A DNA stretch of 34,905 nt from positions 1 to 34,905 of the forward strand of contig NZ_CAMLJP010000068.1 of the NCBI RefSeq assembly GCF_946480385.1. Direction: 5' to 3'. Source of the DNA: an uncultured Azospirillum sp. Its GTDB lineage: Bacteria; Pseudomonadota; Alphaproteobacteria; Azospirillales; Azospirillaceae. The notes beneath the pieces are model-generated. The model was given only the letters and a program-made list of their open reading frames with translations, was not told the origin of the DNA and made no database searches. Positions 1 to 34,905 of the stretch are shown here, piece by piece. The translations under genes and the position numbers were made by a program. Numbering within the stretch: the stretch's first letter is position 1; every line of letters starts with the position of its first letter.

Positions 1-12
1 ACTGGGAGGCAA

Positions 13-40
13 GGGCGCGCGAGTGATCGCGCGCCCTTTT
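13..40 (+). terminator. Rho-independent terminator of a gene left of the window
   Basis: A perfect 10-bp GC-rich stem (13-22 with 27-36) closes a GTGA loop and is followed on the plus strand by TTTT at 37-40. It most likely ends a plus-strand gene left of the window. The minus-strand reading has only TTG after the stem, so it would be a weaker terminator for the gene at 62-472, although that gene ends only 22 bases away and may share it. Confidence 0.7.
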
Positions 41-61
41 CCGTTGTCGGAATAGCGAAGG

Positions 62-472
62 TCAGCGGGTCGTGCTGCCGGTGCCCGTCGAGGAACCACC
101 CGTCGAGCCGCCCATGGAACCTGACGGCTGCTGCGTGCCGACCGGGCCGTCGGAGCCGGTGCCCATCGAGCCGCTGTTGCCCGTGCTGTTGCCGCCCATG
201 CCGTTGGTCGAACTGGAGGAGCCCGAGCCGGTCATCAATCCGCTGCCCTTGGAAGAGCCGCTGGTCGCACCGCTGTTGCTGTCGACGCCGCCCATGCTGC
301 CGCAACCCAGCTGGTTGTTGGAGGTGCAGGGCGGATTGGTCTGGTTGGCGTTGGTGCTTGGACCGGCACTGGTCGCAGCGGGGCTGCCGGAGATGGAGCC
401 GCTGCTGTCGGCGAAGGCCGGGGCGGCCATCAGGGCGAGAGCGGCGGCGGTGCCGATCATCAGGCTCTTCAT
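62..472 (-). CDS. Secreted Gly/Ser/Thr-rich low-complexity protein
   Basis: This is a 136-residue protein of unknown function. The first 21 residues form a clear Sec signal peptide: MKSL, a hydrophobic Ala/Leu stretch, then AFA before the likely cleavage site. The mature part is almost wholly Gly, Ser, Thr, Asn and Met in loose repeats such as SMGG and TGS, with only two cysteines (about residues 49 and 57) that could form one disulfide. It has no recognisable domain and is predicted to be disordered. The ATG is preceded by AAAGGA at good spacing, which supports this start. The terminator of the response regulator at 635-670 lies upstream, so this gene is probably transcribed alone. Low-complexity proteins of this kind are common in Azospirillum-like genomes, and none has a role I can name. 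Confidence 0.75.
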   Translation of the reverse strand: MKSLMIGTAAALALMAAPAFADSSGSISGSPAATSAGPSTNANQTNPPCTSNNQLGCGSMGGVDSNSGATSGSSKGSGLMTGSGSSSSTNGMGGNSTGNSGSMGTGSDGPVGTQQPSGSMGGSTGGSSTGTGSTTR

Positions 473-617
473 GACGTGTCCTTTCGCTGTGCATGCCCGT
501 CGACGCCGGTCTGTCGGCGGCCGGGCTGCTGTTGGCTGGAAACATCGAAATTCGTGGGCGGAGCCGGGGTCGTCTCCGTCATCCAGTCAACCAACAGCAG
601 CAGTCGGCAATCATTGC

Positions 618-670
618 GCGGGCGTCTCGCCCGCAAAAAGAGAACGCCCGCCGATGGGCGGGCGTTCTCT
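618..670 (-). terminator. Strong Rho-independent terminator of the response regulator
   Basis: On the minus strand a perfect 14-bp stem (657-670 with 639-652, four-base loop) runs into five T residues (complement of 635-639). This is 25 bases after the response-regulator stop codon. A second 7-bp hairpin with a 3-base loop (618-634) follows directly, giving a tandem arrangement. Confidence 0.9.
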
Positions 671-695
671 GGGGACGATGCGCCAGGGTGGACCG

Positions 696-1157
696 TCAGG
701 CCGTGCGTGCCTTGGGCAGGTTGCCGGCGCTCAGGCTGGCGGTGGTGGCGACGGAGCCGTGGAAGATTTCCAGCGCAGCCGGCGTGGAAGACGGCCGCAG
801 GCCACCCAGGATTTCACCCGCCGCGCCGACGGCCTGCACCAGCGCATCCGGCATCACCGGCTTGCGCAGCAGGCCCATGGCGAATTGGCGGGCTTCGGCC
901 GCATGGTGGTCGAAACCGGTCATCAGCAACGACGGAACACCGTTTTCCTCCCACAGCCGGCGGGCGAGCACCAGACCGTTCTCTCCACCGGCGAGATTGA
1001 CGTCGACCAGCGCCAGGTCGGGACATTCGCGGGCACCGACCCGCGCGGCCTTCGCGGCATCGCGCAGGGGTCCAACCACGGTATAGCCCGCATTCTCCAG
1101 AACGGCCTTCACGGCCGGACCGATCAGCGGATCGTCCTCGACGACAAGCAACTTCAA
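696..1157 (-). CDS. Single-domain response regulator (CheY-like receiver)
   Basis: A 153-residue receiver protein with no output domain. It has the acidic pair E7/D8-D9, phospho-acceptor D52 in LALVDVNL, the switch threonine T80 in LLMTGF and the conserved lysine K99 followed by proline. About 35 residues after the receiver fold form a short, Ala/Ser-rich tail without a DNA-binding motif. It should act by protein-protein contact or as a phosphate sink. The start is taken as TTG at 1157: the receiver fold begins there, an AGGGAG Shine-Dalgarno lies 9 bases upstream, and no in-frame ATG lies nearby. A longer frame reaches 1625, but it runs through the promoter region and the small gene at 1386 and is not believed. 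No histidine kinase is adjacent. The upstream region has a possible EcfG-type promoter, and a strong terminator follows. Confidence 0.88.
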   Translation of the reverse strand: MKLLVVEDDPLIGPAVKAVLENAGYTVVGPLRDAAKAARVGARECPDLALVDVNLAGGENGLVLARRLWEENGVPSLLMTGFDHHAAEARQFAMGLLRKPVMPDALVQAVGAAGEILGGLRPSSTPAALEIFHGSVATTASLSAGNLPKARTA

Positions 1158-1240
1158 GACGGCATGCTCCCTTGATTGACGGTGCGGGCTTATAGCCCGT
1201 CCCGTCCGGTTTTCGAAGCGCGTTCGGCTCCGATCAACTG

Positions 1241-1265
1241 AACCGCCCATGTTTGTCGCGGTTCC
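1241..1265 (-). promoter_or_regulatory. Possible EcfG-type (general stress sigma) promoter
   Basis: On the minus strand GGAAC (1265-1261) is followed after 16 bases by GGTT (1244-1241). The alphaproteobacterial EcfG consensus is GGAAC, 16-17 bases, CGTT, so one core base differs. The expected start of transcription would leave a leader of about 75 bases before the response-regulator TTG codon. Confidence 0.35.
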
Positions 1266-1283
1266 GCTCCGTTCAAGAGGTCT

Positions 1284-1298
1284 AAGGGGTACCCCCTT
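1284..1298. repeat. Short GC-rich inverted repeat in a divergent promoter region
   Basis: AAGGGG and CCCCTT flank a TAC spacer, forming a perfect 6-bp palindrome. The pentamer GGGTA occurs at 1287-1291 and again at 1301-1305. It sits between the divergent response regulator and the small gene at 1386, so it may be a regulator site. No family is assigned. Confidence 0.3.
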
Positions 1299-1385
1299 GC
1301 GGGTATGCCGCCTCACTGAACGTCCGGCTTGGAAACATACACCATTGCAGCGTGTTTTACCCGGACGCGAGAGAGGAAAAATGCA

Positions 1386-1604
1386 ATGACTTTCGTTGAA
1401 CTGACCGATACGACCGGGGACTCCGTTCTGGTGAATCCAATCGCGGTCGCCTATCTGCGTGCGACTGCGGACGGCGGCACCGAACTCCATTTCTCCGGCC
1501 GGGCGGAGCCGCTGCGGCTGCCGGACGCGCCGTCCGACGTCGCCCGCGCCCTGGAAAACGCCGCACCCACCCCGCCCGATCCTACCCTGTCGTTGCTGGC
1601 CTGA
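1386..1604 (+). CDS. Small 72-residue protein of unknown function, loosely FlbD-like
   Basis: The protein begins MTFVELTDTTG and has three predicted beta strands: FVELT, VLVNPIAVAYLRA and TELHFS. A proline-bend and the amphipathic helix SDVARALENA follow, then a Pro-rich end. The ATG at 1386 is chosen over the in-frame ATG at 1329 because GAGAGG lies 9 bases before it. The pattern of an opening strand, an NP..I motif, a second strand with a Gly turn and a short C-terminal helix resembles the FlbD/PF06289 small-protein pattern. This is a shape comparison only, and I would not transfer a flagellar function. It has no signal peptide or membrane segment and is likely a cytosolic monocistronic gene. 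Only 26 bases separate it from the convergent hydratase gene. Confidence 0.6.
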   Translation: MTFVELTDTTGDSVLVNPIAVAYLRATADGGTELHFSGRAEPLRLPDAPSDVARALENAAPTPPDPTLSLLA

Positions 1605-1630
1605 CGATAAGCTCAGCCGTGGCATTGTCT

Positions 1631-2410
1631 TCAGCGGGGGTAGCTCGGCGCGCGCTTCTCGAAGAAGGCGGTGATGCCCTCCGCCGCTTCCGCCCCATGC
1701 AGGGCCTCGACGAAGAAGGCGGCCTCACGGTCGAGCTGATCGTCGGGCGCGCCGAAGCCGCTCTCGATCAGCCGCTTGGCCCGGCCGATGGCGAGCGTCG
1801 GCCCCTCGGCCAGCCGCTCCGCCCAGGCCAGGGCTTCGGCAAGCGCGGTGCCGGGCGCCACCACCCGGTTGACGATGGCGAGCTGGGCCAGCCGTGCCGC
1901 GCCGATCTTGCCGCCCTCGAACATGATCTCGGCCGCCAGCTGCGGCGTCGCCGCACGGGCGAGGAATGCCGACGCGCCACCGTCCGGGTTCAGTCCGACC
2001 TTCACATAAGCCAGCGTGAACACCGCATCCTCCGCCGCGACGATCAGGTCGCAGCCGAGCGCGACGGAGAAGCCGGCTCCGGCGGCGGCCCCCTCGACGG
2101 CTGCGATCACGGGCTTCGGGCAGGCGCGCATGGCGCGGGTCCAGCCATGGAAGCGCTCCAGGCTGGCGCGGGTCACCTCCGGATCGGCCTTGGCGTTGCC
2201 GAGCAGCCGGCCCAGATTGCCGCCGGAACAGAAACTGCCATTGGCCCCGGTCAGCACGATGGCGCCCACGCCCGGATCCTCGGCCGCCCGGGTCAGCGCG
2301 TCGCGGGCGGCGGTCATCATCTCCGGCCCCAGCGCGTTCTTGGTGGCGGCATCGTCCATCGTCAGCACCATCACGCGACCTTGGCGCGCGATGGTCAATT
2401 GTCCGCTCAT
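1631..2410 (-). CDS. Enoyl-CoA hydratase/isomerase (PaaG/BadK-like)
   Basis: A 259-residue crotonase-fold protein, the usual family length, acting on acyl-CoA in the cytoplasm. Oxyanion-hole segments are visible at FCSGGNL (60-66) and GAAAGAG (107-113). The glutamate normally found after the second segment is replaced by serine (AGFSVAL). The position of the second catalytic acid reads GLNPDGG with D143. That Asp-only pattern is typical of PaaG-type isomerases and related alicyclic or aromatic-acid enzymes rather than short-chain hydratases. It is the last gene of the nine-gene operon. Its ATG overlaps the thioesterase stop by four bases (ATGA), and GGGAGGGG precedes it. The step is probably hydration or double-bond shift of the enoyl-CoA made by the upstream dehydrogenase. 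The substrate is not known. Confidence 0.88.
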   Translation of the reverse strand: MSGQLTIARQGRVMVLTMDDAATKNALGPEMMTAARDALTRAAEDPGVGAIVLTGANGSFCSGGNLGRLLGNAKADPEVTRASLERFHGWTRAMRACPKPVIAAVEGAAAGAGFSVALGCDLIVAAEDAVFTLAYVKVGLNPDGGASAFLARAATPQLAAEIMFEGGKIGAARLAQLAIVNRVVAPGTALAEALAWAERLAEGPTLAIGRAKRLIESGFGAPDDQLDREAAFFVEALHGAEAAEGITAFFEKRAPSYPR

Positions 2411-2850
2411 AGCTCGGTCCCCTCCCGGTTTTCGCTGCCCGGCCGGTATTTGAACATGCCTTCCGACGTGGCGATCAGGACACCGGTGTCGCCATGGCGG
2501 AGTTCCGCCGCCACCCCAACGATCTTGCGCCCGCCGCCGCGCAGCCGGCCGGTGGCGACCAGCCTACCGGTGCGCGCCTGCCCCAGGAAGCTGGTCGACA
2601 GCGACAGCGTCACCACCCGCCGCACCCGGCCGGGAAGGGGACAGTATGTTGCCGAAAATCCGGAAACCGTGTCCAAAAGCGTCGTCATGACCCCGCCATG
2701 GACGACGCCGGCCCGGTTCAGGTGACGCTCGTCGATGGCCATGGTGAGTTCCGCCGCCCCTTCCTCCCAGCGACTCAAGGCGTAGCCCAGCAGGCGCTGG
2801 AAACCGGATTCCGGCTCCCCGTTCAGCAGATCGTCCATACCCTGTTCCAT
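2407..2850 (-). CDS. PaaI-family hotdog-fold acyl-CoA thioesterase
   Basis: A 147-residue hotdog thioesterase. The family motif is present as NRAGVVHGGVMTTLLDTVSG (about residues 45-64). HGGV forms the substrate-side loop, and D61 is at the position of the catalytic acid in PaaI-type enzymes. The chain ends in the usual strand pair (VGVAAELRHGDTGVLIA, then EGMFKY). It probably hydrolyses dead-end or over-accumulated CoA thioesters in the same pathway, recycling CoA. The start overlaps the livF stop as TGATG, so translation is likely coupled. A second ATG four codons later (2838) is possible. An upstream frame that remains open through livF is not part of the protein. The stop overlaps the hydratase ATG. 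Confidence 0.88.
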   Translation of the reverse strand: MEQGMDDLLNGEPESGFQRLLGYALSRWEEGAAELTMAIDERHLNRAGVVHGGVMTTLLDTVSGFSATYCPLPGRVRRVVTLSLSTSFLGQARTGRLVATGRLRGGGRKIVGVAAELRHGDTGVLIATSEGMFKYRPGSENREGTEL

Positions 2851-3572
2851 CACGCGGCTGTTTCGTGTGCGAAGTAAAGCGCGTGCAGGCGCTCCAGGTC
2901 CACCCGGTCGCCGCGTTCGGACAGCACCACCTTGCCCGATTGCATCAGATAGACGTGGTCGGCGATCTTCAGGGCGCGGCTGGTGTTCTGCTCCACCAGC
3001 AGGATGGTCAGCCCTTCCGCCCGCAGCCGGGCCAGGATGCGGAAGATCTCGTCCACCACCACGGGGGCGAGGCCCAGCGACGGCTCGTCGATCAGGCAGA
3101 CGCGCGGCTGCTCCATCAGGCCGCGGCCGATGGCGAGCATCTGCGCCTCGCCGCCCGACAGGGTGCCGGCGATCTGGCTGCGCCGTTCCGCCAGCCGGGG
3201 GAACATGTCCATGACCATCGCCTTGTTGCGCTTCCAGTCCTTGCGGCAGCCGCGCGGGAAGGCGCCCATCATCAGGTTGTCCTCCACCGTCATGTCGGGG
3301 AAGATCATCCGGCCTTCCGGGATCATCACCACCCCGTCGGCCACCCGGTCCCAGGTCTTCACCGCCTTGCGGCTCTGTCCGTCGACGCGGATGTCGCCCG
3401 CGGTGGCGGGCACCAGCCCCATGATGGCGCGCAGCAGCGTGGTCTTGCCGGCGCCGTTCGGGCCGACGATCACCGTGGTCTTGCCGGTCTCCACCGACAG
3501 CGAGACGTCCCACAGCACGTTGATCGCGCCATAGCCGGCCCGAAGCGTCAGGATGTCGAGCGCGTTGGTCAT
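2850..3572 (-). CDS. livF: Branched-chain amino-acid type ABC transporter ATPase LivF
   Basis: A 240-residue ABC ATPase of the LivF type. Walker A is GPNGAGKT (37-44), the signature is LSGGE (138-142), Walker B is VCLIDEP (158-164), and the H-loop position reads LLVEQN. A Gln in place of His is normal for LivF. It pairs with LivG to drive uptake through LivH/LivM. It sits fifth from the end of a run of liv and acyl-CoA genes with four-base ATGA overlap to livG, and GGAGG lies just before its ATG. In this operon the cargo is more likely a carboxylic acid than a branched-chain amino acid, because CoA ligase and dehydrogenase genes flank the transporter. That reading is an inference from context. 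Confidence 0.93.
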   Translation of the reverse strand: MTNALDILTLRAGYGAINVLWDVSLSVETGKTTVIVGPNGAGKTTLLRAIMGLVPATAGDIRVDGQSRKAVKTWDRVADGVVMIPEGRMIFPDMTVEDNLMMGAFPRGCRKDWKRNKAMVMDMFPRLAERRSQIAGTLSGGEAQMLAIGRGLMEQPRVCLIDEPSLGLAPVVVDEIFRILARLRAEGLTILLVEQNTSRALKIADHVYLMQSGKVVLSERGDRVDLERLHALYFAHETAA

Positions 3573-4294
3573 GACGCCTCCGCAAGTGTGGTTTCGCCGG
3601 TGTAGCTGCGGATCACCTCCGGGTCGCGGAACACCGCGTCGGGGGAGCCGTCGGCGATGATCTGGCCGAAATTCAGCACCAGCACCCGCGGGCAGAGCGC
3701 CGCGATGGTGGCGATGTCATGCTCGATGATGACCATGGCGAGGCGGTATCGGTCGCGCACCGCCGCAAGCCGTTCCATGAAGGCGCGCTTGCTGCTGGTC
3801 TCCAGCCCGGCCAGCACCTCGTCGAGCAGCAGCAGGCTGGGTTCGGTCGCCAGGGCCTTGCCGACCTCCAGCGCCTTGTGCTCGGTCAGGGCCAGTTCGG
3901 TGGTGGCGTCGCGGTCGGCCTTGTCGCGCAGGTTCAGGATGTCGAGGATCTCGTCGATCCGCTTCGGGTCCTTCTTTCCGGCGCCGAAGCGCTGGGCGAC
4001 CAGCAGGTTCTCCCGCACCGTGCAATGGCCGAAGGGGCGCGGGATCTGGAAGCTGCGGCCAATGCCGAGCCGCGCCCGCTTCCATTCCGGCAGTTTCAGC
4101 AGCGAGGTGCCGCGGAAGTCGAGCCGGCCGGCGGTCGGCCGCACCACGCCGGAGATGACGTTGAACAGCGTCGTCTTGCCGGCGCCGTTCGGACCGACCA
4201 GACCGATGCTCTCCCCTTCAGCGACGGAGAAGCTGGCGCTCTTCAGCGCCTGGACGCCGCCGAAATTGACCTGGACGCCTTCAAGCGTGAGCAT
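3569..4294 (-). CDS. livG: Branched-chain amino-acid type ABC transporter ATPase LivG, variant signature
   Basis: A 241-residue LivG-type ATPase. Walker A (GPNGAGKT, 34-41), Q-loop region, Walker B (LLLLDE, 154-159) and the H-loop histidine (IIEHD, H192) are intact. The ABC signature is unusual: where LSGGQ or LSYGQ is expected the chain reads LALTEHK (134-140), and Walker B is followed by V instead of P (DEVLAGLE). A subfamily of LivG proteins attached to carboxylate-type Liv systems carries comparable LTLA..K signatures, so this is a lineage trait rather than decay. LivF keeps a normal signature, so the heterodimer would have one canonical and one degenerate site. The start overlaps the end of livM by 14 bases, and AAGGAGA precedes the ATG. 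Confidence 0.92.
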   Translation of the reverse strand: MLTLEGVQVNFGGVQALKSASFSVAEGESIGLVGPNGAGKTTLFNVISGVVRPTAGRLDFRGTSLLKLPEWKRARLGIGRSFQIPRPFGHCTVRENLLVAQRFGAGKKDPKRIDEILDILNLRDKADRDATTELALTEHKALEVGKALATEPSLLLLDEVLAGLETSSKRAFMERLAAVRDRYRLAMVIIEHDIATIAALCPRVLVLNFGQIIADGSPDAVFRDPEVIRSYTGETTLAEAS

Positions 4295-5252
4295 GGCGGT
4301 TCTCCTTCACCGGGCGGCGGCGCAAGGCCGGCATCAACCCGCCGGGGCTGAACAGGATCATGGCGCAGAGCAGCACGCCGAGGATCATCTGGTGGCCGTG
4401 CGGCAGGATCGGCTTGAACAGCAACTGGTCGACCAGATAGATCGCCAGCGCGCCCACCACCGGACCCCACACCGTGCGGTAGCCGCCGAAGATCGCCGCT
4501 GCGATGGGCAGCACGGTCCAGCCGCTGGAGAAGGCGTAGTCGGGGTCGAGGAAGCTGATGAAATGGGCGTTGAAGGCGCCGACCACCCCGGTGATGAAGG
4601 CCGACAGCACCAGCATCGCCGCCTTGAGGTGCGTGCTGGGCACGCCGACGACGCGGGTCGCCACCTCGGTGTCGTGCATCGCCTTCAGCGCGAGACCCCA
4701 GGTGCTGCGCCGGACGGCGTCATAGGCGAGCGCCGCCAGCACCACGATGGTCAGGATGATGAGGTAGCCGCCCATCTTCTCGCCGAATTCGAAGCCCAGC
4801 ACGGTGGGAAAGCGCGGGATCGACAGCAGCCCGCCGGCGCCGCCGGTGACCGCGGTCATCTCCGTCGCCAGAATCTGGAAGATGTGGGCGTAGGCGAGGA
4901 TGGCGAGGGCGAAATAGGGGCCGCGCAGCCGCAGCGCCGGCAGCATGGCGATGGAGGACACAGCGGCCCCCACCCCGCCCAGCAGCATGGATGCTGCGAC
5001 CGGCACCCCCAGCTTCATCGCCAGCACGGCCGAGGTGTAGGAGCCGACCCCGAAGAAGGCGGCATGCCCGAAGCTGACCATGCCGCCGAGATTGCCCAGC
5101 AGCGCCCAGGCCACCGCCACGCCGGCGATGGTCAGCGCCGCCACGATCAGCCCCAGCACATAGGCGTTGCCGCCGAACAGAAGCGGGACGCCGACATAGG
5201 CGATAGCAAGGGCGGCGATCAGAACGATGCGGTTCATGAGAGTCGTGGTCAT
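4281..5252 (-). CDS. livM: Liv-type ABC transporter permease LivM
   Basis: A 323-residue inner-membrane permease with about nine hydrophobic segments. It includes the conserved LivM stretch GNLGGMVSFGHAAFFGVGSY near residue 55 and the cytoplasmic EAA-like region around ALKAMHDTEVATRVVGV, which contacts the ATPases. The start at 5252 overlaps the livH stop as ATGA and has GGGAGGG upstream. A second in-frame ATG at 5237 is possible. The frame stays open further upstream through livH, but that part has no permease character. With LivH it forms the channel of the uptake system. E. coli LivM has an extra N-terminal extension that is absent here, as in many alphaproteobacterial Liv systems. Confidence 0.92.
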   Translation of the reverse strand: MTTTLMNRIVLIAALAIAYVGVPLLFGGNAYVLGLIVAALTIAGVAVAWALLGNLGGMVSFGHAAFFGVGSYTSAVLAMKLGVPVAASMLLGGVGAAVSSIAMLPALRLRGPYFALAILAYAHIFQILATEMTAVTGGAGGLLSIPRFPTVLGFEFGEKMGGYLIILTIVVLAALAYDAVRRSTWGLALKAMHDTEVATRVVGVPSTHLKAAMLVLSAFITGVVGAFNAHFISFLDPDYAFSSGWTVLPIAAAIFGGYRTVWGPVVGALAIYLVDQLLFKPILPHGHQMILGVLLCAMILFSPGGLMPALRRRPVKENRHAHA

Positions 5253-6127
5253 CGCGCCAGTGCCCTCCCACCGCCGAACAGGCCCGAGGGCGAGACGAAC
5301 AGCACGACCAGGAACAGGATCATTCCCGCCAACTCCTGCAGCGAGGCCGACAGATAGGTGACCGTCAGCGATTCGATGACGCCGATCATGATGGCGCCGA
5401 TCAGCACGCCGGGGATCGACCCCATCCCGGCCAGCACGGTGATGATGAAGGCCTTGACCGTCAGCACATGGCCCAAGGCCGGGAAGACGGTCTTGCCGGT
5501 GTAGATGGCGAAGCCGGCGAAGGTGGCGAGCAATGCGGCGATCAGGAAGGACAGGATCTCGATCTTGCGCGGGTTGACGCCCATCAGCGTCGCCGCCGCC
5601 CGGTTGGACGACAGCGCCCGCACCGCACGCCCCTGCCAGGAATGGTTCAGCCACCACCAGACGCCGGCCATCAGCACCAGCCCGCCGACGAAGGCCGCGA
5701 CCTCCGCGTTCATCGCGAACAGCGTGTCGGCGATCACCATCGAATCCTGGAACCAGGGGTCGGAGGTCGAATGGATGTCGGCCGCCCAGATCGACAGGAT
5801 GGCGTTGGTCAGGATGATCCCCAGCCCGAAGGTCAGGATCAGCGAGTTGATCTCGCGGTCCTGGTGGATGCGGCTGAGCAGCGCGTAGACGATGGCCGAC
5901 GCCGTCCCGACGATCACCAGCGCCACCGGGATCGCCATCACCGGGTTGACGCCATAGTTGGTTTCCGCCGCATAGGCGACATAGGCGGCCAGCAGCACCA
6001 GCTCGCCATGGGCGAGATTGATGACCCGCATGGTGCCGAACACCAGCGCCAGACCGACCGCCACGGTCGCGTAATAGCCGCCGGCGAGCAGGCCCGAGAA
6101 CAGTGCCTGGAGCGTCAGTTCAAGCAT
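5249..6127 (-). CDS. livH: Liv-type ABC transporter permease LivH
   Basis: A 292-residue permease with eight or so membrane segments. Conserved LivH features are LQALFSGLLAGGYYATVAVG at the N terminus, GTMRVINLAHGE (about residue 30) and GRAVRALSSNRAAATLMGVN, the cytoplasmic loop that touches the ATPases. I chose ATG 6127 because the first membrane segment then starts in the usual place. An in-frame ATG at 6166 would add 13 Pro-rich residues, and its only Shine-Dalgarno-like bases lie inside the hairpin at 6167-6193. The stop overlaps livM. It works in the inner membrane with LivM, LivG, LivF and the binding protein encoded just upstream. Confidence 0.92.
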   Translation of the reverse strand: MLELTLQALFSGLLAGGYYATVAVGLALVFGTMRVINLAHGELVLLAAYVAYAAETNYGVNPVMAIPVALVIVGTASAIVYALLSRIHQDREINSLILTFGLGIILTNAILSIWAADIHSTSDPWFQDSMVIADTLFAMNAEVAAFVGGLVLMAGVWWWLNHSWQGRAVRALSSNRAAATLMGVNPRKIEILSFLIAALLATFAGFAIYTGKTVFPALGHVLTVKAFIITVLAGMGSIPGVLIGAIMIGVIESLTVTYLSASLQELAGMILFLVVLFVSPSGLFGGGRALAR

Positions 6128-6166
6128 GGGTGTGCGCCCTGTTGGAGGTGGCGGGGCGGGTTCCAT

Positions 6167-6193
6167 CCCCTCTCCCCGCTAAGGGGAGAGGGG
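6167..6193 (-). promoter_or_regulatory. Perfect 11-bp hairpin between the binding-protein gene and livH
   Basis: A stem of 11 perfect pairs (6167-6177 with 6183-6193) closes a five-base loop, with no T run after it on the minus strand. Stable hairpins after binding-protein genes commonly protect the upstream message or reduce readthrough, giving more binding protein than permease. It could also mask a start at 6166. Confidence 0.6.
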
Positions 6194-6202
6194 TGTACCC
6201 AC

Positions 6203-7381
6203 TCACCACGGCACCGCCGGGAAGTTCATTTTTCCGTTGGCGGCGTCCTTCGGCCAGACCAGGACCACCTTGCCGCCCTGGTGCTGGCCCATGCGGTGGG
6301 TGAAGTTCAGGTTGTCGCCGTTCTTGTCGAAGGTGACGCGGCCGATCAGGGTGTTGGCGTCGGTCTTGCGCAGTTCTTCCGGCAGGCCGCCCTTGCCCAG
6401 CGTCCCGGCCTCGTCGGCACGGACGACGGCGTCGATCAGCAGGCGGGTCTGGACGTAGCCGAACTGGCCCAGATAGTCGGGGTCTTTGTTGAACAGCGTC
6501 TTGTAGGTGGCAGCGAACTCCACCGCCTCCGGCTGGGTGAATTCCACCGGGTAGGGCAGCATGGAGGTGCCGTAGACATTCTCCATCAGGTCGGGGAATT
6601 CCTTGGCCATCTGCGCGGTGGCGAGCGACCAGACGCCGACCATCGCCTTCACCTGCGGCTTCAGCACCTTGGCGGCGCGCAGGATACCGACATAGTCGTT
6701 CTCGTAGCCGACCATGGCGATGACGTCCGGGCGGTCCTGCAGCTTCACCTTGTTCATCAGCGGCTTGAAGTCGCTGGTGGAGCCGTCGAACTCGTGCATG
6801 CCCACGGTGACGCCCTTGCCGGTCAGCGCGGTGTTCACCTGTTTGGCGAGGCTGCTGGTCGCGTCCTTGTTCAGATAGACAATGGAGACCTTCTTGGCGC
6901 CCATGTCCTGCAGCAGGCCGATCATGGCCAGCGCATAGCCGTCGGTGTTGTTGATGCGGAAGAAGGTGGGATAGCCGCGCTGGGTCAGTTCGGGCGCCAC
7001 GCCGCCCGAGGTGATGTAGACCAGCCCGGCCTTCTGCGCCGCTTCCGACGCCGGGCCGATGATGTTGGAGCCGTAGCCGCCGGTGATCGCCACCACCCCG
7101 TCGCCCGCCAGCTTCTCCACCGCCGCGACCGCCTTGGCCGGGGAGGTCTCGTCGTCGATGGTCTCGACCTTGAAGCTGTGCTTGCCGGCATAGCTCTTGT
7201 TGGCCATCTCGATGGCCACGGCGATGCCCTCATGCATGCCCTGGCCGACGCGGGCGAGGCTGCCGGTCAGCGGCAGTTCGGACCCCAGCAGGAACTCCTT
7301 GGCCTGCGCCGCCCCGGCGCCGAGCGCCACCGACAGGGCCAGCGCGGATACGGTTACGAGATTGGCGATCGTCCGGGTCAT
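6203..7381 (-). CDS. Periplasmic binding protein of the Liv-type transporter (LivK/Peripla_BP_6 family)
   Basis: A 392-residue secreted binding protein with the two-lobed type I periplasmic fold. A Sec signal peptide ends in AGAAQA before KEFLLGSELPLTG, the usual first strand of the family. ITGGYGSN and YITSGG give the family's ligand-pocket pattern in the first lobe, and VIAMVGYENDY lies in the second. The start is taken at ATG 7381, not at 7399, because GGGAGGGAA sits directly before it. The gene lies 50 bases after the ligase gene and before the hairpin and livH. It defines the specificity of the transporter. The family binds amino acids, aromatic acids and other carboxylates, and the sequence alone does not say which. 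The company of ligase and dehydrogenase favours a carboxylic acid. Confidence 0.92.
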   Translation of the reverse strand: MTRTIANLVTVSALALSVALGAGAAQAKEFLLGSELPLTGSLARVGQGMHEGIAVAIEMANKSYAGKHSFKVETIDDETSPAKAVAAVEKLAGDGVVAITGGYGSNIIGPASEAAQKAGLVYITSGGVAPELTQRGYPTFFRINNTDGYALAMIGLLQDMGAKKVSIVYLNKDATSSLAKQVNTALTGKGVTVGMHEFDGSTSDFKPLMNKVKLQDRPDVIAMVGYENDYVGILRAAKVLKPQVKAMVGVWSLATAQMAKEFPDLMENVYGTSMLPYPVEFTQPEAVEFAATYKTLFNKDPDYLGQFGYVQTRLLIDAVVRADEAGTLGKGGLPEELRKTDANTLIGRVTFDKNGDNLNFTHRMGQHQGGKVVLVWPKDAANGKMNFPAVPW

Positions 7382-7431
7382 GCTTTCGTTCCCTCCCATG
7401 GACTTTGTTGTTTAGGACTTTGTCGGTTGTT

Positions 7432-9000
7432 TCAGGCGGCCATCACTTCGGCGGCGAGCGCTCGGAGGCCGCTTTTCAGCAGCTTGCCGGTCGGGCTGGC
7501 CGGCAGGGCGTCCATGGCGACGATGCGCGACGGGCGCTTGTAAGGAGCCAACCGTTCGGCGGCCCAGGCCTTCAGCTCGTCCTCGCTGGCGCTGCGGCCG
7601 GGGACGAACTGGACGAAGGCGACCACCTCCTCGTTGCCGGCCACGGCGTGGCCGACCACCGCGGCCAGCGTCACCGCCGGATGGCTGGTCAGCACGCCCT
7701 CAACCTCCTCCGGATAGACGTTGAAGCCGGAGCGGATGACGATCTCGCGGATGCGGCCAACCACGGCGACGCAGCCGTCTGGCTCCAGCCGGGCGACGTC
7801 GCCGGTCTTCAGCCAGCCGTCGTCGGTGATGGCCTGGGACGTCAGCGCCGGCTCGCGGTAATAGCCGAGCATCACGTTGGGCGCGCGGACCCACAGCTCC
7901 CCAGGTTCGCCGTCGGCCACGTCGCGGCCGGTGACGTGATCGACGAAGCGCATCTCCACCAGTGGCAGGGCCGGGCCGATGGAGGTGTCGCTGCGCGGCG
8001 CATCCAGCCGGGTCTGCGTCACCGTCGGCGAGCATTCGGTCAGGCCGTAGCCGTTGTGCAGCGGCAGGCCGAAGACCCGCTCCACCGCCAGCTTGAGGTC
8101 GAGGTCCAGCACCGAACCGCCCGAGGACAGGTAGCGCAGCGCCGGCGCCGACAAGGTGCGGCCAGTGACGGTGGCGTGCTCCACCAGCTTGGCGTACATG
8201 GCTGGAACACCCTGGAACACGGTCACCCCATCCTGTTCCAACGCCTGCCACGCGATGCCGGGGGCGAAGCGGGGGACCGTGTGCAGGCAGCCGCCGGCAT
8301 AGAGCGTGCCGAGGCAGGTGGAGGCGAGGCCGAAGACATGGCTGACCGGCAGCACGCCATAGGTGCGGTCGCTGGGCCCCAGCCCGCGCATCCAGCCCGA
8401 CACCGAGGCGACGAACAGCAGGCCGCGGTGGGACAGCATCACGCCCTTGGGCTTGCCGGTGGTGCCGGACGTGTAGATCAGCGCACCGACCTGCCGCTGG
8501 TTGCCGGCATGGACCGGCTCCGGTTCGGCCTCCAGCAGCGGACCGACCGACATCGGCGGCAGACCGGGGTCGACGAGAGGTTCGGCGCCATGGCGGGCGG
8601 CGTGGGCGGCGGCATCGGGGGATACCGTATCGGTATAGAAGATCCGGCGCGGCTGGCAGTGGTCGCGGATGGTGTCGATCTCGCGGTCCGACAGGCGGGC
8701 GTTGACGATGACCGGCCAGGCGTCGCACTCGCTCGCCACCAGGATCAGGGTGACCGCCGCGAGGCCGTTCTCGCAGACGATCATCACCCGGTCGCCACCG
8801 AGCACCCCCAGCCGCCGGAGATGCGCGGCGGCGCCGCCCACCGCCTGGGCAAGGCGGCGGTAGCTCCATTCCTGCGTCCCGTCGAACAGGGCGGGGGCGT
8901 CCGGCGTCCGTTCCGCCCAGGCGAGCGCGGCGTGGCTGATGCGCGGCGGCAGCGCCGCCACCATCGCGGCGAAGTCGGGAACCGGCCGCCCCACAGTCAT
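7432..9000 (-). CDS. Class I adenylate-forming acyl-CoA ligase
   Basis: A 522-residue acid:CoA ligase that activates a carboxylic acid via an acyl-adenylate in the cytosol. The P-loop YTSGTTGKPKG is at 176-186, and the A5 motif NGYGLTE lies near residue 320. The TGD motif and hinge GRIREIVIRSGFNVYP follow, and the C-terminal catalytic lysine is K506 in SPTGKLLK. Length and motif order are those of the medium/long-chain or aromatic acyl-CoA synthetase group. The acid pocket cannot be read safely. The start codon overlaps the stop of the dehydrogenase gene (ATGA), with GGGAGG before it. It is predicted to act on the acid brought in by the Liv system downstream. Alternatives within the family are cyclohexanecarboxylate-type or fatty-acid ligases. 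Confidence 0.9.
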   Translation of the reverse strand: MTVGRPVPDFAAMVAALPPRISHAALAWAERTPDAPALFDGTQEWSYRRLAQAVGGAAAHLRRLGVLGGDRVMIVCENGLAAVTLILVASECDAWPVIVNARLSDREIDTIRDHCQPRRIFYTDTVSPDAAAHAARHGAEPLVDPGLPPMSVGPLLEAEPEPVHAGNQRQVGALIYTSGTTGKPKGVMLSHRGLLFVASVSGWMRGLGPSDRTYGVLPVSHVFGLASTCLGTLYAGGCLHTVPRFAPGIAWQALEQDGVTVFQGVPAMYAKLVEHATVTGRTLSAPALRYLSSGGSVLDLDLKLAVERVFGLPLHNGYGLTECSPTVTQTRLDAPRSDTSIGPALPLVEMRFVDHVTGRDVADGEPGELWVRAPNVMLGYYREPALTSQAITDDGWLKTGDVARLEPDGCVAVVGRIREIVIRSGFNVYPEEVEGVLTSHPAVTLAAVVGHAVAGNEEVVAFVQFVPGRSASEDELKAWAAERLAPYKRPSRIVAMDALPASPTGKLLKSGLRALAAEVMAA

Positions 9001-10148
9001 GCCGCCTCCCGGATCATGTTGCGGGCGATGACGAGCTGCTGGATCTGGGTGGTACCCTCATAGATGCGGAACAGGCGGACGTCGCGATAGAAGCGCTCGA
9101 TCCCGTAATCGGCGATGTAGCCGGCACCGCCATGGATCTGCACCGCCCGGTCGGCGACGCGGCCGACCATCTCGGTCGAGAACATCTTGCAGCAGGCGGC
9201 ATCGGTGTTCACGTTCTGTCCGTCGTCGCGGCGTCGCGCGGTCTCCACCACCATGCAGCGGGCGGCGTAGGCTTCCGCCCGGCTATCGGCCAGCATCGCC
9301 TGGATCAGCTGGAATTCGGCGAGCGGCTGGCCGAACTGCTTGCGCTCCATCGCGTAGGACAGGCTGTCGCGGATCAGCCGCTCCGCCAGACCGACGCAGA
9401 CGGCGCCGATGTGCAGCCGGCCACGGTCCAGCACCTTCATCGCCGTCTTGAAGCCCTGCCCTTCCTTGCCGCCCAGGATGGCGCTGGCCGGAACGCGGCA
9501 GTCCTCGAAGATCACGTCGCAGGTGTGGGCGCCCTTCTGGCCCATCTTCTTGTCGATGGGGCCGAGCGACAGGCCGGGCGTCCCGGCTTCCACCAGGAAG
9601 GCCGACACGCCGCGGGCGTCGCGGCTGTCCAGGTCGGTGCGGGCGAAGACGGTGAAGAGCCCGGCCTGCGGCGCGTTGGTGATGTAGCGCTTGGTGCCGT
9701 TCAGGATGAAGTGGTCGCCGTCACGCCGCGCGGTGGTGCGCAGCGAGCCGGCATCCGACCCCGATTCCGGCTCGGTCAAGGCGAAGGCGCCGACGATCTC
9801 GCCGGCCGCCAGACGCGGCAGATAACGCTGCTTCTGCTCCTCCGTCCCGTCGATGACGATGCCCTGCGAGCCGATGCCGTTGTTGGTGCCGATCAACGAG
9901 CGGAAGGCGGGAGAGGTCTGGCCCAGCTGGAAGGCGACCTGCACCTCGTCCGACATCGACAGGCCGAGCCCGCCATACTCCTCCGGGATCGACAGGCCGA
10001 ACAGGCCCATCTCGCGCATCGCGGCGATCACCTCGGGCGGAATGGCGTCTTCCTCCGCCACCTTATGCTCAAGCGGGACCAGCTTTTCACGGACGAAGCG
10101 CCCCAGCGTGTCCAGCAGTTGATCCAAAACGTCCTTGTCCAAGGCCAT
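8997..10148 (-). CDS. Acyl-CoA dehydrogenase
   Basis: A 383-residue flavoprotein with the standard three-domain acyl-CoA dehydrogenase layout. The FAD-contact segment FALTEPESGSDAGS is near residue 125. The arginine/FAD loops follow (MERKQFGQPLAEFQ, then QIHGGAGYIADYGIER). The catalytic base is E364 in RIYEGTTQI, the position used by short/medium-chain enzymes. It introduces the alpha-beta double bond into the acyl-CoA made by the ligase, with electrons passing to ETF. It is the first gene of the operon; GGAG precedes the ATG, and no gene is encoded upstream on this strand until the divergent oxidoreductase. The overlap with the ligase gene suggests coupled translation. The nearest functional analogue by gene set is the alicyclic-acid pathway, but that remains an inference. 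Confidence 0.92.
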   Translation of the reverse strand: MALDKDVLDQLLDTLGRFVREKLVPLEHKVAEEDAIPPEVIAAMREMGLFGLSIPEEYGGLGLSMSDEVQVAFQLGQTSPAFRSLIGTNNGIGSQGIVIDGTEEQKQRYLPRLAAGEIVGAFALTEPESGSDAGSLRTTARRDGDHFILNGTKRYITNAPQAGLFTVFARTDLDSRDARGVSAFLVEAGTPGLSLGPIDKKMGQKGAHTCDVIFEDCRVPASAILGGKEGQGFKTAMKVLDRGRLHIGAVCVGLAERLIRDSLSYAMERKQFGQPLAEFQLIQAMLADSRAEAYAARCMVVETARRRDDGQNVNTDAACCKMFSTEMVGRVADRAVQIHGGAGYIADYGIERFYRDVRLFRIYEGTTQIQQLVIARNMIREAA

Positions 10149-10250
10149 GCGTGCTCTCCGTCCGGGGAGAATGATTTCAGGGAAAAATCATGGATTGAGG
10201 GGGCGCCGCCTCATCTGTTCGTTGGCCACGCTGACAGATGGGGCAGAGGC

Positions 10251-10287
10251 TGTCAACAAAATGAAATTGCATTCCGATATACGAAAT
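10251..10287. promoter_or_regulatory. Divergent control region with an IclR-like operator
   Basis: ATTCCG (10271-10276) and CGAAAT (10282-10287) form a near-perfect inverted repeat around ATATA, with one mismatch. IclR-family regulators often bind TTCCG-type palindromes of this size. Immediately next to it, on the minus strand, TTGACA (10256-10251) matches a -35 box for the nine-gene operon, although no good -10 follows. The region is clearly AT-richer than its surroundings. No regulator gene lies in the window. Confidence 0.4.
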
Positions 10288-10412
10288 TAGTTTGGCGGAT
10301 CGAAGGTCTGCCGCGCGTCCGTGCGGGCTTGCCAGTCGGGGCGAAGCGGTTAACCTTTTGCCGAAATCACCGGCCCGAAACGGCCGGCCGATAAATCACA
10401 GGAGGGTTTGGG

Positions 10413-11120
10413 ATGATCGACCTCTATTTCTGGCCGACGCCGAACGGCCACAAGATCACGATCTTTCTGGAGGAAGCCGGGCTGGACTACCAGTTCAAGC
10501 CGGTGAACATCTCCACCGGCGACCAGTTCAAGCCGGAATTCCTTGCCTTCTCGCCCAACAACCGCATGCCGGCGATCATCGACAACGCCCCGGCCGACGG
10601 CGGCGAGCCGATCAGCGTCTTCGAATCCGGCGCCATCCTGGTCTATCTGGCCGAGAAGACCGGCAAGTTCCTGCCCAGCGACGTGCGCGGCCGCAAGACG
10701 GTTCTCGAATGGCTGTTCTGGCAGGTCGGCGGCCTCGGCCCGATGGCCGGCCAGAATCATCATTTCGTGCAGTACGCGCCGGAACGCATCCCCTACGCCA
10801 TGGAACGCTACGTCAAGGAGACGGGTCGCCTCTATGGCGTGATGGACAAGCGCCTTGCCGACAACGAGTTCCTGGGCGGGGCGGAGCTGTCCATCGCCGA
10901 TATGGCGAGCTATCCCTGGGTCGTCCCGCATGAACGCCAGCAGCAGGATCTGGACAACTTCCCCAACCTGAAGCGCTGGTTCAACGCGATCATGGAGCGG
11001 CCGGCGGTGGTGCGCGCCTATGAAAAGGGGCAGGCCGTGAACCCCAACCGCACGCCCACGGTGAACGAGGAGAGCAAGAAGATCCTGTTCGGCCAGTCCG
11101 CCGATACGGTCAAGCGCTGA
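10413..11120 (+). CDS. yfcG: YfcG-like glutathione-dependent disulfide-bond oxidoreductase (GST superfamily)
   Basis: A 235-residue Nu-class GST homologue strikingly like E. coli YfcG. Shared stretches are the opening DLYFWPTPNGHKIT, which places the T9/N11 glutathione-contact residues, then FSPNNRMPAIID, FESGAILVYLAEKTG and LFWQVGGLGPMAGQNHHF. The thioredoxin-like domain covers about residues 1-85, and the all-helical domain the rest, ending about 20 residues beyond the E. coli protein. YfcG reduces disulfides using two glutathiones and has little classical transferase activity. AGGAGGG stands before the ATG. It is transcribed away from the acyl-CoA operon through a shared control region, which may mean common regulation or simple adjacency. 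A GC-rich hairpin at 11132-11160 ends it. Confidence 0.9.
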   Translation: MIDLYFWPTPNGHKITIFLEEAGLDYQFKPVNISTGDQFKPEFLAFSPNNRMPAIIDNAPADGGEPISVFESGAILVYLAEKTGKFLPSDVRGRKTVLEWLFWQVGGLGPMAGQNHHFVQYAPERIPYAMERYVKETGRLYGVMDKRLADNEFLGGAELSIADMASYPWVVPHERQQQDLDNFPNLKRWFNAIMERPAVVRAYEKGQAVNPNRTPTVNEESKKILFGQSADTVKR

Positions 11121-11131
11121 GGTCCCCGACA

Positions 11132-11160
11132 GCCGGCCCGGCATCGACCGCCGGGCCGGC
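11132..11160 (+). terminator. GC-rich hairpin after the yfcG-like gene
   Basis: A perfect 11-bp stem (11132-11142 with 11150-11160) closes a seven-base loop 12 bases after the stop. CCGATAC at 11101-11107 can also pair with GTATCGG at 11161-11167, extending the structure outward. There is no proper T run, so termination may be partial or Rho-assisted. Confidence 0.5.
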
Positions 11161-11299
11161 GTATCGGTATAGAATCCGCTTCTTTCGCCTTATCCTTTTG
11201 CGCCGCGCAGACTTTTGGAGCTCCCCGGCGTAGACGGGACCGTTCCCGGATCCAGCGTGTTGTTTTCGGTAGAGAATATCTTCCGGAGACGCCGCGCCG

Positions 11300-12541
11300 A
11301 TGAGCATCTGGCCCCGCCCCGACTCCGCCCGTCCGAACTCCGGCGGTCCCGCCATGGAAGCGGCGACCGGTCCCGCCATATCCACCGAAATACGGATTTC
11401 CCTGCACCCCCTGCCCTCCATGCCGGAACTGGCACGGGCATGGACGGAGCTGGAGAGCCGCGCCGACTCTTCCTTCTTTCTTTCCTGGACCTGGATCGGC
11501 TCCTGGCTGGCGCAGATGCCGGATGGCATCGAGCCGAACTTGCTGGTGGCATTGCGGGGCGACGAACCGGTCGGTCTGGCCGTGCTCTGCCCGCGCGTGC
11601 GGCGGCGGTTCGGGTTGCTGCCCAGCCGCTGCTGGATGCTGCACGAGACCGGCGACCGCAGCTATGACCGCCTGTTCATGGAGTATAACGGCATCCTCGC
11701 CGACCGCCGTGTCGCCGAAGAGGTGACGGACGCCATGCTGCACTGGCTGGACGAGCGGCTGACCGCCAACGACGAACTGGTGCTGGGCGGGCTGACCCTG
11801 GCGGCGGAGCGCGCCGCCCGGCGGGTGGCTGCGCGGACCGGTCATACGCTGCAATTGCGCATCGCGGATTCGGCGCAATGGGTCGACCTCGGCACGGTGC
11901 GGGCCGGCGGCGGCGACTTCCGCGGCGGCCTCGGCCGCAACACGCGGGCGGCGGTGAACCGGACGGAGCGGCTTTACCGCGCCCGTGGCGCGCTGGATCA
12001 CCGCATCGCCGGGACGGTGGACGAGGCGATGGAGTATTTCGCCGGGCTGGAGGTCCTGCATCAGGCCGGCTGGCAGGCGCGCGGACAGGCCGGTGCCTTC
12101 GCCAACCCGGCCTTCCGCCCCTTCCACAAAAGGCTGATCGCCGAGGGGCTGCCGCGCGGTGCGGTGCGGCTGAGCCGGATCAGCGTCGGCGGGCAGCCGA
12201 TCGGCTATCTCTATAACTTCGTCCACCGCAACCGCGTCCTGAATTATCAGGGCGGCTTCGCCTTCGAGGCGGACAACCGGCTGAAGCCGGGGCTGCTGAG
12301 CCATGTGCTGGCCATCGAGGATGCGCTCGCCCGCGGCGAGGACTGCTACGACTTCATGTCGACGCCGGCCGGGCACAAGCCGCTGCTCTCCAACGCCGAA
12401 CAGCCGATGAACTGGCTGACGCTCGGCCCCGATCGGTTGAGCCGGCGGATGGAGGCGCATTGCCGCCGGGCGCGCGGGGTGATGGTCGATGCCGTCAAAC
12501 GGTCGCTGCGCGGCTGGATCGCTCCGGCAAAAGGGATCTGA
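11300..12541 (+). CDS. BioF2/FemAB-like GNAT acyltransferase (CelD/BcsL type)
   Basis: A 413-residue cytosolic protein built from two GNAT-like halves. The N-terminal half includes FFLSWTWIGSWL (about 59-70) and EPVGLAVLCP, a CelD/BcsL hallmark. The C-terminal BioF2-type half (about 200-360) has GRNTRAAVNRTERL, QPIGYLYNFVHRNRVLNYQGGF and the AIEDALARGEDCYDF ending typical of the family. Such proteins transfer acyl or aminoacyl groups to peptidoglycan, polysaccharide or small-peptide acceptors, and no acceptor is deducible here. GGAG lies 11 bases before the ATG, a weak site, and an in-frame ATG at 11354 is possible. The ATP-grasp gene follows after 18 bases, and a metallophosphoesterase after that, so the three are very likely one operon. 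Confidence 0.82.
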   Translation: MSIWPRPDSARPNSGGPAMEAATGPAISTEIRISLHPLPSMPELARAWTELESRADSSFFLSWTWIGSWLAQMPDGIEPNLLVALRGDEPVGLAVLCPRVRRRFGLLPSRCWMLHETGDRSYDRLFMEYNGILADRRVAEEVTDAMLHWLDERLTANDELVLGGLTLAAERAARRVAARTGHTLQLRIADSAQWVDLGTVRAGGGDFRGGLGRNTRAAVNRTERLYRARGALDHRIAGTVDEAMEYFAGLEVLHQAGWQARGQAGAFANPAFRPFHKRLIAEGLPRGAVRLSRISVGGQPIGYLYNFVHRNRVLNYQGGFAFEADNRLKPGLLSHVLAIEDALARGEDCYDFMSTPAGHKPLLSNAEQPMNWLTLGPDRLSRRMEAHCRRARGVMVDAVKRSLRGWIAPAKGI

Positions 12542-12559
12542 GAAGGGAGAGCGTTCGCC

Positions 12560-13750
12560 ATGGCAACGGGAAGGAAAGCCGGGCCGCTGGCCTGCGTGTT
12601 GGGCGACATGGATCTGGTGCGCCCGCTGGGGCTGGCCGGCATCCGCTGTGCCGTGGTCGGACCGCCGGGAGGCGCGACCGCCCATTCCCGCTTCACCGAG
12701 CGGCTGATCCCGTGGGAGGGCGGCAACGACGACGTGCTGGTCGACCGGCTGCTGCGGTTCGGTGCCGCGCAGGCCGAAAAGCCGGTGCTCTATATGGAGG
12801 AGGATGCGCAGCTTCTGATGGTGTCGCGCCACCGCGACCGTCTGTCCGCAGTCTTCCGCTTTGCCCTCGCAGATGCCGATCTGGTGGAGACGCTGGTCGA
12901 CAAGGGGCGGTTCCAGGCATTGGCGGAGCGGCTGGACCTGCCGGTTCCCCGCACCCGGCGCCTGAGCCCCCTGCCCGGCAGCGAGGCGCCGGATCTGGAC
13001 CTGCGTTATCCGCTCATCGTCAAGCCGCTAACCCGCCGTCCGCCCTGGGACGAGATCGAGGGGTTGGGCAAGGCGATCCGCCTGGACGGGCATGATGAGC
13101 TTCGCGCCCTGTGGCCGCGGCTGATCCCGGTCGGCATCGACCTGCTGGCGCAGGAACTGATCCCCGGACCGGAGACCCGGATCGAGAGCCACCATGTCTA
13201 TATCGATGCCGACGGCGCCGTGGCCGGCGAGTTCACCGGCCGCAAGATCCGGACCTATCCGGTCGATTACGGCCACAGCACCGCGCTGACCATCACCGAC
13301 ATCGACGGCGAGGGAGCCGACGTGGCGGCGCTGGGACGGGATATCGCGGCCCGCATCGGCCTGAAGGGCGTCGCCAAGTTCGATTTCAAGCGCGATCCGG
13401 ACGGCCGATTGCACCTGCTGGAGATCAATCCGCGCTTCAACCTGTGGCACCATCTGGGTGCGGTCGCCGGGGTCAACCTGCCGGCGATGGTGCAGGCCGA
13501 CCTGACCGGCCGCCCCCGCCCTGCCGCGGCGAAGGCCCGGCCCGGCGCCTGCTGGTGCCACATCAGCAAGGACCGGCTGACGGCGCTGGACGGCGGCGTG
13601 CCGACGGCGCGCTGGCTGGCCTGGGTCGCGCGCTGCGAGGCGAAGGCGATCACGCCGGACGACCCGATGCCCTTCCTGCGGCCGAAGCTGGATCGACTGC
13701 TGGCGCGCATTCCCAGCATCGCCGGTCCCGCCCGGCTGGCCAAGCCCTGA
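12560..13750 (+). CDS. ATP-grasp carboxylate-amine ligase of unknown substrate
   Basis: A 396-residue ATP-grasp enzyme. A Rossmann-like preATP-grasp part covers about residues 1-105. LVDKGRFQALAERLDLPVP marks the start of the ATP-grasp fold. K155 in LIVKPLTRR and E199 in LLAQELIPGPE are the nucleotide-binding lysine and acid. FDFKRDPDGRLHLLEINPRF (about 274-293) supplies the metal-binding Glu and Asn (E288, N290). Family members activate a carboxylate as acyl phosphate and join it to an amine or thiol. The C-terminal 75 residues have no recognisable domain. It lies 18 bases after the GNAT gene and 11 before the phosphoesterase, with AAGGGAGA before its ATG. A pair of GNAT and ATP-grasp genes suggests synthesis of a modified peptide or sugar conjugate, but the product is unknown. 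Confidence 0.85.
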   Translation: MATGRKAGPLACVLGDMDLVRPLGLAGIRCAVVGPPGGATAHSRFTERLIPWEGGNDDVLVDRLLRFGAAQAEKPVLYMEEDAQLLMVSRHRDRLSAVFRFALADADLVETLVDKGRFQALAERLDLPVPRTRRLSPLPGSEAPDLDLRYPLIVKPLTRRPPWDEIEGLGKAIRLDGHDELRALWPRLIPVGIDLLAQELIPGPETRIESHHVYIDADGAVAGEFTGRKIRTYPVDYGHSTALTITDIDGEGADVAALGRDIAARIGLKGVAKFDFKRDPDGRLHLLEINPRFNLWHHLGAVAGVNLPAMVQADLTGRPRPAAAKARPGACWCHISKDRLTALDGGVPTARWLAWVARCEAKAITPDDPMPFLRPKLDRLLARIPSIAGPARLAKP

Positions 13751-13761
13751 GCGCAGAAACC

Positions 13762-14595
13762 ATGAAGATCGCGCTCATTTCCGACATCCACGCCAATCTC
13801 GAGGCGTTGCAGGCAACGCTCGACGCCATCCGGGCGGAGGGGGCGGAGCGTATCGTCTGCCTGGGTGACATCGTCGGCTACAACACCGACGCCGCCGCCT
13901 GCATCGCCCTGCTGCGGCAGGCCGGCGCCGTCTGCATCGCCGGCAACCATGACCGGGCGGTGACCGGCGCCATCGGCACCGAAGGGTTCAGCGGTCCGGC
14001 CGCGCGTGCCGTCGCCTGGACCAGGGCGCGGCTCGACGAGGACAGCCGCGCCTTCCTGGCGGCCCTGCCGCTGACCGCCGATATCGAAGGAACGCTGGTC
14101 GCCGTCCATGGCGCCCTGCATCCGGAGGTGGGAAAGGAACTGGTCCGGCTGGACGACGACGGCAAGCGGGCCTTGAGCCTTCAGGCGCTCGCGGCACATC
14201 CATCGGGCGCGCGGATCTGCGTCTTCGGCCATACCCACCGGGCGGGGCTGTGGGAATGGCGGGACGGGGCGGTGCAGGCGGTGCCGCTCGACGGCCGGGC
14301 GGATTTGCGGGCCGACGGGCTGTATCTGCTGAACCCCGGCACGGTGGGGGAGCCGCGCGGTTCCGACGCCCGCGCCTGCTTCGCCTGTTTCGATACAGCC
14401 AGCCGTCGCGTCACCCCTCACCGCGTCGCCTATGCCCGCCGGGCGACACTGTCGAAAACCCGGCGCGCCGGCCTGGCGCCACGTTTTGCCGCAGTTCCGG
14501 CGCCGCTGAGGATGAAGTTGATCGGAATTTTGCGAGTTCTCGGTGTCTACGAATGGATGAAACGGGCTCTTCCACGCCGTGTGTCCTCAATATGA
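13762..14595 (+). CDS. Small calcineurin-type metallophosphoesterase (YfcE/ApaH-like)
   Basis: A 277-residue cytosolic phosphoesterase with all the metal-binding motifs of the family: D8-x-H10 in ISDIHAN, D36 in LGDIVGY, N62-H63 in AGNHD, a later histidine in VAVHGALH and GHTHRAG. It is expected to hydrolyse a phosphomonoester or phosphodiester with a two-metal centre. The last 50 or so residues are basic and partly amphipathic, with RMKLIGILRVLGVYEWMK suggesting loose membrane contact. The start is fixed by MKIALISDIH, the normal family beginning, 11 bases after the ATP-grasp stop. The gene shares an operon with the GNAT and ATP-grasp genes. Its intact metal site contrasts with the degenerate nucleotidase-like protein encoded 81 bases downstream. 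Confidence 0.9.
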   Translation: MKIALISDIHANLEALQATLDAIRAEGAERIVCLGDIVGYNTDAAACIALLRQAGAVCIAGNHDRAVTGAIGTEGFSGPAARAVAWTRARLDEDSRAFLAALPLTADIEGTLVAVHGALHPEVGKELVRLDDDGKRALSLQALAAHPSGARICVFGHTHRAGLWEWRDGAVQAVPLDGRADLRADGLYLLNPGTVGEPRGSDARACFACFDTASRRVTPHRVAYARRATLSKTRRAGLAPRFAAVPAPLRMKLIGILRVLGVYEWMKRALPRRVSSI

Positions 14596-14676
14596 CAATC
14601 CCGTAACGCGGCTTTGCTTCAACAGTGACGTGGAAATGAGCATAATCCGGCGCGGGGGCAAAGGTGACGCCGGGCT

Positions 14677-16311
14677 ATGGACACTATCGGTATATTCAAC
14701 GGCGCTGCCGGCGGGACGCGGATCCGGTTCGGCAGGACATTGTCGTCCCTCGCCGCATCGCTGGCGCTCGGCCTCGGCCTTGGTCTGTCTGCAGCGGTTC
14801 TGCCGGCGCAGGCGCAGCAACCTGATGCCTCGGCCGTGGCTCGGGATGGGAAGGCCGCGGCGGATACCGGGCCGGTCCATCTGACCATCCTCTACACCCA
14901 GGGCACCACCGACCTGGACGAGACCGCCGGGCGCGGCGGCATGGCCCGGTTGGCCGGGACGATCCGCCAGGAACGGGCCGCCCATCCCAACCTGCTGGTC
15001 CTGCATGGCGGCCAGACGCTGGCGCCGTCGGTGCTCGCCTTCTACGACCAGGGCGCGCACATCATCGACCTGCTGAACGGCATGACCATCGACGCGATGG
15101 CCGCACTGAACCGCGAGTTCCACCATGGCGACGACCGGCTGAGCGCCCGCGCCTTCGAGGCCGGCTTTCCCATCGTCACCACCAACACGGTGGACCGTGC
15201 CACCGGCCGGACACCGGACGGGCTGGAGGACGCGGTGGTGCTGAACGCCGGCCCCTTGCGCATCGGCGTGATGGCGGCCACGCCGGTGCTGACGCGGGAG
15301 ACCACCCGCGCCCAGCGGACGGAGTTCCGCGATCCGGTTCCGGCGCTGACGGCCAAGGCCGCGGCGTTGCGGGCCGACGGCGCCGATCTGGTGGTGGCGA
15401 TGACTGGTTACGCCGGCGACACCCACCGTAGCGTGCTGGACGCCCGCCCCGCCGACATCGTGCTGTACCAGGACCGCAACCGCCCCTTCGCCGTCGATTA
15501 CGACGGGCGTTTTCTATCCGCCACCGTTGGGCCGCAGGCGGCCTGGGTGCTTGCGCTTGATCTGACGGTGGAACGCAGGACCGGGCCGGATGGCAAGCAG
15601 CAGGTGAGCTGGACCCCGGCGCCCCGCCTGATCGACAGCGCGACGGTGCCGCCCGATCCCGCCACGCTGATCCAGGCCAAGGCTTATGCGGCGCGGCTCG
15701 ACACCATGCTGCGGATGGAGGTGGGACGTCTCACCGCTCCGCTGGACACCCGCAAGGAGTCGCTGCGGACGGGCGAGAACGCCTTCGCCAATGCGGTGGT
15801 CGACACGCTGCGCGAAACGCTCGACGCCGACGTGGCGCTGATCAACGGCGGCGGCATCCGTGGCGACCGTCAATATCCGGCCGGCACCCTGCTGACCCGG
15901 CGCGACATCTACAGCGAGCTTCCCTTCCACGATGTCGGCGTCGTGCTGGATGTCACCGGACAGCAGCTTTGGGAAGCGGTGGAAAGCGGTGTTTCGACGG
16001 TCGAGCAGCTGCAGGGCCGCTTTCCCCACCTGTCCAACGCCCGTGCGGAGGTCGATCTGACCCGCCCGCCCGGCCAGCGGCTGCGCAGCCTGTCGGTCGG
16101 CGGCAAGCCGGTCGGCCGGTCGACCCGTTACCGGCTCGCGACCAGCAGCTTCCTGGCGGCGGGCGGCGACGGGTACGGCGTGCTGGCCGGCGTGCCGAGG
16201 CTGGTCGAAGACCGCAACAGCGAGTTCATCTCCACCCAGATGATCGACCAGATCGCCCGCAGCGGCGAGTTCGTTCCCCGGCTGGACGGCCGCATGACGG
16301 TGAGGCGGTGA
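14677..16311 (+). CDS. Secreted UshA-like 5'-nucleotidase homologue with a degenerate catalytic site
   Basis: A 544-residue protein with a long signal peptide ending near AQAQ (residue 47). The two-domain UshA architecture is clear: metallophosphatase-like N-terminal part (about 65-300) and 5'-nucleotidase C-terminal domain (about 345-540). The N-terminal domain has lost its metal ligands. The expected HTND.H reads YTQGTT (73-78), the AGD loop reads HGGQ (110-113), GNHEFD reads LNREFH (144-149), and the later THxG and GGHxH positions read MTGYAG and LYQDRN. The C-terminal domain keeps its substrate pocket: NGGGIR (390-395), LPF (415-417) and FLAAGGDGY (492-500). It is probably a binding protein rather than an enzyme. 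Its TGA overlaps the kinase ATG by one base. A 6-bp hairpin around AAGG precedes the ATG. Confidence 0.85.
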   Translation: MDTIGIFNGAAGGTRIRFGRTLSSLAASLALGLGLGLSAAVLPAQAQQPDASAVARDGKAAADTGPVHLTILYTQGTTDLDETAGRGGMARLAGTIRQERAAHPNLLVLHGGQTLAPSVLAFYDQGAHIIDLLNGMTIDAMAALNREFHHGDDRLSARAFEAGFPIVTTNTVDRATGRTPDGLEDAVVLNAGPLRIGVMAATPVLTRETTRAQRTEFRDPVPALTAKAAALRADGADLVVAMTGYAGDTHRSVLDARPADIVLYQDRNRPFAVDYDGRFLSATVGPQAAWVLALDLTVERRTGPDGKQQVSWTPAPRLIDSATVPPDPATLIQAKAYAARLDTMLRMEVGRLTAPLDTRKESLRTGENAFANAVVDTLRETLDADVALINGGGIRGDRQYPAGTLLTRRDIYSELPFHDVGVVLDVTGQQLWEAVESGVSTVEQLQGRFPHLSNARAEVDLTRPPGQRLRSLSVGGKPVGRSTRYRLATSSFLAAGGDGYGVLAGVPRLVEDRNSEFISTQMIDQIARSGEFVPRLDGRMTVRR

Positions 16312-18848
16312 TGGACGGCCAACTTTCCACCAGCCTGTCCCCGTCCGCCGTGCGGAGCACGGCTAACACGGTGCGGAGTACCTCCAACACCGTGCGGAGC
16401 ACGTCGACTGTCGTGCAGAGCCCGGCGCGGGCCGCCACGCTGCCCGCACCGGCGACGGGCGTGACGCCGGGGCCGCAGACGCCGCCGAACCGGACGCGGC
16501 GTTTCGGCATCGCGGTGCGCATCACGCTGGGGCTGTCGGTGATGGCGCTGCTGGTGGTGCTGATCGGCGGCGTGTCGATGTCGTCGTTCCGCCTGTTCCG
16601 CGCCGAGGTGACGGCCCTGTCGTCCAACACCCTGCCGGAGGTCATCACCAGCGCCGAACTGCACGGGTCGCTGCAGAAGCTGGTGGCGCAACTGCCGCAG
16701 CTTGCCGCCGCGACTTCGACGCCGCAGCGCCGGTCCATCTATGATGGGCTGGTGAGGGAGCTGGATTCGATGCAGCTTCTGGTCGCCCGCATGCGCGGCC
16801 TGATGAAGGAGGATGTCGGGGACGGGAAGGAGCGCGACGGCAATGTCCGCCTGCTGGAGCAGACCCGCTCAACCCTGCTGATCCTGGCCGCCACCGTCGC
16901 CGACCTGAATGCAGAGGTCACCCGCCAGATCGACTATGGCGACCGTCAGGCCGAGGCCGCCCGCGCGCTCGGCCGGCTGGCGGCCTCCATGGAAAGCATG
17001 CCCGAGACCGGGGCGTGGGCCGCGCGCATCGGTGCGCTGATGGCGCGGGCGGCGGGAGCCATGCAGCTCGACCATCTCAGCCGTCTGAAGGGAGAGGCGA
17101 GATCGGTGGAACGCGCGCTGGCCGATTTGTCCCGGCTGTCGGCCGGCGCACCGGACACCACCGGCCAGATGATGTCGACCGTGCAGGAGGAGCTGTTTTC
17201 GCTTCTGGTGGCACAGGGCGGAATGTTCGAAAGCGCCATCGACCGTCTGCAGGCACGCAACCGCGCCCAGGCATTGACCGGGCAGGCCCAGGTGCTGGTG
17301 GAGACGGTCGAGCGGTCCACCGGCGCGCTCTACGACTCCATTCGCGACCAGTCGGCCGAGCGCACCGATGCGTTGGCAGAGCTGATCGCCGAACGCACCC
17401 GCACGGTCATGATGCTGGCCGGCGCGTCGATCCTGCTGGCGGTCGGCGTCTATTTCATCTTCCGCCGCTTCCTGTCCTCCCGGCTGGTGGCGATGAACCG
17501 GGCGGTACTGGCCCGGCTGTCGGGAAACCGGCAGGTCGGCGGCGGAGCGGCCGGGACGGTTCCGGTCCCTGTGGACGGCGACGACGAGATCACCGACATC
17601 GGCGCCTCGATCCGCTACTTCATCGACGAGATCGACCGGCGTCAGCAGGCACTGGCCGACAACGAGCGGCGGTTCCGCGATCTGGTCGAGGGCTCAATCC
17701 AGGGCATCATCATCCATCGCGATTTCCACGCCCTTTACGCCAACGACAGCTTCGCCGCCATGCTTGGGCTGACGGTGGCGGAGGTGATGGCCCTGCCGTC
17801 GCTGCTGTCCGTCGTGGCGGTGGAGGCGCGGCAGTCGATGATCGACAATTACGACCATCTGCTGGAGGGTGGACAATCCACCCCGCGCCGCCGGATCCGC
17901 GCCTGCCGCCCCGACGGCGCCGAACTGTGGGTGGAGCTGACCGGCCGGCGTGTCGACTGGATGGACGGCCCGGCGGTCCAGGCGGTGGTGGTCGACGTGA
18001 CGCGCGAGGTCGAGGCGGAGAATGCGCTGCGCCAGTCGCGCGACGCCGCCGAACGGGCGCTCTGCGAACTGAAGGCGACGCAGGCGAGCCTGATCCAGGC
18101 GGAGAAAATGGCCTCGCTCGGCCAGTTGGTCGCCGGCGTGGCGCACGAGGTGAACACGCCCATCGGCATCACCATCACCGGCGCCTCGCAGCTGCAGGCG
18201 CTGATCGGCGAGCTGTCGGACCGCCACACGGCGAACGCGCTGAAGAAGTCCGACTTCCAGCGCTTCCTCAGCGACGGGATGGAGATGGCCAGCCTGATCC
18301 TGTCCAACAGCACCCGTGCGGCCAATCTGGTGCAGAGCTTCAAGCTGGTCGCCGTCGACCAGTCCAGCGACGAGCGCCGCGCCTTCCTGCTGCGGGATTA
18401 CATCGACGAGTTGCTGCGCAGCCTGCATCCGACCTACAAAACGCGGCCGGCGCTGACCATCGACATCGATTGCCCGGTGGATCTGGAACTGGACGGCTAT
18501 CCGGGGGCGCTGTCGCAGATCCTGACCAACCTGATCATGAACGCGCTGGTCCATGCGCTGGATCCGGAGCAGCCCGGCCGCATCGCCATCGCCGCCCGCA
18601 TGGCAGAGGGTGACATGGTGGAGCTGTCGATCGGCGACGACGGCGCCGGCATCGCGCCGGAAGTCCTGCCCAAGGTCTTCGATCCCTTCTTCACCACGCG
18701 GCGCGGGTCGGGCGGCAGCGGGCTGGGGCTGCACATCGTCTATAATCTGGTGACCGGTCGCCTGCACGGCACCATTGGGGTGGAGAGCCGCCCCGGCGAG
18801 GGCACCCGCTTCACCCTGCGTTTCCCCCGAGTCACGGCGGTGGCATAG
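16311..18848 (+). CDS. Membrane-bound PAS histidine kinase with a large periplasmic sensor
   Basis: An 845-residue sensor kinase. Residues 1-65 are a cytoplasmic tail with three 7-residue repeats. TM1 is about 71-93, followed by a helical periplasmic domain (about 94-364), TM2 (about 365-385), a HAMP-like linker, PAS (about 450-565), and a short coiled coil. The phospho-acceptor is H612 in GVAHEVNTP, and the HATPase part has N740/N744 (N box), DDGAG (776-780) and GSGGSGLGL (799-807). VNTP in place of LNNPL marks a common subgroup of hybrid-like kinases. No response regulator adjoins it. The start overlaps the stop of the nucleotidase-like gene (TGATG), implying coupled translation and perhaps joint sensing in the periplasm. 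The upstream frame is open but is only an alternative reading of the previous gene. Confidence 0.9.
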   Translation: MDGQLSTSLSPSAVRSTANTVRSTSNTVRSTSTVVQSPARAATLPAPATGVTPGPQTPPNRTRRFGIAVRITLGLSVMALLVVLIGGVSMSSFRLFRAEVTALSSNTLPEVITSAELHGSLQKLVAQLPQLAAATSTPQRRSIYDGLVRELDSMQLLVARMRGLMKEDVGDGKERDGNVRLLEQTRSTLLILAATVADLNAEVTRQIDYGDRQAEAARALGRLAASMESMPETGAWAARIGALMARAAGAMQLDHLSRLKGEARSVERALADLSRLSAGAPDTTGQMMSTVQEELFSLLVAQGGMFESAIDRLQARNRAQALTGQAQVLVETVERSTGALYDSIRDQSAERTDALAELIAERTRTVMMLAGASILLAVGVYFIFRRFLSSRLVAMNRAVLARLSGNRQVGGGAAGTVPVPVDGDDEITDIGASIRYFIDEIDRRQQALADNERRFRDLVEGSIQGIIIHRDFHALYANDSFAAMLGLTVAEVMALPSLLSVVAVEARQSMIDNYDHLLEGGQSTPRRRIRACRPDGAELWVELTGRRVDWMDGPAVQAVVVDVTREVEAENALRQSRDAAERALCELKATQASLIQAEKMASLGQLVAGVAHEVNTPIGITITGASQLQALIGELSDRHTANALKKSDFQRFLSDGMEMASLILSNSTRAANLVQSFKLVAVDQSSDERRAFLLRDYIDELLRSLHPTYKTRPALTIDIDCPVDLELDGYPGALSQILTNLIMNALVHALDPEQPGRIAIAARMAEGDMVELSIGDDGAGIAPEVLPKVFDPFFTTRRGSGGSGLGLHIVYNLVTGRLHGTIGVESRPGEGTRFTLRFPRVTAVA
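16350..16412 (+). repeat. Three 21-bp tandem repeats in the kinase N terminus
   Basis: Units begin at 16350, 16371 and 16392, each opening GTGCGGAG and encoding VRST..T/V heptads (VRSTANT, VRSTSNT, VRSTSTV). A decayed fourth copy (VQSPARA) starts at 16413. The repeats stay in frame, so copy-number changes would only alter tail length. Confidence 0.85.
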
Positions 18849-18909
18849 TTCGCTGCCGCCTTCGCCCGCCCGATCTGCCGGCCGGTGGCAAGCCTGTGCA
18901 TGGACCGAA

Positions 18910-18923
18910 CATATCTTAATATG
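18910..18923. promoter_or_regulatory. AT-rich palindrome upstream of the tyrosinase gene
   Basis: CATAT and ATATG flank CTTA, an AT-rich palindrome unusual in this GC-rich sequence, between the kinase and tyrosinase genes. TATACA at 18991-18996 could be a -10 box nearer the gene, but no good -35 box is seen. The site may be an operator. Confidence 0.25.
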
Positions 18924-19037
18924 CTGGCTTTCGTCCGTTGCCTTCGGCGCGGCATCGGTGGTCGATTCCGCGTGCAAACAGTCAGTTTCCTATACAAGCT
19001 TCTCCTGTTTTTATCGTTATGCGGGAGCTTGACCGAA

Positions 19038-20645
19038 ATGAATTTCAATCGGCGCGATTTTATGGCATCCGCCGCCGCTGTGGCGGGTGCCTCCATGCTG
19101 CCCTTCGCCCCGGCGCGGGCGGCCACGGCGAAATACATTCGCTACAGCGCGACCAGCGACGAAGGCAAGGCGATGCTGCGCAGCTACGCCACCGCCGTCC
19201 AGCGTATGGTGAGCCTGCCGCCCGACCATCCGCACAACTGGTTCCGCAACGCCTTCGTCCATTTCATGGACTGCCCGCATGGCAATTGGTGGTTCTATGT
19301 CTGGCACCGCGGCTATCTCGGCTATTTCGAGGAGACGGTGCGCAGGTACAGCGACAATCCGAATTTCGCCTTCCCCTATTGGGACTGGACGGTTCTGCCG
19401 CAGATCCCGAACGAGATGTTCGACGGCGCCCTGACCCCGGTCAGCGAAGCCTTCCTTCCCTACACCAAGGACCTGAAGACCTTCACCGTCACCATCAAAC
19501 CGGCGATGAAGAAGTATTGGGACACGCTGAATACGGCGCAGCGCAAGCAGCTGGACATCCGCGGCTACAGCAGCTTCGACAAGCTGTGGGACGACGTCAC
19601 CGGCTGCAGCCACGGCAAGTGCGATCCGGGCAACCAGGCCTTCGCCGCGACCGACCGGGCGCGCTATCTGACTCGTGAGAATCCGAAGCTGGACGACAAG
19701 ACGGCCAAGGCCTGCTCGCCCCATACGGTGCTGACCGGACTGCTGCCGGTGGACTACTACAACGCCGACGTGACGCGCAGCTTCACCAGCTCCAAGACGG
19801 CGTCGCACAACGTCATGCCGGGCGGGGATACCCAATTCTCCGTTCTGGAGGGCCAACCGCACAACCTCGTCCACAACTACATCGGCGGCGTCGGCCCGTG
19901 GGATCCGGGTCCCTACGGCAACATGACCAACTTCCTGTCGCCGGTCGACCCGGTCTTCTTCCTGCACCATTCGAATATGGACCGGCTGTGGGACGTCTGG
20001 ACGCGCAAGCAGCAGCGCCTCGGCCTGCCGATCCTGCCGACCGACAAGGAGGAGCTGTCGCAGCTGTCCCGTGAACCCTTCCTGTTCTTCGTCCGCGCCG
20101 ACGGCACCTATGTCCTCGACGGTCGCGCCGGTGACTATCTCAGCACCGAACGGTTCCAGTACGAGTACCGGCACGGCTTCGGCGACACGGAATCGGCGCA
20201 GGTGGCGGCGGCCAATCCGTCTGCTCAGGTCAAGACTCCGGTCAGGGGCACGGTGGCGAAGGGCGTGGGATCGGTGCAGTTGTCGGCGGCGCCGTCCAGC
20301 CCGGTGGTGATGGCGGTCAAGGTGAGCCGCCCTGCCGGCACCGGCGCCCCGCGGAGCTTCGACCTGCTGATCAACGCGCCGGCCGGCGTGACGAAGGTGG
20401 CGGCGGACAGCCCCTATTACGGCGGCACCATCGGCTTCTTCGGACCGGCCATGCACGGCATGGCGGACGACGCCACCTTCACGCTGCCGCTGCCCCAGGC
20501 CGCACACACCGCCGCGCTGGCGCAGAGCCCGACAGCCAACGCGGCGGCGCCGGCAGCATCCGCAACGCTGGAGGTCCGCCTTGTCCCGACCAATGGCTCC
20601 ACCACCAACGCCGCCGTCAAGGCGGTCTCGCTTCAAGCCCTGTAA
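19038..20645 (+). CDS. Tat-exported tyrosinase with a C-terminal beta domain
   Basis: A 535-residue type 3 copper oxidase that hydroxylates monophenols and oxidises diphenols to quinones. The N terminus NRRDFMASAAAVAGA is a twin-arginine signal ending near ARA (28). The CuA ligands are H75 (VHFMD), H81 (CPHGNW) and H90 (VWHRGY). The CuB ligands are H275 and H279 (QPHNLVH) and a His of the pair 310-311 in FFLHHSNMDRLW. C79 is two residues before H81, which matches the Cys-x-His arrangement that forms a thioether bridge in some fungal tyrosinases. After about residue 400 comes a beta-rich tail, with SFDLLINAP recalling the plant KFDV domain that caps the active site. Three cysteines (190, 195, 226) may form disulfides. 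The start at 19038 has GGGAG upstream. The next gene overlaps its 3' end. Confidence 0.9.
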   Translation: MNFNRRDFMASAAAVAGASMLPFAPARAATAKYIRYSATSDEGKAMLRSYATAVQRMVSLPPDHPHNWFRNAFVHFMDCPHGNWWFYVWHRGYLGYFEETVRRYSDNPNFAFPYWDWTVLPQIPNEMFDGALTPVSEAFLPYTKDLKTFTVTIKPAMKKYWDTLNTAQRKQLDIRGYSSFDKLWDDVTGCSHGKCDPGNQAFAATDRARYLTRENPKLDDKTAKACSPHTVLTGLLPVDYYNADVTRSFTSSKTASHNVMPGGDTQFSVLEGQPHNLVHNYIGGVGPWDPGPYGNMTNFLSPVDPVFFLHHSNMDRLWDVWTRKQQRLGLPILPTDKEELSQLSREPFLFFVRADGTYVLDGRAGDYLSTERFQYEYRHGFGDTESAQVAAANPSAQVKTPVRGTVAKGVGSVQLSAAPSSPVVMAVKVSRPAGTGAPRSFDLLINAPAGVTKVAADSPYYGGTIGFFGPAMHGMADDATFTLPLPQAAHTAALAQSPTANAAAPAASATLEVRLVPTNGSTTNAAVKAVSLQAL

Positions 20646-21099
20646 GGGCCGGCGAGACGGCTTGCCGGCCGCCGCCCTGCTCGCGCTGCTGGTTTTGACG
20701 GGCCAGCCCGCGGGCGCGGGGCCGGCGACCCCGTCCGGGACGCCGGACGGCAATGGGGACATGGTGCTCGCCCCGCCGCATCCGCCGCAGCAGGGTGAGG
20801 CCGCCATCCTTGCGCTTACCCTCGGCCCGCTGACTCGCGGACAGACGGTGGAGGTCGCCACCGCGGACGGCATGCCTATCGGCGCCGCGGCCCCCTTTGG
20901 CCCCCAGCGCGGTCAGGGTGCCGGGACCGTGACCATTCCGGTCCCGGCCGGGGCATTGCGGGACGGGCGCCTTGCGCTCCGCCTGCGCATCACCACCCAT
21001 GACGGCCGGTCCCGTCCGCCGACGGCGGATGAGGTCAAGGAGCTTCGGCTGTCCATCATCGGTGCGCCGCCCACTCCACAGCCCAAATCACCACCGTAA
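20581..21099 (+). CDS. Small secreted protein overlapping the tyrosinase gene
   Basis: A 172-residue protein of unknown function. I take TTG 20581 as start because GGAGG lies 6 bases before it; ATG 20593 and TTG 20662 are alternatives. All three keep the signal peptide, which has a basic stretch, then AAALLALLVLTG, and ends near AGA. The mature part is a beta-rich domain (AILALTLGPLTRGQTVEVA, GTVTIPVPAGAL, LALRLRITTHDG) followed by a Pro-rich end. The gene overlaps the last 65 bases of the tyrosinase frame, so the two are likely translated together. Some bacterial tyrosinases need a secreted partner for copper loading, such as MelC1 in Streptomyces. This protein has no clear MelC1 motif and few histidines, so a partner role is only a guess from position. 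Confidence 0.7.
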   Translation: MSRPMAPPPTPPSRRSRFKPCKGRRDGLPAAALLALLVLTGQPAGAGPATPSGTPDGNGDMVLAPPHPPQQGEAAILALTLGPLTRGQTVEVATADGMPIGAAAPFGPQRGQGAGTVTIPVPAGALRDGRLALRLRITTHDGRSRPPTADEVKELRLSIIGAPPTPQPKSPP

Positions 21100-21106
21100 C
21101 CGCCTG

Positions 21107-21445
21107 TCAGCGCACCGGCCCATCGAACCAGTGGCGGCCCTGGCGGTCCTCCACTTCGACCACCCAGACGTCCGGGTCGTAGCGGAGCTGACGGGCGATG
21201 TAGGCGTCGGCATCGGCCTCCGGCACGGGGGCGGCGCCGGTGCCGCGCGCCCAGAACAGCCGCTCGCCATCTGCCTCGCGGGTCTGGACCAGCACGGAGA
21301 AGGTCCGGTCGAGCCGGTTGATCTTCAGGATCACCGTGCCGCGGCTGGGATCGCCCTTGCGGACCACGGTCATCGCCACGCCCTGGGCGTCGGCGGCGCG
21401 GATATGGGCGGAAACCCAGAGATGAGTCGGAAGGCGGTCGTCCAT
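21107..21445 (-). CDS. DUF1491 family protein
   Basis: A 112-residue protein matching the alphaproteobacterial DUF1491 pattern: RLPTHLWVSAHIR at the N terminus, VVRKGDPSRGTVILKI in the middle and YDPDVWVVEVEDRQGRHWF at the end. The function is unknown. It is a compact cytosolic protein without signal peptide or membrane segment. The ATG at 21445 starts the conserved part, and AGGAG lies upstream. It faces away from the TPR gene across an 82-base divergent region and ends 7 bases from the secreted-protein stop, with no clear terminator. Confidence 0.85.
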   Translation of the reverse strand: MDDRLPTHLWVSAHIRAADAQGVAMTVVRKGDPSRGTVILKINRLDRTFSVLVQTREADGERLFWARGTGAAPVPEADADAYIARQLRYDPDVWVVEVEDRQGRHWFDGPVR

Positions 21446-21527
21446 TGCCGTGACAGGCTCCTGATCGTCGGCTCTTGGTGATTCTGGATTCTCGCCCTGC
21501 CCGGCCGGCCGGTGTAGAGAAGAGGGT

Positions 21528-23021
21528 ATGGCTACACTCCTGGACGCTCTCAACGCCGCCGTCAACCACCACATGGCCGGCCATGCCGATGCGGCGGCCG
21601 ATGCCTATCGCCGGATCCTCGCGGCGGAGCCGGCACAGCCCGACACGCTGCACCTGTCCGGCGTGCTGCGGGCGCAGACGGGCGACGCGACGGCAGCGGT
21701 GCGGTGGATCAGCCGTGCGGTGCGCGTCCGCCCCACCGCCCCGGCGCCTTGGGGCCATCTGGGGGCGGCCCTGCGGGCGGCGGAGATGCCGGAGCGGGCA
21801 GAACCGGTGCTGCGGCGCGCCCTGGCGCTCGACCCGGCTGACGGAGACGCGCTGGAGGCGCTGGGCGCCTCGCTGCATGCGCTGGCCCGCTACCCCGAGG
21901 CGCGACGCTGGCTGGACCGTGCGGCCCGGCTGCGCCCCGGCCATGCGGCGACCCTGCTGAATCTCGGCACTGTCCTGCGCGACCAGCGCCGCTTCGACGA
22001 GGCGGAGGCCTGCTTCGACGCCGTGCTGGCACGCAATCCCGCCAATGGCGACGCTCATTTGGCGCGCGCGGTGGGGCGGCTGGTCCGCGGCGATCTGCGC
22101 GCGGGTTGGGAGGGATTCGAGCATCGCTGGCGCCGCTTCGCCAGCCCGCCCTGGGCCGGCCAACCACCGGGCGGCGCCACCATCCTGCTGCACATGGACC
22201 AGGGATACGGTGACGCCATCCAGTTCGTGCGCTATGCCCCGCTGGTGGCAAAGATCGCGGCGCAGGGCGGCGGCCGGGTGGTGCTGGAAACGCACCTGCT
22301 GCTCTACCGACTGTTCAACCACAGCCTGGGGCGCTGCCTGGGATCGTCGATCCAGGTGTTGGTGCGTGGGGAGGATCCGCCGCCGCACGACCTCCATTGT
22401 CCGCTGATGAGCCTGCCGCGGGCCTTCGGCACCGAACTGGGGACCGTTCCCGCCGGCGTGCCTTATCTCGCCCCCGATCCCGGCGACGTCGACCGCTGGC
22501 GCGACCGGCTGGCCGAGGCAGATGGCGATGGAAACGGGGCCGGCCTGCGGGTCGGGCTGGTCTGGGCCGGCAACCCGCAGCACCGCAACGACCGCAGCCG
22601 CTCGATCCCGGTGGCGGCCCTGGCACCGCTGCTGTCGGTGCCGGGGGTGCGGTTCGTCAGCCTGCAGACCGGCGACGCGGCGGCCGTCCTGGACCGCCTG
22701 CCCGGCGTGGCGATCCCGAACGCGATGGAGCGGGTGCGCGATTTCGCCGATACCGCCGCCATCCTCGCCAACCTCGACCTGCTGGTGACGGTCGACACCG
22801 CCATCGCCCATCTGGCCGGGGCGATGGGCGTACCGTGCTGGCTGATGCTTCCCCATGTGCCGGACTGGCGCTGGATGCTCGACCGCGCCGACAGCCCCTG
22901 GTACCCGTCGCTTCGGCTGTTCCGCCAGCCGCGCCCCGGTGACTGGACCACCACGCTGGGCACCGCCGCCGCCGTGCTGAAGGCGCAGGCCGCCCGCGCC
23001 GCCCGGATGGTCACGGGATAA
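21528..23021 (+). CDS. TPR protein with a C-terminal glycosyltransferase-like domain
   Basis: A 497-residue cytosolic protein in two parts. Residues 1-190 form about five tetratricopeptide repeats, with units such as GHLGAALRAAEMPERAEPVLRRALALDP spanning helix pairs. From about 215 onward there is a GT-B, GT9-like domain. HMDQGYGDAIQFVRY opens it, VGLVWAGNPQHRND (about 342-355) is the donor-side signature, and DTAIAHLAGAMG (about 425-436) the C-terminal nucleotide-sugar motif. Proteins of this design are common beside flagellar genes of alphaproteobacteria and are candidates for flagellin or hook glycosylation. The flgE gene starts 220 bases downstream with its own sigma-54 promoter, so this gene is probably a separate unit. 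The ATG follows AGAGG at short spacing. Confidence 0.85.
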   Translation: MATLLDALNAAVNHHMAGHADAAADAYRRILAAEPAQPDTLHLSGVLRAQTGDATAAVRWISRAVRVRPTAPAPWGHLGAALRAAEMPERAEPVLRRALALDPADGDALEALGASLHALARYPEARRWLDRAARLRPGHAATLLNLGTVLRDQRRFDEAEACFDAVLARNPANGDAHLARAVGRLVRGDLRAGWEGFEHRWRRFASPPWAGQPPGGATILLHMDQGYGDAIQFVRYAPLVAKIAAQGGGRVVLETHLLLYRLFNHSLGRCLGSSIQVLVRGEDPPPHDLHCPLMSLPRAFGTELGTVPAGVPYLAPDPGDVDRWRDRLAEADGDGNGAGLRVGLVWAGNPQHRNDRSRSIPVAALAPLLSVPGVRFVSLQTGDAAAVLDRLPGVAIPNAMERVRDFADTAAILANLDLLVTVDTAIAHLAGAMGVPCWLMLPHVPDWRWMLDRADSPWYPSLRLFRQPRPGDWTTTLGTAAAVLKAQAARAARMVTG

Positions 23022-23100
23022 GGACGGGATAAGGGCGGCAACTTCGGCGGGAGCTTTCTGCCCGTCCGGCCCGGCGGTACTAGGCGAAACTTTCCTACCT

Positions 23101-23116
23101 GCCGGCAAATTCCGGC
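23101..23116. promoter_or_regulatory. Possible enhancer site upstream of flgE
   Basis: GCCGG and CCGGC flank CAAATT in a perfect inverted repeat 63 bases before the sigma-54 -24 element. This is a usual distance and shape for a sigma-54 activator site of the FlbD or NtrC type. The activator is not identified, and the GC-rich arms could arise by chance. Confidence 0.3.
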
Positions 23117-23178
23117 CCCGCCGTGACGCTTTCGCAAAAGAACAGCCAATTTCATAGGGTTATGGCTGGCGTGGCGGT

Positions 23179-23194
23179 TGGCACTCCGCTTGCT
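23179..23194 (+). promoter_or_regulatory. Sigma-54 (RpoN) promoter of flgE
   Basis: TGGCAC, five bases, TTGCT matches the -24/-12 consensus with both invariant GG and GC in place. Transcription should start near 23206, giving a leader of about 36 bases before the flgE ATG. It fits the RpoN-dependent middle flagellar gene class known in alphaproteobacteria. Confidence 0.88.
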
Positions 23195-23241
23195 TGATAG
23201 GGCGCAGAAGACCTTTGCCCTTTCTTTCGGAGACCCCGGCC

Positions 23242-25872
23242 ATGAGCATCTTCGGTTCGATGACAACCGCCGTTCTCGGCCTGAATGCCCAGTCGAAGGC
23301 GCTCGGACATATCTCGGATAACATCGCGAACAGCTCGACCATCGGCTACAAGCGGGTCGATTCGGCCTTCGAGACGATGGTCCTGCAGTCCAGCCAGCGT
23401 CTGCACGAACCGGGCGGGGTCACGGCGCAGCCGGTCTTCATGAACAACATCCAGGGCAGCCTGACCCAGGTGCAGAGCCCGACCAACATCGCCATCCAGG
23501 GCCAGGGCTTCTTCAGCGTCACCAAGGTCGCCACCCAGGGGTCGAGCACGCTGGTGCAGACGCAGACGGGCACGGTCAACTCCTCGGCCGCCTTCTACAC
23601 CCGCGCCGGCGACTTCGAACTGGACAAGAGCCGCTATCTGGTCAACAGCTCCGGCTATGCCCTGAACGGCTGGCTGGTCGATCCGGTGACGGGCGTCCTG
23701 CACAAGGACCAGGTGGCGCCGATCCAGGTGAACTCGCTGATCGACAAGCCGGTGGCGACCAACACCATCGACCTGTCCGCCAACCTGCCGGCAACGCCGA
23801 AGCCGGGTGAGAAGATTCCCGACAGCAGCATCCAGATCTTCGACAGCCAGGGCAACCCGCGCACCGTCAACTTCAAGTGGCGGCAGCAGGCGGACAGCAG
23901 CTGGCGCATGGTCCTGGACGCGCCGGGTTCCAACACCAAGCCGGTCGACGGCACCTTCACCGGCAATCCCGCCACCGTGACCTTCGGCCAGAACATTCCC
24001 GGCCAGACCGCGGTCGCCCAGGTGAACGTCATCACCCTGGCCGGCAACAACACCAACGGCCAGGACAACCTGCGCATCGGCGACACCTATTCGGTCAAGG
24101 TCAACGGCACCAACTACAGCCTGAAGATCACGGCCGACAACATCGGGTCGATCCGGACATATTCCGGTCTGGCCGGCGCGCTGGCCAACCAGATCAACTC
24201 CGCCTCGCCGGCGGCATCCGTGCTCGCCACCTCGTCGGGCCAGACGATCCGCGTCACCGCCCGCGATCCCGGCACCCCGTTCAAGCTGAACACCGACGTG
24301 GTGTCCGGCACCAACACCACCAACACCATCGTTTCCCAGACCTCGACGGCGGCGACGGCGAGCGCCGGTGAAATCGACAAGTTCCAGTTCCCGCAGACGC
24401 AGGTCGAAGTCGGCGACTCCTTCACCATCAATGTGAACGGCACGCCGATCAGCTACACGGTGACCGCCGCGACCTATCAGAGCTATTCGACGGTGAGCGA
24501 CGTCGTGTCCCAGCTGGCCGGCAAGATCAATCAGGCGCTGGGCTCCACCGTCACCGCCTCGTCGGCCGGCAACATCCTGTCGATCCAGGCCAATGCGGTG
24601 AACACCAATGTCACCTCCAGCGCCAGCGTGACCAACTCCAGCGCGTCGGTGAACACGATGAGCTCGCTGCCGTCGGTCGCCAGCGTGGCCGGCGTGCGCC
24701 AGAGCCGCACGGTGACGCTGACCGGCACGCCGGGCGACATCGGCACGCAATACACCCTCAGCATCAACGGCACGGCGGTGACCTACAGCACCACCGGCGA
24801 AGAGATGACGATGGAGGACATCACCGCGGCGCTGGCGAACAAGATCAACTCCAACACCTCGCTGCCGGTGACCGCCACCGCGCAGGGCGGCGTCATCACC
24901 GTGACTGCCAAGACCGCGGCCACGCCGGCCAACGCCAACACGATGACCGGCACCGGCTCCATCACGCTGGGCGGATCGACGGTGGACGTCGGCGACACCT
25001 ACACCGTGACCGCCGGCGGCACGACCTATTCGTTGACCCTGGACAACGCCAACATCAACACCTACAGCACGCCGAACGCGGTGCTGAACTATTTCGCCAC
25101 TCAGATCACCGCCGCCGGCGGCACCGCGACGGTGACCGGCAACGTGCTGGCCGTGACCAGCGATGCGACGGCGACCGGCACCGTGAACGACGCGACTGCC
25201 TATCAGTTCACCCTGGACCAGAGCGCGGTCGCTGGCCAGACGCCGGCCCATATCGGCCTGACCTTCGGCAAGACACCGGAGACGGTCGGCACGCTGACCA
25301 ACATCTCCACCGCCCTGGTCGGCACCGGCACGGCGGTCAGCGCCGCAAACCAGTCGGCCGGCTCCGACGCCACCGTCACCTTCACCGTCGATTACGGCTT
25401 CGGTCCCCAGCAGATCTCGCTGAACCTCGGCAAGTACCAGAAGCCGGGCGGCCTGACCCAGTATGCCGGCGAGGAGATCAACGTTACCCAGCTGGTCCAG
25501 AACGGCGCGCCACGCGGACAGTTCAAGGACGTGGTGTTCGGCGACAACGGCACCGTCCTGGTCAACTACGACAACGGACGGTCGAAGATGATCGCGAAGG
25601 TGCCGATCATCACCTTCAACAACCCGAACGCCCTCCAGCGCGAGTCCGGCGGCGTCTTCGTCGAGAGCGAAGAGGCCGGCAAGCCGAACTTCAACGATCC
25701 GGAGACGAACGGCGCCGGTGCGGTGGTGGCAAACAGCGTGGAAAGCTCCAACGTCGACATCGCCGACGAATTCACCAAGATGATCGTCACCCAGCGGAGC
25801 TATTCCGCCAACGCGAAGATCGTCACCACCTCCGACGAAATGCTTCAGGAAGTGCTGGGGCTGAAGCGCTAA
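23242..25872 (+). CDS. flgE: Flagellar hook protein FlgE, enlarged by internal repeats
   Basis: An 876-residue hook protein, more than twice E. coli FlgE (about 400). The N-terminal rod motif MSIFGSMTTAVLGLNAQSKA, then SDNIANSSTIGYKR (25-38), is canonical, as are FNNPNALQRESGGVFVESEEAG and the C-terminal SSNVDIADEFTKMIVTQRSYSANAKIVTT (835-863). Residues about 180-255 and 700-795 are the usual D2-like parts. Between them, about 258-650, lie four copies of an 80-110 residue beta-rich domain that the E. coli protein lacks. It is exported by the flagellar type III system and forms the curved hook; the added domains would face outward. An RpoN promoter lies upstream and GGAGA precedes the ATG. flgK starts 145 bases after the stop. 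Confidence 0.95.
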   Translation: MSIFGSMTTAVLGLNAQSKALGHISDNIANSSTIGYKRVDSAFETMVLQSSQRLHEPGGVTAQPVFMNNIQGSLTQVQSPTNIAIQGQGFFSVTKVATQGSSTLVQTQTGTVNSSAAFYTRAGDFELDKSRYLVNSSGYALNGWLVDPVTGVLHKDQVAPIQVNSLIDKPVATNTIDLSANLPATPKPGEKIPDSSIQIFDSQGNPRTVNFKWRQQADSSWRMVLDAPGSNTKPVDGTFTGNPATVTFGQNIPGQTAVAQVNVITLAGNNTNGQDNLRIGDTYSVKVNGTNYSLKITADNIGSIRTYSGLAGALANQINSASPAASVLATSSGQTIRVTARDPGTPFKLNTDVVSGTNTTNTIVSQTSTAATASAGEIDKFQFPQTQVEVGDSFTINVNGTPISYTVTAATYQSYSTVSDVVSQLAGKINQALGSTVTASSAGNILSIQANAVNTNVTSSASVTNSSASVNTMSSLPSVASVAGVRQSRTVTLTGTPGDIGTQYTLSINGTAVTYSTTGEEMTMEDITAALANKINSNTSLPVTATAQGGVITVTAKTAATPANANTMTGTGSITLGGSTVDVGDTYTVTAGGTTYSLTLDNANINTYSTPNAVLNYFATQITAAGGTATVTGNVLAVTSDATATGTVNDATAYQFTLDQSAVAGQTPAHIGLTFGKTPETVGTLTNISTALVGTGTAVSAANQSAGSDATVTFTVDYGFGPQQISLNLGKYQKPGGLTQYAGEEINVTQLVQNGAPRGQFKDVVFGDNGTVLVNYDNGRSKMIAKVPIITFNNPNALQRESGGVFVESEEAGKPNFNDPETNGAGAVVANSVESSNVDIADEFTKMIVTQRSYSANAKIVTTSDEMLQEVLGLKR
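24013..25191 (+). repeat. Four degenerate protein-level repeats inside FlgE
   Basis: Units cover residues about 258-348, 376-455, 486-560 and 570-650. Each has a GDTY or GDSF-type strand, a NGT/GGT turn, an L-A-x-x-I-N helix end and a terminal I-x-V-T-A-type strand. The G-D positions are 280, 391, about 499 and 584. DNA identity between units is low, so the expansion is old. Confidence 0.85.
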
Positions 25873-25894
25873 GCGCGGCCCTGACCTTCTGATT

Positions 25895-25955
25895 ACCTGA
25901 TCGCCTCTTTACCGATCGCCCGACTACCGATCGCCAGTTCCCTGATCGTCTGAAT
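25895..25955. repeat. Four short tandem repeats between flgE and flgK
   Basis: Units of 15-16 bases start at 25895, 25911, 25926 and 25941. All share CC(T)GATCG(C/T)C, with the palindrome CGATCG in the middle two. A 7-bp stem (25959-25965 with 25980-25986) follows, just before flgK. The role is unknown: a regulator array, a message-stability element or simple slippage. Confidence 0.7.
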
Positions 25956-26017
25956 GGGGGGGCGGCGGCCATCCCGGCACCGCCCCGACCATCCCGATCC
26001 GTGAAAGGTCTCCTGCC

Positions 26018-27427
26018 ATGTCCCTCTTCGCAGCCTTGAACAGTGCCACGGCCGGGCTGCGCACGGTCCAGACCAACGTCAAGCTGGTTTCGGACAACAT
26101 CGCGCAGGCCAACGATCCGACCCGCACGCGCCACACCGCCCAACAGTCGGTGGACGCCAGCGGTCAGGTCATCAGCACGACCTATCGCCGGGAAGTCGAC
26201 AAGGCGCTGATGGCCCAGGTGATGGATCTGACCTCGCGCGACGGCGGATCGCAGGTGACCTCGACCTACATGCAGCAGCTGGGCGACCTGATGCGGACCA
26301 CCAACGGGACGCCGCTGCTGAACGACTACGCCGACAAGTTCCAGGCGGCGATCAAGACGCTGTCCACCTCGCCGGAGGACGAGACGGCGCAGTACCAGCT
26401 GGTCCAGGCGGCCGAAAGCTTTTCGCGCGAGATCCGCCGCGTGTCGGAGGGCGTGGAGCAGCTCGACCGTGACATGTCGACCGACATCACCAAGTCGGTC
26501 GACACGGTCAACGACCTGCTGAAGCAGATCAACTCGATCAACAACGACATGGTGTCGCTGCAGGGCCAGGGGTCCGCCGCCAACGCCGTCGCCGACAAGC
26601 GCGATGGGCTGGTGCGCGAACTGAGCACCTATATGGGCATCCGCACCGTGGAGCGGCCGGACGGACGGCTGGCGATCTTCACCCCGTCTGGCCTGGCGCT
26701 GGTCGATGCCCAGCCGGCAAATCTTTCCTATGACGGCGGCAACATCAACCTACAGGTCGGCAATCAGATCACCTCGATCAACAGCCACCTGACCACCGGC
26801 AAGCTGGGCTCGCTGATCCAGATGCGCAAGGACGGCTCGACGACCGAGCCGCCGACGCCGGCCAGCGGCGACCCGACGACCGAGGTCATCCGCAAGCTGC
26901 GCTCGCAGCTGGACGAGTTCGCCAAGGCCTTCACCGGCCCGACCAAGCCGGGCGAGCCGACCAGCTTCGCCGACGCCTACAACGATGCCAGCCCGGCCGC
27001 CGACGGCGAACAGACCAACCAGTTCTTCACCGGCAGCGACCGCTTCACCATCGCGATCAACCCCAAGCTTTTGGACAACACCAGCAAAATCAAGCAGTCC
27101 GCCATCGACGGCATGGTCCAGTCGGTCAATGCCGCCGGCCGCAGCTTCAGCGCCGACGGGCTGCAGATGAAGGACACCACCTACAGCGCCATGGGCAGCG
27201 CCATCACCGGAACCTGGATGTCCGCGGCCAAGACGGCCAACACCGCCGCCGATTCCAACAAGGCCTCCATGCAGCTCCTCAGCGAGCGGTACCAGTCGCA
27301 GACGGGCGTGAACATCGACGAGGAAATCGCCCAGCTGCAACAGCTCCAGACCTCCTACCAGGCGTCGGCACGGGTCATGCAAGTGGCCAATGCAATGTTT
27401 GACGCGCTGGAGGCGGTGGTCCGATGA
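26018..27427 (+). CDS. flgK: Hook-filament junction protein FlgK (HAP1)
   Basis: A 469-residue FlgK, shorter than the E. coli protein (547). The start MSLFAALNSATAGLRTVQTNVKLVSDNIAQAN is clear, but the usual NNIANVNTPGYSRQ segment reads DNIAQANDPTRTRHTAQQ, so the TPGY part is gone. A long coiled-coil region follows (about 100-200: DYADKFQAAIKTLSTSPE, then EQLDRDMSTDITKSVDTVNDLLKQINSIN, and ADKRDGLVRELS). The C-terminal helix GVNIDEEIAQLQQLQTSYQASARVMQVANAMFDALEAVVR is fully canonical. It joins the hook to the filament via FlgL. GAAAGG precedes the ATG, and the stop overlaps the flgL start as ATGA, giving coupled translation. Confidence 0.94.
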   Translation: MSLFAALNSATAGLRTVQTNVKLVSDNIAQANDPTRTRHTAQQSVDASGQVISTTYRREVDKALMAQVMDLTSRDGGSQVTSTYMQQLGDLMRTTNGTPLLNDYADKFQAAIKTLSTSPEDETAQYQLVQAAESFSREIRRVSEGVEQLDRDMSTDITKSVDTVNDLLKQINSINNDMVSLQGQGSAANAVADKRDGLVRELSTYMGIRTVERPDGRLAIFTPSGLALVDAQPANLSYDGGNINLQVGNQITSINSHLTTGKLGSLIQMRKDGSTTEPPTPASGDPTTEVIRKLRSQLDEFAKAFTGPTKPGEPTSFADAYNDASPAADGEQTNQFFTGSDRFTIAINPKLLDNTSKIKQSAIDGMVQSVNAAGRSFSADGLQMKDTTYSAMGSAITGTWMSAAKTANTAADSNKASMQLLSERYQSQTGVNIDEEIAQLQQLQTSYQASARVMQVANAMFDALEAVVR

Positions 27428-29472
27428 GCTCGATAACGGGAGTCAGCAGCTACTCGAAATATCTGAGCCTTGTCCGGAACCTGTCCGGGGGCCAGAACGA
27501 CATCAACCAGCTGTCCGAACAGCTGACCACGGGCAAGAAGTCGGTCGATCTCAACGCCTACGGGCCGGAGGTTCAGAAGCTTCTGGACCTGCGGTCGGAG
27601 ATGGCGAAGAAGGACAACTACGTCCAGAACATCAACATGGCGGCGCCGCGCGTGCAGGCGACGGACAAGGTGCTGACCTCGCTGGAATCGATCGTGTCGA
27701 GCTGGACCTCCAGCACCACGATGCCGTTCGAGCCGGGTCCGGCCAGCGTGGCCACGCCGATCAACACCAATCCCGACGGGATGAAGATGTCGGTCGACGC
27801 CACCAAGTCGAAGCTGACGGTCGGCGCCAAATACACCGTCACCGCGGTTCCGTCGCAGCAGGGCCCGAACGGCACCTTCGACGTGACCGTGACCGACGGG
27901 CTGGGCGGCAAGACCACCCGCGCCATCAATCTGGGCACCACCCCGCCCAACGACGGCAAGGGATACAATTTCAACATCTCCGGCGGCCCCGGCGAGGGCG
28001 CGATCCTGAACCTCAGCTTCGACACGCTGAAGGCGTCGTCGAGCAGCAGCTTCTCCGTCACCTTCCCGCAGGCCGATCAGGTGAAGGACCGCGCCGAGGG
28101 CGCCATGCGCGACATCCAGGCGCTGATGAACCAGCGCTTCGGCGACCGCTACCTGTTCTCCGGCTCGCGGTTCGGGACGGAGCCGGTCACCGACCTGATG
28201 GCGACGAAGCAGACCAGCAAGATCACGCTGAACGGCGCCGTGGTGAACGCCGACGATTATTTCGAAGTGACGGTCTCCGGTAAGACCTTCGGCTATCAGA
28301 TCCAGGCAACCGATCCGAAGACGCTGACCTTCGTCGCCCAGACGCTGACCACCCAGATCAACGCCGCTAGCCCGCCGCTGCCGATGACGGTGTCGACCTC
28401 CAACGGCATCATCACGCTGGTCGGCCAGGATCCGGGGCAGACGTTCGACCTGTCGGCGCGCGTCATCAACTCCGCCACGGTGGAGAACACCGTCACCGCG
28501 CCGACCACCACTCAGGTGCCGACGACCGGGCAGCAGCAGATCGACAGCTTCACCCTGAACGGCGCCGCGGTGGACATCGGCGACACCTTCGAATTCACCG
28601 TCGCGGTCGGCGATCCCGACGATCCGTACAACCAGAACTACTACACGAAATACCCCAACGAACCGCGCGACCTGCCGCCCTACCAGACCTACACGGTGCG
28701 CTACACGGTCAGCGACACCGACTATGCCGCCGGCGTCACCGACGTCAGCCAGGTGGCCGACAAGCTGCGCCAGAACTTCGCCAACCTGAACCCGGCCCCG
28801 CCGGTCACCATCGACGCGGTCGGCAACGGTCCCGGCATCGCGCTGACCAGCACGGCCAACGCCGACCCCAATCATCCCAACCGCAGCTCGCTGTTCTCGA
28901 CCAGCGCCAAGGTGACGAACGGGTCGCTGGAGAACACCATCTCGGTCGGCACCCTGCCACCGGAGCAGGACAGCCTGATCGACGTCCCCTATGCCGATCC
29001 GCCCGACCTGCCCTTCTACGATTCCGAATATCTGACCAAGGGCAAGAACGCCGAGGCGTACCGCAAGTCGCAGGTGACCATCGACGACAACCTGAACCTG
29101 ACCTATGGGGTCAGCGCCGACGACAAGGCGTTCCAGACCCTGGTCAAGGCGATGCAGCTGGTGCGGACGGCGGCGGCCAATCCCGGCAAATGGACGGAGT
29201 ACAGCACCCAGGCGCGCGAGATGCTGACCCAGGCGACCGACCAGATCCGGTCGATCCACGCCAAGGTCGCGTCCGACGCCGCCACGCTGGAAACCACCAA
29301 GAACGCCCACACGGACTCGATCGCCACCCTGACCGACCGCATCGCCAAGATCGAGGGCATCGACCAGACCGAGGTCGCGGCCCGGCTGAGCAGCGCGATG
29401 AACGTCCAGCAGGCGACCTACACCGTCGCCGGCCAGACGCAGAAGCTGTCGCTGCTGAACTATCTGGCCTGA
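27424..29472 (+). CDS. flgL: Hook-filament junction protein FlgL (HAP3), enlarged by internal repeats
   Basis: A 682-residue FlgL, about twice the E. coli length (317). Residues 1-95 (flagellin-like N-terminal helices: GGQNDINQLSEQLTTGKKS) and 560-682 (C-terminal helices: KVASDAATLETTKNAHTDSIATLTDRIAKIEGID) are the canonical ends. GDRYLFSGSRFGTEPV (240-255) is the family hallmark. Residues 96-220 form a first extra beta domain. After the hallmark lie two units of the same repeat found in FlgE (about 264-350 and 371-500). The protein adapts FlgK to the filament. The repeat domains would lie on the outside of the structure. The ATG overlaps the flgK stop. A 19-bp inverted repeat follows 36 bases after the stop. 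Confidence 0.93.
   Translation: MSSITGVSSYSKYLSLVRNLSGGQNDINQLSEQLTTGKKSVDLNAYGPEVQKLLDLRSEMAKKDNYVQNINMAAPRVQATDKVLTSLESIVSSWTSSTTMPFEPGPASVATPINTNPDGMKMSVDATKSKLTVGAKYTVTAVPSQQGPNGTFDVTVTDGLGGKTTRAINLGTTPPNDGKGYNFNISGGPGEGAILNLSFDTLKASSSSSFSVTFPQADQVKDRAEGAMRDIQALMNQRFGDRYLFSGSRFGTEPVTDLMATKQTSKITLNGAVVNADDYFEVTVSGKTFGYQIQATDPKTLTFVAQTLTTQINAASPPLPMTVSTSNGIITLVGQDPGQTFDLSARVINSATVENTVTAPTTTQVPTTGQQQIDSFTLNGAAVDIGDTFEFTVAVGDPDDPYNQNYYTKYPNEPRDLPPYQTYTVRYTVSDTDYAAGVTDVSQVADKLRQNFANLNPAPPVTIDAVGNGPGIALTSTANADPNHPNRSSLFSTSAKVTNGSLENTISVGTLPPEQDSLIDVPYADPPDLPFYDSEYLTKGKNAEAYRKSQVTIDDNLNLTYGVSADDKAFQTLVKAMQLVRTAAANPGKWTEYSTQAREMLTQATDQIRSIHAKVASDAATLETTKNAHTDSIATLTDRIAKIEGIDQTEVAARLSSAMNVQQATYTVAGQTQKLSLLNYLA
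28213..28923 (+). repeat. Two FlgE-type repeats inside FlgL
   Basis: Unit 1 (residues 264-350) holds QINAASP and QDPGQTFDLSARV, close to FlgE unit 1 (QINSASP and RDPGTPFKLNTDV). Unit 2 (371-500) opens QQIDSFTLNGAAVDIGDTF, close to the opening of FlgE unit 2 (EIDKFQFPQTQVEVGDSF). Order and linkers also match, so these look like a copied two-unit module. Confidence 0.8.
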
Positions 29473-29507
29473 CGGGAAAAATGGGGCGGCCGCACCTGCG
29501 CAGGCCC

Positions 29508-29557
29508 CGTACGAAGCAGTGTCGCAGGCCGCATGGCGTGCGACACTGCTTCGTACG
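29508..29557. repeat. Perfect 19-bp inverted repeat downstream of flgL
   Basis: Arms 29508-29526 and 29539-29557 pair perfectly around a 12-base loop. There is no T run after it on either strand. It could be a terminator-like structure for flgL, an intergenic repeat element or the edge of an acquired segment. Confidence 0.85.
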
Positions 29558-29635
29558 CCGTAGCTTGCGTCTGAAATCCAAGTCAGGGCGGCTTTCTCCA
29601 TCGAACGCCGATACGGTCTGACTGGGTCGACGGCG

Positions 29636-30205
29636 CTATTGAACCGCCTCTTGTATCTGCCGCTCCATATCGGGGGTGACCTGAGCCGGTCGGGCAGGCA
29701 GGGGCTGGCTCCCGCGCTTCCCATTGTTCCCGATTTCGTCTATGAGCAGCTTCATCTCGGCGATCTCACGGACCTGTGATTCGATGATTTTATCCGCGAG
29801 CCTGCGCACGCGGTGGTCGCTGATGCTCGCGTTGCTTGCGTTGTTGATAGCGATCGAATGGTGCGGGATCATCGACTTCATGAAGTTGAGATCGTCGATC
29901 AGACCTTGACTGCGGTTCACGTAGAGGAGTGCAACTCCGATCAGAACGGCTCCGACCAATACGGCGATCTTGGTGGCCATCCCCTTGTACATCGACCACA
30001 TGAAGCCAAGCATCACGATGGTCATGACACACGCCATAACAAGCGAGGAGACCATCCGGTTTACGCTGAACAGGGCGTGGTCGAGCGAATAAACGAGCTG
30101 GTACATCAAAAAGAACATGAGGAACGTAGAGGTTGCGATCATTGCCACGAACCGACCCCAGCCCATCTTCATCATGTTCCCGTGATGGTCCCGTTCGTGT
30201 GACAT
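29636..30205 (-). CDS. DUF305 family membrane protein
   Basis: A 189-residue protein with three membrane segments (about 17-37, 52-71, 76-96) and a C-terminal DUF305 domain. The family motif MIPHH is at 112-116, followed by the helix [35 protein letters not shown]305 proteins often sit with copper or other metal resistance genes, and some bind metal; no such genes are seen beside this one. The N terminus is His/Met-rich ([12 protein letters not shown]), which would suit metal binding. The ATG at 30205 follows AGGGGAAG. Base composition is visibly less GC-rich than the flanks, with more A/T at third positions, which suggests a different origin. It is probably monocistronic. Confidence 0.85.
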
Positions 30206-30367
30206 TGTGGCTTCCCCTGACTCAAATCCACCCAATGAAAGGCAACAAGGCCCTCGTCGTTCTTGTTCCCGTGCGGTCTTCTAATATTCAGGCGCTTGCC
30301 GACCATCTCCGGGGCGCAGGGCGCCGGACGGAGGTGGTTCCGAAATGCACAACGGCATCGTGCAGGA

Positions 30368-30385
30368 GGTGGCCGGACGGCCACC
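30368..30385 (-). terminator. Possible terminator of the TRAP binding-protein gene
   Basis: GGTGGCCG and CGGCCACC form an 8-bp palindromic stem about 29 bases after the stop of the minus-strand gene. It lacks a T run, so it is a weak or Rho-assisted candidate. Confidence 0.4.
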
Positions 30386-30413
30386 CCCGCTTTCCATCAG
30401 GACACCGACGACG

Positions 30414-31514
30414 TTACTTGCCGCGGCCGGCCGTCTGCATGAAGTTGTCGTAGGGCAGCTCCGCGACGCGGAACCACAGCTGCACCTCGTCCAGGAAGGG
30501 CTTCCAGCTTTCGTAGACGGCCTTGAAGTCCGGATTGGTCTTCGCGATGTCGTCGTACAGCTCGTAGGCGATCTTGTGGGCGGCCTCCATCAGGTCGCGC
30601 GGATAGGGGCGCAGCAGGGCGCCCTTGGCGACCAGACGCTTCAGCGCCTTGGCGTTCTCCGCGTCGTAGCGGGCGGTCATCGCGCTGTTGGCCTCGGCGC
30701 AGGCCGCCGTCAGGATCGCCTGATAGGATTTGGGCAGCGCGTCCCATTCCTTCTGGTTGATGTAGAGCGAGACCTGCGGCCCGCCTTCCCACCAGCCCGG
30801 ATAGTAGTAGTATTTGGCGACCTGGACGAAGCCCAGCTTCTCGTCGTCATAGGGTCCGACGAACTCGACGGCGTCGATGGTGCCCTTTTCCAACGCCGGA
30901 TAGATGTCGCTGCCGGCGATCTGGGTCGGGGCGGCGCCCAGTTTGGCCATGATCTGGCCGGTGATGCCGGCGATGCGAATCTTCAGGCCGTTGAAGTCGG
31001 CCAGCGACTTGATCTCCTTGCGGTACCAGCCGCCCATCTGGGCGCCGGTGTTGCCGGCTGGGAACTGGACGATGCCGTGCTTGGCGAAGAAGGCGCGCAT
31101 CACCTCCTGGCCGCCGCCATACTGGAACCAGGCGTTCTGCTGGCGGGCGTTGGGCCCGAAGGGAATGGCGGTGTCGAAGGCGAAGGTCGGGTCCTTGCCG
31201 ACATAGTAGTAGCCGCAGGTGTGGCCGCACTGGACGGTGCCGTTCTGGACGGCGTCCAGCACCTGCAGGCCGGGCACGATCTCACCGGCGGCATGGACGC
31301 GGATCTGGAACTTGCCGTCGGTCGCCTCGGACACGCGCTTGGCGATCATCTCGGACGTGCCGACGAGGATGTCGGTGCTCTTCGGGAAGCTCGACGCCAG
31401 ACGCCACTGGATGGTCGGCTGGGTCTGGGCGATGGCCGGGGCCGCGAGGGTCGAGGCGGCAACGGTCGAAACGGCACCGACGCCGGCCTTGGTGAGAAAC
31501 GCTCTTCTTTCCAC
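30414..31514 (-). CDS. TRAP transporter substrate-binding protein, TakP-like (DctP family)
   Basis: A 366-residue periplasmic binding protein. It starts with GTG (ERRAFLTKAGVGA; a Tat-like ERR..FL signal ending near PAIAQ at residue 30). The mature chain follows the Rhodobacter TakP pattern closely: WRLASSFPKS, FQIRVHAAGEIVPGLQVLDAV, YYYVGKDPTFAF, NTGAQMGGWYRKEI, IAGSDIYPALEKGTIDAVEFVGPYDDEKLGF and YYYYPGWWEGGP. TakP binds 2-oxo acids such as pyruvate, so that ligand class is likely. No dctQ or dctM permease gene lies next to it, so it is an orphan binding protein within the window, and its partner would have to be elsewhere. GGAG stands 8 bases before the GTG. A sigma-70-like promoter is seen upstream. 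Confidence 0.9.
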   Translation of the reverse strand: MERRAFLTKAGVGAVSTVAASTLAAPAIAQTQPTIQWRLASSFPKSTDILVGTSEMIAKRVSEATDGKFQIRVHAAGEIVPGLQVLDAVQNGTVQCGHTCGYYYVGKDPTFAFDTAIPFGPNARQQNAWFQYGGGQEVMRAFFAKHGIVQFPAGNTGAQMGGWYRKEIKSLADFNGLKIRIAGITGQIMAKLGAAPTQIAGSDIYPALEKGTIDAVEFVGPYDDEKLGFVQVAKYYYYPGWWEGGPQVSLYINQKEWDALPKSYQAILTAACAEANSAMTARYDAENAKALKRLVAKGALLRPYPRDLMEAAHKIAYELYDDIAKTNPDFKAVYESWKPFLDEVQLWFRVAELPYDNFMQTAGRGK

Positions 31515-31578
31515 TCCCGCTACTCCGCAAGATTATTGCTGCCACTGACGGTTTCCGTGACCCGCGATGAATCAGGGA

Positions 31579-31608
31579 ATTACAGTGGCTTAGGCGAGAG
31601 TGTAACAA
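31579..31608 (-). promoter_or_regulatory. Possible sigma-70 promoter of the TRAP binding-protein gene
   Basis: On the minus strand TTGTTA (31608-31603) and TGTAAT (31584-31579) are 18 bases apart, with four and five consensus matches. The expected leader is about 60 bases. The region is AT-richer than its surroundings. Confidence 0.4.
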
Positions 31609-31667
31609 AGCATCCGATGCCGAGCCCCGCATCGCATAAATGTGCATGCCTGCCTTTCGAGGGGATG

Positions 31668-33329
31668 TCAGGAGGCGGTGCGCAGCCGTCCCAGGAAGAC
31701 CGACAGCGGCGGCATCACCAGCGTCCGGCCATCGGCGGTCAGTTCCGGCGGCAGGGCGCCCGGAGCGCGCGGGACAGGCAGATCCTCCAGATCGCCGCGG
31801 CCGCGCAGGGCGAACTCCGCCGGCCGGTCGGCCATGTTGAAGACGGCCAGCAGGCGGTCCTCCCCAGATGTCCGTTCGAAGGACAGCAGGTCGCCATGCT
31901 CCTCCACGGCGGTGACGGAGCCGGCGCGCAACGCCTCCAGGTCGCGACGCAGGGCGAGGGCGGCGCGCCACACCGCCAGCGGGCTGCCGGCGGTCCGCTC
32001 CTGCCGGTCGACCGCGAGGTCGAGATGGGCGTCGGGCACCGGCAGCCAGGGCTCGGCATTGGTGAAGCCGGCATGGGGCTCGGCGGCGCGCCAGGGCATG
32101 GGGGTGCGGCTGCCGTCGCGGCCCTGGAAGTCGGGCCAGTAGGTGATGCCGAAGGGGTCGCGCAGCTGGTGCTGTTCCAGCACCGCGTTGGGCAGCGCCA
32201 GTTCCTCCCCCTGATAGAGGCAGACGGTGCCGGGCAGCACCGCCGCCAGCACCGCCAGCAGGGCGTTGAAGGACTGCGGATCGGCACCGGCGGGCAGCCA
32301 GCGGCTGGCGGCGCGCTCGACATCGTGGTTGGACAGGCTCCAGCAGATCGACTCCGGCCGCCCCGCGGCGCTCAATGCCTGGGCGAAGCCCTTGGCGCTG
32401 AAGGGCTGCTTCGCCAGAGACAGGGTGTAGGCGGCGTGCAGACCCTGCGGTGTGCAGTAGGCGGCGATGCGCTGGCCGGCGCCGGGCTGGCTCGACAGCT
32501 CGCCCAGCAGGACGCGGCCGGGATAGCGTTCCACCGTCTCGCGCAGGCGGGACAGGATGCCGCCGATGGCATGGTGCATCATGTCGTAGACATGCTGTTG
32601 CAGGGCGAAGGGCTTCAGCGGCGGCTCGGCCTCGCGCCAGACGGCGGCGGGGTTGGAGCGCAGCTGCGGGTCATGGGCGAAGAAATCGACGGCGTCGATG
32701 CGGAAGCCGTCGACCCCGCGCTCCATCCAGAATTCCGCCGTCTCGCACAGCGCGTCCATCACCGCCGGGTGGTGCAGGTTCAGCGCCGGTTGGCTGGACA
32801 GGAAATGGTGCAGGTAATATTGGCGTCGCCGCGGCTCCCAGGTCCAGGCGGCGCCGCCGAACACCGACAGCCAGTTGTTGGGCGCGGTGCCGTCGGGCTT
32901 GGCATCGGCCCAGACATACCAGTCAGACTTGTCGCCGTCCCGCGACCGCCGGCTGTCGACGAACCAGGGATGGGCGTTGGAGGTGTGGCCGCAGACCAGA
33001 TCGACCAGCACCTTCAGCCCCAGCCCATGGGCACGCTCTATCAGCCGGTCGAAGACGGCGAGATTGCCCATGCGCGGGTCCACCGCCCGGTGGTCGGCGA
33101 CGTCATAGCCGAAGTCGGTGCGCGGCGACGGGTAGAAGGGGCTGATCCACACCCCATCGACGCCCAGCGAGGCGACATGGTCCAGCCCCTCGATCACGCC
33201 GTCGAGGTCGCCCCAGCCGTCGCCGCCGCGGTCGCGGAAGCTCAGCGGATAGATCTGGTAGAGCGCCGCCCCGTTCAGCCAGGACGCATTGGGGGCCGAC
33301 GGTTGGGACTGGGAAGAGGTGTGGGGCAA
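31668..33329 (-). CDS. GH13 alpha-glucosidase / alpha-amylase family protein
   Basis: A 553-residue cytosolic GH13 enzyme hydrolysing alpha-glucosidic bonds of short glucans or sucrose-like sugars. The (beta/alpha)8 motifs are ALYQIYPLSF near the start, DLVCGHTSNAHPWF (region I, 110-123), GVDGFRIDAVDFF with nucleophile D212, VLLGELSSQ with acid/base E277 and SLSNHDVERA with D336. Region I has G where most GH13 enzymes have N. GITYWPDFQGRDGSRTPMPW near residue 400 is typical of the oligo-1,6-glucosidase/alpha-glucosidase branch. The C-terminal beta domain ends PLSVFLGRL. The start is taken as TTG 33329, because GGAG lies 9 bases before it and there is no ATG nearby. It has no signal peptide. 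It is divergent from the pseudokinase gene and has no obvious partner. Confidence 0.9.
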   Translation of the reverse strand: MPHTSSQSQPSAPNASWLNGAALYQIYPLSFRDRGGDGWGDLDGVIEGLDHVASLGVDGVWISPFYPSPRTDFGYDVADHRAVDPRMGNLAVFDRLIERAHGLGLKVLVDLVCGHTSNAHPWFVDSRRSRDGDKSDWYVWADAKPDGTAPNNWLSVFGGAAWTWEPRRRQYYLHHFLSSQPALNLHHPAVMDALCETAEFWMERGVDGFRIDAVDFFAHDPQLRSNPAAVWREAEPPLKPFALQQHVYDMMHHAIGGILSRLRETVERYPGRVLLGELSSQPGAGQRIAAYCTPQGLHAAYTLSLAKQPFSAKGFAQALSAAGRPESICWSLSNHDVERAASRWLPAGADPQSFNALLAVLAAVLPGTVCLYQGEELALPNAVLEQHQLRDPFGITYWPDFQGRDGSRTPMPWRAAEPHAGFTNAEPWLPVPDAHLDLAVDRQERTAGSPLAVWRAALALRRDLEALRAGSVTAVEEHGDLLSFERTSGEDRLLAVFNMADRPAEFALRGRGDLEDLPVPRAPGALPPELTADGRTLVMPPLSVFLGRLRTAS

Positions 33330-33542
33330 GGCAGAGGGCTCCGCGCCGGAGATCGCATAAGCGGTTCACGACGCCAGAGTCGCCTGTCGTGGCTAACGAA
33401 AGGTTACCGGCCGTTCGTGGTCACAAGACCCTGCCTTTCGTAGAGGTCGGCCATCGGGACAGAAACTTGCGGAGAGGTGTCCCAGGGCTTGGCCGCCACG
33501 CTGCGCTGCGGCTATACCAGCGGCTCAGTTCGAGGAGCGGGG

Positions 33543-34905
33543 ATGCGACGCAGCGGGACGGCGACCGAATCGACGACGGAGAAGGAGCGGCGGCTTGGCC
33601 GTTACCGGCTGCTCGATCTGATCGGGCGGGACGGCGACGCCCGGCTGCACCGCGCGCTGGACGCCAATGGACAGGCGGTGGAGCTGTGGACGGCGCCACT
33701 GGCCCGCCTGTGTGCCGATGCCGCCGGGCTGGAGCGGTTCCGGCAGATGGCGACCGCCGCCGCCCGGCTGTCCCACCCCGCGATCCCCGCCATCCTAGCA
33801 TCGGGCGAACATGCCGGTACCGCCTTCGTCGCCACCACCCCGGCGGAAGGCCCGACGCTCGCCGCTCGGCTGGACGGCGGTCCATTGCCGTGGGACGACG
33901 CTGTCGCGACGCTCGACCGCGTGCTGGATGGGCTGAGCGCCGCTCACCGGACCGGGGTGTTGCATGGGGCGCTGACCGCTGGCGTCATCCGTCACAGCGG
34001 ATCGGCGGCTGTGATCGGCGGCTTCGGCCGGGCGGCGCTGACCGCGGTCGACGCGGACCGCAAGGACGATCTGGAGGCCGCCGTCCGACTGACGGAACGG
34101 GTCCTGGCGGGGCACGAGAACCGGCCGGCGGTCGCTGCCCTGCTGGCGGACCTGCGGGACGGCGGCGCCTTTCCGGACGTTGCTTCCCTGCATCTTGCGG
34201 TGAGCGGCCTGACCGGACCCTCAAACCCTCGGGTCACCGCGCCTGAACGCTCCAGCCGCTGGCCGCTGTGGGCCGGCGGAGTGGTTCTGGCGGGTGGCGT
34301 CGTGGCTGCCGTGACGATCCTGAATTGGCCATCGCCTCCCCGCACCGTGGATGCGAGCACGGCCGCAGAATCGGCGATGGTTGCCACACCCATGCCCGCC
34401 CCCGCTGTCACTCCCTCTGCGCCGCCCTCACCTCCGGTGGCCAACAAGCAGCCGCCAGTCGCCGAGATCGCACAGGCGCTGCGCGCCGTCCCCTGCGCAC
34501 TGGTCACGGTGGAGAGGACCGGCGGCCGGCTGCTGGTTTCCGGTACGGTGGCGGGAGAGCAGGCGGAGACGGAGGTGCGCGAAGCGGTCGAGGCGCTCGC
34601 CGCAGGCTGGGACCATGGCTTCGACCTCGCCAATGCGGATGCGCAGTTCTGCGCGCCCCTGGGCAGCGTCGCCACGGCGCTGGACGCCAATCGCGGGCTG
34701 GCGGACCCGTTGGCGGCGAGCGTGCTGGAGGGGCCGGCTCTGAGTGCCGGCGACCCGCTGGTTCTGGAGATCCGGGCGCCCGACCGACCGGTGCAGTTGC
34801 AGGTCGATTACTTCACCATTGATGGCAGCGTCGTACACCTGCTGCCCAACCCGTCGGACAGCGGAGCGGCACTGGCTGCCGGTGCGTCGCTCCGTCTCGG
34901 CAAAA
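33543..34905 (+). CDS. Membrane pseudokinase with BON-like and DUF4384-like regions (partial, runs off the window)
   Basis: The frame is open from ATG 33543, preceded by GAGGAG, to the window end: 454 codons and no stop. Residues about 20-220 have the layout of a bacterial Ser/Thr kinase (GRYRLLDLIG, ARLSHPAIPAILASGEHAGTAFVATTPAEG, LSAAHRTGVLHGALTAGVI, VIGGFGRA). The key residues are missing. The HRDLK loop reads HGALT (141-145), the DFG motif reads GGFG (159-162), and the VAIK position has no clear lysine (AVELW). TM helix 241-262 is followed by a Pro-rich linker, a BON-like stretch (about 305-355: RLLVSGTVAGEQAETEV), and a DUF4384-like part (about 395-454: LVLEIRAPD, then VDYFTIDGSVVHLLPNP). 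The C-terminal part would be periplasmic. A weak -35/-10 pair lies at 33489-33518. Confidence 0.75.
   Translation, partial: MRRSGTATESTTEKERRLGRYRLLDLIGRDGDARLHRALDANGQAVELWTAPLARLCADAAGLERFRQMATAAARLSHPAIPAILASGEHAGTAFVATTPAEGPTLAARLDGGPLPWDDAVATLDRVLDGLSAAHRTGVLHGALTAGVIRHSGSAAVIGGFGRAALTAVDADRKDDLEAAVRLTERVLAGHENRPAVAALLADLRDGGAFPDVASLHLAVSGLTGPSNPRVTAPERSSRWPLWAGGVVLAGGVVAAVTILNWPSPPRTVDASTAAESAMVATPMPAPAVTPSAPPSPPVANKQPPVAEIAQALRAVPCALVTVERTGGRLLVSGTVAGEQAETEVREAVEALAAGWDHGFDLANADAQFCAPLGSVATALDANRGLADPLAASVLEGPALSAGDPLVLEIRAPDRPVQLQVDYFTIDGSVVHLLPNPSDSGAALAAGASLRLGK

Follow-up and report, generated by a model that had tools for sequence, protein, structure and literature searches.

The flagellar locus described here raises the question of how a hook protein and a hook-filament junction protein come to carry the same inserted domain, and what that domain may do there. 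The locus lies in the window, which is the whole stretch of DNA analysed, 34,905 nucleotides from an uncultured Azospirillum sp. Three genes are grouped on its plus strand, at the coordinates of the original prediction: flgE (23242..25872), encoding the hook protein of 876 aa; flgK (26018..27427), encoding the hook-filament junction protein 1 of 469 aa; and flgL (27424..29472), encoding the hook-filament junction protein 2 of 682 aa. Four units are inserted between the conserved halves of FlgE and two are found in FlgL, and FlgK has none.

NCBIfam models of the FlgE/F/G subfamily and of FlgK score above their cut-offs on the window proteins, and the FlgE-specific and FlgL-specific models match below theirs. 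The best stretches of FlgE matching solved hook proteins are residues 11–187 (to 251 with another chain) and those from 661 on; the middle of the protein is a long stretch without such a match. FlgL gives no sequence match to solved structures up to E 1. In other Azospirillum genomes, FlgL is frequently annotated as ‘hypothetical protein’. Nearly all of the named homologues come from Azospirillum, and the closest genome compared, G001, has in common with the window 33% of sampled 31-letter words. The base composition of the flgE and flgL units is uniform (GC 0.63–0.66). E. coli FlgE and FlgL had been described as about half as long as the window proteins; this agrees with Salmonella, where solved FlgE chains have 402–403 residues and FlgL has 317 (PMC5691160).

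The proposal that FlgE and FlgL share a repeat module is borne out by several comparisons. By blastp, FlgE 257–470 and FlgL 260–497 align collinearly at 29% over 248 aa (E 2.6e-11). The Smith-Waterman score of the two inserts is 186, against a mean of 61 and a maximum of 100 in 1000 shuffles (z 13), and the reversed FlgL insert scores 67, which is the shuffle level. FlgL unit 1 is found at 6.2e-14 (E for 6000 proteins) by an HMM based exclusively on 134 FlgE units, which serves as the independent evidence of homology. Decoys made from FlgL, 25 by reversal and 250 by shuffling, reach an E of 3.0 at best with this HMM, and the window FlgK, correctly predicted to lack the unit, has a best E of 89. 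A second HMM, used for counting, finds four units in FlgE and two in FlgL, where four and at least two had been predicted; its training set combined units of both proteins, so its counts are not independent proof of homology. The HMM of FlgL unit 1 alone detects units in 29 of 29 FlgEs at 0.01, and that of FlgL unit 2 alone in 0 of 29. The FlgE-only HMM sees FlgL unit 2 weakly, as two separate fragments (0.029 and 1.6); profile-profile comparison matches it to the FlgE units at 96.9% (P 1.8e-10; 20 column shuffles at most 0.8%). We place it in the same family on the basis of this comparison and of the order of secondary structure around an insertion.

All six units lie on the plus strand and have been delimited by HMM. 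In FlgE, unit 1 (E1) spans 24019..24300 (residues 260–353), E2 spans 24373..24633 (378–464), E3 spans 24700..24942 (487–567) and E4 spans 24955..25194 (572–651), the last without a clear counterpart in FlgEs with three or six units. In FlgL, unit 1 (L1) spans 28210..28464 (263–347) and is also delimited by blastp and by the model, and L2 spans 28537..28917 (372–498), with the insertion between strands 2 and 3 at residues ~396–420. Each unit has a length of ~85 residues. QIN stands in the consensus, and the Ile column is occupied at 90% or more in the 30 units of alignment A1, which were taken from the 184 units found and leave out all FlgL second units. AlphaFold2 models E1, at a pLDDT of 84.7, as beta-beta-beta-alpha-beta-beta-beta. 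The models of the FlgE and FlgL units share this arrangement of strands and helix and hit the same PDB entries, so their folds are not unrelated. Structurally, the unit model matches a beta-sandwich with one flanking helix, the fold of the lateral domain in sheath, nozzle, FliD and flagellin proteins. An N-terminal all-beta domain of the window FlgL (27742..28062, plus strand, residues ~107–213) is not recognised as a unit; at a similar position, the Dongia-type FlgL carries one.

The number of units varies in FlgE. Among 29 FlgEs (the window and 28 fetched sequences, three of the latter second FlgE copies), 15 have four units and 11 have six; three units occur in 2 sequences and two units in 1. 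By contrast, all long Azospirillum FlgLs (25/25) have exactly two. With an HMM trained on Azospirillum, all 32 loci with a full-length FlgL, a subset of the 40 named, show two units in FlgL and none in FlgK (32/32), and FlgE carries 3, 4 or 6 units in 31/32; the remaining FlgE frame is short, with two units, and is apparently cut by the contig end. The other 8 of the 40 loci, from Microvirga and other weak FlgL matches, show no units. G035, a genome of the same genus, has two divergent units in FlgE, and its FlgLs are short (368–378 aa) and without units; its genome gives no further match to the unit profile at E 1. Whole-genome search with the 30-unit alignment finds matches in 37 of 37 genomes of the genus and in 1 of 24 others. 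Across the class, at least 9 of 240 genomes match at 1e-4, a lower bound because the best 22 candidates per genome were scored at most. Of the nine unit matches in G001 at 0.01 or below, FlgE accounts for four, FlgL and large flagellins for two each, and a phage tail-sheath protein for the remaining one.

A search of Azospirillum flagellins, which the original prediction had proposed, likewise finds the unit. It is present in eight complete large flagellin frames (E 1e-7 to 1.2e-5), which were chosen for matching it, one frame shortened by masked bases being set aside; L089 was checked as a flagellin against Pfam and the others were called from their ends by eye. By profile, the flagellin units score 96.2% with the FlgE units (P 2.2e-9) and again 96.2% with FlgL unit 1. 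In two genomes of Dongia-type relatives, FlgE has three units, FlgK one and FlgL four to five, the weakest counted units scoring 0.0007 to 0.011, and the 120 listed FlgL homologues of this type have four units (107) or five (13). A rule that FlgK never carries the unit fits the window and the 32 loci, but it is ruled out by both Dongia-type FlgKs fetched (2/2). Units are present in both FlgE and FlgL of the Dongia-type and Niveispirillum relatives.

The shared insert had been read as an outward-facing domain copied between two axial proteins. Taken as a recent block duplication within Azospirillum, this would mean that units 1 and 2 were copied from FlgE to FlgL or the reverse. The collinear blastp match is consistent with such an event, and of the four FlgE positions E1 gives L1 and E2 gives L2 its top profile score, as in the predicted in-order pairing, by modest margins. 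However, in our tree E1 does not pair with L1, nor E2 with L2, and FlgL unit 1 scores 89–99, depending on the direction of comparison, with the Dongia-type FlgL unit 1 (a deeper alignment) versus 59–70 with E1. At the DNA level, flgE and flgL units have no long stretch of identity in common; their significant matches extend no further than 39 bp (79%), followed by 25 bp (88%). Recent copying from FlgE to FlgL is thus unsupported by tree or DNA, and we regard a recent duplication in either direction as very unlikely.

The tree (96 units, 89 columns; low in resolution, with a root for drawing only) groups the units by position, E1 with F4, E2 with F5 and E3 with F6. The third unit of the Dongia-type FlgE adjoins the E3 group (89/82, below the tool's star), FlgL unit 1 and FlgL unit 2 fall into separate clades of their own, and E4 lies near the flagellin units (92/90). 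The profile scores agree, with E1–E3 as a common core, E4 in one lineage and three further units in the other. No supported branch nests FlgL units within FlgE units or vice versa. A single origin of the units of FlgE, or of those of FlgL, as a set is compatible with the tree but does not follow from it. Because the units group by position and long DNA identity is lacking, any exchange between FlgE and FlgL looks old and may have run in either direction; because both proteins carry units in the Dongia-type and Niveispirillum relatives, any copying looks older than the genus. What stands of the copying proposal is a homologous insert of the same fold between the conserved halves of both proteins, in a part that faces outward in other species. 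To treat it as a matter between FlgE and FlgL is too narrow, since the unit also occurs in flagellins and in Dongia-type FlgK and is kin to the widespread Flagellin_IN (PF07196).

The units of the window reach no Pfam model at its cut-off, and hmmscan to E 10, with filters that drop most matches above 0.1, finds Flagellin_IN neither in FlgE or FlgL nor in any of the six units. Profile comparison does show a kinship: by hhalign, A1 matches 31 Flagellin_IN segments (32 minus one truncated) at 93.0% (P 3.5e-7), and the best of 20 column shuffles reaches 0.4%. Taken alone, FlgL unit 1 scores 47%, the flagellin unit 28.8% and FlgL unit 2 0.9%. In four of four Dongia-type FlgLs scanned, selected as the four among the 120 listed proteins for which PF07196 is given, Flagellin_IN scores above cut-off within residues 514–561, inside units within 486–571 that were called by the Azospirillum-trained HMM. 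The family itself is widespread, above cut-off in 91 of 150 genomes of the phylum and, among 14 controls, in E. coli, B. subtilis and T. maritima.

Like the unit, Flagellin_IN belongs to flagellar axial proteins, as its name says, and has an Ile, with a consensus Asn, after the helix; this ‘IN’ we take to be the defining feature of the family, from its name and description. Flagellin_IN tends to occur in repeats and is found as an outer-domain motif in FliD, flagellins and hook-associated proteins, and in hook proteins. The two differ in length, ~55 positions against ~85, and the unit has extra strands. Judged by these profiles, the unit is a divergent relative of Flagellin_IN, and the window units are not formal Pfam members. 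The best sub-cut-off Pfam matches of single units include Arg_repressor_C (0.0029), CDC48_2 (0.0032) and DUF4402 (0.017), and these three we do not read as relatives. In the genome search, long FlgE orthologues show weak Flagellin_IN matches (E about 0.006–0.8), on which we do not rely.

A second kinship leads to phage tails. FlgE unit 3 (3.2e-9) and FlgL unit 1 (0.0027) match the tail-sheath family phrog_165, the former at positions 104–179; 13 of the 30 units match at E 0.1 or below, the best at 8.8e-10. By hhalign, the match to the sheath segment reaches 96.8% for E3 (P 3e-10, where none of 20 column shuffles exceeds 6.0%) and 88.9% for L1. Scores are low for E1 (22%), E2 (10%), E4 (0.3%), L2 (0.2%), the flagellin unit (21%) and, by profile, the Flagellin_IN segments (0.6%), so the sheath link is borne by some units only. 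Single units also show a sub-cut-off Pfam match to Phage_nozzle (0.017). The lateral domain of phage sheath and nozzle proteins (8kee, 9khy, T7 gp12) has the same beta-sandwich-plus-helix fold as the unit; in contrast to it, the Azospirillum units are tandem and sit in hook and junction subunits.

A beta-sandwich-plus-helix domain has been reported in sheath, nozzle, auxiliary capsid, FliD and flagellin proteins (PMC12846349), a crassvirus capsid domain has been compared to FliD and FliC (PMC10172136), and the layout of flagellin has been called somewhat similar to that of sheath proteins (PMC9230969). The spread of the fold is therefore known; FlgE, FlgL and FlgK are not named in the relevant passages of the first two papers. 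A limited search of open-licence literature returned no statement that FlgE and FlgL share the unit. We can speculate that one exchangeable module makes up both the flagellar outer shell, from hook through junction to filament, and the lateral domain of the contractile phage tail sheath, the hook and junction units of Azospirillum and Dongia stemming from gene transfer between phage tails and flagella. We consider this unlikely; if true, the module would be a surface-cladding part common to two unrelated tubular machines.

The reading that we favour, with a probability of about 0.6, is that the FlgE and FlgL units are an old divergent relative of Flagellin_IN that spread over axial proteins, with tandem gain and loss, and faces outward to brace the hook and junction of the polar flagellum. 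In this reading, the unit is inserted in a surface-exposed part of the FlgE and FlgL subunits and has spread across the alphaproteobacterial axial proteins FlgE, FlgK, FlgL and flagellin, its copy number shifting through gain and loss of tandem units; its homology, modelled fold, distribution and varying copy number are established by the comparisons above. Facing outward, the units may add further layers around the hook, the junction and the filament and provide contacts between neighbour subunits that would stiffen and strengthen hook and junction. The large Azospirillum flagellin frame of about 627 aa fits the reported polar flagellin of 65 kDa, which is glycosylated (PMC12826043), so the locus probably belongs to the polar system.

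We favour added inter-subunit contacts by analogy with C. jejuni, because the extra D3–D4 domains of its FlgE make outer rings and their deletion leaves motility very poor and many flagella broken (PMC5097172). Campylobacter resembles the present case in having extra outward FlgE domains alongside an enlarged FlgL (750–950 aa; PMC5691160) in one flagellum. The analogy is drawn for function: in Foldseek, the unit model finds 5jxl (C. jejuni FlgE) as a weak match (E 1.1, TMq 0.43), and a second aligner does not have it among its best 50. A strengthening outer layer is probably the likeliest role of the unit. The unit number of FlgE varies while that of FlgL stays at two, and G035 carries units in FlgE only, which makes a strictly matched packing of the two proteins less likely and gives no reason to assume that they interlock.

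Two other roles have to be weighed. The units might be a near-neutral, insertion-tolerant outer decoration, perhaps selected by phages or predators that bind the flagellum, without a mechanical role. The FlgE copy numbers of 2, 3, 4 and 6 inside one genus, the G035 FlgLs without units and the strong divergence of units between positions would fit, as would the tolerated sequence variability of the outer domains of C. jejuni FlgE (PMC5097172). Yet the constant two units of the 25 long Azospirillum FlgLs, together with positions E1/F4, E2/F5 and E3/F6 kept across most of the genus, suggest constraint, and we find this explanation doubtful.

Alternatively, the units could be a glycosylated, sticky decoration that binds plant roots or other surfaces, again not mechanical. 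In A. brasilense, adsorption to wheat roots is believed to depend on the polar flagellum, whose large flagellin has been reported as glycosylated (PMC12826043). By eye, the units look rich in T, S and N. Directly upstream of flgE lies a conserved gene whose TPR product has a glycosyltransferase-9-like end; this lends some weight to the view, although that end scores below the Pfam cut-off. Among the 32 loci with a full-length FlgL, 25 carry a relative of the gene with at least 58% identity (at only 43% coverage in one case), but a close relative is not found in the other 7. The units also occur in Dongia-type relatives, and their fold in phage tails. Moreover, hook and FlgL make up a very small share of the surface relative to the filament. 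Adhesion as the role thus appears rather improbable to us, and bracing of hook and junction remains our preferred reading.

The original observation is correct, and its first interpretation is over-specific. An unannotated insert becomes a defined, countable module over several axial proteins of one flagellum, in a soil bacterium that serves as a biofertiliser. By sequence and modelled fold, the hook and junction proteins join a domain family already described in phage tails, FliD and flagellin, and the interest lies in its expansion over hook, junction and filament and in a partial sequence bridge to phage tail sheaths. The natural FlgE variants with two, three, four or six units make the part of the outer domains in hook stiffness testable.

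FlgL of the window carries a separate all-beta domain without a helix at its first insert site (27742-28062; FlgL residues ~107-213). At a similar position, FlgL of the Dongia-type relatives outside Azospirillum contains a recognisable unit. FlgK differs as well, bearing one unit in the Dongia type (stretches L161:3121-4836 and L162:3823-5553), whereas the Azospirillum protein has none. Other alphaproteobacterial families also encode proteins with units, in frames of 136-1033 aa (stretches L166, L167, L168 and L169), and a Pfam search of one of these, a unit-bearing protein of 379 aa, gave no match.

Within Azospirillum, we notice a second FlgE with three or four units in three genomes (L082, L083, L084, L091). 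In one of them, G010, this second FlgE adjoins a flagellin that also bears a unit. FlgE of G035, from the same genus, has two divergent units, and its FlgLs are short and lack units (L085).

Immediately 5' of flgE, a TPR protein is encoded on the forward strand (21528-23021), the C-terminus of which resembles glycosyltransferase family 9 below the cut-off. Among the 32 loci whose FlgL is full-length, 25 contain a relative of it at ≥58% identity. This gene is a possible candidate for glycosylation of the hook or junction. Further 5' of both genes, on the same strand, sits a gene for a tyrosinase-domain protein (18885-20645; Pfam, 4.4e-35), of which a flagellar role is not evident.

A module related to the flagellar unit locates at approximately residues 100-180 of phage tail-sheath proteins of the phrog_165 family in two Azospirillum genomes, G001 (L094:1289-2767) and G033 (L097:841-2322). 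Judged from sequence, and through some of the units, this sheath module bridges the outer domains of flagella and phage tails.
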